Translations under genes and position numbers: made by a program | Shown here: one piece after another, positions 1-64,000 of the stretch | Layout: every line of letters starts with the position of its first letter | Position numbering within the stretch: position 1 is the first letter of the stretch | The notes under the pieces: model-generated | Told to the model about the DNA's origin: nothing | What the model saw: only the letters and a program-made list of their open reading frames with translations | The model's database searches: none | DNA from: Flavobacterium terrae | GTDB taxonomy: Bacteria; Bacteroidota; Bacteroidia; Flavobacteriales; Flavobacteriaceae | Direction: 5' to 3' | Length of the DNA stretch: 64,000 nt | NCBI RefSeq assembly: GCF_900142035.1 | Contig: NZ_FQZI01000001.1 | Coordinates: 744,001 to 808,000, forward strand

Positions 1-1327
1 AAATAACTTGTTCTAGTATCTTTTTAATTTCTATTGTAGAAACTTCTTCACCTTGGTCATTTACCATAGCTTCGCTAAAAAACTCTTTTAAAAGTTTTGT
101 TCCGTAAGGAGTATCTACATATTTACTATTTGCTACACGAGAAACAGTTGATATATCAAGACCAACCATATCTGCAATGTCTTTTAAGATCATTGGTTTT
201 AACTTGGTTTCATCGCCATCAAGAAAATATTCTTGTTGGAAATGCATAATGGCATTCATTGTGACAAATAATGTCTCCTGGCGTTGTTTAATGGCGTCAA
301 TAAACCATTTTGCTGAATCTAATTTCTGTTTGATGAATTGAACCGCATCACGTTGTGCGTTTGACTTGTCTTTAGAGTCTTTATAGGTCTTCATCATCTC
401 TTGATAATCTTTTGAGACATGAAGCTCTGGGGCATTACGCCCATTTAAAGTAAGCTCTAATTCATCATCGATAATTTTAATGGCAAAATCAGGAACGATG
501 TGTTCAGTAATTTTTGTGTTTCCGCTAAATGAACCTCCAGGTTTAGGGTTCAATTTTTCTATTTCATCGATTGCTTTTTTAAGCTGATCTTTAGAAACGT
601 TATATTTTTGAAGTAATTTTTCGTAATGCTTTTTTGTAAAAGCATCGAACTGATCTTCAATAATTTTTATAGCTAAATCAACAGATTCAGTAGGGGTTTT
701 GTGTTTTAATTGCAATAACAAACATTCTTGCAAATCGCGTGCACCAACTCCAGATGGTTCCAGCTCATGTATGATATGGCAAAGAATTTTATTGACTGTT
801 TCTTCATCAGTGTAAATCCCTTGTGTGAATGCCATGTCATCTACAACATCGGCAATGCTTCTTCTTAGATAACCATCATCATCAATACTTCCAACTAAGA
901 AATCGGCTATATCACGTTGATCATCACTTAAAACAAATGTATTAAGTTGATTGACTAAATCTTGATGGAAACTTACAGCAGCTACAAATGGAATATCTCT
1001 ATCCTCATCATCGTCACTGTAATTATTTGTTTGCGTTTTGTAGTCAGGAGTTTCGTCGTTACTTAAATATTCATCAATATTAATGTCATTGGCATCAATG
1101 CTATCACTGTCATCATAGTCATCATATTCGTCATTGTTGTCAAATTCATCTTTTTCGAACTTATCTTCATCATCTAAATTACCTCCTTCTAAAGCTGGAT
1201 TTTCATTCATTTCCTCCATAAGGCGTTGTTCAAAAGCCTGAGTAGGCAATTGAATTAGCTTCATCAACTGAATTTGTTGAGGAGAAAGTTTCTGAGATAA
1301 TTTAAACTGTAAGTTTTGTTTTAACAT
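1..1327 (-). CDS. rpoN: RNA polymerase sigma-54 factor RpoN (partial, C-terminus outside window)
   Basis: The protein directs RNA polymerase to -24/-12 promoters that need enhancer-binding ATPases. The start is the ATG complement at 1325-1327. The first about 50 residues are the Gln/Leu-rich region I typical of sigma-54 (LSQKLSPQQIQLMKLIQLP). An acidic Asp/Glu/Asn linker follows, then the core-binding region (ending near LNPKPGG) and the helix-turn-helix stretch LKDIADMVGLDISTVSRVAN. The reading frame runs off the left edge at about residue 442, so the C-terminal RpoN box that reads the -24 element is not visible. The gene follows asnS on the same strand with an inverted repeat between them. 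Confidence 0.95.
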   Translation of the reverse strand, partial: MLKQNLQFKLSQKLSPQQIQLMKLIQLPTQAFEQRLMEEMNENPALEGGNLDDEDKFEKDEFDNNDEYDDYDDSDSIDANDINIDEYLSNDETPDYKTQTNNYSDDDEDRDIPFVAAVSFHQDLVNQLNTFVLSDDQRDIADFLVGSIDDDGYLRRSIADVVDDMAFTQGIYTDEETVNKILCHIIHELEPSGVGARDLQECLLLQLKHKTPTESVDLAIKIIEDQFDAFTKKHYEKLLQKYNVSKDQLKKAIDEIEKLNPKPGGSFSGNTKITEHIVPDFAIKIIDDELELTLNGRNAPELHVSKDYQEMMKTYKDSKDKSNAQRDAVQFIKQKLDSAKWFIDAIKQRQETLFVTMNAIMHFQQEYFLDGDETKLKPMILKDIADMVGLDISTVSRVANSKYVDTPYGTKLLKEFFSEAMVNDQGEEVSTIEIKKILEQVI

Positions 1328-1352
1328 GTTTGAATATTCGGTTATTATTGAA

Positions 1353-1388
1353 TTTGGTTATTTGAATATTTAAAAACAAATAACCAAA
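1353..1388. repeat. 12-bp perfect inverted repeat between asnS and rpoN
   Basis: TTTGGTTATTTG (1353-1364) and CAAATAACCAAA (1377-1388) are exact reverse complements separated by 12 A/T bases. The stem lies in the leader of rpoN, 26 bases before its start codon and 18 bases after the asnS stop. No T-run follows on the minus strand, so it does not look like a normal intrinsic terminator. GGTTATT also recurs at 1340-1346. Confidence 0.7.
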
Positions 1389-1406
1389 TAAACGAATCTA
1401 CTTATT

Positions 1407-2852
1407 TTAGAATTCTGCGTTTTGAGGTGTTCTAGGGAATGGAATCACGTCGCGAATGTTACCCATACCAGTTACGAATAATACTAAACGCTCAAACCCT
1501 AAACCAAATCCTGAGTGTACAGCTGTTCCAAAACGGCGTGTATCAAGATACCACCATAATTCTTCTTCGTCGATCCCAAGAGTTTTCATTTTTTCAATTA
1601 AAACATCTAGGCGTTCTTCTCTTTGTGAACCTCCTACAATTTCTCCAATTCCAGGGAATAAAATATCCATTGCGCGAACAGTTTCTTTTCCAGGTTCTGT
1701 ATTGTCGTTTAAACGCATGTAAAATGCTTTTATTTTTGCAGGATAATCGAACAATATTACTGGAGATTTGAAGTGTTTTTCAACTAAGAAACGTTCGTGT
1801 TCACTTTGTAAATCTGCTCCCCATTCTTCAATTAGATATTGGAATTTTTTCTTTTTATTAGGGGTAGAATCCTTTAAAATATCAATAGCTTCAGTGTATG
1901 AAACACGTTTGAAGTTGTTATCTAATACGAAGTTTAATTTCTCTAATAAAGACATCTCGCTACGTTCAGCTTGAGGCTTTTGTTTTTCTTCATCAGCTAA
2001 ACGAGTTTCTAAGAACTTCAAATCATCAGCACAATGATCAACAGCATATTTAATTACATATTTAATGAAATCTTCTGCTAAATCCATGTTGTCTGCTAAA
2101 TCATTGAAAGCGACTTCTGGTTCAATCATCCAGAATTCTGCTAAGTGACGAGACGTGTTCGAATTTTCGGCACGGAAAGTAGGTCCAAAAGTATAAACTT
2201 GACCTAAGGCCATCGCGTAAGTCTCGGCTTCTAATTGTCCTGAAACGGTTAAGTTAGTTTGTTTTCCAAAGAAATCCTCTTTGTAGTTTACTTTGCCTTC
2301 TTCTGTTCTTGGAGTGTTGTCAAAAGGCAATGCACTTACTTGAAACATCTCACCAGCTCCTTCAGCATCAGAACCAGTAATGATTGGTGTATTAACGTAA
2401 ACAAATCCTTTTTGTTGGAAATATTGGTGTACAGCAAATGATAAAACAGAGCGAACACGCATAATAGCTCCAAATGCATTTGTTCTCACACGTAAGTGAG
2501 CATTTTCACGTAAAAACTCTAAGGAGTGCTTTTTAGGTTGCATTGGGAATTTCTCTGCATCAGAATCTCCTAAAATTTCAAGTTTTTTAACTTGAATTTC
2601 ATATTTCTGTCCTGCTCCTTGACTTTCTACTAGTTCTCCACTAACACAAATCGCTGCTCCAGTTGTAATTCTTTTTAAAGTTGTTTCTGGCGTATTTTCA
2701 AAATCTACTACACACTGAATATTATGAATAGTCGAACCATCGTTCAACGCAATAAATTGATTATTTCTAAAAGTTCTTACCCATCCTTTTGCTGTTACTT
2801 CTTGTAATGTCTTCGTGCTGTTTAGTAAGTCTTTAACTTTTGTATGTTTCAT
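1407..2852 (-). CDS. asnS: Asparaginyl-tRNA synthetase
   Basis: A class IIb aminoacyl-tRNA synthetase that charges tRNA-Asn in the cytoplasm. The 481 residues match the family length. An OB-fold anticodon-binding domain (about residues 15-95, with [18 protein letters not shown]) precedes the class II catalytic core. Motif 2 carries FRAE at 226-229. Motif 3 reads GFGLGFERL at 448-456, close to the C-terminus. The [11 protein letters not shown] segment near 161-170 is typical of AsnRS and distinguishes it from AspRS. The ATG start fits the conserved N-terminus. A TATATTTG promoter element lies about 45 bases upstream. Confidence 0.97.
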
Positions 2853-2894
2853 CTTAAATATTAGAATTTAGAATCTAGAGAATATTATTAACTG

Positions 2895-2902
2895 CAAATA
2901 TA
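2895..2902 (-). promoter_or_regulatory. Likely -7 element for asnS
   Basis: On the minus strand the bases read TATATTTG, an exact match to the Bacteroidetes TAnnTTTG element, 43 bases before the asnS ATG. No clear TTG is found at the expected upstream spacing, so only half of the promoter is supported. Confidence 0.45.
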
Positions 2903-3269
2903 ATTCTTTTGGATGAAAACTGAAAGATTGAAAGTTGTGCATTAATAAGGCGGAATTATAACTTTTTTGAGTGAATTAGTTATAGTGGTAACTTTATTGT
3001 TTTGGTTGTATTTTGGTGTTAAATATTTGATTTTTAGTTATTTGTTTCAAAAATTAAGAATTTGCTAAAATATTTCAAAATTCATTATGAATTTGTGAAT
3101 TATTAAGTTCTTAGCTTGGCGGTTGATGGTATTAAACTATTGTTATTAAAAATTGATATTTATTGTTTTTTTGTTAATACTATCACGGTTTTTGATTGCA
3201 TTTTTGATAATTATTAAAGGTTTAATCATTTTTTTACAATAAAAATACATGTCTTCTTGTTTTTGGTTT
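2903..3269. other. AT-rich intergenic region without a gene
   Basis: This stretch of about 370 bases between two divergent genes has no plausible reading frame. It is extremely AT-rich. The only structure noticed is an 8+1+8 palindrome at 3078-3094 (AAATTCAT-T-ATGAATTT), which could be an operator or chance in such biased sequence. Confidence 0.6.
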
Positions 3270-3277
3270 TATTTTTG
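3270..3277 (+). promoter_or_regulatory. Likely -7 element for the lipoprotein gene at 3302
   Basis: TATTTTTG matches TAnnTTTG and lies 24 bases before the ATG at 3302. It lies inside the longer TTG-initiated reading frame that starts at 3257, which argues that the shorter ATG-initiated protein is the real one. No -33 partner was found at normal spacing. Confidence 0.4.
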
Positions 3278-3301
3278 CAAAAAAAACGTAAAGCCTTACA
3301 A

Positions 3302-3904
3302 ATGAAAAAAATAGCCCTAATTTTAAGTTTCATTGTTGCAATAGTTACATCGTGTACAGTAGAACCTAATGATGTTACTGCAGAAAGAATTCAAAATCAA
3401 AATCTAATTGAACCTACTTTTATGTCTGGGGATCTTAATAATGTTCCTTACGTGAATTTGAGACCGCAAACATATACAGGAGTTACTTCTATGCAGACAG
3501 AAGTTGAAACATACCAAATGACTCCAACGGTTCAGTATAATTATTTATTATTACAAGGTTCTGATATTACATTAACAGATGCTCCTCAATCAACATCTAT
3601 ATTAATTGATATTAGAATTCCAGAATGTAAATGGGCAGTAGGTACATATAATTTAAGTGATGATTTGACTACTGGAATAAATGGATTAGATTGTGTTGCT
3701 CGTTTAATTGAAATAGGAGGAGAGACTAAAACAAGATTAGTTTCTGGAAGTTTGACAATTACGGAGTTTAATCTAGCTACAAGTACAATTAAAGGAACTT
3801 TTAATTTTACATATCAACGCAGAAACGGATCGGTTTATGAAGGTTCGTATGAATTGACTAATGGTGCTTTTAAATATAAATTAGACGCCCCTTTCTTTAA
3901 TTAA
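3302..3904 (+). CDS. Lipoprotein of unknown function
   Basis: The 200-residue product begins with a lipoprotein signal peptide (MKKIALILSFIVAIVTSC), with the lipid-modified cysteine at residue 18, so it should be anchored in an envelope membrane. The rest is rich in Thr, Leu and Asn with alternating hydrophobic residues, as expected for a beta-sandwich, and contains one further Cys pair (VPECKW-like and LDCVARL segments). I recognise no domain. The ATG at 3302 is preferred over the TTG at 3257 because the lipobox then sits at normal distance from the start. The gene appears monocistronic, with a promoter element before it and a strong terminator after it. Confidence 0.75.
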   Translation: MKKIALILSFIVAIVTSCTVEPNDVTAERIQNQNLIEPTFMSGDLNNVPYVNLRPQTYTGVTSMQTEVETYQMTPTVQYNYLLLQGSDITLTDAPQSTSILIDIRIPECKWAVGTYNLSDDLTTGINGLDCVARLIEIGGETKTRLVSGSLTITEFNLATSTIKGTFNFTYQRRNGSVYEGSYELTNGAFKYKLDAPFFN

Positions 3905-3925
3905 TATTTTGCCTCAAATCTACTG

Positions 3926-3955
3926 AAAAGAGCACTTATTTAAGTGCTCTTTTTT
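3926..3955. terminator. Bidirectional intrinsic terminator
   Basis: A perfect 13-bp stem, AAAAGAGCACTTA (3926-3938) with TAAGTGCTCTTTT (3941-3953), has a two-base minimal loop. A-rich and T-rich flanks allow it to end transcription of both the upstream lipoprotein gene and the converging gene that ends at 3957. Confidence 0.85.
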
Positions 3956-3956
3956 G

Positions 3957-4499
3957 TTATTTAGATTTTTTATTTATTCGACTTTCAGTATCTTCTTTAA
4001 TTGTGATGATGAATCCTTCGTCTTTAATATATTCTGGTTCAAAACTGTTTCTACATACACACGTTACTTTTTCTTGATTGAAAAAACTTCTGCAAATAAC
4101 AGGTGTTTCGTATAAACTTATTCTTTTAATACCGAATAAAGAGGTTTGCTCAATTTCTTTTAGATTAGTATTTTTTTTGATGATAAAATCATAAACAATA
4201 TAAGTTATAGTGTCTTTTACTTTATGTATAGTTACTTCGTCACTAATAACTACTTTTTTGATATTGTCAAATAATCTTGGATTAATCTTAGAAGTTATTT
4301 CTTTTATAAATCGTATGTCTTCTTTTTCAGTTTTTGATTTAATTTTATTTGTTTCTAGACTGACTTCGTTAGATTTTCTCTTAATTACTTTGTATTCACT
4401 TTTATGATTTGTTTCTTGACAACTTAAGGTGTTTATTGTTAAATAAAATAGAAAAAATATTTGAAAAATGACTTTTGTGTTGCAATTAATATTCAGCAT
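3957..4499 (-). CDS. Small lipoprotein, possible immunity protein for the upstream gene
   Basis: The 180 residues begin with a signal peptide ending in the lipobox TLSC (Cys at about residue 27). A charged Lys/Glu/Ser linker and a compact C-terminal region containing three cysteines (PVICRS, VTCVCRN) follow. No known domain is recognised. The start overlaps the 3' end of the upstream L,D-transpeptidase-like gene by 14 bases, so the two are almost certainly co-translated. A periplasm-facing lipoprotein paired with a signal-less peptidoglycan-type enzyme would suit a toxin and immunity pair, but this is inference. An accessory lipoprotein is equally possible. Confidence 0.65.
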   Translation of the reverse strand: MLNINCNTKVIFQIFFLFYLTINTLSCQETNHKSEYKVIKRKSNEVSLETNKIKSKTEKEDIRFIKEITSKINPRLFDNIKKVVISDEVTIHKVKDTITYIVYDFIIKKNTNLKEIEQTSLFGIKRISLYETPVICRSFFNQEKVTCVCRNSFEPEYIKDEGFIITIKEDTESRINKKSK

Positions 4500-5079
4500 A
4501 GAATTTTGATTTTAAATTAGGACGTAAAGCATATTGAACTTCTACAAAAAGCTTGCCTGCTTTAACTAAATCAATCATAGATTGGTGTAGGTCTTTTGTA
4601 CTAATTCCAGCTAAGTTGGCAATGTCTTTTTTGAAATCATCAAAACTTCCAATAATTTCTACACAGCCAGCTGCGCCCCACCCTGATTCGTTAATATCTG
4701 ATGGACCAGCATGAATTAAAAAGTTTCCTTGTATTTGAAAAGCACCACCAAATGGAGAAAATCTATTGTGAGTAGCATAGTTTTTATCATACATTGGAAC
4801 TTTCTTTTTTGCTACGCTTGTTAATCCTGAATTTACCCACCCTTTTGTTTTGTATGATGAAGATGGAGAAGATGGGTCGTTCCAAAAAGGCATAAAACGC
4901 AATGCTTTCCACTCCTTTTTCATTGTGCTGTTTAAAGTATTTTCAATAGTTACTTTGTAAACAGGAGTGCTATAAAGCTCAATTTTACCATTGTCATTGA
5001 AGTCATCATCAGGATAGGATCGAGAATAATATATATCCCCAGTTTCTACTCCTGTTACCGTAATTATAACGCTATTCAT
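4486..5079 (-). CDS. L,D-transpeptidase-like (YkuD/Tlde1-type) protein, possible secreted toxin
   Basis: A 197-residue protein without a signal peptide or membrane segment. Residues 119-142 contain FLIHAGPSD and GWGAAGCVEI, with His123 and Cys139. This resembles the His...(S)xGC active site of YkuD-type L,D-transpeptidases and of the DUF2778/Tlde1 type VI effectors that cut or exchange peptidoglycan cross-links. The usual Ser/His before GC is replaced by Ala. The N-terminal half (about 1-100) is unlike the standard YkuD domain. The lack of an export signal in an enzyme of periplasmic type, together with an overlapping downstream lipoprotein gene, suggests delivery by a secretion machine. No secretion genes lie in this window. 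Confidence 0.5.
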   Translation of the reverse strand: MNSVIITVTGVETGDIYYSRSYPDDDFNDNGKIELYSTPVYKVTIENTLNSTMKKEWKALRFMPFWNDPSSPSSSYKTKGWVNSGLTSVAKKKVPMYDKNYATHNRFSPFGGAFQIQGNFLIHAGPSDINESGWGAAGCVEIIGSFDDFKKDIANLAGISTKDLHQSMIDLVKAGKLFVEVQYALRPNLKSKFYAEY

Positions 5080-5134
5080 TTTGTACTAAGTTTTTACTAA
5101 AGTAAGAATATTAATACAAATATGTAATTTAAAA

Positions 5135-7552
5135 TTAATCTTTTTTCTCTATAGCATCTACTTCTTCGTCCGTAGGTTCTAAAATGTCGATAGTTGGTTT
5201 GATAAATTCTTGTTCATTGGCTAATGTTCTGTTTAGGGAAAGAACTAATGATGGTAGTAAAACTAAGTTGGAAAGCATGCCAAAGAATAAAGTTAAAGCG
5301 ACCAATCCTCCAAGTGCTACCGTTCCTCCAAAACTTGATAGCATAAATACCGAGAATCCAAAAAACAATACTATGGAAGTATAAAACATACTAATTCCAG
5401 CATCGTCAAAAGTGGCAAAAACAGATTTTTTAATTTTCCATTCGTTTCGACTTAATTCCAATCTGTATTGAGCTAAAAATCGTAAAGTATCATCAACAGA
5501 TAATCCAAATGCGATACCAAAAACTAAAATTGTAGATGGTTTTAAAGGAATGTTTAAGAATCCCATTAATCCAGCAGTCATTATTAACGGTAATAGGTTA
5601 GGAACGATAGAGACAATTACCATTTTAAAAGAACGAAACATGATGGCTACTAATCCTCCAGTTAATAAGAAAGCAAGTATTAATGAAGACACTAAATTGT
5701 CTAATAAGTATTTTGTCCCTTTTTGAAATACAGAGGGTTTGCCTGTAATAATAACTTCATAACGAGGAGAAGGGAAAAGCTTGTTCGCTTTTGCTCTAAT
5801 TTGCTCCTCAATAGCTTCCATGTTTTTGCCATTTTCATCCTTAATGAAAGTTGTTATTCGAGCATATTGACCTGTGCTGTCTACATAACTTTTCATTAAA
5901 TTTTCCTTAGAATTTTGTGTGGCATTTTTGGCATAAGACAAAATAAATGATTGTTCTTGAGCTGTAGGAAGTTCAAAAAACTCAGGATTGTTATTGTAAT
6001 ATGCTTGTTTAGAGTATTTGATTAAGCTAACTACTGAAAGCGGTTTAGATAACTCAGGAATATCAGTTATTGTCTCTTCTAATTCATCCATACGTTTTAA
6101 AGTCGACAATTTCATTACTCCTTTTTTACGCTTAGTATCAATCATTATTTCAAGAGGAAGCACTCCATTAAACTCTTTTTCAAAAAATAAAATGTCATTA
6201 AAAAAAGAGGTCTTTTTGGGCATATCTTCTAAAATGCTTCCTGAAATTTTTATTTTATGAATTCCAATAAGTCCAACAATTAAAAGAACAACGGCAACCG
6301 AATAGACTTCAACTTTTTTGTATTTAACTGTGTTTACAATCCATTTCATAAATGAATTAAGATAATCACGGTTTAAATGTAAAAGATGCCTGTTTAAAGG
6401 GGAAGAAATAAAACTAAAGAAAATAGGAATTATAAAAACACACAATAGGTAGATACACATTATGGCAATCGAGGAAACAATTCCGAATTCTATTAATAAA
6501 TCGTTATTTGTACCAATAAATGTTGCAAAACCAAATGCAGTTGTTAGATTGGTCATAAATGTTGCTGTACCAGTTTTGGTAATAACCCTTTGCAAAGCCT
6601 TGGCTTTGTTTGCATGTTTTGCGAATTCCTGATGGTATTTGTTGATTAAGAAAATACAATTAGGGATTCCAATTACAATAACCAGCGTAGGAACAAGTGC
6701 AGTTAAAACAGTAACCTCATAACCTAATAAACCGAGTAGTCCAAATGACCACATTACACCAATAATTACAATAATTAAAGAAATTAAAGTAGCTCTGAAT
6801 GATCTGAAAAAAATAAAGAAAATTAAGCCAGTAATTAGTAGAGCCGCTCCAATGAATAATCCAATTTCGTCAATAATTGTCTTAGCATTTAGTGTACGAA
6901 TATAAGGCATGCCAGATGCACGTAAATCAATTTTAGTTTCGTTTTCAAACTTTTCTATTTCTGGAATTAAGCTGTTTAGAACATATTCCTTACGTGCTTT
7001 TGTATTTACAATTTTCTTGTCAAGATATATGGCAGAACGAATAGAACCAGTCTTTTTATTGAATAATAATCCTTCATAGAAGGGTAAATTATTTAGTAAT
7101 TCGGATTTTATTTGGTTTAAATAATTTTGCTTTTCAACCTTAGATTTATCTACAAGATTTTTAAGAGCAAATTTTTCCAATGAATCGTTTTTGGTTAAAA
7201 CTTTTAAATTGTCTACAGAAATAACTAAATCGACTTCCTTATGTTTGCTTATTGTAGACATCATTTCACTCCAAGCCTTAAATACTTTTGGAGTAAATAA
7301 TTTAGGGTCTTTAGTAGCGATAACAATCAAATTACCCTCTTCGCCAAACTTATCTAAGAAATTATTGTAGTCGACATTTACTTTGTCGTCTGCAGGAATT
7401 AGATTGGCTTCTGTTTGAGTAAATATAATATTTTTCCACTGGCTTGCTAAAAGAATTGTAATAAGGGTAACAATGCTTATAATTAGAATTCTGTTTCTTA
7501 AAATAATTCGGGCAATTAATTCCCAAAAACCAATACTTAATAATTTTTTCAT
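5135..7552 (-). CDS. MMPL/RND-superfamily exporter
   Basis: An inner-membrane protein of about 805 residues with the duplicated RND layout: a first transmembrane helix near residues 25-45, a large periplasmic loop, five helices around 235-400, then a second helix, a second loop and five helices (about 625-770). The helix bundles contain the MMPL/SSD-like stretches GVMWSFGLLGLLGYEVTVLT and FGIAFGLSVDDTLRFL. No membrane-fusion or outer-membrane partner lies next to it, which is usual for this hydrophobe- or lipid-exporting branch. The ATG at 7552 is chosen over a TTG at 7573 because the promoter element TACTTTTG overlaps the latter. The substrate is unknown. Confidence 0.85.
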   Translation of the reverse strand: MKKLLSIGFWELIARIILRNRILIISIVTLITILLASQWKNIIFTQTEANLIPADDKVNVDYNNFLDKFGEEGNLIVIATKDPKLFTPKVFKAWSEMMSTISKHKEVDLVISVDNLKVLTKNDSLEKFALKNLVDKSKVEKQNYLNQIKSELLNNLPFYEGLLFNKKTGSIRSAIYLDKKIVNTKARKEYVLNSLIPEIEKFENETKIDLRASGMPYIRTLNAKTIIDEIGLFIGAALLITGLIFFIFFRSFRATLISLIIVIIGVMWSFGLLGLLGYEVTVLTALVPTLVIVIGIPNCIFLINKYHQEFAKHANKAKALQRVITKTGTATFMTNLTTAFGFATFIGTNNDLLIEFGIVSSIAIMCIYLLCVFIIPIFFSFISSPLNRHLLHLNRDYLNSFMKWIVNTVKYKKVEVYSVAVVLLIVGLIGIHKIKISGSILEDMPKKTSFFNDILFFEKEFNGVLPLEIMIDTKRKKGVMKLSTLKRMDELEETITDIPELSKPLSVVSLIKYSKQAYYNNNPEFFELPTAQEQSFILSYAKNATQNSKENLMKSYVDSTGQYARITTFIKDENGKNMEAIEEQIRAKANKLFPSPRYEVIITGKPSVFQKGTKYLLDNLVSSLILAFLLTGGLVAIMFRSFKMVIVSIVPNLLPLIMTAGLMGFLNIPLKPSTILVFGIAFGLSVDDTLRFLAQYRLELSRNEWKIKKSVFATFDDAGISMFYTSIVLFFGFSVFMLSSFGGTVALGGLVALTLFFGMLSNLVLLPSLVLSLNRTLANEQEFIKPTIDILEPTDEEVDAIEKKD

Positions 7553-7570
7553 AGGTAAATAAAGTACCAA

Positions 7571-7578
7571 CAAAAGTA
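7571..7578 (-). promoter_or_regulatory. Likely -7 element for the MMPL exporter
   Basis: The minus strand reads TACTTTTG, an exact TAnnTTTG match, 18 bases before the ATG. No convincing TTG was found about 19 bases further upstream. Confidence 0.4.
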
Positions 7579-7701
7579 CAGAAAACCCTTAAAAGTAAAT
7601 TGAATAATAACATTTTTTTAAATCTTGAATAAATCTTAATTCGCTATTTTATTAGAATAATTATTTTGTCATCTTTGTTCTCGAAATTTGATGTTTCAAT
7701 T

Positions 7702-9963
7702 ATGAAAAATCTTAAAAACGCAATTTTTTATTTTGCAGTGACAGGAGTCTTTACAACCCTTATGTATTGGATAGTAGGGGAAGGTAAAGGATTAGAAATA
7801 GGTAGAAAAATAATAGCTCCCACCTCAAAAAATACTTATTGGAATGATTTCCTTATTGCGTTAAGCCATAATTTAGAACACCCTTTAGCAATTCTATTAG
7901 CTCAAATAATTACAATAATAATTATAGCTCGCTTTTTTGGCTGGATTTTTAAAAAGATAGGTCAACCTTCTGTTATAGGTGAAATTATAGCTGGAATTTT
8001 TTTAGGACCTTCTCTTGTTGGAATGTATTTTCCTGAGTTTTCAAGTGTATTATTTCCTGTAGAATCGTTAGCAAATCTTCAGTTTTTAAGTCAAATTGGA
8101 TTAATTCTATTCATGTTTGTTATAGGAATGGAATTGGATTTAAAAGTTCTTAAAAATAAAGCGAATGATGCTGTTATTATAAGTCATGCAAGTATTGTTA
8201 TCCCCTTTGCATTGGGCATGGTTTTGGCGTATTCTATTTACCACAAGTTTGCACCACAAGGTGTTGAATTTTTATCATTTAGTCTTTTTCTTGGAATTGC
8301 AATGAGTATTACAGCTTTTCCTGTACTTGCAAGAATTGTACAAGAACGCGGAATACACAAAACTAGATTAGGAACTATAGTGATTACTTGTGCAGCAGCA
8401 GATGATATTACTGCTTGGTGTTTACTCGCTGTAGTGATAGCTATTGTTAAAGCAGGTAGTTTTGTAAGTGCTTTGTATGTGATAGGGTTAGCGGCTTTGT
8501 ATGTAATTGTAATGTTGTTTTTAGTAAAACCTTTCCTTAAAAGAGTAGGAGATTTGTATGGTAAAAACGATAATTTAAGTAAGCCTGTTGTAGCTATTTT
8601 CTTTTTAACCTTAATCATTTCTTCTTATTGTACCGAAGTGATAGGTATTCATGCATTATTTGGTGCCTTTATGACAGGGGCAATTATGCCAGATATAACA
8701 AAGTTTAGAAATATTTTTATTGATAAAGTTGAAGATATAGCTTTGATTTTACTTCTCCCATTGTTTTTTGTTTTTACTGGTTTGAGAACACAAATTGGAT
8801 TAATTAATGACCCTTATTTATGGAAAGTAACAGGACTTATTATACTCGTAGCCGTTATTGGTAAGTTCTTAGGAAGTGCTATTGCTGCTAAAGTTGTAGG
8901 ACAGGATTGGAAAGATAGTTTTACAATTGGAGCGCTCATGAACACAAGAGGGTTAATGGAACTTGTAGTTTTAAATATTGGCTATGATTTAGGGGTTTTA
9001 TCTTCAGAAATTTTTACCATGATGGTAATTATGGCATTAGTAACAACACTAATGACAGGTCCAGCTTTGGATGTAATTAATTTTATATTTAAAACAAAAG
9101 ATGTTGTAATTCCTGAAATTGAGCAAGCGGTTAGCAAATTTAAAATTTTGATTTCTTTTGGGAATTATGAGAAAGGAAAGTCACTTTTGAATGTTGCCAA
9201 TGCTTTAACTAAAAAGCAAAAAGAAAAAGCAGCTTTGACAGCTATGCATTTGTCTTTGAGTGATGAAATTCATGGCTTTAATATTGAAGAGTACGAAAAG
9301 GAAACTTTTGAACCTATTTTAGAAAAATCAAAACTCTTAAACGTAGAGATTAAAACTATTTTCAAAGCAACCACAGATATAGAAAATGATATTGCTGAGA
9401 TCGCAAAGCAAGGTGATTATGATTTATTATTAGTTGGTTTGGGTAAATCTATTTTCGAAGGAACTATTTTAGGGAAAGTGCTTGGATTTACTACTAGAAT
9501 TATAAATCCTGATAGATTATTAGATAAACTAACTGGAAAAGAAGGTTTGTTTTCTAATTCTATTTTTGATGAAAGAACACGTCAAATTATTGCAAAAAAT
9601 GAAACTCCTCTAGGAATTTTAGTAGACAACGAATTGCAATCTATAGATAAGATTTTTGTTCCTCTTTTTAATTTTGAAGATGCTTTTTTAGTAGATTATA
9701 TTCAGAAGTTTGTTTACAATAACAATTCGAAAGTGAATATACAAAATCAAGTAGAAAATAATTACTTAATTAATAATGCTGTGGAAACATTAGATAAAGA
9801 ATATCCAGATAATATTTCTTTTGTGAAAGAAGAGCAAGTTAATGCATCATTCCTTGTTAAGCAGGATTTAATGTTAGTTAGTTTAGAAAGTTGGAAAAAA
9901 TTAGTAGCTACCAATAATATTTGGCTGAGTAATTTGCCTTCGGTTTTAATTATTAAACCCTAA
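7702..9963 (+). CDS. Cation:proton antiporter, CPA2 family, with C-terminal USP-like domain
   Basis: The 753-residue protein exchanges Na+ or K+ for H+ across the inner membrane. About 12-13 helices occupy residues 5-450, with family signatures GQPSVIGEIIAGIFLGPSL, the helix-breaking FVIGMELDL and AAADDITAW, whose paired acidic residues bind the ion. The remaining about 300 residues are soluble. They contain a universal-stress-protein-like alpha/beta region (FKILISFGNYEKGKSLLNVA onward and LLLVGLGKS) that probably senses nucleotides or regulates the pore. The ATG at 7702 is chosen because the upstream TTG would add 12 unlikely residues. The 3' end overlaps the converging gene by 18 bases. Confidence 0.88.
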   Translation: MKNLKNAIFYFAVTGVFTTLMYWIVGEGKGLEIGRKIIAPTSKNTYWNDFLIALSHNLEHPLAILLAQIITIIIIARFFGWIFKKIGQPSVIGEIIAGIFLGPSLVGMYFPEFSSVLFPVESLANLQFLSQIGLILFMFVIGMELDLKVLKNKANDAVIISHASIVIPFALGMVLAYSIYHKFAPQGVEFLSFSLFLGIAMSITAFPVLARIVQERGIHKTRLGTIVITCAAADDITAWCLLAVVIAIVKAGSFVSALYVIGLAALYVIVMLFLVKPFLKRVGDLYGKNDNLSKPVVAIFFLTLIISSYCTEVIGIHALFGAFMTGAIMPDITKFRNIFIDKVEDIALILLLPLFFVFTGLRTQIGLINDPYLWKVTGLIILVAVIGKFLGSAIAAKVVGQDWKDSFTIGALMNTRGLMELVVLNIGYDLGVLSSEIFTMMVIMALVTTLMTGPALDVINFIFKTKDVVIPEIEQAVSKFKILISFGNYEKGKSLLNVANALTKKQKEKAALTAMHLSLSDEIHGFNIEEYEKETFEPILEKSKLLNVEIKTIFKATTDIENDIAEIAKQGDYDLLLVGLGKSIFEGTILGKVLGFTTRIINPDRLLDKLTGKEGLFSNSIFDERTRQIIAKNETPLGILVDNELQSIDKIFVPLFNFEDAFLVDYIQKFVYNNNSKVNIQNQVENNYLINNAVETLDKEYPDNISFVKEEQVNASFLVKQDLMLVSLESWKKLVATNNIWLSNLPSVLIIKP

Positions 9964-12201
9964 ATTGATTTGTATACTCAATTTTATGGCAATATTATCT
10001 TCAAATTGGGGTAAATGATTTGCACCATATCTATAAGTAGCAGTAAAACCTATGCCTCTGTAAATTTGATTTAATTCGAAACCTGATTCTAAAAACCCTT
10101 TATCAAGTGTTTTGAAATAAAAGTTTTTGTGTTTTTCCTTGTTGTCAAGAGTGCCTATTCCGTATCGACTAACTAATGAGAAAACAGGTTTTATTCTTCT
10201 TGATATTTCTAGTTTAGGGAATTGATGTTCTAATTGGAAAAAAGCATGCTTGTTTGAAATAAATTCATTGTAAAACATAGTTTCAAAGCTGTCTCTTCCG
10301 GCAAAAGTTATTCTTTTTAAAATTTTATTCTTGTTGAGATTATTTGGAGAATGATTATATAAATGAGTTATTGGGACATCTCCATAAGCATATCCTGTTT
10401 CTGCTAAAAAAAGTATTTTATGATTTGAATTGAATTTTTTCTGATAATCAAATCTAAATTCAAATTTACCGAAATCAAAATAATTGTTCCAAACTCCATC
10501 TAACGATTGCGAGATTTGAAATGTAAATTTTGGAAACTTTTTTTCAATTTCAATTTTTCCGCTAGGTGTCTGCATGTATTTGCTGAAAGGGTTCCATTGT
10601 AAAGATGCAGTAAATATTGTAGCGTAAAAGTCATCATATAATACACCGTTATTTTCAAAAAAATAATCAAATTTAGGTTCAATGAAACTATGAGTAATTT
10701 GAAAAACACTTTGAGTTTTAGGAATCATTTTCGTTTCTAAAAAAGCTTTCCAGGTCTCATGATTATAAAATGTACTAATATTGAAAGGTCTAGGATCGTA
10801 AATTTTAAAAACACGTTTGTCAATTTCAAAGTTTGTGTTAGCAATTTCACTCAAATCATCTTTATAAGAGAGACCAAGCCAGGTTTCAGATTGATTTCCT
10901 ATTTTTAGAGCATTGGATATAAATACTTTAAAGAAACCGTCTTTTGTTCCATATGCGCCATATCCTTCAATTTTATATCTTTTTGACAGTTTTTCGTTTG
11001 TTACTCCCCCAATTCCTAATCTAAACCCTTCGTAGTTGTTGTAACGAATAAGGTATCTTAAGTCAACATCAAAAAACCCAATAGGATAGTAGCCGTTAAT
11101 TACTTTTCGTCCAATTTTTATTTTGTTTTCCCATCTTCTTTTTTGTACCAAACTATCCAATGAAATGTAAGTAGGATTACTTCTTACATCGGTCGAATCA
11201 TTAAAGTATGTATACCATAAATTATCTTTTTTTGAAATTGCCTTTTCGTTAATCTCAATTTCTGTGTCATTTTGGTTTAGGCTAGATATTTGATTAAATC
11301 GAGGTTCAAAATAGGTAGTATTCGATTTGATTTCTATAAAATCTGAGGCGTATTTTTTATTTCCTGGATTTAATTTTGGATCTGTTCCTTCAAAAGTAAT
11401 TGTTTCACCTAAAATTTTTATAGGAGCTTTGCTATTCCCTTTTTTAATAGTTAAACTAGTTTTTTTAGGGATCCAGTTGTTAATTTCAACATTAAAATCA
11501 AATTCATGTAAAGAAAAAACTTTTAGAATTCTTGATACTCTGAGTTCTAATTTTGCAATGCTGAATTTTTCTGCGTCGATAAATAATGTACCATAGAGTT
11601 TGTTTTTTTTGCTTTCAGTCTTTGGTTCAAATTCTATTCTGTAAACTTTTCGGTCTTCTAGTTGAATTACTTCTTTTAAGTTGTAATTGTATTTTGAAAG
11701 GCCTCTTTTTGAAATAGGATTGTAATATTCTTTTTCTACTAATGAGTATTTATGATCGTAAACGGATTGTGGTTGTAATTGAAGTGCAAAATATTCGTAA
11801 ATCGGTTCTTTGAAACCGGCCATTCTTGTTGCTAAAATAATCTCTTTGTTTTGACCATTTAGAGTTTTGAATTTTGAAATTTTCTCTGTTTGATACAAAT
11901 GTTGTTTTGAAATTATTTTTTTAAAATTAAAATCGGATGAGTCTATTTCTTTAAGGATTTTTTTACCTCTTTTTATCACAAAAATTGAATCAATATAACC
12001 GTTTATCAATTCTGGATTTGCTGTAATTATTAATTTGTTATAAGTTGTAGATTCAAAATTTCTAGTTTCGTTTGTTTTTGAAAGATTAATTGTTCTTTTA
12101 ATTATTTCATCAGCAGACAAATCAATTTTTTGCGCTTTTATTTTCATTATGAAACCAAATGAAAACAGAAAAACTATTAAAAAAACCTTTTTTAAAACCA
12201 T
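9946..12201 (-). CDS. Large outer-membrane protein, probably DUF5686-type
   Basis: A 751-residue protein with an N-terminal signal peptide (MVLKKVFLIVFLFSFGFIMKIKAQ). The segment after it (SADEIIKRTINLSKTNETRNFESTTYNK split over residues 30-55) resembles the opening of the Bacteroidetes DUF5686 family. A soluble region with YRIEFEPKTESKKN follows. The C-terminal half is made of amphipathic aromatic-rich beta strands and ends NLGFNN, as in outer-membrane barrels. The carboxypeptidase-regulatory-like domain often found at the front of this family is absent. Function is unknown. The family name is my recognition from sequence style and needs a profile search. Confidence 0.6.
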   Translation of the reverse strand: MVLKKVFLIVFLFSFGFIMKIKAQKIDLSADEIIKRTINLSKTNETRNFESTTYNKLIITANPELINGYIDSIFVIKRGKKILKEIDSSDFNFKKIISKQHLYQTEKISKFKTLNGQNKEIILATRMAGFKEPIYEYFALQLQPQSVYDHKYSLVEKEYYNPISKRGLSKYNYNLKEVIQLEDRKVYRIEFEPKTESKKNKLYGTLFIDAEKFSIAKLELRVSRILKVFSLHEFDFNVEINNWIPKKTSLTIKKGNSKAPIKILGETITFEGTDPKLNPGNKKYASDFIEIKSNTTYFEPRFNQISSLNQNDTEIEINEKAISKKDNLWYTYFNDSTDVRSNPTYISLDSLVQKRRWENKIKIGRKVINGYYPIGFFDVDLRYLIRYNNYEGFRLGIGGVTNEKLSKRYKIEGYGAYGTKDGFFKVFISNALKIGNQSETWLGLSYKDDLSEIANTNFEIDKRVFKIYDPRPFNISTFYNHETWKAFLETKMIPKTQSVFQITHSFIEPKFDYFFENNGVLYDDFYATIFTASLQWNPFSKYMQTPSGKIEIEKKFPKFTFQISQSLDGVWNNYFDFGKFEFRFDYQKKFNSNHKILFLAETGYAYGDVPITHLYNHSPNNLNKNKILKRITFAGRDSFETMFYNEFISNKHAFFQLEHQFPKLEISRRIKPVFSLVSRYGIGTLDNKEKHKNFYFKTLDKGFLESGFELNQIYRGIGFTATYRYGANHLPQFEDNIAIKLSIQINLGFNN

Positions 12202-12230
12202 TTAAGAAGAATATATCCCGTAGGGGTTTA

Positions 12231-12238
12231 CAAATATA
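12231..12238 (-). promoter_or_regulatory. Likely -7 element for the outer-membrane protein gene
   Basis: The minus strand reads TATATTTG, an exact TAnnTTTG match, 29 bases before the ATG at 12201. A -33 partner is not evident. Confidence 0.4.
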
Positions 12239-12250
12239 GATTTATTCCAT

Positions 12251-12276
12251 AAAAAAATCTGCATGAAGCAGATTTT
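12251..12276 (-). terminator. Intrinsic terminator after the coiled-coil gene
   Basis: The stem AAAATCTGC (12254-12262) with GCAGATTTT (12268-12276) has a five-base loop and is followed on the minus strand by seven T. It lies just past the stop at 12301. Confidence 0.75.
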
Positions 12277-12300
12277 AGTGGTTTTGTTTTGTGTTAAGTA

Positions 12301-13164
12301 TTATTCTAATTCAAAAGAGGAATTCAATATTAATTTAGATTTGTCAAAAACATTTAAAAAAAATGATCCTGATTCTAAATCATTTGTTGGTACTTCTATT
12401 GTTACAGGAGTTGTTTTTCCATCATATTTTATTTCTTTAGAAGCGCTGTATGCTAATGATTTTCCTCCAAATTTTTTCTCTTTTTTAGTGCCAACAATAT
12501 TGTTTTTACTGTTAATGATTTGAACATAAAGTTCTTTTGTTGTTGGTTTTGTGAAGTCATTTTCAGCAATTGAAAATGTTACAGTTATTAAATCTGTTCT
12601 GCTAGCTTTCTTTGTTTCTATTTGTTTACCTGAATTACGAGTTTTAAAAAAACTAGTTTTTAAATCATAGAAATAAAGTTTTGAAGCTGACGATATTTTT
12701 TTTGCCAATTTTTTGTGTGCAATTAACAAAGTGTCGTTTTTAGTTTTTTCTCTCTTTAAGGCTAAATTAGTACTGTCAATTTTCTTTTTATATACATCTA
12801 CTTCGTCTAATAGAAGTTTTATTTTTTCGTCTATATCAGTAACATTTTTTTTGTAGTCAGCAATATTGTTAGCGTTAATGTTTTTTCTTTGTTTTAATTC
12901 ACTAATTAGTTTTTTTATTTTGAGCTCTTCCGCAGTCACTTTTTTTGACAAAAAACTATTGTTTGTCATAGTTTGGGTTAACAATTGCTGAGATTTTTCG
13001 AGGTCTTTAATAATGTTGTGTTTTTCTTCTCTAAGTGAAATAATCATGTCTTTAGATCTGTCAGACATCTTATAGATGTAATACATGCTTCCTATTAGCG
13101 TAGTTGCTAAAAGGACTATTACAGTTTTTAAATTATTATTTACTTTTTGAGTGTTTTTTTGCAT
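12301..13164 (-). CDS. Membrane-anchored coiled-coil protein of unknown function
   Basis: The 287-residue protein has one transmembrane helix near residues 13-31 (VIVLLATTLIGSMYYIYKM). A long charged coiled coil of about 110 residues (roughly 35-150) follows, then a beta-rich C-terminal domain of about 120 residues (DLITVTFSIAENDFTKPTTK onward). The topology suggests a protein anchored in the inner membrane with the coiled coil and C-terminal domain outside. It lies 8 bases after the MFS gene and is probably co-transcribed. I recognise no family. Such proteins in flavobacteria are usually left as hypothetical, and gliding or envelope roles would be guesses. Confidence 0.75.
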   Translation of the reverse strand: MQKNTQKVNNNLKTVIVLLATTLIGSMYYIYKMSDRSKDMIISLREEKHNIIKDLEKSQQLLTQTMTNNSFLSKKVTAEELKIKKLISELKQRKNINANNIADYKKNVTDIDEKIKLLLDEVDVYKKKIDSTNLALKREKTKNDTLLIAHKKLAKKISSASKLYFYDLKTSFFKTRNSGKQIETKKASRTDLITVTFSIAENDFTKPTTKELYVQIINSKNNIVGTKKEKKFGGKSLAYSASKEIKYDGKTTPVTIEVPTNDLESGSFFLNVFDKSKLILNSSFELE

Positions 13165-13172
13165 TGATAATA

Positions 13173-14411
13173 TTACTGTATTTTGAATTTGTTTTCTGTT
13201 TTAATGTTTTTGTCTAGTATATAATACATGCTGATTCCTATTATTCCAACCAAAGCCATTAATAACCAATTTGAAAAGTAATTAAAATTTTCGATAACTG
13301 TAAATCCAACTTTAGGACTAGTTATTTGTGCTACACTAAAACTCATTGTGTATAATGCCATATACTTTCCTTCATGGCCTTTTATAGCTCTATTAAAAGC
13401 AAATGTATTAGAAAAAGAAAACAATAATATTTGGCCAATTGTAATTAAGAAAATACTTAAGGCCATTATGGTTATTGATTTTGAAATTAATAAACAAAAG
13501 AACCCGAGTGTCATGAACACAGATCCTGATAAAATTATTTTAGTGTCTTTGTATTTTTTTGTTTCCAAAAAACCTATTAATGGCATTTCGAATAAAAATA
13601 TAATAATACCATTAAGCGAAAGCAGAAGTCCTATTTCGATTTCACTTAGCTTCAGTTTTTCAGTATTATACAAAGGGATTGTTGTAAATAATTGAAAAAA
13701 TAAGAAGGCAGTTATGAAACTAGCAAATAAGAAGAGCACAAAGTTCTTGTCGTAAATGTTACTTTTTTGTATTAGAGTTTTATTTTCTTTTTTGCGAAGT
13801 ATTGTTTTTCTTGCTTTGTAAATTTTACTTTCATCTATGAGTAACATAAATGTTGTTATAGCTATAATACAAGTTAAACCATCAATCCAAAATAATAAAT
13901 CATAATTGTCTTTTTGAATTAGCATACCTGCAATTATAGGTCCCGAAACTATACCTAGATTTACAGCAAGTCTAATGAGTGTTAATGCTCTTGTTCTATT
14001 TTGATCATTAGTAAAGTTAGAAACCGCAACATACATTGCTGGTTTGTACATGTCTGCAATTGCTGTGATTAAAAACAAACCAACACATAACTCGACAAAA
14101 TCATATAAAAACATTAATGCGATTATTCCAAATCCAGTTAAGAAGAGGCTTGAGAGCATTATGGTGTAATAACCTATTTTATCAGTCAATTTACCACCTA
14201 TCCACGATCCTGTTAATGATCCAAGACCTATGCATGCCATCATCCATCCAATTTCATTGAATGAAAAGAAAAATTCCTCATGTAAATATTTTGTCAGGAA
14301 GGGCATAACCATGGCGCCCGTTCTGTTGATATAAGTAATGAGCGTTAATACCCATATTTCACGAGAAAATCCTTTAAAATTGTCTATATAGGAATTAAAA
14401 TAACGTTGCAT
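13173..14411 (-). CDS. Major facilitator superfamily transporter (multidrug-type)
   Basis: A 412-residue inner-membrane protein with 12 predicted helices in two six-helix halves. The loop after helix 2 has the MFS motif A form GSWIGGKLTDKIGYY, with Gly, Asp and basic residues in the expected places. Helix 4 begins NDQNRTRALTLIRLAVNLG, close to the drug:H+ antiporter branch. The second half starts near residue 220 (NFVLFLFASFITAFLFFQLF). It probably exports small molecules using the proton gradient, but the substrate cannot be told. The coiled-coil gene follows after 8 bases. Confidence 0.85.
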   Translation of the reverse strand: MQRYFNSYIDNFKGFSREIWVLTLITYINRTGAMVMPFLTKYLHEEFFFSFNEIGWMMACIGLGSLTGSWIGGKLTDKIGYYTIMLSSLFLTGFGIIALMFLYDFVELCVGLFLITAIADMYKPAMYVAVSNFTNDQNRTRALTLIRLAVNLGIVSGPIIAGMLIQKDNYDLLFWIDGLTCIIAITTFMLLIDESKIYKARKTILRKKENKTLIQKSNIYDKNFVLFLFASFITAFLFFQLFTTIPLYNTEKLKLSEIEIGLLLSLNGIIIFLFEMPLIGFLETKKYKDTKIILSGSVFMTLGFFCLLISKSITIMALSIFLITIGQILLFSFSNTFAFNRAIKGHEGKYMALYTMSFSVAQITSPKVGFTVIENFNYFSNWLLMALVGIIGISMYYILDKNIKTENKFKIQ

Positions 14412-14472
14412 TGTTTTGGGGCTTAGGTCTTAAAAAAAATAGTCGAGAATTTTCTAAAAGAAAATGTAGGAA

Positions 14473-15543
14473 CTAGTAGATTTTTTTGACTTTTTTAGAA
14501 CGATCAGCTACGTATGAAACAAGCCAAGCGATTTGTCCTTCTTTTGCAAAGTATAATTTTTTGTTATTCACTTCAGGTATAGCTTCAAGGCATACTAATA
14601 AAATATTGCTACCTGAGATTAGATATTTTTGCGAATATGTTTTTAAAACTTTTTCAATGTCTTTGTCGGTTTTTGCAAGTTCTTCAAATCGTTTGAAATT
14701 ATTTTTCAAAATCGCATCATAGTTTATTACATCTTCTAGCTTAAATTCATTGAAAGTTTCCTTTGCAGCCCCATTATATAAGGTATAAAATGCCCAAACT
14801 GCACCACCTGACATATAAACTTTTTCTTTTTCCAGAGCTGTTGGTTTTGAGCCATACATAACGTTTACTTGTTCGCGAAGTGTAGGTAAAAATCCAAAAG
14901 ACTTAATGTTGAACTCGTTAATTTCATCATTCCTAGTTTTTTTGAGAACAGCTTCTGTTAATGTTATTGTACCGTAATTCAAGCTAAGTGGGAAAAACAC
15001 AAAATTTTCACTGTTGTAAACATCTACATATCCTCCTTTTGTATTTCCTCCTCCAATATCTAAAACCATCGAGTCTTTATAATCAACTGGTGGAATACAA
15101 CCTTTTAAAAGCATTTTTCCTTCCATTTGAGCATCGATAAATTCCATTTCTTTACCAATTGCAGCCTTAACTTTATCTACAAGTGCTTGAGTATTTTTTG
15201 CCATTGCAACACCTGAAGAGCCTACAATGAAAATGTTTCCATCAGCCACTCCAATTTCGTTTTTAATTTTTTTGTAATTATTTGTTATTACGGTTGTTGC
15301 ACGATCTATATCTTCTGGAATTAAGTTTCCATCTATCGAAATCCCTTTTGCTAAAGCAACATTTTCAGTCCAATAGGATTTTATGTTAAAACCTCCTTTT
15401 TTAATGTTGTAAACATCTATTACAGACATTTTGATTCCTTTACTTCCTACTTCAATTCCTGCAAAAATATTTTCTTGTGAAAAGAGTATTGGTTGAACTA
15501 ATAATAATAAGGCTATTGTAAAATGTAGTCGTAAACTTTTCAT
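14473..15543 (-). CDS. Exported Ppx/GppA-like (ASKHA-fold) protein
   Basis: The 356 residues include a clear signal peptide (MKSLRLHFTIALLLLVQPILFSQ). The next part has the actin-like phosphate-1 loop as GIEVGSKGIKMSV (29-41), a phosphate-2 motif DIGGGN at 162-167 and a candidate catalytic Glu141 in AQMEGKML. This is the order found in exopolyphosphatase/pppGpp phosphatase enzymes. Those enzymes are normally cytoplasmic, so a signal peptide is unexpected: ATP, (p)ppGpp and most polyphosphate are not periplasmic. The substrate is therefore open. It lies 61 bases upstream of the MFS gene on the same strand. Confidence 0.65.
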   Translation of the reverse strand: MKSLRLHFTIALLLLVQPILFSQENIFAGIEVGSKGIKMSVIDVYNIKKGGFNIKSYWTENVALAKGISIDGNLIPEDIDRATTVITNNYKKIKNEIGVADGNIFIVGSSGVAMAKNTQALVDKVKAAIGKEMEFIDAQMEGKMLLKGCIPPVDYKDSMVLDIGGGNTKGGYVDVYNSENFVFFPLSLNYGTITLTEAVLKKTRNDEINEFNIKSFGFLPTLREQVNVMYGSKPTALEKEKVYMSGGAVWAFYTLYNGAAKETFNEFKLEDVINYDAILKNNFKRFEELAKTDKDIEKVLKTYSQKYLISGSNILLVCLEAIPEVNNKKLYFAKEGQIAWLVSYVADRSKKVKKIY

Positions 15544-15627
15544 AAGCGTAGCTTTAGGTTAAATTTGTTACTAGGCTTCCAAAAATATTAAAATTTTGTT
15601 AATATAAAAGTTAAAATTGGTAATAAT

Positions 15628-15653
15628 AAAAAAATCCGTCAATAAGACGGATT
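15628..15653 (-). terminator. Intrinsic terminator after frr
   Basis: AATCCGTC (15633-15640) pairs with GACGGATT (15646-15653) around a five-base loop. On the minus strand the stem is followed by a run of seven T. It lies 24 bases past the frr stop. Confidence 0.85.
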
Positions 15654-15676
15654 CTAAATAAGGATATTTTCAATCG

Positions 15677-16240
15677 TTAAACCTTCATTATTTCAGCTTC
15701 TTTGATTGCTAAATGCTCATCTATTTTTTTGATAAAAGCATCTGTTAATTTTTGTACATTTTCTTCAGCAGTTTTACAAATGTCTTCAGAAGTGCCATCT
15801 TTTTCTAGTTTTTTGATATCTGTGTTAGCGTCTTTACGTGCATTACGAATACCAATTTTTGCATCTTCTGCTTCTGCTTTAGCTTGCTTTACTAAATCTT
15901 TACGACGTTCCTCTGTTAAAGGTGGTACAGAAATGATAATGTTATCACCATTGTTCATTGGGTTGAATCCAATGTTTGCAATCATAATTGCTTTTTCAAT
16001 AGGTTGTAACATGTTTTTTTCCCAAGGAGTAACTGTAATAGTTCTTGCATCGGGTGTATTTATGTTTGCAACCTGCGATAAAGGTGTTTGTGATCCATAG
16101 TAATCTACAAATACACCACCTAACATTTGTGGTGATGCTTTACCCGCACGAATATTTAAAAATTCTTTTTCTAAGTGAGCAATAGAGCCTTCCATAGATT
16201 CTTTAGTGCTGTCTAGTATAAAATTAATTTCTTCAGTCAT
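15677..16240 (-). CDS. frr: Ribosome recycling factor
   Basis: Splits post-termination ribosomes together with EF-G. The 187 residues match the family length (about 185). The diagnostic N-terminal helix segment HLEKEFLNIRAGKASPQML is followed by the short domain II (LSQVANINTPDARTITV... WEKNMLQPIEKAI). The long C-terminal helices carry PPLTEERRKDLVKQAK. It is directly downstream of pyrH with a 74-base gap, the usual pyrH-frr pairing, and a terminator follows. Confidence 0.97.
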   Translation of the reverse strand: MTEEINFILDSTKESMEGSIAHLEKEFLNIRAGKASPQMLGGVFVDYYGSQTPLSQVANINTPDARTITVTPWEKNMLQPIEKAIMIANIGFNPMNNGDNIIISVPPLTEERRKDLVKQAKAEAEDAKIGIRNARKDANTDIKKLEKDGTSEDICKTAEENVQKLTDAFIKKIDEHLAIKEAEIMKV

Positions 16241-16314
16241 TTTTTAGATTATTAAATTATTAGAGTGTTAGACTTTTTTATTAGTAAGACTAACTTGTCT
16301 AAATTCATTAAAAA

Positions 16315-17022
16315 TTATATATTAACTACAGTTCCTACGTTTTCTCCTTTGCAAATTTTTAATAAGTTGCCTTCCTTGTTCATGTCAAAAACAATTATTG
16401 GTAATTTATTTTCTTGACTTAAAGTAAAAGCAGTAGTATCCATTACATTTAATCCTTTGGCAAGAACATCTTCAAAAGAAATGTAATCGAATTTAACAGC
16501 ATCAGGGTTTTTTTCTGGATCTGCATTATAGACGCCGTCTACACGTGTTCCTTTTAAAATAACATCTGCATCTACTTCAATTCCTCTTAATACAGCAGCA
16601 GTATCGGTAGTAAAGTAAGGGTTTCCTGTTCCAGCACCAAATATTACGATGCGATTTTTTTCTAAATGCCTAACTGCTCTACGTTTAATATAAGGTTCTG
16701 CAATAGCTTCGATTTTTAAAGCAGTTTGCAATCGAGTTAACATTCCTTTTTCTTCTAATGCGCCTTGTAGTGCCATTCCGTTAATAACTGTGGCAAGCAT
16801 TCCCATGTAATCTCCTTGAACGCGATCCATACCATTACTTGCGCCAGCAACACCTCTAAAGATGTTTCCTCCACCAATAACGATTGCTATTTCTACTCCT
16901 AAATCATGAATTTGTTTTATTTCCTCAGCATATTCGCTAAGTCTTTTTGGATCAATACCATATTGGCGTTCTCCCATTAGTGCTTCTCCACTTAATTTTA
17001 GAAGTATTCTTTTGTATTTCAT
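16315..17022 (-). CDS. pyrH: Uridylate kinase (UMP kinase)
   Basis: Phosphorylates UMP to UDP with ATP in pyrimidine nucleotide synthesis, as a hexamer of amino-acid-kinase fold subunits. The 235 residues match the family. Motifs: KLSGEALMG at 9-17, GGGNIFRG at 50-57, [15 protein letters not shown] (the UMP-site helix), and [16 protein letters not shown] near 130-145. It begins with ATG at 17022 and is followed by frr on the same strand. Confidence 0.97.
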
Positions 17023-17080
17023 TTTACATTGTTTAGCAGTGCAAATATAGATATTATCTGTGATTTTAGAAATACTGTTT

Positions 17081-17740
17081 TTAGGTTGTTTTTTCTTCTG
17101 AATGCAAGTATTTTTCTATCAAATAATGGCCAAGATAAATTAAAGGTGTTAATACAATGGCTATAATTAGTTTAAAAGAATATCCTGAAAGAGACATATT
17201 GATGTAGTCTTTTGTTGAAATTTTTCCAGTTAACCAAAAGGCAATACCAGAAACGATAAAGCTGTCTATTAATTGCGAAATAACTGTTGATCCAGTGCTT
17301 CGTAGCCAAATCATTTTTTTTCCTGTTTTGTTTCTGAGAATCCAGAATACAGATGCATCAACTAATTGAGAAACCAAAAAGGCAATGATACTGGCTACCA
17401 TTATGAATAGACCTTGGCCGAAGACTGCAAAAAATTGAGAATCGTTTACGGTTTGTCCGGTTTCAAATGCAGGAATTTTTGTTCCAATAAATAACAATAT
17501 GATGCAATAAGCAATGAGTCCAGCTGTGATGAATGATAATTTTTTTACACCATCTTTTCCAAAATGTTCGTTTATTAAATCAGTGGTGAGGAAAACAACT
17601 GGCCAAGGTAAAATGCCAATGCTCATTAAAAAAGGTCCAATTTGGATTAGTTTTCCGCCAATTAATTCTGCAACTATAGCGTTAGTTATAAATATTCCGG
17701 CTAGAATTATGAATACTATATCTTTCTTGGTTTTAAACAT
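17081..17740 (-). CDS. Queuosine-precursor transporter (VUT/YhhQ family)
   Basis: A 219-residue inner-membrane protein with about six helices. The signature region [19 protein letters not shown] (43-61) is characteristic of the DUF165/YhhQ family that imports queuosine precursors such as preQ0/preQ1 for tRNA modification. A second conserved stretch, [15 protein letters not shown] and [10 protein letters not shown], gives the repeated QLxDS/A motif. No preQ1-type riboswitch is visible in the short leader. The gene is divergent from the dcp-like peptidase gene and has its own promoter element. Confidence 0.85.
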
Positions 17741-17751
17741 AAAATTTTATT

Positions 17752-17759
17752 CAAAAGTA
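17752..17759 (-). promoter_or_regulatory. Likely -7 element for the queuosine-precursor transporter
   Basis: The minus strand reads TACTTTTG, an exact TAnnTTTG match, 11 bases before the ATG complement at 17740. The leader would be almost absent, which leaves no room for a riboswitch. Confidence 0.4.
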
Positions 17760-17777
17760 AATATCTTACAATTTTAG

Positions 17778-17785
17778 TAAATTTG
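17778..17785 (+). promoter_or_regulatory. Likely -7 element for the M3 peptidase gene
   Basis: TAAATTTG is an exact TAnnTTTG match, 21 bases before the ATG at 17807. It covers the TTG that could otherwise serve as an upstream start, supporting the ATG choice. Confidence 0.45.
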
Positions 17786-17806
17786 AATCAAACTAATTTC
17801 CTAACA

Positions 17807-19909
17807 ATGAAAAAAACAATTGGAATTATTATAATGGGATCAATTTTAACAATGGCAAATGCTCAAACGAATCCTCTTTTGAAAGAATGGACTGGTATTT
17901 ATGGAGGTGTTCCTGCTTTTGATACTTACCAGGTTTCTGATTTTAAACCGGCTTTTGATGTAGCAATTCAAGAGCGAATTCAAGGGTTAGATGCTATTGC
18001 AAATAATGCAGCAAAACCAACTTTTGAAAACACAATCGTGGCTTTAGAAAAAGTGGGCGATAAATTGAAACGTATTTCAGTAGTGTATGGCATTTATGGG
18101 TCGAACATTACTTCTCCAGAATTCAATAAAGTACAATCAGAAATGGAACCTGTTTTGGCTGATTTGAGCAGTCAGTATTATCAAAATGAAAAATTATTTC
18201 GTCGTGTAGAAACAATTTATAAATCGGCTGAAATGAAAAAACTTACGCCAGAACAGCAACGTTTAGTTTGGGTATATTATAAAAACTTTGTTAAGCAAGG
18301 TGCTCAATTATCGGCTTCAGACAAACAAAAAGTAAAAGAAATAAACGCTCGATTATCGGTTTTATTCACTCAGTTTAGTGATAATTTGTTGGCAGATGAA
18401 AACGACCAATATGTTGCATTAACTAAAGAATCCGATTTTGCTGGATTACCAGATGGAATTGTTAGAGCGGCAAAAGCGGAAGCTAAAGAACGAAATTTGA
18501 CTGTTTTGGGATGCATTGGTAATACACGTTCTTTTGTGGATCCGTTTCTAACGTTTTCACCTAATCGCGAGTTACGTGAAAAAGTATTTGAAATGTTTGT
18601 AAAACGTGGAGATAACAATGATGCACATGATACTAAAAAGATTTTAACAGAGATTCTTAAATTACGTGCTGAAAAAGCAAAGATAATGGGATTCCCAACT
18701 TTTGCACATTGGAATTTAACCGATAGGATGGCTAAAACTCCAGAAAATACTATGAAGTTAATGGAATCTGTTTGGAAGCCAGCTATAGTTCAGGTACAAA
18801 AAGATGTTGCAGAAATGCAAAAAATTGTTGATGCTGAGGGAGGTAAATTTAAAATAGAACCTTGGGATTATCGTTATTATGCAGAAAAAGTACGTAAATC
18901 TAAATACGATTTAGATCAAAATGAAATTAAAGAATATTTGCAGTTGGATAAACTACGTGAAGGTATGTTTTGGGTAGCTGGGCAATTGTTCGGGTTAGAA
19001 TTTAAACCAGTTGCCAATATTCCGGTTTTTAATCCTGATGTTAAAGTTTGGGAAGTAACCTATAAAGCAACTGGTCAAAAAGTAGGATTGTGGTATTTTG
19101 ATCCTTATGCACGCAAAGGAAAGCGTTCTGGAGCTTGGATGAATGCCTATCGTAACCAGCATAAAATTGATGGAAATGTATTGACAATAGTATCTAATAA
19201 CTCTAATTTTATAAAAGGAGTAGAGGGAGAGCCTGTGTTGATTTCATGGGATGATGCTAATACTTTATTTCATGAATTTGGACATGCATTACACGGATTG
19301 TGTTCAAATGTTACGTATCCGTCACTTTCAGGTACAGCTGTAGCTAGAGATTATGTGGAGTTTCCTTCTCAAGTTTTAGAGCGTTGGTTGTCTACTCCAG
19401 AGGTGTTGAATAAGTTTGCATTGCATTATAAAACAAATCAACCAATTCCACAAAGTTTAGTTGAGAAGATAGAGAAGGCGGCTACTTTTAATGAAGGGTT
19501 TGCTACCGTAGAAACGATTTCGAGTTCATTAGTAGATATGAAATTACATTTAGCAGGATCTAAAACAATCGATCCAACAAAGTTTGAAAAAGATTTTTCG
19601 GAAGAATATAAAATGCCTAAAGAAATAGTTTTACGTCACCGTATTCCGCAATTTGGGCATATTTTTTCTAGTGATGGTTATGCAGCTGGATATTATAGTT
19701 ATTTGTGGGCAGATGTTATTTCAGCTGATGCTACAGAAGCTTTTTTAGAAGCTAAAGGTGGCTTTTATGATAAAAACGTAGCTAAGAAATTATATGATCA
19801 TGTGTTTAGTGTTGGAAATACAATAGATCAAGCAGAAGGCTATCGCGCTTTTAGAGGAAAAGATCCAAAATCAGATGCTTTGATGAAAGCTAGAGGATTT
19901 AAAGAATAG
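17807..19909 (+). CDS. dcp: M3-family peptidyl-dipeptidase (Dcp-like), exported
   Basis: A zinc metallopeptidase of 700 residues that trims oligopeptides. A signal peptide (MKKTIGIIIMGSILTMANAQ) places it in the periplasm. The long helical N-terminal lobe includes NTIVALEKVGDKLKRISVVYG. The zinc site HEFGH is at about 489-493, within FHEFGHALHGL, and the third ligand is expected in FNEGFATVE. The C-terminal substrate-binding stretch FSSDGYAAGYYSYLWADV is typical of Dcp. Length agrees with E. coli Dcp (about 680) plus the leader. The ATG at 17807 is chosen because the reading-frame TTG upstream lies inside the promoter element. Confidence 0.93.
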   Translation: MKKTIGIIIMGSILTMANAQTNPLLKEWTGIYGGVPAFDTYQVSDFKPAFDVAIQERIQGLDAIANNAAKPTFENTIVALEKVGDKLKRISVVYGIYGSNITSPEFNKVQSEMEPVLADLSSQYYQNEKLFRRVETIYKSAEMKKLTPEQQRLVWVYYKNFVKQGAQLSASDKQKVKEINARLSVLFTQFSDNLLADENDQYVALTKESDFAGLPDGIVRAAKAEAKERNLTVLGCIGNTRSFVDPFLTFSPNRELREKVFEMFVKRGDNNDAHDTKKILTEILKLRAEKAKIMGFPTFAHWNLTDRMAKTPENTMKLMESVWKPAIVQVQKDVAEMQKIVDAEGGKFKIEPWDYRYYAEKVRKSKYDLDQNEIKEYLQLDKLREGMFWVAGQLFGLEFKPVANIPVFNPDVKVWEVTYKATGQKVGLWYFDPYARKGKRSGAWMNAYRNQHKIDGNVLTIVSNNSNFIKGVEGEPVLISWDDANTLFHEFGHALHGLCSNVTYPSLSGTAVARDYVEFPSQVLERWLSTPEVLNKFALHYKTNQPIPQSLVEKIEKAATFNEGFATVETISSSLVDMKLHLAGSKTIDPTKFEKDFSEEYKMPKEIVLRHRIPQFGHIFSSDGYAAGYYSYLWADVISADATEAFLEAKGGFYDKNVAKKLYDHVFSVGNTIDQAEGYRAFRGKDPKSDALMKARGFKE

Positions 19910-19920
19910 TTTATAAAACA

Positions 19921-19950
19921 AAAAAGAGACTTCAATTGAAGTCTCTTTTT
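19921..19950. terminator. Bidirectional intrinsic terminator between the peptidase gene and tsf
   Basis: The 30 bases form a perfect palindrome centred between 19935 and 19936: five A, GAGACTTCAA, TTGAAGTCTC, five T. It serves the plus-strand peptidase gene and the converging tsf gene. Confidence 0.9.
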
Positions 19951-19969
19951 ATTTATTGTAATTTGTAGA

Positions 19970-20932
19970 TTAACCTAAAGTAACTCTTTTGAAACCTGTG
20001 ATTTCAACATTGAATCCTTTAACGTAATCACTAACTTTTTTACTATCATCTTTGATGAAGTTTTGATCTAATAAAGCTTTTTCTTGATCTAAAGTAGTAT
20101 TGTCAGAAATGAAACGTTGGATTTTTCCAGGAATAATTTTATCCCAAATTTGCTCTGGTTTACCTTCAGCTTTTAATTCGGCTTTAGCATCTTCTTCAGC
20201 TTGTTTTAATACTTCTTCAGTTAATTGAGAATAAGAAATATATTTAGGAACATTTTTCAATGTTTTTCCTAAACGTTGTGCTTCTTCATTTTCTTTTTCA
20301 ATTACAGCAATACGTGCAGCAAGTTCAGAAGCAACGAAAGCAGGATCAAAATCTTTGTAAGATAAAGTGTCAGCTCCCATTGAAGCAACTTGCATAGAGA
20401 TGTCTTTAGTTAAAACATCAGCATTAGCAATTGGAGCAGAAATTGCAGTTAAAGCAGCAATTTTGTTCACGTGAACATAAGATCCAACGAAAGCACCTTC
20501 TAAGATTTCAAAACCACCGATTTCGATTTTTTCACCGATAACACCAGTTTGTTCGATTAATTTTTCAGCAACAGTGATTCCGTTAAAATCTGAAGCTAAA
20601 AATTCTTCTTTAGAAGAAAAGTTAATAGCTCTTTCAACTAAATCTTTTGCTAAAGCTACGAAAGCTTCATTTTTACCTACGAAGTCAGTCTCACAGTTTA
20701 AAGTGATGATAGCTCCTTTAGTGTTGTCTGCATTGATAAAAGAAACAGCAGCTCCTTCAGAAGACTCGCGGTCAGAACGGTTAGCAGCCACTTTTTGTCC
20801 TTTTTCTCTAAGGATTTGGATAGCTTTATCGAAATCTCCTTCAGCTTCAACTAAAGCTTTTTTACAGTCCATCATTCCGGCACCTGTAGTTTGTCTTAAT
20901 TTATTTACGTCTGCAGCAGTAATTGTTGCCAT
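19970..20932 (-). CDS. tsf: Translation elongation factor Ts
   Basis: Nucleotide-exchange factor that recycles EF-Tu-GDP. 320 residues, slightly longer than the E. coli protein (283) because of an insertion in the C-terminal half that is common in Bacteroidetes. The N-terminal UBA-like domain (ITAADVNKLRQTTGAGMMDCKKAL, positions 4-27) and the core signature TLNCETDFVGKNEAFVALA are clear. It follows rpsB on the same strand, separated by a 130-base gap that contains a large hairpin. Confidence 0.97.
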   Translation of the reverse strand: MATITAADVNKLRQTTGAGMMDCKKALVEAEGDFDKAIQILREKGQKVAANRSDRESSEGAAVSFINADNTKGAIITLNCETDFVGKNEAFVALAKDLVERAINFSSKEEFLASDFNGITVAEKLIEQTGVIGEKIEIGGFEILEGAFVGSYVHVNKIAALTAISAPIANADVLTKDISMQVASMGADTLSYKDFDPAFVASELAARIAVIEKENEEAQRLGKTLKNVPKYISYSQLTEEVLKQAEEDAKAELKAEGKPEQIWDKIIPGKIQRFISDNTTLDQEKALLDQNFIKDDSKKVSDYVKGFNVEITGFKRVTLG

Positions 20933-20969
20933 AGTGTTTTAAATTTTTAAGTTTTTTTAAAAGTAAAAA

Positions 20970-21053
20970 ATTCCAATCTTCAAATTCCAAGTTCCAATTT
21001 TAAGAAATCATCAAATTTGATAATTCGTTGGAACTTGGAATTGAGATTGGAAT
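20970..21053. repeat. Large inverted repeat (hairpin element) between rpsB and tsf
   Basis: The left arm at 20970-20997 and the right arm at 21028-21053 pair almost completely (ATTCCAATCT and AGATTGGAAT at the outer ends, TTCCAAGTTCCAA and TTGGAACTTGGAA at the inner ends), with only a two-base length difference. The loop holds a second palindrome, ATCAAATTTGAT (21009-21020). The TTCCAA repeats within each arm give it the look of a dispersed intergenic palindromic element. It could also tune rpsB against tsf expression. Confidence 0.8.
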
Positions 21054-21062
21054 CTATTTTAT

Positions 21063-21821
21063 TTATTCTTCTGAAGCTGCAGTTGTAGTTTCAACTTTTG
21101 CTTCTTCAGTAGCTTCTACTTCTTTGTCTGAAGTTCTGTTAGATAAACCTTCAGTGATAGCAGCAGTAACTAATGATAATACTTTGTCAATTGATTTTGA
21201 AGCATCATCGTTTGCAGGGATTACATAGTCAACTTGACGTGGGTCAGAGTTTGTATCAACCATTGCAAAAACTGGAATGTTTAATTTTTGAGCTTCTTTT
21301 ACTGCGATGTGTTCAGCTTTGATATCAACTACGAATAATGCAGCTGGTAATCTAGACATATCAGCGATAGAACCTAAGTTCTTCTCTAATTTTGCACGTA
21401 GACGCTCAATTTGTAATTTCTCTTTTTTAGAAAGAGTGTCAAATGTACCGTCTTTCTTCATTCTGTCGATAGAAGCCATTTTTTTAACAGCTTTACGAAT
21501 TGTAACGAAGTTTGTTAACATACCACCTGGCCATCTTTCAGTGATGTATGGCATGTTTGCAGCCGCTGCTTTTTCAGCAACGATGTCTTTAGCTTGTTTT
21601 TTGGTAGCAACGAATAATACTTTTCTACCAGATGCAGCGATTTTTTTCAAAGCTTCGTTAGCTTCTTCAATTTTAGCTGCAGTTTTATATAGATTGATAA
21701 TGTGGATACCATTACGCTCCATATAGATGTAAGGAGCCATGTTTGGGTCCCATTTTCTAGTCATGTGTCCAAAATGAACACCTGCTTCTAGTAATTCTTT
21801 AACTTCTACTTTATTTGCCAT
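21063..21821 (-). CDS. rpsB: 30S ribosomal protein S2
   Basis: 252 residues, at the family length with an extra acidic Thr/Glu-rich tail. Signatures: VKELLEAGVHFGHMTRKWDPNM near the N-terminus and VVDIKAEHIAVKEAQKLNIPV, with the PNDD-like segment IPANDDASKSI. The ATG at 21821 (MANKVEVKELL) is chosen rather than an upstream in-frame start because S2 proteins begin just before this motif. It lies in the order rplM-rpsI-rpsB-tsf, all on the minus strand. Confidence 0.97.
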   Translation of the reverse strand: MANKVEVKELLEAGVHFGHMTRKWDPNMAPYIYMERNGIHIINLYKTAAKIEEANEALKKIAASGRKVLFVATKKQAKDIVAEKAAAANMPYITERWPGGMLTNFVTIRKAVKKMASIDRMKKDGTFDTLSKKEKLQIERLRAKLEKNLGSIADMSRLPAALFVVDIKAEHIAVKEAQKLNIPVFAMVDTNSDPRQVDYVIPANDDASKSIDKVLSLVTAAITEGLSNRTSDKEVEATEEAKVETTTAASEE

Positions 21822-21965
21822 TTTGTAATAGTTTACGTTCTGTTGAATTAGCAATGGATAAGTAGCGATTTATAATCAGGTCTTAACCATTTAGATGCTA
21901 AACTAATCTCCGACCTCAGTACGGAAAAGCAACAATAACTTAGTTTTAATAAATAATAATAAATA
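21822..21965 (-). other. Leader region of rpsB, possible regulatory RNA
   Basis: The 144 bases between rpsI and rpsB have no gene. They are less AT-rich than other gaps here and contain local pairing potential, for example GGTC in the segment ACTGAGGTCGGAGATTAG against GACC in TTAAGACCTGATT on the minus strand. A leader that binds S2 would be plausible by analogy with other ribosomal operons. I cannot assign it to a known RNA family. Confidence 0.3.
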
Positions 21966-22352
21966 TTAACGTTTAGAGAATTGGAATCTCTTACGAGCTT
22001 TCTTCTGACCGAATTTTTTACGTTCAACCATTCTAGGGTCTCTCGTTAATAATCCTTCTGGTTTTAAGATTGCTCTGTTTCCTTCTCCAACTTCGCACAT
22101 AGCGCGAGCAATAGCCATACGAACAGCTTCTGCTTGACCTGTAGTACCACCACCATAAACATTGATTTTAACATCATAGTTTGAAGCGTTTTCAGTCATT
22201 GCAAGAGGTTGCATAACTTTGTACTGTAAAGTTGCAGTAGGGAAATAAGCATTAAATGCTCTTTTGTTTACAGTGATGTTTCCTGTACCTTCTGATACAT
22301 AAACACGTGCCACGGCACATTTTCTTCTACCGATTTTGTGAATAACTCCCAT
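21966..22352 (-). CDS. rpsI: 30S ribosomal protein S9
   Basis: 128 residues, the normal length. It starts MGVIHKIGRRKCAVARVYV and ends in the basic KKARKRFQFSKR tail that reaches the decoding region (the SKR terminus is diagnostic). NVYGGGTTGQAEAVRMAIARA is the conserved core. The start codon overlaps the rplM stop by one base (TAATG arrangement), so translation is coupled. Confidence 0.98.
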   Translation of the reverse strand: MGVIHKIGRRKCAVARVYVSEGTGNITVNKRAFNAYFPTATLQYKVMQPLAMTENASNYDVKINVYGGGTTGQAEAVRMAIARAMCEVGEGNRAILKPEGLLTRDPRMVERKKFGQKKARKRFQFSKR

Positions 22353-22807
22353 TACTTAAGATCGTTTAGATTAACGGTTTTAGGTTGTTGAGCAGCATGT
22401 TTGTGCTCTGGACCTACATTTACATTTAAATTACGGAATAACTCAGCACCTAATTTGTTTTTAGGTAGCATTCCTTTTACAGCTTTTTCTACTAATAATG
22501 CAGGGTTTTTTTGTTGCATTACTTTAGCTGTTAAAAATCTTTGTCCTCCTGGGTAACCTGTGTGGCGAACGTAAGTTTTGTCTGCCAATTTGTTTCCAGT
22601 TAGATTGATTTTTTCTGCGTTGATAATGATTACGTTATCTCCACAGTCCACGTGCGGTGTATAACTTGGCTTGTACTTACCTCTTAAAAGCATCGCAACT
22701 TTTGTAGCAAGACGACCTAAGTTATGACCTTCAGCATCAACAACAATCCACTGTTTGTTTACAGTAGCTTTGTTTGCCGAAATTGTCTTGTAGCTTAATG
22801 TGTTCAC
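22352..22807 (-). CDS. rplM: 50S ribosomal protein L13
   Basis: 151 residues, typical length. Signatures: WIVVDAEGHNLGRLATKVAMLLRGK split over 21-45, YTPHVDCGDNVIIINAEKI and AVKGMLPKNKLG. It is the first gene of the rplM-rpsI unit and has a full promoter upstream. Confidence 0.98.
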   Translation of the reverse strand: MNTLSYKTISANKATVNKQWIVVDAEGHNLGRLATKVAMLLRGKYKPSYTPHVDCGDNVIIINAEKINLTGNKLADKTYVRHTGYPGGQRFLTAKVMQQKNPALLVEKAVKGMLPKNKLGAELFRNLNVNVGPEHKHAAQQPKTVNLNDLK

Positions 22808-22853
22808 AATAATTACTTTTTAATTAAACATTCCATTCCCAATTAAGGGAGTG

Positions 22854-22884
22854 CAAAAGTACAATTATTTATTTATAAAGCAAA
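22854..22884 (-). promoter_or_regulatory. Promoter of the rplM-rpsI(-rpsB-tsf) unit
   Basis: On the minus strand TTTG (22881-22884) and TACTTTTG (22854-22861) are separated by exactly 19 bases, a complete match to the Bacteroidetes housekeeping consensus. The early transcript can form a short imperfect CCC/GGG hairpin (bases 22834-22853). Confidence 0.8.
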
Positions 22885-23044
22885 TAGCATTTTAAATTTT
22901 CTTTTTTTATTGCCTTTCAATTGGTTACAAGGATTGAGGTAAATGTTTCTTTTTAAACTATAATTCATTTAATAATGACAATCGAATTTATCCAACCAAA
23001 AGAAATTTTATTTTAGTATTTTTACGCTATATATAATGTAATAG

Positions 23045-24070
23045 ATGAAGCCAAAAGCCACATTAAAGCAAATTGCTGCAGATTTAGGTGTTTCAGTATC
23101 CACTGTTTCAAAAGCGCTAAGCGATAGTCCTGAGATTAGTATTGCTACTCGGGATAAAATTAAAGAGTTTGCGAAGCTTAGAAATTACAAACCTAATAGT
23201 ATGGCTCAAAATTTAAAGAGACAACGTACTAATACTATTGGTGTTATTATACCTAATATTTTGAATCCTTTCTTTGCAAAGGTGTTTAGTGGTATAGAAA
23301 AATATGCTAATGACAAAGGTTATAATGTTATTACTTATATATCTAATGAGTCAATGGAAAAGGAGAAACAAGCTATGCATATGTTGAGCAACGGTACTGT
23401 AGATGGTTTTATTTTATCTATTGCAGAAGAAACACAAATGCAAAACGAAATGTCACACTTTAAAGAAGCTATTAAAGATGGTATTCCTATCGTGATGTTT
23501 GATAGAACTTCAGATAATGTAGAATGTGATAAAGTTATAGTTGATGATTATGACTCCGCAGTGCATGCAACACAACATTTAATAAATACAGGCTGTAAAC
23601 GTATTGCGCTTTTATCTTGTGATGCTAGTTTGAGTGTTTCTCAATTGAGAGCCAATGGTTATTATGATACATTAAAAGAAAATAATATTGCAGTAGCAGA
23701 TGAATTGGTAATTATGACGGATACTGTTGAAGAATATGATGAAAGATTAACTCATTTAATTGATAATGTTTCTTTTGATGGAATTTTTGCTTTGGATGAA
23801 CACGCCTCTACTTTAGCGATGAAGTTAGCTGTTAAGAAAGGAATAAAAATCCCGGATGAATTACAAATTGTAGGTTTTGCCGATGGGGCTTGGTCAAGAC
23901 GATTAACACCAAGTTTAGCTACAATAAGCCAGCACGGACCACAAATTGGAGCCGAGGCTGCTAAACTTTTAATAGACCGTATTGAAAAGAAAGCAGAGAA
24001 AAATGTCTACAAAACGACTGTGATAAAAACAGAGTTGCGTTATAGAGATTCTGTGAAGAAACCGGTTTAA
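23045..24070 (+). CDS. LacI-family transcriptional regulator
   Basis: 341 residues with the full LacI layout. The N-terminal helix-turn-helix is ATLKQIAADLGVSVSTVSKAL (4-24), followed by the hinge helix NYKPNSMAQNLK and a periplasmic-binding-protein-like effector domain starting TNTIGVIIPNILNPFFAKV. Such proteins bind palindromic operators and respond to a sugar or nucleoside. There is no obvious sugar operon beside it. Its 3' end overlaps the converging methyltransferase gene by four bases. Target and ligand are unknown. Confidence 0.92.
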   Translation: MKPKATLKQIAADLGVSVSTVSKALSDSPEISIATRDKIKEFAKLRNYKPNSMAQNLKRQRTNTIGVIIPNILNPFFAKVFSGIEKYANDKGYNVITYISNESMEKEKQAMHMLSNGTVDGFILSIAEETQMQNEMSHFKEAIKDGIPIVMFDRTSDNVECDKVIVDDYDSAVHATQHLINTGCKRIALLSCDASLSVSQLRANGYYDTLKENNIAVADELVIMTDTVEEYDERLTHLIDNVSFDGIFALDEHASTLAMKLAVKKGIKIPDELQIVGFADGAWSRRLTPSLATISQHGPQIGAEAAKLLIDRIEKKAEKNVYKTTVIKTELRYRDSVKKPV

Positions 24071-24717
24071 TTTTCAAATATAAAATTTGTTTCTCTGTAA
24101 ATTTTTATTTCTTTAATGAGATTAAATTCAACTTCATTTTTTTTTGCTATTTGCAATATGTTTTCAATTTTGCAATCTTCGGATAAAATCATGTAGATTT
24201 TAGACTTAATGCTTTTTTCTTTAATCTGATTAAATAATGATTCAAAATATTCAAAATTTTGCCCACAAAACCACGCTTGTTCTTTTATACTTTTAGGATT
24301 TTTTGGGTAATATGGTGGATTAATAATGATGAAATCAAAATTAATATCTTCAATTTTTTCGAATAAGTCAGAATAGTAAATATTTACAGAGGCATTGTTT
24401 TGAATACAATTTTTATTTAAAAATTCTAATGCTTTCAAATTTATATCTGTAGCTGTTACTATTGCACCTCTTTTATAAGCATAAATGGAAATTATACCAC
24501 AGCCACAACCAAGTTCAAGTAGTTTTTTATTACTCAAATTTATTGTGGAGATAAAATCAAGTAAGATCTTTGTGCTAAATGTTAAATGTGGAGGAAAAAC
24601 ATCAGGATGTACTTTTACACAAATATTTTCATAGCAATAATTTCTTGGTTTTGAATAATATAAGTTTGAACCAAGTTTTAAAAAAGGATGAGTTATTTTT
24701 TTAATTATATTTCTCAT
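24067..24717 (-). CDS. Class I SAM-dependent methyltransferase (HemK/PrmA-like)
   Basis: 216 residues with a Rossmann methyltransferase core. The SAM loop LLELGCGCGIISIYAYKRG is at about 63-81, the acidic ATDIN follows, and the substrate-side motif is IIINPPYYP (about 131-139). The NPPY motif is used to methylate planar nitrogen or amide groups in N6-adenine and glutamine methyltransferases, though some small-molecule enzymes share it. The gene begins one base inside the stop of the upstream B12-type radical SAM gene, so it is the last member of that operon. Confidence 0.85.
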   Translation of the reverse strand: MRNIIKKITHPFLKLGSNLYYSKPRNYCYENICVKVHPDVFPPHLTFSTKILLDFISTINLSNKKLLELGCGCGIISIYAYKRGAIVTATDINLKALEFLNKNCIQNNASVNIYYSDLFEKIEDINFDFIIINPPYYPKNPKSIKEQAWFCGQNFEYFESLFNQIKEKSIKSKIYMILSEDCKIENILQIAKKNEVEFNLIKEIKIYRETNFIFEN

Positions 24718-26237
24718 TATTCAGAATAAAAACCTTCAATTTCTGGTTGACGGTATTTCCATATTTTATGTAATGCTTTTATTTCGTAAGGGAAATGATA
24801 GAAATTTGTTTTGTATCGTATACCAGATATGGTTTGTAAAACTTTCTTTTTATATCCTCGAATTCTGAAATCAGAAGCGGTGGGATAATATCCATTTAAA
24901 ACGGTTTCGAAATTTTTGATTGTGTCAATCATATAAGGTTTTAACCATGGTGTTAATGGGTTTTTACGTAAATCGAAATTTTCCCAACTTGGCGAAATCC
25001 AATCTTCTAATTGTTCGGGAAAATGAAAGCCAGCATCAAGTATTTGTTGGTATAATTCTGATCCTTCAGTGGGAACAGGACTAAATAAATATATTATTAT
25101 TTCAGATTTAGGATTGATGGATTTAATTTCTTTTATGAAATTAATATCCCACAAGATTTGGTCGTAAACTTCCTTTTCCGTTGGAGCAGGCATTCCTAAT
25201 ACGAAAGATAACTCTGGAATGATGTCGACCTTCTTCATCCGCAAGACAAAATCTTTAATCATTTGTCCGGTTTGTGTTCCGCCTTTATTCATTTGTTTTA
25301 AAACAGCATCGTTACCCGTTTCAGCACCTAAAAATATCATTTTACAGCCAGCTTTGCGCATCAGTTTTAAGTCATCGTCTGAATACATGTTTATGGTGTC
25401 AATTCTACCTTCGCCCCAATAACTTATGTTATCATTTAAAATGAGTTCTGAAAATTCTAAGACGCGTTTTTTGGAGGTAAAAAAATTATTATCGTGAAAT
25501 TCAATGGCGTCAATTTTATATTTTTCCTTGAAATACTTCACATCTTCATAAATACGAGTAGCTGACATACCTTTCCATTTCGCATTATAAATTGGTACTA
25601 CTGCACAAAATGAACATGAAAAAGGACAACCCATGCTAGAATGATAGGACAAGGTTTTGTTTCCCATAAATGTTTTTGCTAAATAATTTCTAACAGGATA
25701 AAAAGTATTTAAATAGTCGTATGGAAATTTTGGTAAAGTGTCTTGATCGAGTAATGCTTCTACACAATTTTTAATGATTTTGCCTTCTTTGTCTTTAAAA
25801 ATAAGATTCTTTATTGAAGGCAATTGTTCTAAATCGTTGAATTCTAATGCTTTTAAAAGTTCAGGAAATGTATTGTCGCCTGGCCCGTTAATTACATAAT
25901 CGACATAGCCAGAATGTAAGCAAACTTTATATTGATTGGATGCAAAATAACCACCCCAAATTGTTGTTACTTCTGGAAATTGTTCTTTTATTTTTTTAGT
26001 GAACGGAATCGCTTGACGCAATTGAGGACCCGGCATAACCGTGGAACCAAAGTATTTAAACTCTCCAGTTTTTAAATAACTTTCAATTTTTCCCCAAGGA
26101 TTTATTTCCAAATTTCCATCCACAAAAACATATTCATATCTTCCATGTATTGAGGCGCCAACTTGCAGTATAGAATTAGGAATTCGATGTTTGCCGTTAG
26201 CACTACGTGGGTTGAATATGATGATTTTTCTTTTCAT
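24717..26237 (-). CDS. B12-binding-type radical SAM protein (copy A)
   Basis: 506 residues with the two-domain class B layout. The N-terminal cobalamin-binding-like Rossmann domain (1-160) contains IWGGYFAS and ends DYVINGPGDNTF. The radical SAM barrel has its [4Fe-4S] site at Cys204, Cys208 and Cys211 (CPFSCSFC), with further motifs FHDNNFFTSKKR and MIFLGAETGND. There is no DxHxxG motif, as usual in BchE-like enzymes. Relatives methylate, cyclise or rearrange unactivated carbons. It resembles copy C (34319-35734) more than copies D and E. It lies between the rSAM/SPASM gene (2-base gap) and the methyltransferase gene (1-base overlap). Confidence 0.9.
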   Translation of the reverse strand: MKRKIIIFNPRSANGKHRIPNSILQVGASIHGRYEYVFVDGNLEINPWGKIESYLKTGEFKYFGSTVMPGPQLRQAIPFTKKIKEQFPEVTTIWGGYFASNQYKVCLHSGYVDYVINGPGDNTFPELLKALEFNDLEQLPSIKNLIFKDKEGKIIKNCVEALLDQDTLPKFPYDYLNTFYPVRNYLAKTFMGNKTLSYHSSMGCPFSCSFCAVVPIYNAKWKGMSATRIYEDVKYFKEKYKIDAIEFHDNNFFTSKKRVLEFSELILNDNISYWGEGRIDTINMYSDDDLKLMRKAGCKMIFLGAETGNDAVLKQMNKGGTQTGQMIKDFVLRMKKVDIIPELSFVLGMPAPTEKEVYDQILWDINFIKEIKSINPKSEIIIYLFSPVPTEGSELYQQILDAGFHFPEQLEDWISPSWENFDLRKNPLTPWLKPYMIDTIKNFETVLNGYYPTASDFRIRGYKKKVLQTISGIRYKTNFYHFPYEIKALHKIWKYRQPEIEGFYSE

Positions 26238-26239
26238 TT

Positions 26240-27319
26240 CTAAAATGCACTACAACATCTACTGCATGCTGGTAATTGACCTCCATTGTTAATCAAGTCA
26301 TCTCTAAAATTATTTAAAACATTTGAATTCCAAATTTGTTTTAGAGTTTCAGTATTTAAATTTCCTAAATTTAAATTATAGCATCTACCATGAGAGGGAA
26401 TTACACTTCCATCTGATTTTATCATGATATTTGAGAAAACATCATTACAAACTTTACCTATTTTTTTCTCTGATTTTAAATAAAACTCATCTAGTTTGGT
26501 TTTACTGTCAATTTCAGGTGAGAAACTTATTTGGAAATTGAATTTTTCCTTTTTTATTTCATTGATTTCATTCCAAAGCAAATCTAAATTATAATTGTCA
26601 ATATTAATTTCTTCAACATTTGATGCTGTTGCTTTGTATTTAGTTCTCCAGATTAAATTGTGAGTATCAGCAACAGATTGTGTTGTAAAATTGGTGTGCA
26701 TAAACCCAATCTGTTTTAGTGGGAAACCTTTAAAATATGTTGCAAATTCTTTCAAGTAACCAATATTCCATTCTGTAATTACACAAAAAACGGATATGGA
26801 TTGTTTTGGATTTATTTTTAAAATTTCTTCAATTCCTTCAACTGCCTTTTGAAAAGATTTTGCATGTCCTCTAATAAGATTATGAATTTTTTCTGGTCCA
26901 TCTAATGAAATGAATAAGTCTGACAATCCACCTGTAACTAATTTTGAAGCATTTTGTTTTAAAGTTAATGCGTTTGTAGTTATAGATGTTTTTATGTTTT
27001 TACTTTTAGCATATTCTAAAGATTCATGTAGATAGGGATACACTAATGGTTCTGTAAATGCGTAACCTAACTTCGATTTTGGATAATATAGTGCCATTTG
27101 ATCTATGATTTTCTTTATCAAATCTAATGGCATATTTAAAGGTTGTGTTCCTATTAGGTTTTGAGCAAAATTAGTTTCTAAAGTTTTTGTGCCTACATCA
27201 CACATTTTACAATGTAAATTGCACACATTGTTTACACCTAAGACAATCCATTCTGGTGAGAAAAAATAGTTTTTAGGTAAAACTTTTTGGTTAATTTTTT
27301 TTAGAAAATTGTCTATCAT
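26240..27319 (-). CDS. Radical SAM protein with SPASM-like C-terminus (copy B)
   Basis: 359 residues. The cluster-binding motif CNLHCKMC is at Cys33, Cys37 and Cys40, followed by YAFTEPLVYPYLHESLEYAK (the GEP-like segment) and ITTNALTL. The C-terminal part has Cys residues in GKVCNDVFSN, GRCYNLNLGNL and PACSRCC, as in SPASM/twitch domains that hold extra Fe-S clusters. Unlike the other four radical SAM genes here it has no N-terminal B12-type domain. SPASM enzymes act on peptides, sugars (such as dehydrogenation of aminocyclitols) or heme intermediates. The start overlaps the stop of the arylsulfotransferase-like gene by one base. Confidence 0.88.
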   Translation of the reverse strand: MIDNFLKKINQKVLPKNYFFSPEWIVLGVNNVCNLHCKMCDVGTKTLETNFAQNLIGTQPLNMPLDLIKKIIDQMALYYPKSKLGYAFTEPLVYPYLHESLEYAKSKNIKTSITTNALTLKQNASKLVTGGLSDLFISLDGPEKIHNLIRGHAKSFQKAVEGIEEILKINPKQSISVFCVITEWNIGYLKEFATYFKGFPLKQIGFMHTNFTTQSVADTHNLIWRTKYKATASNVEEINIDNYNLDLLWNEINEIKKEKFNFQISFSPEIDSKTKLDEFYLKSEKKIGKVCNDVFSNIMIKSDGSVIPSHGRCYNLNLGNLNTETLKQIWNSNVLNNFRDDLINNGGQLPACSRCCSAF

Positions 27320-28773
27320 TAAAAACTAATATTATACTTTAAAGCTCTATATGAATATCTGAAACTATTTGGGTTGTTTCTAAAACTCAAATCTAACACA
27401 ATATTTCCATTGGAAGTAATTTCTGTAATATCTGATTTATTAGCATTTATTTGGGATGTAGTATTTCCTCCCCAACCAATAAAATAATTACCGTTGTTTA
27501 ATTTTTGAGCTGATCCCATAATGTCGAAATATCTTCCTGTTTCGGAATATTCATTTACAATAGTTGCTGTATGATTTGTATCGTCAATGTCAAATTCTAC
27601 AATTCTAGATTGTTGTGGATTTTTAGTAACACCATTGTCAAAAAGTAATAAATTACCATTGCTTAAAATCGTAGCATGATGTGGATGCGAAATAATATTG
27701 TTTCCTGTTAAGTTGAAATCGCTATTACTTCCGCCAAAGCGCCACATAATTTGTACGTTGTTTCTATTGATTTTAAAAACTTGATTGATATGTCTTCCTG
27801 AAACGATAAAATTATTATCTATTGGATCAATGTTAATCGAATTAAAATGTAAATAATCCACTCTTGAATTGGTTGCAAATTGTTGGTAATAAATAGGATC
27901 AGTATGTTGTAAAAATTCTGGAAAATCTGCCGAATTCCATTCGAATACAACTTGCCCATTTAGAATTTCTTGGAAAACAAAATCAACTAATTCAACAGCA
28001 CTCGATCCGCCATAAGAAGCCATATCAACACCAGGACGATAGACATAAGCAGGTAGAATGTAATGATTGTCATTTAAATAAATAAAATCATGATTGTCTG
28101 TTCTTATGTAACTATGATTGTTCTGAGGTAATAATTCAAGTTCATTAATTTCTTCAAATTTTTCATTCATAATAACGACTTTGCCTAAGGTATTGTCGTT
28201 ATATGAAAATCTTTTTTGGTTTGTATTCGTTTCAAAATACTTGAAATTAATAATTTGATTGTTGTTTTTTTTGTAATAAACTGGAAACCCATCATTGTTT
28301 AAAATGGCAATATAATTTGTTAAATTAGGATTGTTATTTGATAAGTGAAATTGGTTAATTAAAATATATCCATCTGATGGATTATTTTTAGTAATTACAT
28401 TTATATTAGGCATGTCTTCGGGCATGTAATGAACAGTATAAATTAAAGCTTCAGCATTTTCATTATATGATTTAATAACTATATCGTCGCCAGGATTTAA
28501 TTTTATACTAGTTGTTTTTGTAATTACTTTTTGATCATTGATATAAATTACTTTTTTAGAATCGAAATTATCAATAATAATGTCAATTAAATTTAAAGTG
28601 TTTAAAGATGTTATGCGATAATCTTTAACGGAAGAATCGAATGCGGGATAAATTTCACCAGTTGAAATATGAAAAGAAGAAATTGAATTATCAATTTTAT
28701 TATCATCTTCTTCAGAACAAGAAAGAAACAGGTATGGTATTAAAATTAATAAAAAATTAATAATGTTTCTCAT
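27319..28773 (-). CDS. Arylsulfotransferase (ASST)-family lipoprotein
   Basis: 484 residues with a lipoprotein signal (LFLSC, Cys19), so it is envelope-anchored. Residues about 30-125 look like a cadherin-like beta-sandwich domain common in Bacteroidetes (SSFHISTGEIYPAFDSSVKD). The rest forms an ASST-like six-bladed propeller with repeated HxxxxLxNGN segments: HHATILSNGNLLLFDNG, and GSAQKLNNGNYFIGWGG. True ASSTs move sulfate between phenols through an active-site His. Candidate histidines lie in ISHPHH. No sulfate-activation genes are nearby, so it may be a sensor, a scaffold or a transferase that uses another donor. It overlaps the flippase gene by 17 bases. Confidence 0.8.
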   Translation of the reverse strand: MRNIINFLLILIPYLFLSCSEEDDNKIDNSISSFHISTGEIYPAFDSSVKDYRITSLNTLNLIDIIIDNFDSKKVIYINDQKVITKTTSIKLNPGDDIVIKSYNENAEALIYTVHYMPEDMPNINVITKNNPSDGYILINQFHLSNNNPNLTNYIAILNNDGFPVYYKKNNNQIINFKYFETNTNQKRFSYNDNTLGKVVIMNEKFEEINELELLPQNNHSYIRTDNHDFIYLNDNHYILPAYVYRPGVDMASYGGSSAVELVDFVFQEILNGQVVFEWNSADFPEFLQHTDPIYYQQFATNSRVDYLHFNSINIDPIDNNFIVSGRHINQVFKINRNNVQIMWRFGGSNSDFNLTGNNIISHPHHATILSNGNLLLFDNGVTKNPQQSRIVEFDIDDTNHTATIVNEYSETGRYFDIMGSAQKLNNGNYFIGWGGNTTSQINANKSDITEITSNGNIVLDLSFRNNPNSFRYSYRALKYNISF

Positions 28774-29905
28774 TTTTATTTTCTCTTAATATTAAAAACA
28801 AATATAACCATTGTGATATACATACAGAAATTACTATACCTAAAATTCTTAAGTATGGAATGAGAATTAAGGCAATAGCAAAATTTAAAATGATACTAAT
28901 GAAGCTATAAAGCATTACAAATTTTTCTTTTTCTTTTCGATAAAATTGTAAAATATCAATTGTGTAAAGAAAAGTTGGTATGGTTGATAAAGCTGCAAAT
29001 AAATAAATGAGTTTGGAGAATTCGATTTGAAGTGATTTTTTTAAAAAAATCCAAATTATAATAGTTGCTATGCTTGTTATTGGAATTGTAAAAAGTAAAA
29101 TTTTTGATTTTATTTTTGAAATGGAATTTTCTGGTAAACGAAATAAATGTTTGTTAATGGGTAAAACTAAATAAGCAGGAATGGATTGAAGAATAATAAA
29201 GCAATTCATTAAAATTTGATATTCGGATAATTCTTTTTTTGTGAAAAAATAATTAACTAAATAAATATCACATTTTGAGGCTAACCATCCACTAAAACCA
29301 ATTAAAAAAAATGGAAAGGTCTTTATTAGATTTTTAATTGAAAAATTTAATGAAACATTCTTAAGATTTGGTTTAATGCAGAAAAATAATATTAGATTTT
29401 TAATTAAAAAACTAAAGCAAAATAGTAACAAAATTGAAGGTAATTCGAAATTTGGAATTAAATAAAAACCTGATAAAATGATAGTGATTCCAATTATTTC
29501 AGATGTAAATTGTAATTCTAGTTTTTGCTTATAAACTACTAATATTTCAAAGCTGTTATAGATGAAAATTAGAATTAACAATATAATTGAATAAAGCGAA
29601 ATAGCCTTTGAAAAAAAAGCAAAAAAAGTTAAACTTGGAAGTAATAACGTACTTCGTTCGATCAAATTGGAATAAAATATCGACAGATAATTAGATGTGT
29701 TTTTACTTAATTCTTTTATTAAATAATTTTGTCCCGACCATTTCGCAATAAAGGCAAGAAAATAAATCCAGATAGAAATTGAAATAAATGTTCCCCAATT
29801 TTCTTTTCCATAAAACTTTACTCCTGAAAAAAGAAGTAAGAAATTGAAAAGAGGTAATGAAACCAATTTTAAAATACTATAGAGAAGCTGTAAAATTCTA
29901 TTCAT
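28757..29905 (-). CDS. Polysaccharide-type flippase (MOP/Wzx-like)
   Basis: A 382-residue, very hydrophobic protein with about 11-12 predicted helices and the FYGKENWGTF segment after helix 1 that resembles the (Y)GxxxYG motif of Wzx flippases. Cytoplasmic loops are short and basic. It probably flips a lipid-linked saccharide or glycolipid across the inner membrane. It is shorter than most Wzx proteins (about 410-480), which suggests one or two helices fewer. The start overlaps the GT4 stop by 8 bases and its end overlaps the ASST-like gene. Confidence 0.75.
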   Translation of the reverse strand: MNRILQLLYSILKLVSLPLFNFLLLFSGVKFYGKENWGTFISISIWIYFLAFIAKWSGQNYLIKELSKNTSNYLSIFYSNLIERSTLLLPSLTFFAFFSKAISLYSIILLILIFIYNSFEILVVYKQKLELQFTSEIIGITIILSGFYLIPNFELPSILLLFCFSFLIKNLILFFCIKPNLKNVSLNFSIKNLIKTFPFFLIGFSGWLASKCDIYLVNYFFTKKELSEYQILMNCFIILQSIPAYLVLPINKHLFRLPENSISKIKSKILLFTIPITSIATIIIWIFLKKSLQIEFSKLIYLFAALSTIPTFLYTIDILQFYRKEKEKFVMLYSFISIILNFAIALILIPYLRILGIVISVCISQWLYLFLILRENKNEKHY

Positions 29906-30938
29906 TGTATAGTTTTAAATAGTTCTCTACAGTTTTTTCAACAACATATGGATTTATGTGTTTTTCAGAAAAATGCATTGTTAATGCTTTTTTGCAAGCC
30001 AAAATTATTTCTTCTTTGGTTTCAGTAATTAGCCAGTTTTTCATAGAAAAAGCACAACCTACATTTTTAGAAACTATAAAGGTTTTACTCTCTAAGGCTT
30101 CTGGAAAAATCATTCCAAAACTTTCGTAATTACTAGTATGCAAAAGTACTTTTGCTTTAGAAAGATACTCTAATGTTTTTTGATACGATAATAATCCAGT
30201 TAGTGTAATGGTGTTTTCAAGGTTTAGTCTTTTTATTTTCTCTTGTAATTTCTCTTTTTCAATACCATCTCCTATCAATATAACTTTTAAAGAAGTACTT
30301 TTATTTATTTCAAAAATAACATCAATAAAAAGCTCATAGTTTTTTAATGTGATTAATGAACCAACACCAATTATATCAATGGTTTTTATTGTTGAATTTA
30401 AAAAACGTTTTTTTGTTATTCCCCAAGGAATAATTTTAGATTCTATGTTGTAGTTTTTAAATAATTCATCATGATGATTTTTTGAAAGTGTAACTATTTT
30501 AGTAGCATTCTTGTTTAAAAAAAGAGCATATTTATTTTTGAAAACATCTAGTCCCATGGCTGTAACTATAGAGTTGATGTTTTTCTTTGTTGTGAAATAT
30601 TGACCAATTAATGAGCATTCACCAATCCAAAAACTATGTAGAATATCAATAGGACATTCTTGGTGAATTTTTTTTAAAGTTGAATAAGCTTTTTGCCAAA
30701 CAAAAATCTTTTTAAGTTTTGAGTTTCTACCATTTAACGGAATTATAATACAATTATGCCAATTGTAACTTTTATTGTTGAAAGGAAATTGAAAAGCAAT
30801 AATTGTAATTTTTAATTGAGGTTCTTCATTTTTTAAGGCAAAAATATATTCTTGAAGTGCAGGAATAGTTGTTGTGTCTTGTTCGTTCTGAGCAAAACCA
30901 GGCGTTAATAAGACAATATGTTTAACTTTACTTTCCAA
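29898..30938 (-). CDS. Glycosyltransferase family 4 (GT-B fold)
   Basis: 346 residues. The C-terminal nucleotide-sugar half begins IDIIGVGSLITLKNYELFID, followed by VILIGDGIEKEKLQEKIKRL and the EX7E motif ESFGMIFPE in TSNYESFGMIFPEALES. The N-terminal acceptor half includes ILHSFWIGECSLIG. It transfers a sugar from a nucleotide donor to a lipid or growing glycan at the inner face. The only in-frame start consistent with the N-terminus is TTG (30936-30938), one base after the stop of the GNAT gene. An in-frame stop lies a few codons upstream, so translational coupling is likely. Confidence 0.88.
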   Translation of the reverse strand: MESKVKHIVLLTPGFAQNEQDTTTIPALQEYIFALKNEEPQLKITIIAFQFPFNNKSYNWHNCIIIPLNGRNSKLKKIFVWQKAYSTLKKIHQECPIDILHSFWIGECSLIGQYFTTKKNINSIVTAMGLDVFKNKYALFLNKNATKIVTLSKNHHDELFKNYNIESKIIPWGITKKRFLNSTIKTIDIIGVGSLITLKNYELFIDVIFEINKSTSLKVILIGDGIEKEKLQEKIKRLNLENTITLTGLLSYQKTLEYLSKAKVLLHTSNYESFGMIFPEALESKTFIVSKNVGCAFSMKNWLITETKEEIILACKKALTMHFSEKHINPYVVEKTVENYLKLYNE

Positions 30939-30939
30939 A

Positions 30940-31860
30940 TTAAAATGTGTCTAAGTCAGCATAATTAAATTCAAAATCTTCTATGTTTATAGGTTCTAAA
31001 GGAAGATAGCCAATTAGCCATGAAGGTTTTGTAGTTTTGATTTTTGAAAGTATTTCATATTCTCGTGAATCTATTACAACTTGAAATAAAATTTCATTAA
31101 TACCTAAAAAAGCCGCTATTTTTTTTAATTTTTTTAAAGCCAATTTAAAATTTTGATCAGACTTAGATGAAAAGTGTCCTACGTGTAAAATGGAATCAAT
31201 TTTAATCCAAAAATTACAATCATGTAATTCAATAAAAAAATGATGATTAAAACTATTTTTATAAACAATAAAATCTCTATTGTAGTTTTGTTTGAATTTG
31301 TTAGAGTAATCTGCTCTAGGGTTTAATGATTCAAATCTTCTCAAATAATTTTCGCATATCTTTTGATACAAACTATTAAAGTATGTCTTCTTAGCTATTT
31401 TTGCTATTGGAAACGCAACTGTTTTAAAATGGAAACGTTGCATTTTTTTGTGTTCTAACCAATCAAGTTTTTTTGTACTGTGATATGTATTTTCACTGTG
31501 ATATGCATACACCATTTTAATTCCTTCGGCACGCATAAGTTCATATGATTTTAAAGCTAAATTATAATGTAATCCTTTGTTTTGATATTCTTTTAAGGTA
31601 AACGAATCGCAAGCATGTGCTGCAAAAATTGTTGAAGAACTAGAAGTAAATTTCTGGGGAATGGCACCATAAAAAGCTACTGGTTTATTGTTGTGATATG
31701 CTAAAAAGCATATGTTTTTAATTCCTAAATAAGAAGTATTGTATTTGTTTTTTAGATAGTGAATTGTTTTTTTTTTATTAAAAACATTCAAAAATAAATA
31801 TTGAAGATCTTTTAAACTCTCTTCACTAAGTCTTTTATATGTAAAATTTAAGTTCTCCAT
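30940..31860 (-). CDS. GNAT-family acyltransferase
   Basis: 306 residues with a GNAT-like N-terminal half. It has FLAYHNNKPVAFYGAIP and HACDSFTLKEYQNKGLHYNL, where QNKGLH takes the place of the acetyl-CoA loop (Q/RxxGxG/A), and YAYHSENTYHSTKKLDW. The C-terminal half of about 130 residues is less familiar. Proteins of this type in surface-glycan clusters acylate amino sugars. The acceptor here is unknown. It begins two bases after the stop of the deacetylase gene, so it belongs to the same operon. Confidence 0.75.
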   Translation of the reverse strand: MENLNFTYKRLSEESLKDLQYLFLNVFNKKKTIHYLKNKYNTSYLGIKNICFLAYHNNKPVAFYGAIPQKFTSSSSTIFAAHACDSFTLKEYQNKGLHYNLALKSYELMRAEGIKMVYAYHSENTYHSTKKLDWLEHKKMQRFHFKTVAFPIAKIAKKTYFNSLYQKICENYLRRFESLNPRADYSNKFKQNYNRDFIVYKNSFNHHFFIELHDCNFWIKIDSILHVGHFSSKSDQNFKLALKKLKKIAAFLGINEILFQVVIDSREYEILSKIKTTKPSWLIGYLPLEPINIEDFEFNYADLDTF

Positions 31861-31861
31861 A

Positions 31862-32851
31862 CTACAAATATTTTCCTTTCAACAAATACACTAATTGCAT
31901 CTTGAAATTTATATGAGGATTGATTACGAATCGATTTCTTAAAAGCGGATTGTTCTTTTCGTTTTCAGTATTATAATCAACCAAAAGAATCCTTTTGAAG
32001 CCAATTTTTTCTGAATAGTTTATTAATTCAGAATTGTAAGAGCCAAAAGGAAATGCAAAATCTAAAATTGGTTTTTCACAAATAGATTCCAATACTTTTT
32101 TTCCTTTTAAAACTTCAAGTGTAGCTTCTTCAAAAGTAATACTATTCAAATTTGCGTGTGTATAACCATGTGAACCAATTTTGAAAAGCGGTTTTTTTGC
32201 TACTTCTTTTATTTGATTATAATTCATTAGTTCCCAATAGTCATTTAAGGGTTGTTGCTGAATGATTTTCCATTCATCTTTAAAAATATTTAATAATGGT
32301 TGGATTTCCTTCCAAGATAGTTTTTTGCATCTGTTTTTTAGTGAAATTCCATTATAAATAAATTCACCTTTATGGTTTTTAGAATAATGTTGATTTTCAA
32401 AAATAATGCTATTTTGATTACTATAAAATGAAACTAAATCTAAAAAATCGGGCCATAAAAAATTAGTATTATTATCCTGAATAGTAGTAATAAAAAAAGT
32501 TGCTGGGATTGAGTACTTTTCTAGAATAGGAATTGCATATTTGAAATTATTAGCATAACCGTCATCAAAAGTTATTGCTATATTTAAAGTGTTTGGTTTA
32601 AATTTTTTGTCATAAAAATCCTGTAGTGATATTATGTTGTAATTTTTAGAAATAAAATCTATAAATTGAGTAAAATATTTCTCTGAAACGAAACGACTGT
32701 TGTATTTTGTTTCTCCAGTTTTATCAATACCGTGAAATACAATTATTCTTTCTCTATAACGGTTTCTTAATAAATATTTACCCAATCCAATTTGGAAAAT
32801 AAATAATTTAAGAAATAATAGAAGTCTGTATTTAATTTTAAGCAAAATCAT
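31862..32851 (-). CDS. Polysaccharide deacetylase (NodB/CE4 domain)
   Basis: 329 residues. An N-terminal hydrophobic stretch (YRLLLFLKLFIFQIGLGKYLL) may anchor it to the membrane. The CE4 catalytic motif 1, IAITFDDGYANN, is near residue 93, and motif 2, GSHGYTHANL, is near 226, giving the Asp and two His metal ligands. Motif 3-like DFAFPFGSYN follows. It removes N-acetyl groups from amino sugars. The start overlaps the preceding glycosyltransferase gene by four bases. Together with the adjacent GNAT gene it could exchange an acetyl group for another acyl group on a sugar. Confidence 0.88.
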   Translation of the reverse strand: MILLKIKYRLLLFLKLFIFQIGLGKYLLRNRYRERIIVFHGIDKTGETKYNSRFVSEKYFTQFIDFISKNYNIISLQDFYDKKFKPNTLNIAITFDDGYANNFKYAIPILEKYSIPATFFITTIQDNNTNFLWPDFLDLVSFYSNQNSIIFENQHYSKNHKGEFIYNGISLKNRCKKLSWKEIQPLLNIFKDEWKIIQQQPLNDYWELMNYNQIKEVAKKPLFKIGSHGYTHANLNSITFEEATLEVLKGKKVLESICEKPILDFAFPFGSYNSELINYSEKIGFKRILLVDYNTENEKNNPLLRNRFVINPHINFKMQLVYLLKGKYL

Positions 32852-34284
32852 ATTGATTGTTTTTTGCTAATAATTTTATATAAAACCCAACCTTCTGGTA
32901 AATTATGGACAACCTTTAAATTGTAATTATTTATTAAATTATTCCAATTTATTATTGGATTTTTATCTTTCCATTGTTTTTCAAACTTAGTTGGGTGAAA
33001 CAAAATAAACGCATCATTTGGGAAAGTTCTATATTCTTCTATCCATAAATTTTTATAATCAAAATTTAAACCTCTACCTTGTAAAGCTATATCTAAATCA
33101 AAACTATATAAAGTTTTATTTTGATAGTTTTCTAGTTTATAAGCAATTTCTCTCTCCAAATGATTCCTTTCTAAAATAGGCTTCAAACTAAAATAGCATA
33201 ATATAAGTTGAATTGTTATAACAATAAACATGGCCACTTTTTGAACGGAGATGTTGCTGAATTTATCAAAAACAAAATTAAATCCTGAGAATAAAATGAT
33301 TATGATCAGTGGAAAAGAGAGCAATAAAAATCGATTGTTTTGGAAAGGGATTCCTGCTAAAAAAAAGCTGTAGGCACTAACTGATAAAATTAGAATTTTA
33401 ACTTCAATGGAAAATTTGTTCGCTTTTATGAAAAAAGGGATAAAGGCTACTCCAAATAAGAAATATAGAGGATGGTATACAGACGAAAAAGCATACAAAA
33501 TATTTGGTAATAAATTATAGCTTGTTCCATCTGCAGTTGTAAAAGAATTTTTATAAAAATTAGTAACTGACCAATCTTTAAGCCAATTATGGTTTAAGAA
33601 TTCGGTTGAGTTGTTTTGACGAATTATTAAGTGGGGTAGAAACAATAAACATACAATAAAAATAAAAACAAATACATGTTTTAGATTTTCTTTCCTTTTG
33701 ATGAAAAGATATATTAAATACAATCCAAAAGGGGAAATGACTACAAAAGCTGCATACCGAGTCATTATTGCACTTATTCCAAAAATTAGAGCGTAATATA
33801 GATTGCTGACTTTATTTTTCTTACTATATACAAGTCCATTATAAAAAAATAGAATAATAAATAATGTCGATAACATATCAGACATACTTGAAACTCCTAT
33901 TTTAAAAACTATTGGAGATAGACAAAAAAAAGCAAACACATAGAAAGGTATATGTTTTTTGTTTTCATTTAAAAGTACAATTGTTTTGGATATATAAAGT
34001 GAAGTGATAATTAACGATGTAATACTAATAAGCTGTAATGCCACATCAGATTTTACAAAAAAACTTAATAAAGATCCTAATATAGGGTAGTACAAAGGCC
34101 AAAAATAATCACCAGGGTTTATGCATGTTTGGTAATAATTTTTTAGAGCAATAGTATACCTTAAATACTCATATGAATCTTGTCCATATAAGCCATCAAA
34201 TTTGAAAATAAATCGTATTAGTATTAAAATAATTAATATCGATATGAAATTCAATACAATTAAAAGTGTTTTTTGTTTAAACAT
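32848..34284 (-). CDS. GT-C-type membrane glycosyltransferase (family 39/PMT-like)
   Basis: 478 residues with about 11 helices. The first periplasmic loop carries FDGLYGQDSYEYLRYTIALK, where the Asp/Glu pair after helix 1 is the catalytic signature of GT-C enzymes that use polyprenyl-phosphate sugars. A soluble C-terminal segment of about 90 residues follows the last helix (RNHLEREIAYKLENYQ onward). It probably adds a sugar to a lipid or glycan on the periplasmic side. It is the first gene of the minus-strand run and lies back to back with radical SAM copy C, with only 34 bases between the start codons. Confidence 0.8.
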   Translation of the reverse strand: MFKQKTLLIVLNFISILIILILIRFIFKFDGLYGQDSYEYLRYTIALKNYYQTCINPGDYFWPLYYPILGSLLSFFVKSDVALQLISITSLIITSLYISKTIVLLNENKKHIPFYVFAFFCLSPIVFKIGVSSMSDMLSTLFIILFFYNGLVYSKKNKVSNLYYALIFGISAIMTRYAAFVVISPFGLYLIYLFIKRKENLKHVFVFIFIVCLLFLPHLIIRQNNSTEFLNHNWLKDWSVTNFYKNSFTTADGTSYNLLPNILYAFSSVYHPLYFLFGVAFIPFFIKANKFSIEVKILILSVSAYSFFLAGIPFQNNRFLLLSFPLIIIILFSGFNFVFDKFSNISVQKVAMFIVITIQLILCYFSLKPILERNHLEREIAYKLENYQNKTLYSFDLDIALQGRGLNFDYKNLWIEEYRTFPNDAFILFHPTKFEKQWKDKNPIINWNNLINNYNLKVVHNLPEGWVLYKIISKKQSI

Positions 34285-34288
34285 TAAT

Positions 34289-34296
34289 TATTTTTG
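34289..34296 (+). promoter_or_regulatory. Possible -7 element for radical SAM copy C
   Basis: TATTTTTG matches TAnnTTTG, 22 bases before the TTG start. A -33 site would fall inside the divergent gene, and no clear TTG is found there at normal spacing. Confidence 0.3.
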
Positions 34297-34318
34297 AAAT
34301 AATAAAGATACTCTTTTT

Positions 34319-35734
34319 TTGAAAAAAACAGTTTTATTATACAACCCAAAAGCAGTCTTTTTTGATATGCCTCTAGCACTTTTAGCTATTGGCTCAGCTT
34401 TAGATAATTCTAAATATGATGTTGTGATTGTAGATGCTAGAATTGATGAAAATCCTTTAGATAAAATAAATAAATATTTAGATAATGCAATTTGTTTTGC
34501 AGTTACGGTGCTTACTGGAAATCCCATCAAAGACGCATTGTATATTACTAATGAAGTAAAAAAAAGAAAATCTAACCTACCCGTAATCTGGGGAGGTTGG
34601 CATACGTCATTATTTCCAACACAAACACTTGAAGATGAAAATTCAATCGATATCACTGTTCAAGGTCAAGGAGAAGTTACATTCAAAGAGCTAGTAGATG
34701 CTATAGACAATAATGAAGAGTTCTTCGATATTAAAGGAATTTGTTATAGAAATGATGAAGGAAAAGTGATTAAAAATCCAGCAAGAGTAATTGCTCAAAT
34801 GGACAATTTTGCTGATATAAATTATGATTTAATTGATATTGAGAAATATTTTGTAAAAAAAGGGAGAAGACAATTAGATTATATTTCTTCAACTGGATGT
34901 TACTTTAGATGTACATTTTGTGCTGATCCTTTTGTATATGAACGAAAATGGACTGCAATATCCCCAGAAGTAATGGTTGATAAATTGGAATCACTTTACA
35001 AAAAATATAAATTCACAGACTTAAATTTACAAGATGAAACCTATTTTACCTATCGAGATAGGGTTGTTGAAATTGCAAAGCAAATCATAGATAGAAATTT
35101 AAAATTTTCATGGGCAGCAACCATGAGAGCCGATCAAGGTTCTAGGTTAACTGAGGAAGATTTTAGAGTTTGTGTTCAATCTGGTTTAAGAAGATTGTTG
35201 ATTGGAGTAGAAAGTGGATCTCAAGAAATGATGGATTGGCTGAAAAAAGATATAAAGATGGAGCAGGTTTTATTATGTGCTGAACGATGTAAGAAATATG
35301 AAGTTTCTGTTATATTTCCATTCATTGTAGGGTTTCCCAATGAAACCAAAGAAAGTATTGATGCTACAATAAATATGGTTAAAGATTTGAATAGAATGGA
35401 TTCAGGATTTTCAACACCAATATTTTATTTTAAACCTTATCCAGGTTCTACTATAACAGAAGAAATTGTAAAAAACGGATATCAATTGCCTAATACCATT
35501 CATGAATGGTCAAATTTCGATTATATAGGTTCTTCTGGTCCTTGGGTAAGCAATGAGAAATATGATTTTTTTGAAAATTTTAAATTTTATTTAAAACTTG
35601 GGTTCTCTAAGCAACACTTTGTTTTTAAGCCTATTCAGCATATTGCTAGATTAAGATGTGAGAAAAGTTTTTTTAAATATTCAATAGAGAAAAGACTTTT
35701 TGATATTTTTTATAATAAACAGCGATTGTCTTAA
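34319..35734 (+). CDS. B12-binding-type radical SAM protein (copy C), TTG start
   Basis: 471 residues. The N-terminal B12-type domain begins immediately (TVLLYNPKAVFFDMPLALLA) and includes VIWGGWHTSLFPTQTL and ITVQGQGEVTF. The radical SAM cluster is bound by Cys194, Cys198 and Cys201 (CYFRCTFC), followed by LQDETYFTYRDR and LLIGVESGSQEM. The first ATG in frame (residue 17) would cut into the first beta strand, so TTG at 34319 is the better start. It is the only plus-strand gene of the cluster and ends one base before the stop of the converging copy D. It shares domain details with copy A. Confidence 0.87.
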   Translation: MKKTVLLYNPKAVFFDMPLALLAIGSALDNSKYDVVIVDARIDENPLDKINKYLDNAICFAVTVLTGNPIKDALYITNEVKKRKSNLPVIWGGWHTSLFPTQTLEDENSIDITVQGQGEVTFKELVDAIDNNEEFFDIKGICYRNDEGKVIKNPARVIAQMDNFADINYDLIDIEKYFVKKGRRQLDYISSTGCYFRCTFCADPFVYERKWTAISPEVMVDKLESLYKKYKFTDLNLQDETYFTYRDRVVEIAKQIIDRNLKFSWAATMRADQGSRLTEEDFRVCVQSGLRRLLIGVESGSQEMMDWLKKDIKMEQVLLCAERCKKYEVSVIFPFIVGFPNETKESIDATINMVKDLNRMDSGFSTPIFYFKPYPGSTITEEIVKNGYQLPNTIHEWSNFDYIGSSGPWVSNEKYDFFENFKFYLKLGFSKQHFVFKPIQHIARLRCEKSFFKYSIEKRLFDIFYNKQRLS

Positions 35735-37102
35735 TTAAATGTGTTTAGTTATCATCATTATTCCATTAGCAAAAAGTGCCTTAGTTTTATGTTTAATAGA
35801 ATCTAGCCCTTTTTTTCTAAAACTTTCAACTTCATTTACCACTTTACTCACAGCATAATTATAAAATTTACGAGAATAAGTTCTTTTGAAATCTATTTCT
35901 CTGTCTGTAGAGGTTGCCCAATCTAGTTGATTTGTAATTTTATTCTCTATTTCATTATATAAACTAGTTCCTTTAATTGGATAAGCTACTGTTATGGTAT
36001 AATGAGTTGGATTTGCTTCTTTAAGGTATTTAATAGTTTGATTAATGTCCTCTTTGGTTTCACCTGGATAACCCAGCATAATAAAAGTTCCAGTTTCAAT
36101 TCCAATACTATTAGTTTTTTGAATCATCTCTTTAACTAAATCTACATCTACACGTCGGTCCATTAAATCGATAATTTTTTGCGAACCACTTTCGGCACCT
36201 ATCCAAATTCTAAAACAGCCAATCTCCTTTAATAAACCCAAAATTTCATCATTTAGTCTTTCGGCACGTGTGATACATTCAAAAGGGACTAGAGCATCTT
36301 GTCTTAAGACCTCGTCTTTGAATTCTTGTAACCATTTATGACTTACGGTAAAAACGTCATCTACAAACCAAATCGCATCAGTATTGTAGTTTTGTTTTAA
36401 CATTTTCATTTCGGCTGCGACCAAATTTGCAGGTCTTCTTCTGTAACTTTGACCATAAACGGCTGTGCTACACCATTTGCAAGTATAAGGGCAACCTCTT
36501 TGTGTAGAAATAGTCATAGAACTTTGTCCGTGATTGTTTTTCCAAGTGTCTAAATAGCGTTGCATTTGAATAGCTTCTCTATTAGGTAAAGGAAGTTCGG
36601 ACAAGTCTTTGATTTTTGTTCGAGGATTTGTTTGAATTATTTGTTCGTTTTCTAAGTATGCAATTCCATCTACACCTTTTAAATTGGTTTGATTGATGAT
36701 AGCTTGATATAACTCGAAAGTTGTTTCTTCACCTTCTCCAATGACTAAATAATCTGCTCCAGCTTTTAAATAATTTTCAATATTATAAGTTACATCAGGA
36801 CCACCAAGGATTATTTTCGGGTAATTATATTTTTCAGATTTTAGAATATTCATCAATTTAATAACTTCAATTTTAGTCATCAAATTGGTGTATATGCAAA
36901 TTACTTTTGGCCTTTTTTCTAAAATAAAATCTAGTTGTGTTTTTTGATTGGAAAATGTGCTGTCGAATACATCATTATCGATATTCTTACTTTTCAAGTA
37001 GCCAGAAACATAGAGTAACCCTAATGGAGGATAAGGTTTCATTATCTTTTGTTCCTTTGGATCATCAGACAAATAATAAGCATGTGTGAAAAGTATACTC
37101 AT
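35735..37102 (-). CDS. B12-binding-type radical SAM protein (copy D)
   Basis: 455 residues. The N-terminal B12-type domain has PYPPLGLLYVSGYLKS (23-38), ILGGPDVT and ADYLVIGEGEET, the textbook BchE-like pattern. Cys204, Cys208 and Cys211 (CPYTCKWC) bind the iron-sulfur cluster. FVDDVFTVSHKW and IWIGAESGSQKI follow. It is clearly paralogous to copy E: both open with ILF(T/S)H and share the PPLG and GAESxSQKI(I/L)D segments. The start overlaps the methyltransferase stop by four bases. Confidence 0.9.
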   Translation of the reverse strand: MSILFTHAYYLSDDPKEQKIMKPYPPLGLLYVSGYLKSKNIDNDVFDSTFSNQKTQLDFILEKRPKVICIYTNLMTKIEVIKLMNILKSEKYNYPKIILGGPDVTYNIENYLKAGADYLVIGEGEETTFELYQAIINQTNLKGVDGIAYLENEQIIQTNPRTKIKDLSELPLPNREAIQMQRYLDTWKNNHGQSSMTISTQRGCPYTCKWCSTAVYGQSYRRRPANLVAAEMKMLKQNYNTDAIWFVDDVFTVSHKWLQEFKDEVLRQDALVPFECITRAERLNDEILGLLKEIGCFRIWIGAESGSQKIIDLMDRRVDVDLVKEMIQKTNSIGIETGTFIMLGYPGETKEDINQTIKYLKEANPTHYTITVAYPIKGTSLYNEIENKITNQLDWATSTDREIDFKRTYSRKFYNYAVSKVVNEVESFRKKGLDSIKHKTKALFANGIMMITKHI

Positions 37103-37875
37103 TTTTTTTCCAATACTATTAAATAGTGATCAGCATATTTTGACAGGAATGAAAAGCTCTTAATTACTACATCCAATTTTCTTAGTATTCTAAAAACAAT
37201 TTGATGTCTTTTTACAAAAGGTTCCAAATAGGACGGAGGGACAAAAAAACCAATAGGTTTGCATTCAATACACGTAAAATTGCTTTTTGATAAATTTACA
37301 ATATCTTTTGGATTGTAATAATAGGTTGTAATCAATTCATTTGAAACATTAACAATGACTGATTCTTTTTTGCGTCTGAAGGCTTCTTGAGTTCTTTGTT
37401 TAAGAATGAAATAAACTTGTTCCCAAATTGTATTTTTTGGCATTATAACCAAAGCTATCTTTGATTTTGAATGTAAAATAGAAGGAATATTTTGGAAAAA
37501 ATTTTTGAGATCAGATTTTGTCAAGCAATTAAGTCCGCCAAAATTTGAAAACATAAAATCAAAATTATCTCCCTTAAATTTATCGTGAACTTTTAATAAA
37601 TCAAGTTGTAAAAATGTTAGATTTTTAAGTTCGGTTTTGCATGATGCTTCTAAAATCATTTTTTCAGAAATATCTGTTGCAATAATGTTATGCTTTTGTT
37701 CAGCAAGCCAGATGGCATCAACACCAGTTCCACAGTTTATCTCCAGTATATTGAGCGTTTTTGTTAAGTGTTTTTTAATATGATAATGAACCATATTACG
37801 TTGCGCTTTACCAATTAAACTTTCGGTAAAATTATAGTCGTATTTTTTTGCCTCATCATCAAAACTAGCTTTCAT
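37099..37875 (-). CDS. Class I SAM-dependent methyltransferase
   Basis: 258 residues. It begins SFDDEAKKYDYNFTESLIGKA, a pattern common in small-molecule methyltransferases. The SAM-binding loop is ILEINCGTGVDAIWLAEQ (about 43-60), where Glu-Ile-Asn replaces the usual ELGCG. ATDISEKMI and a motif IV-like FMFSNFGGLNCL follow. The C-terminal part has a hydrophobic stretch. It lies between radical SAM copies E (11-base overlap) and D (4-base overlap) and is surely co-translated with them, so it may act on the same intermediate. Confidence 0.85.
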   Translation of the reverse strand: MKASFDDEAKKYDYNFTESLIGKAQRNMVHYHIKKHLTKTLNILEINCGTGVDAIWLAEQKHNIIATDISEKMILEASCKTELKNLTFLQLDLLKVHDKFKGDNFDFMFSNFGGLNCLTKSDLKNFFQNIPSILHSKSKIALVIMPKNTIWEQVYFILKQRTQEAFRRKKESVIVNVSNELITTYYYNPKDIVNLSKSNFTCIECKPIGFFVPPSYLEPFVKRHQIVFRILRKLDVVIKSFSFLSKYADHYLIVLEKK

Positions 37876-39325
37876 TTTTTAGTCGATTTAATATTATGTT
37901 ATCAATGAATAAACTAGGTATGTAATAAAGTAGTTTTGATATTGCTTTGGTTTTTTTAATATTTATAAGTTGAGGTTTTATGATGATTTCTTTTAAAGCT
38001 TTTATACCTTGTGTTTTTCTAAATTCTTTATGCACATAACGTTGAAGTTTTCTGTAATAGTTGGAGTTGTATGTGCCTTGAAACATTATTTCAAAATCAT
38101 CAGAATCTGTCCAGTTTGCTTTTAATTTTAAATCATCTTTTACTTTTTCATAAAATTTTGTTCCAGGCAAAGGATAAGAAACCGAAATTCCAATATTGTC
38201 AGGACATAATTCTTTAACCATCGCTATGGTTTTTTGAATGTCCTCTTGAGTTTCATTTAGATAACCAAACTGAAGAAAAAAAGCGACTTTAATCTTTTTA
38301 TCTTTTAATAATTGTGTAGCCTTATAAATTTGTTCTACAGTTGTTCCTTTATCCATTGCGTCGAGAATTTTTTGCGAAGCGCTTTCGGCACCTACCCAAA
38401 CTTCTTCAAGACCAGATTCTGAGAGACAATCTATGGTGTCTTCTTTTAAGAGTAAATCGACTCTGCTTTGAATAAAGTATTTAATGTTTAATTCTTCTTT
38501 TTTAAGAAGGGTATTGAAATCTTGGACCCAATTGGGTTTTAAACCAAAAATATCATCACACATCCAAAATCTTTCTACTTTATATAGATTTTTTAAATGC
38601 TTTATTTGATTAACGATATACTCTGGTGAGTGAGCGTTATATCTATTCCCATAAATTGGTTTAGCACACCAATTGCATTTGTAAGGGCAACCTCTTGTTG
38701 TTGCAATGTTTAAGGTGAATTCTTGACCGCTTTCTTTCCAAATAGCTCTGTATTTATTAATATCAACTAAGTCCCATACTGGTAAAGGTAATTCGTCTAA
38801 GTCTTGAAGTACAACTCTAGATTTATTTTTTTGAATTTCTTCGTTTTTTTTAAAAACTATGCCCTCAATTTCATCAACTGACTCTCTTTTTTCTATTGAA
38901 TCTATTAATTCTAGTAATGTTATTTCTCCTTCTCCTTGAATTACATAATCAGCACCAGTATCTAAATATTTTTCGAAATGATCAGTGGAATCAGAACTGT
39001 TGATAATGACGATGCAATTATTGTTTTTCCCGATTTTAATCATCTCAAAACATGCCTTTCTCATGTTAGTTAAGCACATTTTGGTTAGGTAATTAAATCC
39101 GTCGTCGTAAATAACCAAATATTTAGGTTTCTGATTTTCCAAAACAGATAGAATCTCATAGGGATTGTCTCTTAAATTGGTATCAAACAAATCCACATCG
39201 TAACCATTTTTTCGCAATAAAGCTGCTGCATACAAAGTCCCTAATGGAGGAAAAGGTGTTTTGTTCTTCCATTGTTTTGGATCTAATTGATAATAATATG
39301 AGTGGGAAAATAAAATTCTAGACAT
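37865..39325 (-). CDS. B12-binding-type radical SAM protein (copy E)
   Basis: 486 residues. The N-terminal B12-type domain has PFPPLGTLYAAALLRKNGY and ADYVIQGEGEIT. The cluster site is Cys213, Cys217 and Cys220 (CPYKCNWC). MCDDIFGLKPNW and VWVGAESASQKILDAMDKG follow. The C-terminus has about 100 residues beyond the barrel with basic and hydrophobic segments, as in copy D. The usual IxGGP segment of the B12 domain is replaced by VIINSSDSTDHF, so cobalamin binding may differ. It overlaps the nucleotidyltransferase gene by eight bases. Confidence 0.9.
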   Translation of the reverse strand: MSRILFSHSYYYQLDPKQWKNKTPFPPLGTLYAAALLRKNGYDVDLFDTNLRDNPYEILSVLENQKPKYLVIYDDGFNYLTKMCLTNMRKACFEMIKIGKNNNCIVIINSSDSTDHFEKYLDTGADYVIQGEGEITLLELIDSIEKRESVDEIEGIVFKKNEEIQKNKSRVVLQDLDELPLPVWDLVDINKYRAIWKESGQEFTLNIATTRGCPYKCNWCAKPIYGNRYNAHSPEYIVNQIKHLKNLYKVERFWMCDDIFGLKPNWVQDFNTLLKKEELNIKYFIQSRVDLLLKEDTIDCLSESGLEEVWVGAESASQKILDAMDKGTTVEQIYKATQLLKDKKIKVAFFLQFGYLNETQEDIQKTIAMVKELCPDNIGISVSYPLPGTKFYEKVKDDLKLKANWTDSDDFEIMFQGTYNSNYYRKLQRYVHKEFRKTQGIKALKEIIIKPQLINIKKTKAISKLLYYIPSLFIDNIILNRLKNES

Positions 39326-40223
39326 GTTCCTCTGGGAATTCCATTAGATATTTTTCTTTAACTTCTTTGTATTTGTTATTCAGAGAATCAATCACTTTTT
39401 TTTGAAAATTAGATGGATGGTGCTTAGATACTTTTTTGGATGACTTGAAAGCAATAGCAAAATCTTCATCAGACATTTTATGACTGTATTTTATTTTCCA
39501 AACAAAAAAGATAATTCTGAAACATATATTTTCAATCCAATTTCCAAAAAAACTAATATTCGATTTTTCAATAATAGTAATTATTTTGTTTTTTGTTGGC
39601 GTTTCTTCAATTTCTCGATTTATAGATTTGTTAGGTAGATAGTTTTTATACCAATTGTTTTGGTTGAAAAAATCATTAAAAACCTGACCATGAATAGGTA
39701 GTAAAGTGGATATTTCTGTTGCAGTAAATCTATTTTTTTCAGGTATTTCTAAATTGTCTGAGCTTATCAAATAATTAATACAGAAAAATTTTTTAGAATT
39801 TAGCAAAAAAAATTTTTTAAAAAGGATGAAAATCATTTTGCATGTCCATAATTTGTTTGGACTAGTAATTATAAAAAAATCAGCATCACTTTTTGAATCA
39901 AAATACCCTTTAGATAAAGATCCAGAAATTGCAACACCTTCAACAAAGGGGAAATATTTGTATATAAATTTGGCTCTTTTTTTAGCTTTTTTAAGTGCTA
40001 GTTCAGCTTTAATGTTGCCTTCTTCTCTTTTTTGTATTGTATTCTCGTGTTGATGATAGTGATAGTAGTCTTTTGTTTTACAAATAATGTTTTTATTGAG
40101 TGCTACATTTAAATCTTCATCAAGTTGTTTTAAATCTTTAATTGAAGAAAAAGAAAATACCTCCTCCTTTTTTAAAGGATGATTAAATATGCTGAAATAT
40201 AATAATGGTTGTAGTATTTTCAA
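39318..40223 (-). CDS. Nucleotidyltransferase-domain protein, TTG start
   Basis: 301 residues. A short N-terminal helical part (LYFSIFNHPLKKEEVFSFSS) looks like a winged helix. The polymerase-beta-type catalytic motif then reads GVAISGSLSKGYFDSKSDAD (96-115): GS followed by the Asp-x-Asp metal pair, and FFIIT. The rest is helical. Such proteins transfer a nucleotide to a small molecule or protein, and they recur as first genes of B12-type radical SAM clusters in my experience of the family, though I know of no function. The only possible start in frame is TTG (40221-40223), since stops lie just upstream and no Met occurs early. Confidence 0.75.
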   Translation of the reverse strand: MKILQPLLYFSIFNHPLKKEEVFSFSSIKDLKQLDEDLNVALNKNIICKTKDYYHYHQHENTIQKREEGNIKAELALKKAKKRAKFIYKYFPFVEGVAISGSLSKGYFDSKSDADFFIITSPNKLWTCKMIFILFKKFFLLNSKKFFCINYLISSDNLEIPEKNRFTATEISTLLPIHGQVFNDFFNQNNWYKNYLPNKSINREIEETPTKNKIITIIEKSNISFFGNWIENICFRIIFFVWKIKYSHKMSDEDFAIAFKSSKKVSKHHPSNFQKKVIDSLNNKYKEVKEKYLMEFPEEHV

Positions 40224-40313
40224 TTTTAGTTTGTTTAATCAAATTTAATATTTAAACCCAAATATTTGAATTATATTTTGTTAATTCGAAATATTAATGA
40301 TTTTGTTTTTAGA

Positions 40314-40952
40314 ATGTTTGTGCGAATAGTTTGTTTTTTATTTTTTGTGATTTTTTTTGTTTCTTGTAAGAAGAATGAAAAAATGATTGAGTATAGACCT
40401 TATATTATTTCAGAAGAAAGAAAAAAGTATGAAATGCAAGATGAACTATATAAGGAGGGAAAAATTGACAAAGTTGTTCTCACACATTTGCCTGAGTATT
40501 TTTATGGAAGTGAGAATTTTATTTTAGATGATAGTTCGAATGTTTATTACTATCAACTTGAAAGGTTTTTTAGTGCTTCAGGCTGTGGGACAGATACAGG
40601 AAAGGATTCAATTCCTTACTTTTTAAAATTAAAACCAGAAAGCTTTATTAAATTGCCTTTAGAATCAATTGATGGTTTTCTAAAGTTGAATTTTAGAAAA
40701 GGAGAAAGAAATGCCGTTAAAATAGCTTCTCAAAAAGATACCCTAAATTCAAAAGCATATTTTAAACTTCAAGAATCTTTGGATAAATATCTTGATTATA
40801 GAGAAGATAGAGATATTTACCTTATCTATCCAACAACTCAAGAAGAAGATGTTGTATTACTGTGTAAAAAATATAAGAAAGATTATAACTCTGATTCTAT
40901 AAAATGGGACAAGAAAAGGATTAGATTTCCAATGTCTAAAATCCATGAATAA
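40314..40952 (+). CDS. Lipoprotein of unknown function
   Basis: 212 residues. The signal peptide MFVRIVCFLFFVIFFVSC ends in a lipobox with Cys18, followed by a Lys/Asn-rich tether. The mature part is polar with many Tyr and Asp and ends with IRFPMSKIHE. I recognise no domain. The ATG at 40314 is chosen because the reading frame's TTG at 40266 would place 16 extra residues before the signal peptide. It is separated from the nucleotidyltransferase gene by a short divergent gap, so it may or may not belong to the cluster. Confidence 0.65.
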   Translation: MFVRIVCFLFFVIFFVSCKKNEKMIEYRPYIISEERKKYEMQDELYKEGKIDKVVLTHLPEYFYGSENFILDDSSNVYYYQLERFFSASGCGTDTGKDSIPYFLKLKPESFIKLPLESIDGFLKLNFRKGERNAVKIASQKDTLNSKAYFKLQESLDKYLDYREDRDIYLIYPTTQEEDVVLLCKKYKKDYNSDSIKWDKKRIRFPMSKIHE

Positions 40953-40957
40953 TATTC

Positions 40958-40996
40958 TGTGATTTTTGTCATTTCGACCAAAGGGAGAAATCACAT
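40958..40996. repeat. Left copy of inverted repeat flanking the GIY-YIG gene
   Basis: Bases 40965-40996 are the exact reverse complement of 41345-41376 (32 bp, no mismatch). The shared core includes GTCATTTCGACC and GGGAGAAATCACAT. This copy also folds on itself: TGTGATTT (40958-40965) pairs with AAATCACA (40988-40995). The stop codon of the GIY-YIG gene is four bases away. Confidence 0.9.
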
Positions 40997-40999
40997 AAT

Positions 41000-41329
41000 C
41001 TAAAGTTGTTCAAAGTGATGATTCAAAAATTCAAATTTAGGATTGAAATTTTTTATTAGCTCAGTCTTTTTATCTCTTCGCCATTTTTTTAATTCTTTTT
41101 CTCTTGCAATAGCATCTTCAACCCAAACGAATTTTTCATAATAAACCAAAAACTCTAAGTTATAATTTGAAGCAAAGGTTTTATTACTAAGTCTTATATT
41201 TTCTTTATGTTGGAATAACCTCAATTTTAAATTATTAGTTATGCCTATATATAATGTCGACCTGTATTTGTTTGTGATTATATAAACATAGTAGGAATGG
41301 AATCCTATTTGTGGATTGAATTCATTCAT
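41000..41329 (-). CDS. Small GIY-YIG nuclease-domain protein
   Basis: 109 residues made almost entirely of one GIY-YIG domain. YYVYIITNKYRSTLYIGIT gives the GIY and YIG halves, LKLRLFQHK supplies the catalytic Arg region, and VEDAIAREKELKKWRR carries the metal-binding Glu. This is the small YhbQ/UvrC-type single-domain form that cuts or nicks DNA. The ATG at 41329 is chosen because upstream codons run through the inverted repeat and into polA. The gene is bounded on both sides by the 32-bp inverted repeat, which makes it look like a cassette inserted between the lipoprotein gene and polA. Confidence 0.9.
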   Translation of the reverse strand: MNEFNPQIGFHSYYVYIITNKYRSTLYIGITNNLKLRLFQHKENIRLSNKTFASNYNLEFLVYYEKFVWVEDAIAREKELKKWRRDKKTELIKNFNPKFEFLNHHFEQL

Positions 41330-41344
41330 GGAATAAATAACTTT

Positions 41345-41376
41345 ATGTGATTTCTCCCTTTGGTCGAAATGACAAA
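41345..41376. repeat. Right copy of inverted repeat flanking the GIY-YIG gene
   Basis: Exact reverse complement of 40965-40996, reading ATGTGATTTCTCCC and GGTCGAAATGACAAA at its ends. ACTTTA (before it) and TAAAGT (after the left copy) extend the symmetry with a four-base offset. It lies 15 bases before the GIY-YIG start and 21 bases after the polA stop. Confidence 0.9.
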
Positions 41377-41397
41377 CTGTAAAATAATGACTAATTC

Positions 41398-44244
41398 TTA
41401 ATGCGCTTCCAACCAATCTTTACCTAATCCCATTTCAACTTCTAATGGTACAGCCATTTTGAAAGCATTTTCCATTTCGTGTTTGATCATAGGTTGTATT
41501 TTTTCGATTTCAGAATTGTGAACATCGAACACAAGCTCATCATGTACCTGAAGTAACATTTTTGATTTGTAATTATCTTCTTTCAATCGTTTGTGTATGT
41601 TAATCATGGCTATTTTGATAATATCCGCAGCACTTCCCTGAATAGGCGCATTGACAGCATTTCGTTCAGCAGCACCACGAACCACAGCATTCGCTGAATT
41701 AATATCTTTTAAATAGCGACGACGACCTGAGATGGTTTCTACATAACCATTATCACGAGCAAAATCTACTTGGTTGGCCATGAATGATTTTAGCTTTGGA
41801 TAGGTTTTGTAGTAGGCGTCAATCAACTCTGCACTTTCTTTACGTGAAAGAGAAGTTTGATTTGATAATCCAAATGCAGAAACGCCATATATAATTCCGA
41901 AGTTTACCGTTTTTGCATTACTACGTTGTTCTTTTGTTACTTCTTCTGGAGAAATATTGAACACCTTTGCAGCAGTGCTTCGGTGAATATCTTCGTTATT
42001 TTGGAAAGCGGCAATCATATTGTCTTCGCCTGAAAGCGCAGCAATAATGCGCAACTCAATTTGAGAATAATCGGCAGAAAGCAAAGTGTAATTTTCATCA
42101 CGAGCAATAAATGCTTTTCGTATTTGACGACCTCTTTCGGTACGAATTGGGATATTCTGTAAGTTAGGATTGTTTGAACTTAAACGTCCAGTTGCAGCAA
42201 CAGTTTGCATATAATCGGTATGAACACGTTGTGTTTTTTTATCTACCTGTTCTGGCAAAGCATCCACATAAGTGCTTTTTAGCTTTACCAATTGGCGCCA
42301 TTCTAATATGTCTTTTACAATTTGATGCTCGTTGGCTAAATAACTTAATACTTCTTCACCAGTAGCGTACTGACCCGTTTTGGTTTTCTTTTGTTTGGAA
42401 CCGCCAATTTTTAATTTATCAAATAAGATATCTCCTAATTGCTTTGGCGAAGCTAAATTGAATTTCTCACCTGCTTCTTCATAAATCTTGTTTTCGAAAG
42501 TTTCAATCTCTTTCTGCATGTCAACTGACATTGATTTTAGAAAGTTTTCGTCAAGGTTAATGCCTTCTCGTTCCATGTCCGCAAGAACTTGAATTAAAGG
42601 GATTTCAATTTCATCAAATAGTTTTTTAGTGCCAACACGTTCTAAAATAGGTTGAAAATGTTCTTTTAGTTGAAAAGTGATATCGGCATCTTCTGTGGCG
42701 TATTCTTTAATATCTTCTAATGCTACGTCACGCATTGATAATTGGTTTTTTCCTTTTTTACCAATTAATGTTTCGATCGATTTTGGAGAATATTTTAAAT
42801 AGGTTTCAGACAATACATCCATGTTGTGACGCATGTCTGGATTAATCAAATAATGCGCAATCATGGTGTCAAACAAGTTTCCTTTTACTTCAATACCATA
42901 ATTAGCTAATACTTTTAAATCGTATTTTACATTCTGACCAATTTTTTCAATTTTGTCATTTTCGAAAAAGGGTTTGAATTTGTCAATTAGAACTTGAGCT
43001 TCTTCTTGGTTTTCTGGGAATGGAATGTAAAATCCTTTCCCTTTTTCCCACGAAAGGGCTAAACCAACCAATTCAGCGTTTATTGCATCGATGCCAGTTG
43101 TTTCGGTGTCAAAACAAACTGATTTTTGATTTTGAAGATTTTGTAATAACAATTTTAAAGGTAAATCTCCTTGAACGGTTTGGTAAAAGTGCGAAGTGTT
43201 TTCTAGTGTTGCGTAGTACGAATGTGATTTTGGTTCGTCACTATCTTCATCTACAAAACCGAATAAATCCATTTGATTTTCGGGAGTTTTCTTTACAGCT
43301 GTTTTTTTAGTTTGTGGTTTGTTGTTGTCCTCGGTAGTTGTAATTTCATCATATTCTTTTCCAGAGCCGAATAATTTGTCAAATTGTGTTTTTAACTGAC
43401 GGAATTCCAATTCTTGAAATAAAGCATCTGTTTTTTCTACATCTGGTTTAGAAAGTTCATAATTTTTAGCATCAAAAGTAACGGGGCAATCGAGTAGGAT
43501 AGTAGCCAGTTTTTTAGAAAGTAATCCTTGCTCTTTATTTGCTTCAATTTTGTCTTTTATAGCACCTTTTAATTGATGTGTATTGTTCAATAAATTTTCT
43601 ATGGAACCATATTCGGCTAAAAATTTCTTAGCTGTTTTTTCGCCCACGCCCGGCAAGCCGGGGATATTATCTACGGCATCTCCCATCATCGCTAAGAAAT
43701 CAATAACTTGTAAAGGGTCTTGGACTTCAAATTTGGCTTTCACTTCTTCTACTCCCCAAATCTCAATATCATTTCCTAATCGAGCAGGGCGGTACATGAA
43801 AATATTTTCTGAAACCAATTGTCCAAAATCTTTATCTGGTGTTACCATGAAAACTTGGTATCCTTCTTTTTCGGCTTGTTTTGCCAATGTTCCAATTAAA
43901 TCATCGGCTTCAAAACCGGCTTTTTCGATAATTGGAATATGCATGGCTTGCAATAATTCCTGAATGTAAGGAACGGCAATTTTAATAGCCTCAGGAGTTT
44001 CGTCACGGTTTGCTTTGTACTCGGTGTACATTTCTAAACGATAATCGCTTCCACCTTTGTCAAACGCTACGGCTAAATGATCTGGTTTTTCGCGCTTAAT
44101 AACATCAATTAATGAATTCATGAATCCTAAGATGGCTGAAGTATCCATGCCTTTAGAATTAATTCTCGGATTTTTGATAAAAGCGTAATATCCTCTAAAA
44201 ATTAAAGCGTATGCGTCGAGTAGAAATAAGCGTTTTTGTGACAT
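41398..44244 (-). CDS. polA: DNA polymerase I
   Basis: 948 residues with all three activities. The 5' nuclease domain (1 to about 300) opens KRLFLLDAYALIFRGYYAF and has GFEADDLIGTLA. The 3'-5' exonuclease domain (about 350-540) keeps its metal residues: CFDTETTG, QNVKYDLKVL and YATEDADIT, so proofreading should be active. The polymerase domain has motif A DYSQIELRI, motif B RSNAKTVNFGIIYG and motif C QVHDELVFD. The ATG at 44244 (MSQKRLFLL) is chosen over an upstream frame extension. It acts in repair and in removing RNA primers. Confidence 0.97.
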   Translation of the reverse strand: MSQKRLFLLDAYALIFRGYYAFIKNPRINSKGMDTSAILGFMNSLIDVIKREKPDHLAVAFDKGGSDYRLEMYTEYKANRDETPEAIKIAVPYIQELLQAMHIPIIEKAGFEADDLIGTLAKQAEKEGYQVFMVTPDKDFGQLVSENIFMYRPARLGNDIEIWGVEEVKAKFEVQDPLQVIDFLAMMGDAVDNIPGLPGVGEKTAKKFLAEYGSIENLLNNTHQLKGAIKDKIEANKEQGLLSKKLATILLDCPVTFDAKNYELSKPDVEKTDALFQELEFRQLKTQFDKLFGSGKEYDEITTTEDNNKPQTKKTAVKKTPENQMDLFGFVDEDSDEPKSHSYYATLENTSHFYQTVQGDLPLKLLLQNLQNQKSVCFDTETTGIDAINAELVGLALSWEKGKGFYIPFPENQEEAQVLIDKFKPFFENDKIEKIGQNVKYDLKVLANYGIEVKGNLFDTMIAHYLINPDMRHNMDVLSETYLKYSPKSIETLIGKKGKNQLSMRDVALEDIKEYATEDADITFQLKEHFQPILERVGTKKLFDEIEIPLIQVLADMEREGINLDENFLKSMSVDMQKEIETFENKIYEEAGEKFNLASPKQLGDILFDKLKIGGSKQKKTKTGQYATGEEVLSYLANEHQIVKDILEWRQLVKLKSTYVDALPEQVDKKTQRVHTDYMQTVAATGRLSSNNPNLQNIPIRTERGRQIRKAFIARDENYTLLSADYSQIELRIIAALSGEDNMIAAFQNNEDIHRSTAAKVFNISPEEVTKEQRSNAKTVNFGIIYGVSAFGLSNQTSLSRKESAELIDAYYKTYPKLKSFMANQVDFARDNGYVETISGRRRYLKDINSANAVVRGAAERNAVNAPIQGSAADIIKIAMINIHKRLKEDNYKSKMLLQVHDELVFDVHNSEIEKIQPMIKHEMENAFKMAVPLEVEMGLGKDWLEAH

Positions 44245-44369
44245 TCTTTTGTAATTTGAAATGTAAAAATAATCAATCGAAATATAAGTTGTCAATCAAT
44301 AGTTAAAATTTGATTAACAAAATCCTATCGTGTTGAGTTTCTTTGTTACTTTGTTCAAAAATTATTGAG

Positions 44370-45605
44370 ATGTTATTTCGATTTATTATAGTTGCTGTTG
44401 TTCTTTTGTTGGTTGAAATCTATGCTTTACAGGCATTTAGGACATTAGTTAAGTCTAAGTGGATTTTATGGGCATATGCCTTAGTAAGCTTTGTGGCTTA
44501 TGTGTATATATTTTATACTATTTTCAATTTTGATAGAAAAGTTGGTCAAACCAAGCAGAGCTTATTTGCTTTGGGTCTTTTGCTTACACTTTATTTGCCT
44601 AAAATTGTACTTACAACTGTAATGTTAGGCGAGGATGTTGTCCGATTTTTATCTGGTGTGGCGAACTATTTTATTGAGTATGATAGCCGTTCGACATTTT
44701 TGCCTGAGAGGAGGAAGTTTGTTAGTCAGGTTGCTCTTGGCTTAGCAGCTGTTCCATTTTTATCGTTGCTTTATGGAGTAACAAAAGGGAAATACAATTT
44801 TAAAGTTTTTAACCAACATTTATATTTTCCCGATTTGCCAGATGCTTTTGATGGGTTTACCATAACACATATTTCTGATATACATTCGGGAAGTTTTGAT
44901 AATGCAGAAAAGATAAATTACGCTGTTGATTTAATTAACCAACAAGGTTCAGATATTTTATTGTTTACAGGCGATATAGTAAATGCTAAAGCAGATGAAA
45001 TGCATCCTTGGATTGATACTTTTAATCGTTTAACAAAACCAGTTTTTGGAAAATATTCGGTACTAGGGAATCATGATTATGGCGCTTATTTAGACTGGGA
45101 TTCTGAAGAAGCAAAAGCAAAGAATTTTGAAGACATTAAAGATTTGCATCGCCAGATTGATTTTAAATTGCTGTTGAATGAACATGTTAAGATTAAAAAA
45201 GAAGATCAGGAGTTAGTTCTTGTAGGAGTTGAAAACTGGGGAAAACATTTTGGTTCGATGGGAGATGTTGATAAAGCTTCGGAGGGATTGACAGATAAAG
45301 ATTTTAAGATACTAATGAGTCATGATCCAAGTCATTGGGATGAAATTGTAAAACATCATCATAAAAATTTCCATTTAACGTTGAGTGGTCATACACATGG
45401 AATGCAGTTTGGGATAGAGATTCCAGGTTATTTTAAATGGAGTTTAGCGCAATACATGTATAAACAATGGGCAGGATGTTATGAGTATTTAGGAAGATAT
45501 GTTTATGTAAATAGAGGTTTTGGTTTTCATGCTTATCCAGGTCGCGTAGGAATTATGCCTGAAATAACTGTAATCACGTTAAAAAAAGGTGAAAAACTAG
45601 CATAA
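44370..45605 (+). CDS. Membrane-anchored metallophosphoesterase
   Basis: 411 residues. Four N-terminal helices (residues about 1-110) are followed by a calcineurin-type domain: HISDIHSGSFDN (first metal-ligand block), FTGDIVNAKADE, VLGNHDYG, a late LMSHDPSH and SGHTHGMQFG. All five metal-binding blocks are present. Relatives in this membrane-bound group include YkuE/LpxH-like enzymes acting on lipid pyrophosphates, but the substrate here is unknown. The ATG at 44370 is chosen because the upstream TTG would add residues before the first helix. The thioredoxin-fold gene follows. Confidence 0.88.
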   Translation: MLFRFIIVAVVLLLVEIYALQAFRTLVKSKWILWAYALVSFVAYVYIFYTIFNFDRKVGQTKQSLFALGLLLTLYLPKIVLTTVMLGEDVVRFLSGVANYFIEYDSRSTFLPERRKFVSQVALGLAAVPFLSLLYGVTKGKYNFKVFNQHLYFPDLPDAFDGFTITHISDIHSGSFDNAEKINYAVDLINQQGSDILLFTGDIVNAKADEMHPWIDTFNRLTKPVFGKYSVLGNHDYGAYLDWDSEEAKAKNFEDIKDLHRQIDFKLLLNEHVKIKKEDQELVLVGVENWGKHFGSMGDVDKASEGLTDKDFKILMSHDPSHWDEIVKHHHKNFHLTLSGHTHGMQFGIEIPGYFKWSLAQYMYKQWAGCYEYLGRYVYVNRGFGFHAYPGRVGIMPEITVITLKKGEKLA

Positions 45606-45619
45606 TTCGTTAAAAAGAG

Positions 45620-45627
45620 TATATTTG
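45620..45627 (+). promoter_or_regulatory. Possible -7 element for the thioredoxin-fold gene
   Basis: TATATTTG is an exact TAnnTTTG match, 30 bases before the ATG at 45658. The -33 position has no TTG. Confidence 0.35.
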
Positions 45628-45657
45628 TATTGCAAACTATAACTAATTAGTACGCTT

Positions 45658-45954
45658 ATGTCAAAATTTGGAGAGCTTATTAATGCACACGTCCCAGTTT
45701 TAATCGATTTCTATACTGACTGGAATGAATCGTCACAGTCTATGAATCCTGTGATTAAAGATGTGGCTGCTGCACTTGGAGATAAAGCTAAAGTAATCAA
45801 AATTGATGTCGATAAAAATCAAGAATTAGCCGAAGCTCTTCGTATTAAAGGTTTACCTACACTTATGATTTATAAAGAAGGGCAAATGAAATGGCGTCAA
45901 TCTGGAGAGTTGGATGCTAATACTCTTATAAATCTTGTTCAGGAACAGATTTAA
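45658..45954 (+). CDS. Thioredoxin-fold protein lacking the CxxC active site
   Basis: 98 residues covering a complete thioredoxin fold. HVPVLIDFYTDWN is the strand and helix entry, VIKIDVDKNQELAEALRIKG is the centre and LPTLMIYKEGQ holds the cis-Pro (Pro67). The site that normally reads WCGPC is W22-N23-E24-S25-S26, so both cysteines are gone and no Cys is present anywhere in the protein. It cannot perform dithiol exchange. It may act as a chaperone or binding partner. The gene lies 52 bases after the metallophosphoesterase gene and has its own promoter-like element. Confidence 0.88.
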   Translation: MSKFGELINAHVPVLIDFYTDWNESSQSMNPVIKDVAAALGDKAKVIKIDVDKNQELAEALRIKGLPTLMIYKEGQMKWRQSGELDANTLINLVQEQI

Positions 45955-46584
45955 TCATAAAACATCAAAAACAAATCCTTTTTTTTTATAATGAGCAATG
46001 GCTCTTGGTAAAGCATGTTTTAGATTGACACTTGCTTTTACACTATCGTGAAAAACGATAATGCTTCCAGAAGTTACTTTTTGAATTGCATTCTCTAGAC
46101 ATTTGTCAGGACTTATGGTTTGGTCAAAATCTGCAGAAAGTACATCCCACATAATTATTTTATAGCCCAATTTTCGAACAAGCTTTGATTGTTTTAGGGT
46201 TATTTTGCCATATGGAGGTCTAAAGAGTTTGTTTTTTTGAGTTTTTTGAATTGCATTCTCGCATAATTCGATATTTTCCAGATACTCCTTAGTGTTCGTT
46301 TTCCATCCGTTAAGATGATTAAAAGTGTGATTCCCTACAGAGTGTCCTTCAGCTATGATTTTATTAAAAATTTCAAGATTGTTTTCGATGTTTTTCCCAA
46401 TGCAAAAAAAAGTGGCTTTGATATTGTTTTCTTTTAAGGTCGACAGAGCCCATTCCGTAATTTCAGGTGTTGGACCATCATCAAACGTCAAATAGATTTT
46501 GTTGTCGTTATTGGGTATACTCCAAACTTGGTTAAAAAATAACCGTTTTACAAATGAAGATGTTTTTGTCCAGTAGAAACTCAT
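45955..46584 (-). CDS. Polysaccharide deacetylase (NodB/CE4), second copy
   Basis: 209 residues. Motif 1 IYLTFDDGPTPEI (Asp and Asp), motif 2 GNHTFNHLNG (His pair), motif 3 RPPYGK and the later MWDVLSADFD and IIVFHDS complete the CE4 set, so it should be an active metal-dependent de-N-acetylase, probably acting on peptidoglycan or chitooligosaccharide. No signal peptide is evident, though a hydrophobic stretch is near the N-terminus. Its stop is one base past the converging thioredoxin-fold gene, with a strong terminator ahead of its start. Confidence 0.9.
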   Translation of the reverse strand: MSFYWTKTSSFVKRLFFNQVWSIPNNDNKIYLTFDDGPTPEITEWALSTLKENNIKATFFCIGKNIENNLEIFNKIIAEGHSVGNHTFNHLNGWKTNTKEYLENIELCENAIQKTQKNKLFRPPYGKITLKQSKLVRKLGYKIIMWDVLSADFDQTISPDKCLENAIQKVTSGSIIVFHDSVKASVNLKHALPRAIAHYKKKGFVFDVL

Positions 46585-46590
46585 ATAACA

Positions 46591-46629
46591 AAAATAAGGC
46601 TTTCAATAATGTACTGAAAGCCTTATTTT
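46591..46629 (-). terminator. Intrinsic terminator after the DUF2723 gene
   Basis: A perfect 15-bp stem, AAAATAAGGCTTTCA (46591-46605) with TGAAAGCCTTATTTT (46615-46629), has a nine-base loop. On the minus strand it lies just past the stop at 46646 and ends in T-rich sequence. It also isolates the deacetylase gene that starts at 46584. Confidence 0.85.
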
Positions 46630-46645
46630 AATTGTTTGGTAAAAT

Positions 46646-49600
46646 TTATTCCATATCTCTACCAAAACGTTCAAAACGTTTGTTAGTAGCGTTGAATGTA
46701 GTTTTCATTTTATTATAAAACTCAATATCATTGTTGTTTTTAGCAACTTCTAATAAGCCTCTATATCTTTCAATAGCAGTGATTATGTCAATTGCCATAT
46801 CATTTTGCTCACTAGGATGAATTTCGCTGAAATATCTTAACTCGTCTTGGTATTTAGACGCTAGTTTAGTAAGTAACTTTTGAGCATTTTGATTTTCTCC
46901 AATCTTGTAATAACCATCAGCAAAAGAATCTACCGTGCTATAAAACTCATAAAGGTCTATAGGCATTTTTGCTAATGCTAATTCAATAACTTTTTTAGCT
47001 TTATCTTTTTGACCTTCTATAATTAGTTGGTTCATTAGTCGAGCCATGTTTGTTCTATGAGAAATACAATCCTTTCTGGTTTCAGGGTCGTGATAAATGT
47101 TTGGACTTTCTCCGTTACCCCAATCCCATTTCATGATTATGTTGTACATGATGTCAGAATCTAATCTTCCCATGTCAAAAGTGTAAGCGTCTTCAGGTAA
47201 AGGTGTTCTAATTGGAACTAGTCTATAAACCATTCCATCAAGTTGTAAGAATTGCTTCATCCAGATATAGTCATCATCTGCAAAAGCACCCGGCGAAAAA
47301 TAAATTGGTCTTTTCCAGTTATTATTTCTTACGATGTCTAACATCATTAATCTGTTCTTGTAAATTGCATTTCCTTTAATGTCAACATCAATATAAGGCA
47401 CAATTGAATCAGCTAATTTAGGATTAACAACTTTGTGTTTTAGTACTTCATCTTTGTTAACAGGTATCCTTATTTTATTTGTAGGATAGAATTGAACATG
47501 ATGTCCATTATTCAATTCAATTAATGTTCGAGGGTCATCACTAGAAATGAAATTGAAAAATTCATTAACATCTAAACGTGCATCAGTTCTTTTTTCGAAA
47601 ACTAAATAATCTCTTTTTTCTGAAACATAATCTTCATGTGAAAAAGAAATTGGAACAGGGTCAGATTCATAAGCTTTTGCTTTCATAGTATCAATGTACC
47701 AATCGGTCATTAATAAGCTAGTGTTAACAATACGTACGTCTGTTCTATATCCTTCTATTTCTTGTAGGTACCAAAGAGGGAAGGTGTCATTGTCTCCAAT
47801 GGTAAATAATATGGCATTTGGTTCGCAAGAATCAAGATATGCCCTTGCAGAGGCTACAGCAGTTCTTTTACCTGAGCGATCATGATCATCCCAGTTTTGA
47901 GAAGCCATAAGTACTGGCGCAGCAAGTAAACAAACAGAAACTACAATAGGTGCTGCTATTTTAGGTTGAATAAACTTTTTAATAGTATCGTATATGGCAT
48001 AAACACCAATTCCGATCCAAATGGCAAATACATAAAACGATCCAACAAGTGCATAATCTCTTTCACGAGGTTCAAATGGACGTTCGTTTAAGTAAATCTT
48101 TAAAGCAAGTCCTGTAAATAAGAAAAGTGCTAAGACTACGTAAAAACTTTTTAAATCTTTTCTGGCGTGGAAGAAGAATCCAATTAATCCTATAATGAAA
48201 GGTAAAAAGAAATAAGTGTTTCTTCCTTTGTTGTTTTTCCAATCGGCAGGAAGATTGTCTTGCGATCCAAGTCTGATAGCATCAATAAAATTAATACCGC
48301 TAATCCAGTTTCCGTCTTTTAAATCATATTCACCTTGTTTGTCATTTTGTCTTCCAACAAAATTCCACATTAAATACCTCCAATACATATAGCCAAATTG
48401 ATACTCAAACATGAATCTCAAATTGTCAAGAGTTGTAGGTTTTTGTATGTCTAAATAATGCCCGTAGCTTTTAAGAAACTTATCATAATCTTCAACGTCG
48501 ATTTTGCCTGAAGCATACGCTGCTCTGAATTCAGATACAACTTGAAGTAATTCTTCTTCTTCAGCATAATCAGGTTTAACTTTAAAATCTAGAACATTCG
48601 TGAATCGCATATAGTTTACTGCATGCTCACTACTCCATAAACGCGGTAAAAAAGCTTTGTGATTGTCATCGGTATTTTGTGCTCCGTTTTTGAAGTTATT
48701 TACAATTACATACTCACCTTTCTTATAATCTCTTTCGTAGTTAGGCTTATCGTCAGTGTAAGGATTGTTTTCGTCAAGACCAGCATAGGTGTCAGAAAAT
48801 TGAGGTCCATAAAATAATTTTTGTTCACCATATTGCTCTCTGTTATAATAAGCAAGAACCTCTCTAGCATCTGAAGGGTTGTTTTCGTTAATTGGAGTTT
48901 TTGCGTTAGCTCTAATAGGTAACATTAACCAAGTAGAAAATCCAATTAAGATAAACAAAACACATAATATAATTGTGTTGTAGAATACTTTCCCATTTGC
49001 TCTAGTATATTTCAAGCCAAAATAGAAAAACGCAATTAATAATATGCTAACAAAAATTGTCCCTGAGTTAAAAGGTAATCCTAGACTGTTCACCATAAAT
49101 ACTTCGGTTGCTCCAAAGAATGTCATTGTCCATGGTAATAATGATTTGAAGATGAACAATAATATAGAAACTACAACTATATTGGCAACAATAAAGTTCT
49201 TAATTGTTACTTTTTCGAAATGCTTAAAATAATATAAAAATCCTATTGAAGGAATCGTTAATAAAGCCATGAAGTGGACACCAAATGATAATCCAACTAC
49301 TAAAGCAATAAGTAATAGCCATTTGTTACCTTTTGGTAAATGCATTTCTTGCTCCCATCTTAAACCAAGCCAGAACAATAATGCAATTAAAAAAGTTGCC
49401 ATTGCATACACTTCTGCTTCAACAGCGTTAAACCAGAAACTATCTGAAAAAGTAAAAGCTAACGAACCTGCAAAAGCACTTCCAAGTATAGCTATACCAT
49501 TGTCTTTATTTATTTCTGTAAATGACGAAACTACTTTGCGTAAAATAATAGTTAGTGACCAAAACAAAAATAAAATGGTAAAAGCACTTGAAAACACAGA

Positions 49601-49846
49601 CATCATGTTGACCATTAAAGCTATATTTTCTTTTCCAATAGCAAACATCGAAAAGAAAGCTCCCATCATTTGGAATAATGGTGCTCCAGGAGGGTGGCCA
49701 ACTTCAAGTTTTGCAGCTGTGGCAATGTATTCACCACAATCCCAAAAACTCATTGTGGGCTCTACAGTTAAAGAATAGACTACTAATGAAATGAAAAAAG
49801 AAACCCATCCAAGGATAGTGTTCCATTTATTGAAATTGAATGACAT
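46646..49846 (-). CDS. DUF2723 membrane protein (PMT-like glycosyltransferase)
   Basis: 1066 residues. An N-terminal GT-C-like membrane region starts SLTVEPTMSFWDCGEYIATA, the signature of DUF2723, with the acidic Asp-x-Gly-Glu after helix 1 and GHPPGAPLFQMMGAFF following. About 12 helices span roughly 15-680, broken by a loop of 200 residues (370-560). The C-terminal 350 residues are soluble, with ILFTIGDNDTFPLWYLQE and helical TPR-like repeats near the end. It probably transfers a sugar from a polyprenyl donor to proteins or glycans on the periplasmic side. The ATG at 49846 is chosen over an upstream extension of ten residues. Confidence 0.85.
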   Translation of the reverse strand: MSFNFNKWNTILGWVSFFISLVVYSLTVEPTMSFWDCGEYIATAAKLEVGHPPGAPLFQMMGAFFSMFAIGKENIALMVNMMSVFSSAFTILFLFWSLTIILRKVVSSFTEINKDNGIAILGSAFAGSLAFTFSDSFWFNAVEAEVYAMATFLIALLFWLGLRWEQEMHLPKGNKWLLLIALVVGLSFGVHFMALLTIPSIGFLYYFKHFEKVTIKNFIVANIVVVSILLFIFKSLLPWTMTFFGATEVFMVNSLGLPFNSGTIFVSILLIAFFYFGLKYTRANGKVFYNTIILCVLFILIGFSTWLMLPIRANAKTPINENNPSDAREVLAYYNREQYGEQKLFYGPQFSDTYAGLDENNPYTDDKPNYERDYKKGEYVIVNNFKNGAQNTDDNHKAFLPRLWSSEHAVNYMRFTNVLDFKVKPDYAEEEELLQVVSEFRAAYASGKIDVEDYDKFLKSYGHYLDIQKPTTLDNLRFMFEYQFGYMYWRYLMWNFVGRQNDKQGEYDLKDGNWISGINFIDAIRLGSQDNLPADWKNNKGRNTYFFLPFIIGLIGFFFHARKDLKSFYVVLALFLFTGLALKIYLNERPFEPRERDYALVGSFYVFAIWIGIGVYAIYDTIKKFIQPKIAAPIVVSVCLLAAPVLMASQNWDDHDRSGKRTAVASARAYLDSCEPNAILFTIGDNDTFPLWYLQEIEGYRTDVRIVNTSLLMTDWYIDTMKAKAYESDPVPISFSHEDYVSEKRDYLVFEKRTDARLDVNEFFNFISSDDPRTLIELNNGHHVQFYPTNKIRIPVNKDEVLKHKVVNPKLADSIVPYIDVDIKGNAIYKNRLMMLDIVRNNNWKRPIYFSPGAFADDDYIWMKQFLQLDGMVYRLVPIRTPLPEDAYTFDMGRLDSDIMYNIIMKWDWGNGESPNIYHDPETRKDCISHRTNMARLMNQLIIEGQKDKAKKVIELALAKMPIDLYEFYSTVDSFADGYYKIGENQNAQKLLTKLASKYQDELRYFSEIHPSEQNDMAIDIITAIERYRGLLEVAKNNNDIEFYNKMKTTFNATNKRFERFGRDME

Positions 49847-49946
49847 ATAATTATGTTTCAGTTTGTGTTTGACCACACAAAGAAACTATTTTTTTGTCTA
49901 AAGAAAAGGTTAAAAAAAATTTTTTTAATTTTTTCTTCAAAAATAC

Positions 49947-49976
49947 TTGCAGAAATAAAAAATGGGTGTAAATTTG
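49947..49976 (+). promoter_or_regulatory. Promoter of tRNA-Gln
   Basis: TTG (49947-49949) and TAAATTTG (49969-49976) have exactly 19 bases between them, a complete Bacteroidetes housekeeping promoter. The tRNA starts 31 bases downstream of the -7 element. Confidence 0.85.
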
Positions 49977-50007
49977 CACTCGCATTAAGGAATTAATGCA
50001 GGTTTAA

Positions 50008-50078
50008 TGGCTCATGGTGTAATGGTAACACTACGGTTTTTGGTGCCGTCTTTCTAGGTTCGAGTCCTAGTGAGCCAA
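50008..50078 (+). tRNA. tRNA-Gln (anticodon TTG)
   Basis: 71 bases fold as a cloverleaf. The acceptor TGGCTCA pairs with TGAGCCA. The D-arm is GTGTAATGGTAACAC. The anticodon stem ACGGT/GCCGT encloses the loop TTTTGGT with TTG at its centre, and the T-arm is CTAGG-TTCGAGT-CCTAG. The anticodon TTG reads CAA (and CAG by wobble). CCA is not encoded in full (the gene is followed by CA). A full promoter lies before it and a GNRA-looped terminator after it. Confidence 0.95.
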
Positions 50079-50080
50079 CA

Positions 50081-50110
50081 AAAAAGCTCTGAGAAATCAG
50101 AGCTTTTTTT
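50081..50110 (+). terminator. Intrinsic terminator of tRNA-Gln
   Basis: AAAAAGCTCTGA (50081-50092) pairs with TCAGAGCTTTTT (50097-50108) around a GAAA tetraloop, followed by T. Confidence 0.92.
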
Positions 50111-50140
50111 ATTTCAATATGTTTGATACTGAATAAGATA

Positions 50141-50169
50141 AAAAAAGGACTCAATTTGAGTCCTTTTTT
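50141..50169 (-). terminator. Intrinsic terminator after the small gene at 50174
   Basis: AAAAAAGGACTCAA (50141-50154) and TTGAGTCCTTTTTT (50156-50169) are exact reverse complements. The T-rich end on the minus strand terminates the fbp unit. Confidence 0.85.
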
Positions 50170-50173
50170 ATGT

Positions 50174-50506
50174 CTAATCCTTAGGGGTGTTTAATATTTT
50201 GATTTTTAAATTTTCACAAAGAATTTCTGCAGTTTGTAAAGCGTCTTTCAGATTTTCTTCCATCGAGAAAGTTATATGTTTATTCTGGTCAAAAAAAATA
50301 TTTACTAGAAATCTTTCCCTATGTAATTGAACTGTTGCAGACTCATTGTTTATTCTCTGTCTAACTTTAGATTTTATAATTGTAACGTACTCAAATTTTG
50401 GACAATTTTTCCATTCACCATATTTAAATCCTAAAATTGAATAATATCTTCTGTAAATATTTTTATTGGTATCTATTTGATATTCGTCGGAAGAAACAAT
50501 TGACAT
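50174..50506 (-). CDS. Conserved-looking hypothetical protein after fbp
   Basis: 110 residues without a signal peptide. Alternating hydrophobic strands (IYRRYYSILGFKYGEW, YVTIIKSKVRQR, RFLVNIFFDQNKHITFSM) followed by a final helix (DALQTAEILCENLKIKIL) give a PH-like beta-barrel-plus-helix pattern. I cannot name a family. It starts two bases past the fbp stop, so it is cotranscribed with fbp. No link to sugar metabolism can be seen in its sequence. Confidence 0.7.
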   Translation of the reverse strand: MSIVSSDEYQIDTNKNIYRRYYSILGFKYGEWKNCPKFEYVTIIKSKVRQRINNESATVQLHRERFLVNIFFDQNKHITFSMEENLKDALQTAEILCENLKIKILNTPKD

Positions 50507-50508
50507 GA

Positions 50509-51516
50509 TTATTTATTATTTTCCATAAATTCTTCTGCTTTTTCTACCATATTTTGGCTTCCGCAGAAAAAAGGAACACGTTGGTGTAATTCTGTGGGTT
50601 GTATTTCCATAATACGTTTATAACCATCAGAAGCTTTTCCACCGGCTTGTTCAGCAAGAAATGCCATAGGGTTGCATTCATATAATAAGCGTAATTTTCC
50701 GTTAGGTGCTTTTGAACTGGTTGGATATAAATAAATACCTCCTTTAATCATGTTTCTATGAAAATCTGAAACTAAACTTCCAATATAACGAGAAGTATAT
50801 GGTCTGTCACCTTCTTCTAATTGGCAGTATTTAATATAATTTTTAACTCCTTGAGGGAAGTGTATATAATTTCCTTCGTTTACTGAATATATTTTTCCAT
50901 CTTTTGGGAATTGCATATTCGGGTGAGATAAATAAAAAGTTCCAATGGCAGGGTTTAAAGTAAATCCGTTCACTCCATGTCCTGTTGTGTAAACTAACAT
51001 GGTTGAGGTTCCATATATCACATATCCTGCGGCCACTTGATTAACGCCTGGTTGTAAAAAGTCTTCTAATTGAACTGGTGTTCCTATTGGGGTAACTCTT
51101 CTAAAAACCGAAAAAATAGTTCCCACAGAAACATTTACATCAATATTTGAAGAGCCATCTAATGGATCCATCAAAACCACATATTTGTTATTGTGACTAT
51201 TATCTGAACCAGCAACGGTGATAAAATCATCATTTTCTTCAGAGGCAATACCGCAAACAATCTCTCTGTTAATTAATGTTTGAATAAAAACTTCGTTTGC
51301 ATATACATCCAGTTTTTGTTGGTCTTCACCTTGAATGTTTTGATCGCCTGCAGCACCAACAATATCTACTAATCCAGCTTTGTTTACTTTATAATTTACA
51401 ACTTTTGCAGCAAGTCTAATTGAGTTGATAATTCTGGATAATTCTCCCGATGAATATTGAAATTCACTTTGTTTTTCGATGATGAATTCACCTAATGTTT
51501 TATTGCGTTCTTCCAT
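50509..51516 (-). CDS. fbp: Fructose-1,6-bisphosphatase, class I
   Basis: 335 residues. Hydrolyses fructose 1,6-bisphosphate to fructose 6-phosphate in gluconeogenesis. Signatures: the metal-binding [21 protein letters not shown] (near 130-150), [10 protein letters not shown] and the active-site [20 protein letters not shown] with ARG/LYS sugar-phosphate contacts. Length and order match class I enzymes. The gene is divergent from the M48 peptidase gene. Confidence 0.96.
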
Positions 51517-51620
51517 GTAAGAAATCGTTGTAGTTTAGTTGGGCAAATATCATCATTTATTTTTTAAATTAAATCACAAAAAACTTCAAATTGAACCATT
51601 TTTATCACCTCAAGATATTT

Positions 51621-51628
51621 TATATTTG
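51621..51628 (+). promoter_or_regulatory. Possible -7 element for the M48 peptidase gene
   Basis: TATATTTG is an exact TAnnTTTG match, 17 bases before the ATG at 51646. The nearest upstream TTG (51591-51593) is 27 bases away, longer than the usual spacing. Confidence 0.4.
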
Positions 51629-51645
51629 TTAGAAAATTATACACC

Positions 51646-52479
51646 ATGAAAACAATGAAATTAGTTGGTTTAGTCGCTGTAATGTTTACAGGAACAGTAA
51701 ATGCACAAATAAACCTAGGCGAAAAGGCATTAGGAGCTGTCCAAAAAGGGTATGCCGGTTTTACTTTTAGTGATGAAGAGGCAGCAGCAATGTCTAAAGA
51801 GGCGGTTGTAAAAATGGATGCTGAAAATAAAGTAGCAGGTCCCAAAGATGCTTATACAATTAGATTGAATAAAATTTTTGGTAAACATAGTACTGAAAAC
51901 GGATTGAACTTAAATTACAAAGTATATTTAACTAAAGATGTAAATGCTTTTGCAACTGCAGATGGAAGTGTTCGTGTGTTTTCTGGTTTAATGGATATTA
52001 TGGACGATAATGAATTATTGGCAGTTATTGGTCACGAAATTGGACATGTTGCAAACCATGATACAAGAGATGCTGTAAAAGCGGCGTATAAAAAAGAGGC
52101 ATTGGTAGATGCAGTAGCTTCACAATCAGATAAAGTCGCAAAATTAACTGATAGTCAATATGCAAAAATTGGTAGTGCAATGATAGATAGTCGTCATAGT
52201 CGCCAACAAGAATCTGAAGCAGATCTTTATTCGTATGATTTTATGAAGCGCCATAAGTATAATGTTAATGCGGTTGAGTCTGCATTTACAATTTTAGCTA
52301 AGATGAATGAAGGAACAGAATCTAATTTTTTAACTAGAATGTTGAGTTCTCATCCTGACCCAAAGCAAAGGGCAGAAGATGCTAAACAAAGAGCTGTTGC
52401 AGATGGTTTATATAAGCCTTATGTAAAAAAAGCAGCTGTAAAAACAACAACTAAAAAAGTCGTAAAAAAGAAAAAATAA
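51646..52479 (+). CDS. M48-family zinc metallopeptidase, exported
   Basis: 277 residues. A signal peptide (MKTMKLVGLVAVMFTGTVNAQ) is followed by a helical part and the zinc site HEIGH at 130-134 within IGHEIGHVANHD. The third ligand is the Glu of ESEADLYSYDFM. SSHPDPKQRAEDAK closes the peptidase domain. The Lys-rich tail of about 15 residues may bind the envelope. Relatives such as BepA and LoiP degrade misfolded outer-membrane proteins. The GNAT gene follows after one base. Confidence 0.9.
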   Translation: MKTMKLVGLVAVMFTGTVNAQINLGEKALGAVQKGYAGFTFSDEEAAAMSKEAVVKMDAENKVAGPKDAYTIRLNKIFGKHSTENGLNLNYKVYLTKDVNAFATADGSVRVFSGLMDIMDDNELLAVIGHEIGHVANHDTRDAVKAAYKKEALVDAVASQSDKVAKLTDSQYAKIGSAMIDSRHSRQQESEADLYSYDFMKRHKYNVNAVESAFTILAKMNEGTESNFLTRMLSSHPDPKQRAEDAKQRAVADGLYKPYVKKAAVKTTTKKVVKKKK

Positions 52480-52480
52480 A

Positions 52481-52954
52481 ATGATAATCCGAAAAGGAAA
52501 ACAAGAAGATATGGCAAATGTTCTTGAACTTATAAAAGAATTAGCCATATACGAAAAAGAACCTGATGCTGTAGTTATAAAAGAATCTGATTTAATCAGA
52601 GATGGATTTAGTGATAATCCTCTTTTTTACACTTTTGTAGCTGAAGTTAATCATAAAATTGTTGGCGTTGCTTTATACTATTACCGTTACTCTACTTGGA
52701 AAGGGAAGACAATTCATTTAGAAGATTTAATAGTTAGAGAAGAAATGAGAGGAACTGGTATAGGTTTCGAATTATATTCTGAAATTATTAAGCAAGGGAA
52801 AAAAAACAACGTTAGAAGAATTGAATGGAACGTTCTAGACTGGAACACTCCGGCAATTAAGTTTTATGAAAAATCTGGAGCTCGAATCCTTGATGATTGG
52901 AGGGTAGTTCAAATGGATGAAATGGGAATAAATGAATTTTTAGATAAATTGTAA
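52481..52954 (+). CDS. GNAT N-acetyltransferase
   Basis: 157 residues. The acetyl-CoA loop is in LEDLIVREEMRGTGIGFELY (RGTGIG), with the usual IRKGKQEDMANVLELIKELA at the front and WNTPAIKFYEKSGA near the end. The overall pattern fits the spermidine/diamine acetyltransferase-like branch, but the substrate is not certain. One base separates it from the M48 stop, and aspartate kinase follows. Confidence 0.9.
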   Translation: MIIRKGKQEDMANVLELIKELAIYEKEPDAVVIKESDLIRDGFSDNPLFYTFVAEVNHKIVGVALYYYRYSTWKGKTIHLEDLIVREEMRGTGIGFELYSEIIKQGKKNNVRRIEWNVLDWNTPAIKFYEKSGARILDDWRVVQMDEMGINEFLDKL

Positions 52955-53002
52955 AAACCTGAGTCAAGCTAAAATGATTGTTAGTTTGAAAAATAATAAG
53001 TT

Positions 53003-54256
53003 ATGAGAATTTTCAAATTTGGAGGAGCGTCTGTAAAAGATGCTTCGGGTGTAAAAAACGTATTTGACGTTTTACAAAAAGTAGGTTATGAAGATGTGTT
53101 ATTGATAGTTTCGGCTATGGGAAAAACTACCAATGCACTTGAAGTTGTTATTAAAAATTATTTTGATAAATCACCAGATTTGAATGCTTCAATACAAGAA
53201 GTGAAAAAATACCATTATCAAATACTTTTAGATTTATTTGAAGATGAAGATCACGAAGTTTTTCTTGATGTAGACAGCCATTTTGCAGATTTCGAATATT
53301 TTGTAAGAAGTAATAAATCGCCTAACTATAATTTTGTTTACGATCAAATAGTAAGTTATGGAGAAATTATTTCTACTACAATTTTGAGCCATTATATGAA
53401 TTTTAGAGGAATTAGTTCGCAATGGCTTGACGTACGTAATTATATCAAAACAGATAATACCTATCGTGATGCTAATGTTGATTGGGATATTACTCAAAAG
53501 AATATTTCTAAAATTTCTAAAAAGAAATCACTTTTTGTGACACAAGGATTTGTTGGGTCAGATGAAAACGGTTTTACTACTACTTTAGGTCGTGAAGGGT
53601 CTGATTATACAGGTGCAATTTTTGCTTACTGTTTAAATGCTGAAAGTGTAACCATTTGGAAAGATGTGCCTGGTGTCATGAATGCTGATCCTCGTTATTT
53701 TGAAAATGCAACATTATTAAACCAGATATCATACAGAGAAGCAATAGAACTTGCTTTTTATGGCGCTAGTGTAATTCATCCTAAAACATTACAACCACTT
53801 CAAAGAAAAGAAATCCCGCTTTATGTTAAGTCGTTTGTAAATCCGCTTTTACCTGGAACTAGTGTTTCAAAAGGGGAAGATTTAGAACCTAAATTACCTT
53901 GTTTTATTGTTAAGAAAAACCAGCTTTTATTGTCCCTGTCATCAATTGATTTTTCGTTTATAATGGAGGAGAACATAAGTGAAATTTTTGCTTTACTACA
54001 TCAGCATAAGTTAAAGGTAAGTTTAATCCAGAATTCTGCTATTAGTTTTTCAGTATGTGTAGAAGATAAATTTGGGACATTTAAAGAATTGGTAAAAATC
54101 CTTTCTAAAAAATTCAAAGTGAGTTATAACGAAAATGTTTCACTTTACACAGTAAGACATTTTGATGAAAAAGCGATGAAAACGGTCGAAAAAAGCAAAA
54201 CAGTTTTGCTTCGCCAAATGAGTCGCGAAACACTTCAAGTTGTGACTAAAGAATAA
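53003..54256 (+). CDS. Aspartate kinase
   Basis: 417 residues. Phosphorylates aspartate, the first step to lysine, threonine and methionine. It starts with the kinase motif RIFKFGGASVKDASGV, then TTLGREGSDYTGAIFAY and VWKDVPGVMNADPRY (as TIWKDVPGVMNADPR). EAIELAFYGASVIHPKTLQPL is typical. Two ACT-like regulatory stretches fill the C-terminal about 120 residues, so feedback control is likely. It is monofunctional, with no homoserine dehydrogenase part. Confidence 0.94.
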   Translation: MRIFKFGGASVKDASGVKNVFDVLQKVGYEDVLLIVSAMGKTTNALEVVIKNYFDKSPDLNASIQEVKKYHYQILLDLFEDEDHEVFLDVDSHFADFEYFVRSNKSPNYNFVYDQIVSYGEIISTTILSHYMNFRGISSQWLDVRNYIKTDNTYRDANVDWDITQKNISKISKKKSLFVTQGFVGSDENGFTTTLGREGSDYTGAIFAYCLNAESVTIWKDVPGVMNADPRYFENATLLNQISYREAIELAFYGASVIHPKTLQPLQRKEIPLYVKSFVNPLLPGTSVSKGEDLEPKLPCFIVKKNQLLLSLSSIDFSFIMEENISEIFALLHQHKLKVSLIQNSAISFSVCVEDKFGTFKELVKILSKKFKVSYNENVSLYTVRHFDEKAMKTVEKSKTVLLRQMSRETLQVVTKE

Positions 54257-54277
54257 TTTTTTTAAAAAACTATTTTG

Positions 54278-54335
54278 CTCCAAAACATCAAAGGGAGATA
54301 TTTGGCTTAATTGCAATATCTTTGATGTTTTGGAG
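54278..54335. repeat. Long inverted repeat overlapping a promoter element
   Basis: CTCCAAAACATCAAAG (54278-54293) is the exact reverse complement of CTTTGATGTTTTGGAG (54320-54335). Inside, GATAT and ATATC add five pairs. The -7-like element TATCTTTG (54317-54324) lies inside the right arm, so folding and promoter function are linked. The T-rich stretch after the arm is weak. Confidence 0.8.
54317..54324 (+). promoter_or_regulatory. Possible -7 element for the outer-membrane protein gene
   Basis: TATCTTTG is an exact TAnnTTTG match, 22 bases before the ATG at 54346. It lies in the right arm of the inverted repeat 54278-54335. Confidence 0.35.
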
Positions 54336-54345
54336 TTTCTTTTAT

Positions 54346-57300
54346 ATGTCTAAGATACAGGCACTTTTACTTACTTTAATATTCTTTACAACGCTAAATA
54401 CTTTAGCACAAGAAACGCCGTATCAATTAAAAAAGGTTTTTGTTCAAAAAGATTCAATACAAATAGATAGTGTAAGCATTAACAAGAGCTTCTTCAAACT
54501 TCAAACTTCCAAGGGAGAAGATGTGGATACATCTTATTATAAAGTTGACTTTCAGAAGGCAGAGTTGATTTTCAAAAATGGTTATACCCCACAAGATACC
54601 TTAACGATCAGATATTTAAAATTCCCTGATTTCTTGACTAAAGAATACATGATTTATGATAAAAATAAGGTAGTTAGTAGTGAAAATGGACTAGATAAAT
54701 TGTACAAAGTATCAAATGCTGGTGTAAAAAAGTTTACTCCGTTTGATGGGTTAACTACATCAGGAAGTATATCTAGAGGAGTTTCGATAGGAAATAACCA
54801 AAACACTTCTGTAAGTTCGAATCTAGATTTGCAAATTGTAGGTAAACTATCTGATAAAGTAAGTTTAAGAGCTTCTATTCAAGATAGTAATATTCCTTTG
54901 CAGCAAGGTGGGTATTCCCAAAAATTAGATGAATTTGACCAAATTTTCATAGAACTTTTTAGTGAGAAATGGAGTGTAAGAGGAGGAGATTTATTTTTAG
55001 AAAACCGAAAATCTAGATTTTTAAATTTCAATAAAAAGGTGCAGGGAATTGCTTCACAATTCACTTTTGGAACTCCAGAGAAAAAGACTGAGGTTTTTGC
55101 ATCAGGAGCATTAGTAAGAGGACAATATGCTAAAAGTACTTTTGTGGGCCAAGAAGGGAATCAAGGACCATACAAGTTAAAAGGTCCTAACGAAGAGTTG
55201 TATATTTTAGTCATTTCAGGTTCTGAAAGAGTTTTTGTTAATGGAATTTTATTAAAAAGGGGAGAAAACAACGATTATGTTATTGATTACAATGCTGGAG
55301 AAATAACTTTTACTTCTCTATATCCTATTACTTCTGAGATGAGAATCTCTGTTGAGTATCAATATTCTGATAGAAATTTTACCCGATTTGTAGCTTATGG
55401 TGGTGTAAACCACGAACAAGAAAAATGGAGTTTGGGAGGTTATGTGTATTCTGAAAATGATGTAAAAAATCAACCACTTCAACAAAATTTATCTACAGAA
55501 CAGGCTCAAGTTCTTGCTAATGCTGGTGATGATCAATCTTTAATGGTAGCGCCTTCGGCAGTTGAAGAATCATTTTCGGATAACAAAATACTCTACAAAA
55601 AGGTCCTGATAAGTGGAGTAGAAGCTTTTGAATTTTCTACTAATCCTGCAGATGTTTTATATAGCGTTAAGTTTACTTTTTTAGGTCAAAATCAAGGAAA
55701 TTATATTGTTTCTAGCACCATAACAAACGGAAGAGTTTTTAAATATGTTGAGCCAATTGCTGGAGTAATGCAAGGAAGTTATGAGCCAGTGGTGAAGTTA
55801 ATTGCGCCAACTAAAATTCAAATTGCTACAGTTTTAGGTAAATTTAATCCAAACGAAAAGACACTTGTTGATTTTGAAGTAGGGATTAGCAATAACGATC
55901 AAAATTTATTTTCTGATAAAGATGATAAAAACAATCAGGGATTGGCTGGAAAATTAAATTTTAAACAAAGATTGTTTACTGGAAAATGGAAAGTAGATGC
56001 ATTTGGTAATTATCAGTTAATTCAAAAAAACTTTAAGCCAATAGAACGATTATTTGCAATAGAATTTAATCGTGATTGGAATTTATTAAATCCGCAAGGG
56101 AATCAAAGTTTAGCAATAACTGGATTTGATTTTTCATTAGCTGAGAAATCGAATTGGAAATACCAATTTGAAAAATTGGATTTTTCACAAAGTTTCTCGG
56201 GTAGTCGTCATATAGTTTCGGGTTTCTTTAAAAACAAAGGATGGTTGTTTCAAAACGACGGAAGTTACATGAGTAGCGATGGAAGCTCAGCTACATCAAA
56301 GTTTATCAGAAATCAGTCGTATGCAAAGTATCATTTTACTAAAAATTGGGTAGGAGGTAGCTTTAGACATGAAAACAATCGAGAAAAAGACAAGTCTACG
56401 GGGCAATTGTCTAATTTAAGCCAACGTTTTTCTGAGGTTGGTGCATTTGTTGGGCGTGGAGATTCTACCAAAGTATTTGTTGAATTAGGGTATTTAAATA
56501 GAGTAAATGATAGTATTAATTTAGGTGTTTTGCAAAGAGTAAATACTTCTCAGTCGTATTATCTGAAATCTAAATTACTACAAAATGAAACCAGTGATTT
56601 ATCGGTTTTTGTTAATTACCGAAATTTAAAATATAAAGATTCAAGAGGAAATGAGCCTTCGCTTAATTCGAGAATATTGTATAATGATCGTTTTTTCAAT
56701 CAACTTATACAAAATACAACAGTCTACGAAACCACTTCGGGCACAATTCCACAACAAGAATTTAGTTTTTTAGAAGTAGATCCCGGAAAAGGAGTGTACG
56801 CTTGGAATGACTATAATAACAACGGGATTCAAGAAATTCAAGAGTTTGAAATTGCGGCTTTTCCAGATCAAGCTAAGTATGTAAAGATTTTTTTGCCTAA
56901 CCAAATTTTCATCAAAACACATCAAAATAAATTTTCAGAATCTATTACTTTAAATCCATCTATTTGGCAAAATAATGGTGGAGTTAAGAAGTTTCTTTCA
57001 CACTTTTACAATCAAACATCTTACTTAATCGAAAGAAAAATTAAAAGAGAAAATGATAATTTTGATTTGAATCCTTTCTCTACAAAAAGTAAAGATTTAC
57101 TTGGTTTAAATACAAGTTTTAGAAATAGTTTGTTTTATAATAGAGGCAAACAAATGCATTCTGTGAGTTATAGTTTTATCTATAATGAATTGACAAGTCT
57201 ACAATCGTCTGGACAACAAGAAGCAAAGAATGTTTCTCATGAAATGCAGTACATATATTTATTGAAGAAATATTGGTTGTTTACCCTTTCGGATAAAATA

Positions 57301-57750
57301 TTTACTTCTTCAGTTAGTTCAGAAAATTACTTTGCTCGAAATTTTAAAATAAACGGTCTTCAATTTGAGCCTAAAATATCTTATTTGTTTAACAAAAACG
57401 CAAGTTTAGATATCTTTTATGAATTTAAAAACAAAGAGAATACAATTGGAGAAAAAGAAGTTTTAAAGCAAAATAGATTTGGATTGTCTTTCAATTTTTT
57501 AAGTGAGAAAAAGTTTACTGCAAATGGTGAGATTTCATCAGTCAATAACGATTTTACAGGTAATGAATTTTCTCCCGTTGGCTTTCAGATGTTAGAAGGT
57601 CTTCAAGCAGGTAAAAACTTTACATGGCGATTGTTACTTCAAAAAGGGTTGACTGATTACTTAGATATTAATATCAATTATCAGGGAAGAAAATCGGAGT
57701 TAAGTAAAGTAATTCATACTGGTAATGTACAGTTGAGAGCTTATTTTTAG
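54346..57750 (+). CDS. Very large outer-membrane beta-barrel-type protein
   Basis: 1134 residues with a signal peptide (MSKIQALLLTLIFFTTLNTLAQ). The region at about 145-240 reads SGSISRGVSIGNNQNTSVSS, then DNSNIP-like and GDLFLENRKSR segments. It resembles a family of large Bacteroidetes outer-membrane proteins with SprA-like repeats, but I cannot assign it. The C-terminal 500 residues show many amphipathic aromatic strands and end NVQLRAYF, with the terminal Phe of outer-membrane barrels. The ATG at 54346 is chosen because it starts the signal peptide directly, while the two upstream codons (54322, 54325) add a non-signal stretch. Function unknown. Confidence 0.75.
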   Translation: MSKIQALLLTLIFFTTLNTLAQETPYQLKKVFVQKDSIQIDSVSINKSFFKLQTSKGEDVDTSYYKVDFQKAELIFKNGYTPQDTLTIRYLKFPDFLTKEYMIYDKNKVVSSENGLDKLYKVSNAGVKKFTPFDGLTTSGSISRGVSIGNNQNTSVSSNLDLQIVGKLSDKVSLRASIQDSNIPLQQGGYSQKLDEFDQIFIELFSEKWSVRGGDLFLENRKSRFLNFNKKVQGIASQFTFGTPEKKTEVFASGALVRGQYAKSTFVGQEGNQGPYKLKGPNEELYILVISGSERVFVNGILLKRGENNDYVIDYNAGEITFTSLYPITSEMRISVEYQYSDRNFTRFVAYGGVNHEQEKWSLGGYVYSENDVKNQPLQQNLSTEQAQVLANAGDDQSLMVAPSAVEESFSDNKILYKKVLISGVEAFEFSTNPADVLYSVKFTFLGQNQGNYIVSSTITNGRVFKYVEPIAGVMQGSYEPVVKLIAPTKIQIATVLGKFNPNEKTLVDFEVGISNNDQNLFSDKDDKNNQGLAGKLNFKQRLFTGKWKVDAFGNYQLIQKNFKPIERLFAIEFNRDWNLLNPQGNQSLAITGFDFSLAEKSNWKYQFEKLDFSQSFSGSRHIVSGFFKNKGWLFQNDGSYMSSDGSSATSKFIRNQSYAKYHFTKNWVGGSFRHENNREKDKSTGQLSNLSQRFSEVGAFVGRGDSTKVFVELGYLNRVNDSINLGVLQRVNTSQSYYLKSKLLQNETSDLSVFVNYRNLKYKDSRGNEPSLNSRILYNDRFFNQLIQNTTVYETTSGTIPQQEFSFLEVDPGKGVYAWNDYNNNGIQEIQEFEIAAFPDQAKYVKIFLPNQIFIKTHQNKFSESITLNPSIWQNNGGVKKFLSHFYNQTSYLIERKIKRENDNFDLNPFSTKSKDLLGLNTSFRNSLFYNRGKQMHSVSYSFIYNELTSLQSSGQQEAKNVSHEMQYIYLLKKYWLFTLSDKIFTSSVSSENYFARNFKINGLQFEPKISYLFNKNASLDIFYEFKNKENTIGEKEVLKQNRFGLSFNFLSEKKFTANGEISSVNNDFTGNEFSPVGFQMLEGLQAGKNFTWRLLLQKGLTDYLDININYQGRKSELSKVIHTGNVQLRAYF

Positions 57751-57810
57751 ATTGGTATGTTTTTTGTTAAAAAAGTAGTAAATTTAATGTACATCTAAAA
57801 AATTAAAGAA

Positions 57811-58437
57811 ATGAGAAAATTAGTATTACTATGTTTGTTATTTGTTTTTTCTAATAGTTTTTACGCACAAGAAACTGGAACGGCAAAAACATTGACTGCT
57901 GCCGAAAAAGCTGAAAAAGCAAAATTGGCTAAAGAGAAAAGAGAAAAAACTAAGCTTGCTAAAGAAAAAGCGGAAGCCAAAGACAAAAAAGCGAAAACTT
58001 TAGAAAATAAGGCTGATGCCAAAATTAAAGATGAAGCAAAGTCTGCGAAATCTAAATCAACAAAAGCAAATTCAGAGGCTAAGGAAAAAGTAAATAATGC
58101 TTCGGACAAAGGTCAAGTTCAATCTGCCAAAGGAAAGGCTAAAGCTGCTGTAAATAAATCCGATGCTAAAGTAAAGGATGAAGGTAACTCTACAGCAAAA
58201 AAAGCGAAAACAGTTGCAAATAAAGCTGATGCTAAAGTTAAAGATGAATCAAAATCTGTAAAAACTATTAAGCCAAAAAAAGAAAGAGTTTCTAAAGAAA
58301 AAGCAAATCCTAATACTACTGATAAAGTAATTGGAAAATACAATGACAGAAAAGTGTATGAAGGGCCTAGAGGAGGTAAATACTATATTAATAAAAATGG
58401 TAATAAAACCTATATAGACGATGAAAAAGTAGATTAA
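57811..58437 (+). CDS. Secreted Lys/Ala-rich protein with PBCV-type basic adaptor domain
   Basis: 208 residues with a signal peptide (MRKLVLLCLLFVFSNSFYAQ). The middle, about 120 residues, is almost only Lys, Ala, Glu, Asp and Ser, and contains three copies of a (N)K(A/S)DAK(I/V)KDE unit. The C-terminal about 30 residues read KVYEGPRGGKYYINKNG, like the basic adaptor domain of Chlorella virus proteins, which also occurs at protein ends in Bacteroidetes. The repetitive part looks like a histone H1-like or cell-wall-binding tail. Function is not known. Confidence 0.8.
   Translation: MRKLVLLCLLFVFSNSFYAQETGTAKTLTAAEKAEKAKLAKEKREKTKLAKEKAEAKDKKAKTLENKADAKIKDEAKSAKSKSTKANSEAKEKVNNASDKGQVQSAKGKAKAAVNKSDAKVKDEGNSTAKKAKTVANKADAKVKDESKSVKTIKPKKERVSKEKANPNTTDKVIGKYNDRKVYEGPRGGKYYINKNGNKTYIDDEKVD
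58012..58263 (+). repeat. Three diverged in-frame repeats in the Lys/Ala-rich protein
   Basis: Three segments beginning near 58012, 58159 and 58225 encode (A/S)DAK(I/V)KDE followed by a Ser/Lys/Ala-rich stretch. Spacing is unequal (147 and 66 bases), so this is a diverged repeat and not a clean tandem array. Confidence 0.65.
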
Positions 58438-58458
58438 TTTCTAGATATTCAATTATAA

Positions 58459-58486
58459 AAGAGGCCTTATTAAAAGGCCTTTTTTA
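58459..58486 (+). terminator. Intrinsic terminator after the Lys/Ala-rich protein gene
   Basis: AGGCCTT (58462-58468) pairs with AAGGCCT (58474-58480), followed by TTTTT. The stop codon of the converging arsC gene (58484-58486) lies at its end. Confidence 0.8.
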
Positions 58487-58906
58487 TTTCAAATTAGTGT
58501 CAACAAAATTCTTGCAGTAAGACTTTATTAAGTCTCTTACTCTTTCAAATTCTTTTTTTATTTCTTCTTCAGTTCCCGAAGCCTTTGCAGGGTCTGGGAA
58601 ATTGTAATGATACTTTTTAGAATTTCCAATAAAAATTGGGCAACTTTCTTTAGCGTTGTCGCAAACTGTAATCACATATTCAAAATCGATATTTTTATAT
58701 TCATCTACATGATTAGAGGTATGGGTGCTAATATCGATGTTGTCTTCTTTCATTGTGCTAATGGCTTTTGGGTTTACACCATGAGTTTCTATTCCCGCAC
58801 TATAAATGATGGCTTTTTCTTTTGCGAAGTATCTCAAATACCCTTCAGCAATTTGGCTTCGACAACTGTTGCCGGTACATAAAACTAAAACTTTCTTTTT
58901 TTCCAT
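58484..58906 (-). CDS. arsC: Arsenate reductase, thioredoxin-coupled (LMW phosphatase type)
   Basis: 140 residues. The P-loop is CTGNSCRS with nucleophile Cys10 and Arg16 (CX5R). Cys82 and Cys89 in TVCDNAKESCP are the resolving pair that makes the disulfide relay of S. aureus pI258 ArsC. Asp in FPDPAKASGTEE is the general acid. Arsenate is reduced to arsenite in the cytoplasm with electrons from thioredoxin. It is the last gene of the arsR-DUF6428-small protein-arsC unit. Confidence 0.95.
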   Translation of the reverse strand: MEKKKVLVLCTGNSCRSQIAEGYLRYFAKEKAIIYSAGIETHGVNPKAISTMKEDNIDISTHTSNHVDEYKNIDFEYVITVCDNAKESCPIFIGNSKKYHYNFPDPAKASGTEEEIKKEFERVRDLIKSYCKNFVDTNLK

Positions 58907-58912
58907 AATCTA

Positions 58913-59038
58913 TTAAACAAAAAGCCAAATTATATTTATAATGCAAAACTTAGGATCAAAACCAAAAACAGCTTGTAGTATAATTACTGATGAGGTTATT
59001 ATAATTGGTTTTTTATACTTGATAATTTTTTCCTTCAT
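58913..59038 (-). CDS. 41-residue single-helix membrane protein in the arsenic operon
   Basis: The peptide starts MKEKIIKYKKPIIITSSVIILQ. The basic first ten residues lead into a hydrophobic helix, and the rest has one Cys in DPKFCIINIIWLF and ends at residue 41. Its ATG at 59038 is two bases past the stop of the DUF6428 gene, and its stop lies six bases before the arsC start, so translation is probably coupled with both. The longer frame that begins at 59122 would overlap the DUF6428 gene and is not preferred. A second hydrophobic stretch may make it two short helices. Function unknown. Confidence 0.55.
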   Translation of the reverse strand: MKEKIIKYKKPIIITSSVIILQAVFGFDPKFCIINIIWLFV

Positions 59039-59039
59039 A

Positions 59040-59495
59040 TTAACAACAGCTAGAATTAGGAGAACAACATGAAGTTTCCACCTCTTGATTAGCCTCTTTT
59101 GTAGGTATTCCGCAAGCATCATTCGCTAAACAGGCAGTTTTTTTGTTGTTTAAAACAAAGTTTTTGCCATTAAAAGATAAGTCGTATTTGCCTATAGTTT
59201 CTCCTTGAAACTCTACTTCTACAATGTTGTCTTCTATCCCTAACTTTTCTTCTGATAGCTCGATGATTTTCATCAACTTCATTGGTTTTAAACGATGCTC
59301 ATAATCGTTAGCATCCCATAGCTGGAAGTTTACTACTTTTTCATTTCTTATAGTGCCACCACAGTCAATAAATGTTTTTGTAATTGTTCCAATTTCAGTC
59401 ACATGGAAATGTTCTGGTACAAATGTTCCATTTTCTAATTGAAATTCTACGTTCTCTAATGAATGTAAAATGCTTTTAACTTCTGATAGTTTCAT
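59040..59495 (-). CDS. DUF6428-family protein with Cys-rich tail
   Basis: 151 residues. The opening KLSEVKSILHSLENVEFQLENG and the segment IDCGGTIRNEKVVNFQLW match DUF6428, a Bacteroidetes family found with arsenic genes. The tail reads CLANDACGIP and ends ETSCCSPNSSCC. Four cysteines in two CC pairs at 143-144 and 150-151 could bind As(III) or a metal. It is in the ars unit between arsR and the small membrane protein. Family role unknown. Confidence 0.75.
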   Translation of the reverse strand: MKLSEVKSILHSLENVEFQLENGTFVPEHFHVTEIGTITKTFIDCGGTIRNEKVVNFQLWDANDYEHRLKPMKLMKIIELSEEKLGIEDNIVEVEFQGETIGKYDLSFNGKNFVLNNKKTACLANDACGIPTKEANQEVETSCCSPNSSCC

Positions 59496-59510
59496 AGTTC
59501 ATAATTTTAT

Positions 59511-59526
59511 ATCGTATTATTACGAT
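59511..59526. promoter_or_regulatory. ArsR-type operator (second copy, before the DUF6428 gene)
   Basis: ATCGTATTATTACGAT, an imperfect palindrome with ATCGT/ACGAT arms, lies 16 bases before the DUF6428 ATG. It closely matches the copy before arsR (13 of 16 bases by eye). Confidence 0.6.
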
Positions 59527-59545
59527 GATTAATTTCAAAAAAATG

Positions 59546-59872
59546 CTAACAACAATTGGATTTAAAATCCATTGTGAAAAATACGTTTAGTTCAGTCTTT
59601 ATTTCTTGCCAAACAATAGGATCTATACAATAACAAACACTGGCACCTTCAATATTTCCTTTAATAATTCCAATGCTTTTTAATTCTTTTAGATGTTGAG
59701 AAATTGTAGCTTGTGCTAATCCTAATTCATTTACTAAATCATTACAAATACATGCATTTTGTTTTATAATATGTTCTAGAATTGCAATTCTTGCCGGATG
59801 AGCCAAAGCTTTAAGTATAGAAGCTAGTCTATTCTGTTTTTCGTTAAATATGTCTGTTTTAGTTATTCCCAT
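59546..59872 (-). CDS. arsR: ArsR-family metalloregulator
   Basis: 108 residues. The winged helix-turn-helix NDLVNELGLAQATISQHLKEL spans 44-64. The As(III)-sensing site is CIC (Cys41 and Cys43) on the DNA-recognition helix, as in the ELCVCDL motif of ArsR. Extra cysteines are at 80, 82, 107 and 108. As(III) binding should release it from DNA and switch on the operon, including its own gene. Operator-like palindromes stand before arsR and before the next gene. Confidence 0.93.
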   Translation of the reverse strand: MGITKTDIFNEKQNRLASILKALAHPARIAILEHIIKQNACICNDLVNELGLAQATISQHLKELKSIGIIKGNIEGASVCYCIDPIVWQEIKTELNVFFTMDFKSNCC

Positions 59873-59882
59873 AATAAATTAT

Positions 59883-59898
59883 ATCGCAATATTACGAT
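59883..59898. promoter_or_regulatory. ArsR-type operator (first copy, before arsR)
   Basis: ATCGCAATATTACGAT, an imperfect palindrome, lies 10 bases before the arsR ATG (59872). It matches 59511-59526 in its arms. Confidence 0.65.
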
Positions 59899-59941
59899 TA
59901 ATATCTTGATTTAAAAATGATTTTGTAAAATTTAACATAAA

Positions 59942-59968
59942 ACAAAAGGCTCAAATAGAGCCTTTTGT
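59942..59968 (-). terminator. Intrinsic terminator after the GH13 amylase gene
   Basis: ACAAAAGGCTC (59942-59952) pairs with GAGCCTTTTGT (59958-59968) around a five-base loop. It lies 35 bases beyond the amylase stop on the minus strand. Confidence 0.8.
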
Positions 59969-60003
59969 AATAGAATTGGGGTACTAATCAACTCAAACTT
60001 AAA

Positions 60004-62886
60004 TTATTCTTTTATAAATTTTATTGTTCCTTGTCTATTTGCATCATCTGTAAGTTTTACAAAATACACTCCTTTTGATAATTCAGAAACAGAGTAATTT
60101 TGTTCAGAAGAAAAACCACCTTTGTAGCTTTTTACCAATTGACCAGTAATTGTATAGATTTCTACCGTTTTGATAGAATCTGATAAATTAAAATAATCAC
60201 TTGATGGGTTAGGGTACAATGTTATTGTATCTGCTAAGTTAAACTGCTGAGTAGATAAACTCTGAGCAGGTTGATTACCATAAACTCTAAATCCACCAGA
60301 AGGTACCGAAATCACAGCTTGTGTGTCGGTTACATTGATTGATGAACCATCCATTAAATTGTACCATGTTCCTGTATACGGGAAATTAGGATTAATAGTC
60401 AAATTGGCTACAGAAAAATTAGCTAAAACAACAACGTTTTTAAGGGTTGTAGTCGGTAAAGAATTGTCAAAAACATAAAGTCTTTGTTTTACAGTACTAC
60501 CATCGTTATTTATAGTGTAGTCTCCTTCAAAAACAGCTTCTTGTGTTTTAAGGATGTTAAACTTTCTCCAATTATTATAAATAGCACTTCTATTTGCATC
60601 TGCTAACCAATTTTCTACCCATTGTGGTTGAGGTTTAGTGGCCAATTTACAATCTCCAGAAGTTGGGTCAGTTTCTGTATTTACAGTGCCATTAGTACAT
60701 GTGTAAATAGAATCATCCATACCTAATTCAGCAAAATGCCAAATCATTTTAGGACCAGGAACTAGTATTGAAACAGCACCAATCGTTGACATTCTGTTTA
60801 ATGCATTTGGTAAATTATTAAATACAGGGAATGCTCCTCCAGCATTACCGCTAGTAAGTCCAGTATACATCAAACGATCTTTATCATGACTTTCAGGATA
60901 ACCTAATAATCTTTTGCCTAAAAAGGTAGGTCTACTTTTATGGCCAACACCACTTATATCAGCGCCTGCATTACCTTTCATTAAAATTTCATATTGAGAA
61001 GTCATTTCTCCCCACATCATAACGCCTTTACTAGGGTTTTCAGCTATTCGGTAATTTGCCCATTCTTTTTCCTCGTTTTCAGAACCAAGGTGTTCAAAAA
61101 TAGCATAATGTGTAGGATCTAATGACCAGCAATGGTCTACATATTCTTTTAATATAGCTACACGATCAGCTTGGTAAGAATTAGTACAAGAGTCATCTCC
61201 AGCAGTACAATTTTGGGTAAATCCTTTTGTTAAATCCCAACGGAAACCATCAATCTTATATTCCTGAATCCAATGTTTAGCTACTCTTTTTACATAGTCT
61301 TTTGTTAATGTTGATGAGTGATTAAAATCAGAACCTACACTATAACTATGTCTTGCTACCGTGTTGAAATAAGGATTCTCAGAGCTTGGATCTCCCCATC
61401 CATCGCCATCAGGATCATTCATCCACATTCTATTCATTGGATTTCTTCCAAATGCGTGATTTAATGCAATATCTAAAATTACAGCAATACCATTTGAATG
61501 GCATAAATCTACAAGTTCTTTGAGCTTGTTTGAAGGGCCATAGTGTTTGTCTAATGCCATATGGAAAGCAGTGTTATAGCCCCAACTTTCATTTCCTTCA
61601 AATTCCATAACAGGCATTAATTCAATGGCATTAATTTTCAAATTTTTGAAATAGTCAATTTTATCAATTAAATCTTGAAAGTTTCTGTCAGAATCAAAAT
61701 CTCTAACTAATGCTTCATAAACAATTAAATCTTCTTTTTTAGGTTTTGTAAATGAAGTATTATTCCACGGGTAAGCTGTTTGACCAGTTTGTAAAACGGT
61801 TACTTCTCTTTCCTGACCAGCTGGGTAAACGGGCATGTTAGGATAAGTAGAAGATGGAGTCCATGGATCATCATAAGGTGATAATACCAAAGTTGAAAAA
61901 GGATCTGCTGTTTTAACTAAAGAAGGTGAATTGGCAATTGGAGTTTGATCTACAACCCAGTATTGATAATGCTCAATTTGTCCCGGTGTTAAACCATTTA
62001 ATTCAAGCCAAAACTTTCCAGATGTTGGGTCTTTTTTCATAGCATACGCAGCAGTAGGTTGATAGTTGTTGAAACTTCCTGCAACATATACAAAATCTTT
62101 TCCTGGTGCAGTTAAAACTAAAGTTGCTTTAGTTGGATCTGAAATGTTGTAATTGATACCATCTTCTAAACCTCCAGCCATAGCTTGAGAGATAATTCCA
62201 GGATTTACAATTACACTAAACTTTTTCGATTTTGTAACACTTGCTTGCGTTACTTCAAGCACATAAGAAGTATTAGCAGTAATGTTAGTGTGATTAAAAT
62301 TGTATGTTGAAACACCGTTACTGGTATTAATACTAACATTATTAGCTTTTAGATTATAATTAGCTGTGCCATTAGTATTATTTGCAGAAATAGTTAAGTT
62401 ACTTCCCGAAGTTATAATTGTTGCTGAGTTTTCAGTCGGAGAAGTCAAATTAAGATTGAATAAACCAACTTCAACTAACATATCTTGGCTTTTCTTGTCA
62501 CCTGTACCATCTTTAGCTTTAACTAGAAAACCTATTCTACCAATATTAGATCTGTTATAAAATGTGTTGGGAATAAATGTAATAGAATAAGTATCGTTTC
62601 CTGAATTATAAGTCAATCTATTGGTTTCACTTGAGTTGGTCCAAGTACCATTTGTTGGGCAATCAATAATGTTAGAATCATTTATGTCGTATGACCAAGC
62701 CCATAAATACAAGGCATTTCCTACTACTCCCCAAGTGGCTTCATTAACTGAATTCCCTTGAAAAGTTAACGTTATTGATTGGTTTTCTTCAAAGGCAGTT
62801 GGGTTTACATTATAACTAATGTTTTGTTGTTGTGCCCAAATTCCAATTGAAAAAGTAAAAAGAAATAGTTGTATAATTTTTTTCAT
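60004..62886 (-). CDS. Secreted GH13 alpha-amylase-type enzyme with type IX sorting domain
   Basis: 960 residues with a signal peptide (MKKIIQLFLFTFSIGIWAQ). N-terminal beta-sandwich modules (about 20-240) and a CBM48-like region (250-330, KDFVYVAGSFNNYQPTA) precede the barrel. GH13 region I is DIALNH (472-477). Region II is GFRWDLTK with nucleophile Asp551. Region III has Glu598 in FEHLG, and region IV is ESHDKDR (665-671). The final about 75 residues (TLYPNPSSDYF onward) are a type IX secretion sorting domain, so it is exported to the surface or medium. It cuts alpha-glucans, and follows the SusE/F gene. Confidence 0.93.
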   Translation of the reverse strand: MKKIIQLFLFTFSIGIWAQQQNISYNVNPTAFEENQSITLTFQGNSVNEATWGVVGNALYLWAWSYDINDSNIIDCPTNGTWTNSSETNRLTYNSGNDTYSITFIPNTFYNRSNIGRIGFLVKAKDGTGDKKSQDMLVEVGLFNLNLTSPTENSATIITSGSNLTISANNTNGTANYNLKANNVSINTSNGVSTYNFNHTNITANTSYVLEVTQASVTKSKKFSVIVNPGIISQAMAGGLEDGINYNISDPTKATLVLTAPGKDFVYVAGSFNNYQPTAAYAMKKDPTSGKFWLELNGLTPGQIEHYQYWVVDQTPIANSPSLVKTADPFSTLVLSPYDDPWTPSSTYPNMPVYPAGQEREVTVLQTGQTAYPWNNTSFTKPKKEDLIVYEALVRDFDSDRNFQDLIDKIDYFKNLKINAIELMPVMEFEGNESWGYNTAFHMALDKHYGPSNKLKELVDLCHSNGIAVILDIALNHAFGRNPMNRMWMNDPDGDGWGDPSSENPYFNTVARHSYSVGSDFNHSSTLTKDYVKRVAKHWIQEYKIDGFRWDLTKGFTQNCTAGDDSCTNSYQADRVAILKEYVDHCWSLDPTHYAIFEHLGSENEEKEWANYRIAENPSKGVMMWGEMTSQYEILMKGNAGADISGVGHKSRPTFLGKRLLGYPESHDKDRLMYTGLTSGNAGGAFPVFNNLPNALNRMSTIGAVSILVPGPKMIWHFAELGMDDSIYTCTNGTVNTETDPTSGDCKLATKPQPQWVENWLADANRSAIYNNWRKFNILKTQEAVFEGDYTINNDGSTVKQRLYVFDNSLPTTTLKNVVVLANFSVANLTINPNFPYTGTWYNLMDGSSINVTDTQAVISVPSGGFRVYGNQPAQSLSTQQFNLADTITLYPNPSSDYFNLSDSIKTVEIYTITGQLVKSYKGGFSSEQNYSVSELSKGVYFVKLTDDANRQGTIKFIKE

Positions 62887-62900
62887 TGTGAGTATTTGTT

Positions 62901-62930
62901 AAAAAAAGCTGGTCAAACCAGCCTTTTTTT
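62901..62930 (-). terminator. Hairpin between the SusE/F-like and GH13 genes
   Basis: GCTGGT (62908-62913) pairs with ACCAGC (62917-62922) around CAA, with A7 on one side and T8 on the other. On the minus strand it is an intrinsic terminator inside the operon, so it may reduce but not abolish amylase expression. Confidence 0.75.
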
Positions 62931-62933
62931 TGT

Positions 62934-63989
62934 TTACTGTATACTGTAAGTGTATTTTCTAGGATTGCTTAAATCTAAAATTACTGTATAAGTTCCAGGA
63001 GTTGAAACTGTTAAATTAGGCCCTCCGTAATCCATTGAATCATCACCATCGTTGTCAGCACCTAAATTTAATGACCAACCATTATTTGCTCTAAATTTGA
63101 ATTCTCCAGCACTTAAAGCAATTGTAATTTCCCATTTTTTTGTTGTTGGGTTATAAGTCATATCGTGATCTGGAGCTGGGTCAGGCCATCCATTAGGAGT
63201 TGCAGAACCAGTTATTGCCCAATTCGCTTGATCAGTTGAATAAGTTCCTGCAGCAGTATTAGCTTTTACTAAATAGTATCCAGCAGAAGCTTGACAGTTT
63301 GATTCGTTTGTTTCTACTAAAACGCCTGCAAAAGTTCCATCGTCCCCATAGTCTGTATTACCCCAAGCAAATTGACCAGATGCATTAGGAGCTACAAATT
63401 TAAATTCTCCGTCTAACCACACATATCCTTCGTAATCAGTTGCGCCATAAGCAGATGAAGCTAATAAAGGTGCTGTAGGAGGATCCCAACCTTGATGATT
63501 TCCAGGAACCGCAAGTTTAGGCAAATCAGTTGTAAAAGGAGTAACGTTGATAGTTAATTTGTTTGAAATAACTTCCATTACATTTGAAGTTCCTAATGAA
63601 GCTTTTACTCTAATGTCTATACCTCCAACTGAAAAAGGGATTAGTCCTGCTTCAAGAACTTTAGCATTAAACTGTTCATTACTTAAAGAAATTTGTCTCG
63701 CATTCGTTATTTGTAATGATTTTGGATCAGCAAAATCAGTACCTGCTTGAGCGATTTCAACATCATAGTTTACTTCAGTATTTACTGAGTACTTCGCATG
63801 GTTCCAAACTACAGTGATTGCAGGATTTGCAGGATTTGCAGGATCAAGTACGTATGATGTTCCTTCTTCTGGTGATACAAGAACAGGAGCATCTCCTGGT
63901 TCAACAACAGGATTTTTATCTTCTACTTCACAAGCAGTAAAACCTGCTAGTAAAGCCATTATCGAAACTATTTTAAATATTTTTTTCAT
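62934..63989 (-). CDS. SusE/SusF-like outer-membrane starch-binding lipoprotein
   Basis: 351 residues. The lipobox in LLAGFTAC places the lipidated Cys at 20. A SusE domain follows (APVLVSPEEGTSYVL and AITVVWNHAKYS). Two carbohydrate-binding modules follow: one with WAITGSATPNGWPDPAPDHDM and another with FKFRANNGWSLNLGAD, the aromatic clusters typical of starch binding. It would hold alpha-glucan at the cell surface next to a SusC/D pair. The latter should lie beyond the right edge. A hairpin separates it from the GH13 gene. Confidence 0.88.
   Translation of the reverse strand: MKKIFKIVSIMALLAGFTACEVEDKNPVVEPGDAPVLVSPEEGTSYVLDPANPANPAITVVWNHAKYSVNTEVNYDVEIAQAGTDFADPKSLQITNARQISLSNEQFNAKVLEAGLIPFSVGGIDIRVKASLGTSNVMEVISNKLTINVTPFTTDLPKLAVPGNHQGWDPPTAPLLASSAYGATDYEGYVWLDGEFKFVAPNASGQFAWGNTDYGDDGTFAGVLVETNESNCQASAGYYLVKANTAAGTYSTDQANWAITGSATPNGWPDPAPDHDMTYNPTTKKWEITIALSAGEFKFRANNGWSLNLGADNDGDDSMDYGGPNLTVSTPGTYTVILDLSNPRKYTYSIQ
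63816..63844. repeat. Short tandem repeat of a 9-bp unit in the SusE/F-like gene
   Basis: About three units of GATTTGCAG follow each other and encode Asn-Pro-Ala repeats in the linker DPANPANPAI. Slippage here would lengthen the linker in frame. Confidence 0.6.
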
Positions 63990-64000
63990 TGTTCTTTATA

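Follow-up and report, generated by a model that had tools for sequence, protein, structure and literature searches.

The window, a stretch of 64,000 nucleotides from Flavobacterium terrae, probably carries a GIY-YIG nuclease gene of an Ssn-like branch that is bracketed by its own recognition word, a hairpin that the enzyme would read and cut near its foot while repair spreads gene and word. The observations behind this reading are an intact gene between a pair of repeats, a family-wide association of such genes with such words, compensatory changes in the stems, loops that track the protein clade, dispersed ~100-bp pairs of words, and the absence of the cassette from the two closest genomes.

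As we picture it, the word folds into a short hairpin: GTCA forms an invariant foot, followed by a stem of 4 bp whose sequence is free, two GA steps that face each other and a loop typical of the protein clade. We infer that the nuclease binds this hairpin, most likely reading it in single-stranded or extruded DNA (during replication or in incoming DNA), and that it would cut near the GTCA foot with specificity for single strands. A cut at such hairpins elsewhere would be repaired from a copy with the gene or with the paired word, and cutting and repair could in this way keep gene and word together and spread both slowly.

The cassette beside polA

The cassette and its neighbours are as follows.

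41000..41329 (-): GIY-YIG nuclease gene, 109 aa, Pfam PF01541, E 4.8e-16
40965..40998 (+): left arm of the 34-bp inverted repeat, with hairpin word GTCATTTCGACCAAAGGGAGAAATC at 40968-40992
41343..41376 (-): right arm of the 34-bp inverted repeat, with hairpin word GTCATTTCGACCAAAGGGAGAAATC in the opposite direction at 41349-41373
41398..44295 (-): neighbouring polA, DNA polymerase I gene, Pfam DNA_pol_A, which locates the site in relatives
40266..40952 (+): neighbouring ORF, uncharacterised, without a Pfam match; a homologue lies beside polA in genome G194

A search of 40800-41600 for inverted repeats returned a single pair, with arms of 34 nt that are 100% complementary; the initial annotation had described a perfect 32-bp repeat, and was right about its perfection and short on its length. 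The gene that it placed between the arms is indeed intact, with a PF01541 match over profile positions 2-76 of 78, and a longer reading frame to 41416 is mere read-through of the right repeat. Its statement that the left copy folds as a hairpin also holds and extends to the right arm, since the two arms carry one word, oriented in opposite directions, and therefore fold alike. As single-stranded DNA the word has a modest fold (-3.6 kcal/mol, z -1.93, equalled by 11 of 200 shuffles), and across the genus the words are predicted to fold weakly as single strands (z +0.44 to -1.93).

The two arms are the sole sites in the window of the core GTCATTTCGACCNNAGGGAGAAAT at up to 3 mismatches (0 in 100 shuffles), and the pattern GTCATTTCGACN{2,14}GAGAAATC finds only these arms in the whole of the bacterium's own genome (3.16 Mb, 19 contigs), where the whole-genome word search revealed no REPIN population. 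A looser free-stem pattern matches the same genome 14 times, against 10 for the reversed control. Five of these 14 stems are fully complementary and one more pairs with a G-T; the five comprise both arms plus three solitary words, and the one whose stem is ATTT may be a chance match. A further small GIY-YIG gene of this genome (L001, G000 contig 12 near 448896) has three copies of TGAGCGGAGTCGAA on one flank and a single inverted copy on the opposite flank.

GIY-YIG is the sole Pfam match in the cassette, where neither a transposase nor a HuH domain was found. The AlphaFold2 model of the 109-aa protein has a mean pLDDT of 88.3, and its relatives are under purifying selection (median dN/dS 0.08 over 407 pairs). 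By fold and sequence the nearest solved relatives are the UPF0213 proteins BH0048 (1zg2) and EF2693 (1ywl), together with Slx1, at weak scores (best Foldseek E 2.3e-3, none at E 1e-3 or better; 1ywl at E 6e-4). With BH0048 and the structure-reading nuclease Slx1 as its nearest folds, the model would fit a hairpin-reading mechanism, weakly. A defence-system reading was dropped, a PADLOC search for such systems having given no match.

Small GIY-YIG genes and their hairpin words

PF01541 matches occur in 61/61 sampled genomes of the genus, and flanking by a repeat is common among the small genes of this kind. When 300 bp on each side were compared for a local match scoring at least 40, direct or inverted, both flanks had a repeat in common at 84/107 small GIY-YIG genes and at 7/316 control genes drawn from twenty 20-kb regions of the same genomes. 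Many loci of one set had been picked for tandem genes, and the other sets are reported apart: at loci not picked for tandem arrays, flank repeats were present in 29/43 and 27/34. The type of repeat tracks clade when the loci are ordered by the protein tree.

The hairpin types reduce to one general word, GTCA-N4-GA-loop-GA-N4', which lies within 300 bp of 40/108 genes, on both sides of 25, compared with 10 and 1 of the 316 controls. The initial annotation had proposed to check whether small GIY-YIG genes are repeatedly flanked in this way; together with the flank test, this count shows that they are. The general word is found 115 times in the 64 kb of flanks of the 108 genes and 18 times in 400 kb of control sequence, and five other head words each match those flanks at most once. 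The loop is typical of the protein clade while the stem varies: it is short in the window's clade, and GCGAAGTC, GCTTGTC, GCGCAGTC or long in others. The narrower word of the window's clade stands at 64/81 loci whose protein is at least 60% identical and at 1/29 below that level. Among 103 distinct loci of closer relatives, drawn from congeners and from named genomes, the paired word is on both sides of 74, on one side of 19 and absent from 10; a lenient word search at the best 30 congeneric loci gave 26, 2 and 2, respectively.

With both sides of the stem left free, stems were complementary in 83/90, 40/52, 63/70 and 26/37 distinct words with loops of 5, 6, 7 and 8 nt, whereas the best of 2000 shuffles reached 31, 18, 49 and 20. 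By this comparison of sequences, the stem changes by compensatory pairs. The free-stem count is our evidence for covariation; a formal pair count on 19 words was set aside as biased, because those words were chosen for pairing stems. A stem of free sequence fits a reading of structure, not of a long fixed double-stranded site, and the finding that in many related bacteria such a gene lies next to a version of the word peculiar to it suggests that the nuclease recognises the hairpin.

Dispersed copies, inheritance in place and competing explanations

Away from the gene, the TTTC form of the word is present in 90/199 congeneric genomes, with a maximum of 162 copies (G120), and absent from the reversed control. 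A count of the repeat core genome-wide and in relatives, proposed at the outset, thus yielded nothing beyond the two arms at home and a recurring word in congeners. Of 70 genomes whose clade gene matches at E 1e-30 or better, 56 contain the word, as do 34 of the 129 that lack such a gene, and at least 10 copies are found in 20/70 and 3/129, respectively, by a statistic that ignores kinship. In three genomes (G102, G183 and G164) the word is present 49, 40 and 37 times although no clade gene reaches E 1e-30, which may reflect gene loss or a weaker dependence on the gene. The dispersed copies are partly ~100-bp REPIN-like inverted pairs, and the spacer between plus and minus words is 50-52 nt in 12/13 pairs and 42 nt in one, as counted in regions chosen for listed pairs. 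At one dispersed REPIN site of G015, six relatives have other sequence; in a second such comparison the flanks could not be anchored. A block of ~310 bp in L280 (G006 contig 5 near 226800) is absent from G015 (L258). It consists of a REPIN nested inside other inverted repeats of the GCAAAGTCGCGAAG.. type, and showed no clear duplication in a targeted alignment; at this site G008 has a pair with another stem.

The closest genomes at polA, G194 and G191 (99% and 98% over 175 residues), are without the cassette: their best GIY-YIG matches to the window protein reach only 2.5e-18 and 1.8e-21, and they contain 0 copies of the word. In G194, polA and the homologue of the other neighbour are kept with about 85 bp between them, gene and word are absent, and no intact target was seen at a site too diverged for a junction; in G191 the other neighbouring ORF is unrecognisable in the alignment. 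The search for an empty site at polA thus located relatives but gave no legible junction. Because these two genomes lack it, the cassette may be mobile, as comparison of the sequences suggests. Where two loci encode proteins of 90% identity or more (48 pairs), a neighbouring ORF is common to 26 pairs and not to 22, and inheritance is therefore often vertical; the window locus has a neighbouring ORF in common with no other locus. The cassette thus seems to move at times and often to be inherited in place.

Several other explanations could be considered. The cassette could be a transposon of its own, in which the GIY-YIG protein serves as transposase, the terminal inverted repeats are the 34-bp arms and the ~100-bp REPIN-like units are internally deleted copies. 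The perfection of the repeat, the constancy of the REPIN-like spacers and the two genomes without the cassette could all be read in this way, but in many relatives each side of the gene has words or entire REPIN-like pairs where a transposon would have a single terminal pair, no target duplication was seen in the one block difference that could be aligned, and the cassette word has no second copy in its own genome; we regard a transposon as unlikely. For an insertion sequence with MITE derivatives, the sites compared likewise gave no legible empty site, and the cassette has no transposase domain. A homing endonuclease, whose gene sits inside its target (the REPIN-like pair), cuts intact double-stranded targets and is copied in by repair, would explain why the window cassette is arranged and oriented like a REPIN that has the gene where its spacer would be, an order also found at L119, L120, L125 and L135. 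Whole pairs stand on both sides of the gene at other loci, however, no intact target was seen at the diverged G194 site, and the freely varying stem fits structure better than a long fixed double-stranded site, which together make homing improbable.

It is also conceivable, although we would give it limited weight, that the nuclease acts on incoming single strands and that the words influence uptake or recombination in the neighbourhood of chosen genes, a reading compatible with the one we prefer. The Ssn/NTS system of Neisseria reportedly has such a genome-marking role, in which uptake or recombination is modulated, and that study, the GTCA hairpins of the Neisseria relative and the purifying selection on the protein all point this way; against it, the window genome has two words only, both at the gene, and PADLOC gave no match. 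Finally, the hairpins might be terminators or other regulatory palindromes, and the gene a bystander in a repeat-rich intergenic region. The words are intergenic and other palindromes do gather at such sites, yet this reading is disfavoured by the control genes of the same genomes (7/316 and 10/316), and an enrichment specific to the head of the word, a loop that tracks clade and only 2 changes between hairpin and tRNA states on the tree of 197 proteins leave it very improbable. We therefore retain, as the probable explanation, a nuclease gene bracketed by its own recognition word.

Other phyla, tRNA genes and known systems

The association is not confined to the genus. In a Bacteroidota sample, the loci with the best scores supplied 35 small genes, two of them from an Acidobacteria MAG; of the 35, 15 have the GA word, 10 an upstream tRNA gene on the same strand and 0 both; in Acidobacteria the GA word is found at 6/27 small genes and a tRNA at 2/27. 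A GTCA hairpin, mostly without GA steps, is present at 11/13 loci from a plasmid collection, some of whose records are chromosomes filed there. These loci include Neisseria gonorrhoeae, Aeromonas, Photobacterium, Azospirillum, rhizobia, Sphingobium and Planktothrix; the hairpin is absent from one Novosphingobium and one Rhizobium locus among the 13. The 300-bp sides of these genes hold 34 words in 7.8 kb, compared with 11 in 27.3 kb farther out, 9 of which come from the loci of Neisseria and Photobacterium, in which it is a common word. The plasmid-collection records were used instead of a Limnohabitans MAG (L197), which was left out as the Proteobacteria entry because its GIY-YIG gene lengths looked Flavobacterium-like.

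The N. gonorrhoeae gene (L362) has GTCA hairpins on both sides, and its protein is 42% identical to that of the window over 88 residues; in the tree of 197 proteins both belong to one clade of 87 rows with branch support of 84. We infer that this gene is ssn itself. GIY-YIG genes stand beside GTCATTCCCGCG..CGGGAATC words in L362, in Aeromonas (L357) and in Photobacterium (L363), and this core we take to be the dRS3/NIME-type repeat of Neisseria. Such neisserial words resemble ours in flanking the GIY-YIG gene of L362 and differ in having no GA steps and a longer GC stem.

Other small GIY-YIG genes form a sister branch and immediately follow the 3' end of a tRNA gene on the same strand (L002, in the window's own genome at G000 contig 15 near 229451; L036, L038, L041, L044, L027, L078, L107, L113, L114, L314 and others). 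A tRNA gene is within 800 bp of 31/108 small GIY-YIG genes, against 2 tRNAs in 400 kb of control, and its isotype (Met, Val, Pro or Ala) tracks clade. On the tree, the states hairpin (107), tRNA (29) and neither (61) are so distributed that hairpin and tRNA need 2 changes. Downstream of the gene, 15/34 chosen loci have a 26-42-nt copy of the tRNA 3' end, L038 having an array of five with a 350-bp period; most copies run from the GTC that precedes the T-arm, and another hairpin stands in for the anticodon arm. The literature matches listed contained nothing on GIY-YIG nucleases of the tRNA branch.

It is possible, though we put it forward tentatively, that small GIY-YIG nucleases form one large hairpin-guided class with two branches, one at free GTCA-foot hairpins in several phyla (the dRS3-like Neisseria word included) and the other at tRNA genes, where the T-arm with its GTC foot would replace the hairpin; the class would then be to GIY-YIG enzymes what REP/RAYT is to transposases, and would supply the enzyme responsible for several widespread intergenic palindromes of unexplained origin. 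For a common and mostly unexplained kind of intergenic palindrome there is thus a candidate enzyme, and the rule that links them (foot, stem pairing, GA steps and clade-specific loop) can be tested with a single small protein and some oligonucleotides. Should the enzyme read hairpins in single-stranded DNA, the many clades would provide a natural set of enzymes of differing specificities, and the tRNA branch, if true, would offer a nuclease gene a way of settling at tRNA genes without an integrase.

By layout, the closest known system is that of REP palindromes and their RAYT genes, with a different enzyme and a different foot (PMC3733652, PMC6006769, PMC1564403). REP/REPIN with RAYT (TnpA-REP) has in common with our cassettes the fixed-foot palindromes, the inverted pairs, the single-copy gene between them and the clade-specific words; RAYT is an HuH tyrosine transposase, whereas the window cassette encodes a GIY-YIG protein. 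REP palindromes have GTAG or CGTC tags (PMC3733652), where the window foot is GTCA, and the high copy number of REP/RAYT contrasts with two exact copies in the window's own genome, although the relative G120 has 162. The likeness to REP/RAYT noted in the initial annotation thus survives as an analogy, in the REPIN-like pairs and the clade-typical loop, and fails as membership on enzyme, foot and copy number. Among the literature matches listed, none joins GIY-YIG nucleases with such repeats.

The closest known kind to the window system is Ssn. Ssn proteins, reportedly the subject of a 2025 study in Nature Communications by Chenal ... Veyrier, are said to belong to the GIY-YIG superfamily, to have many homologues and to cleave single-stranded DNA site-specifically at a genomic repeat; the first case is reported from Neisseria, where NTS is one such target. 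The window protein is likewise small and stand-alone, at 109 aa, and related to the Neisseria protein (42%), and here too a specific repeated DNA word goes with the nuclease, in only two copies in its own genome. Relative to Ssn, the flavobacterial system is distinguished by a word with GA steps and a covarying short stem, by REPIN-like pairs, and by a single cassette in its own genome.
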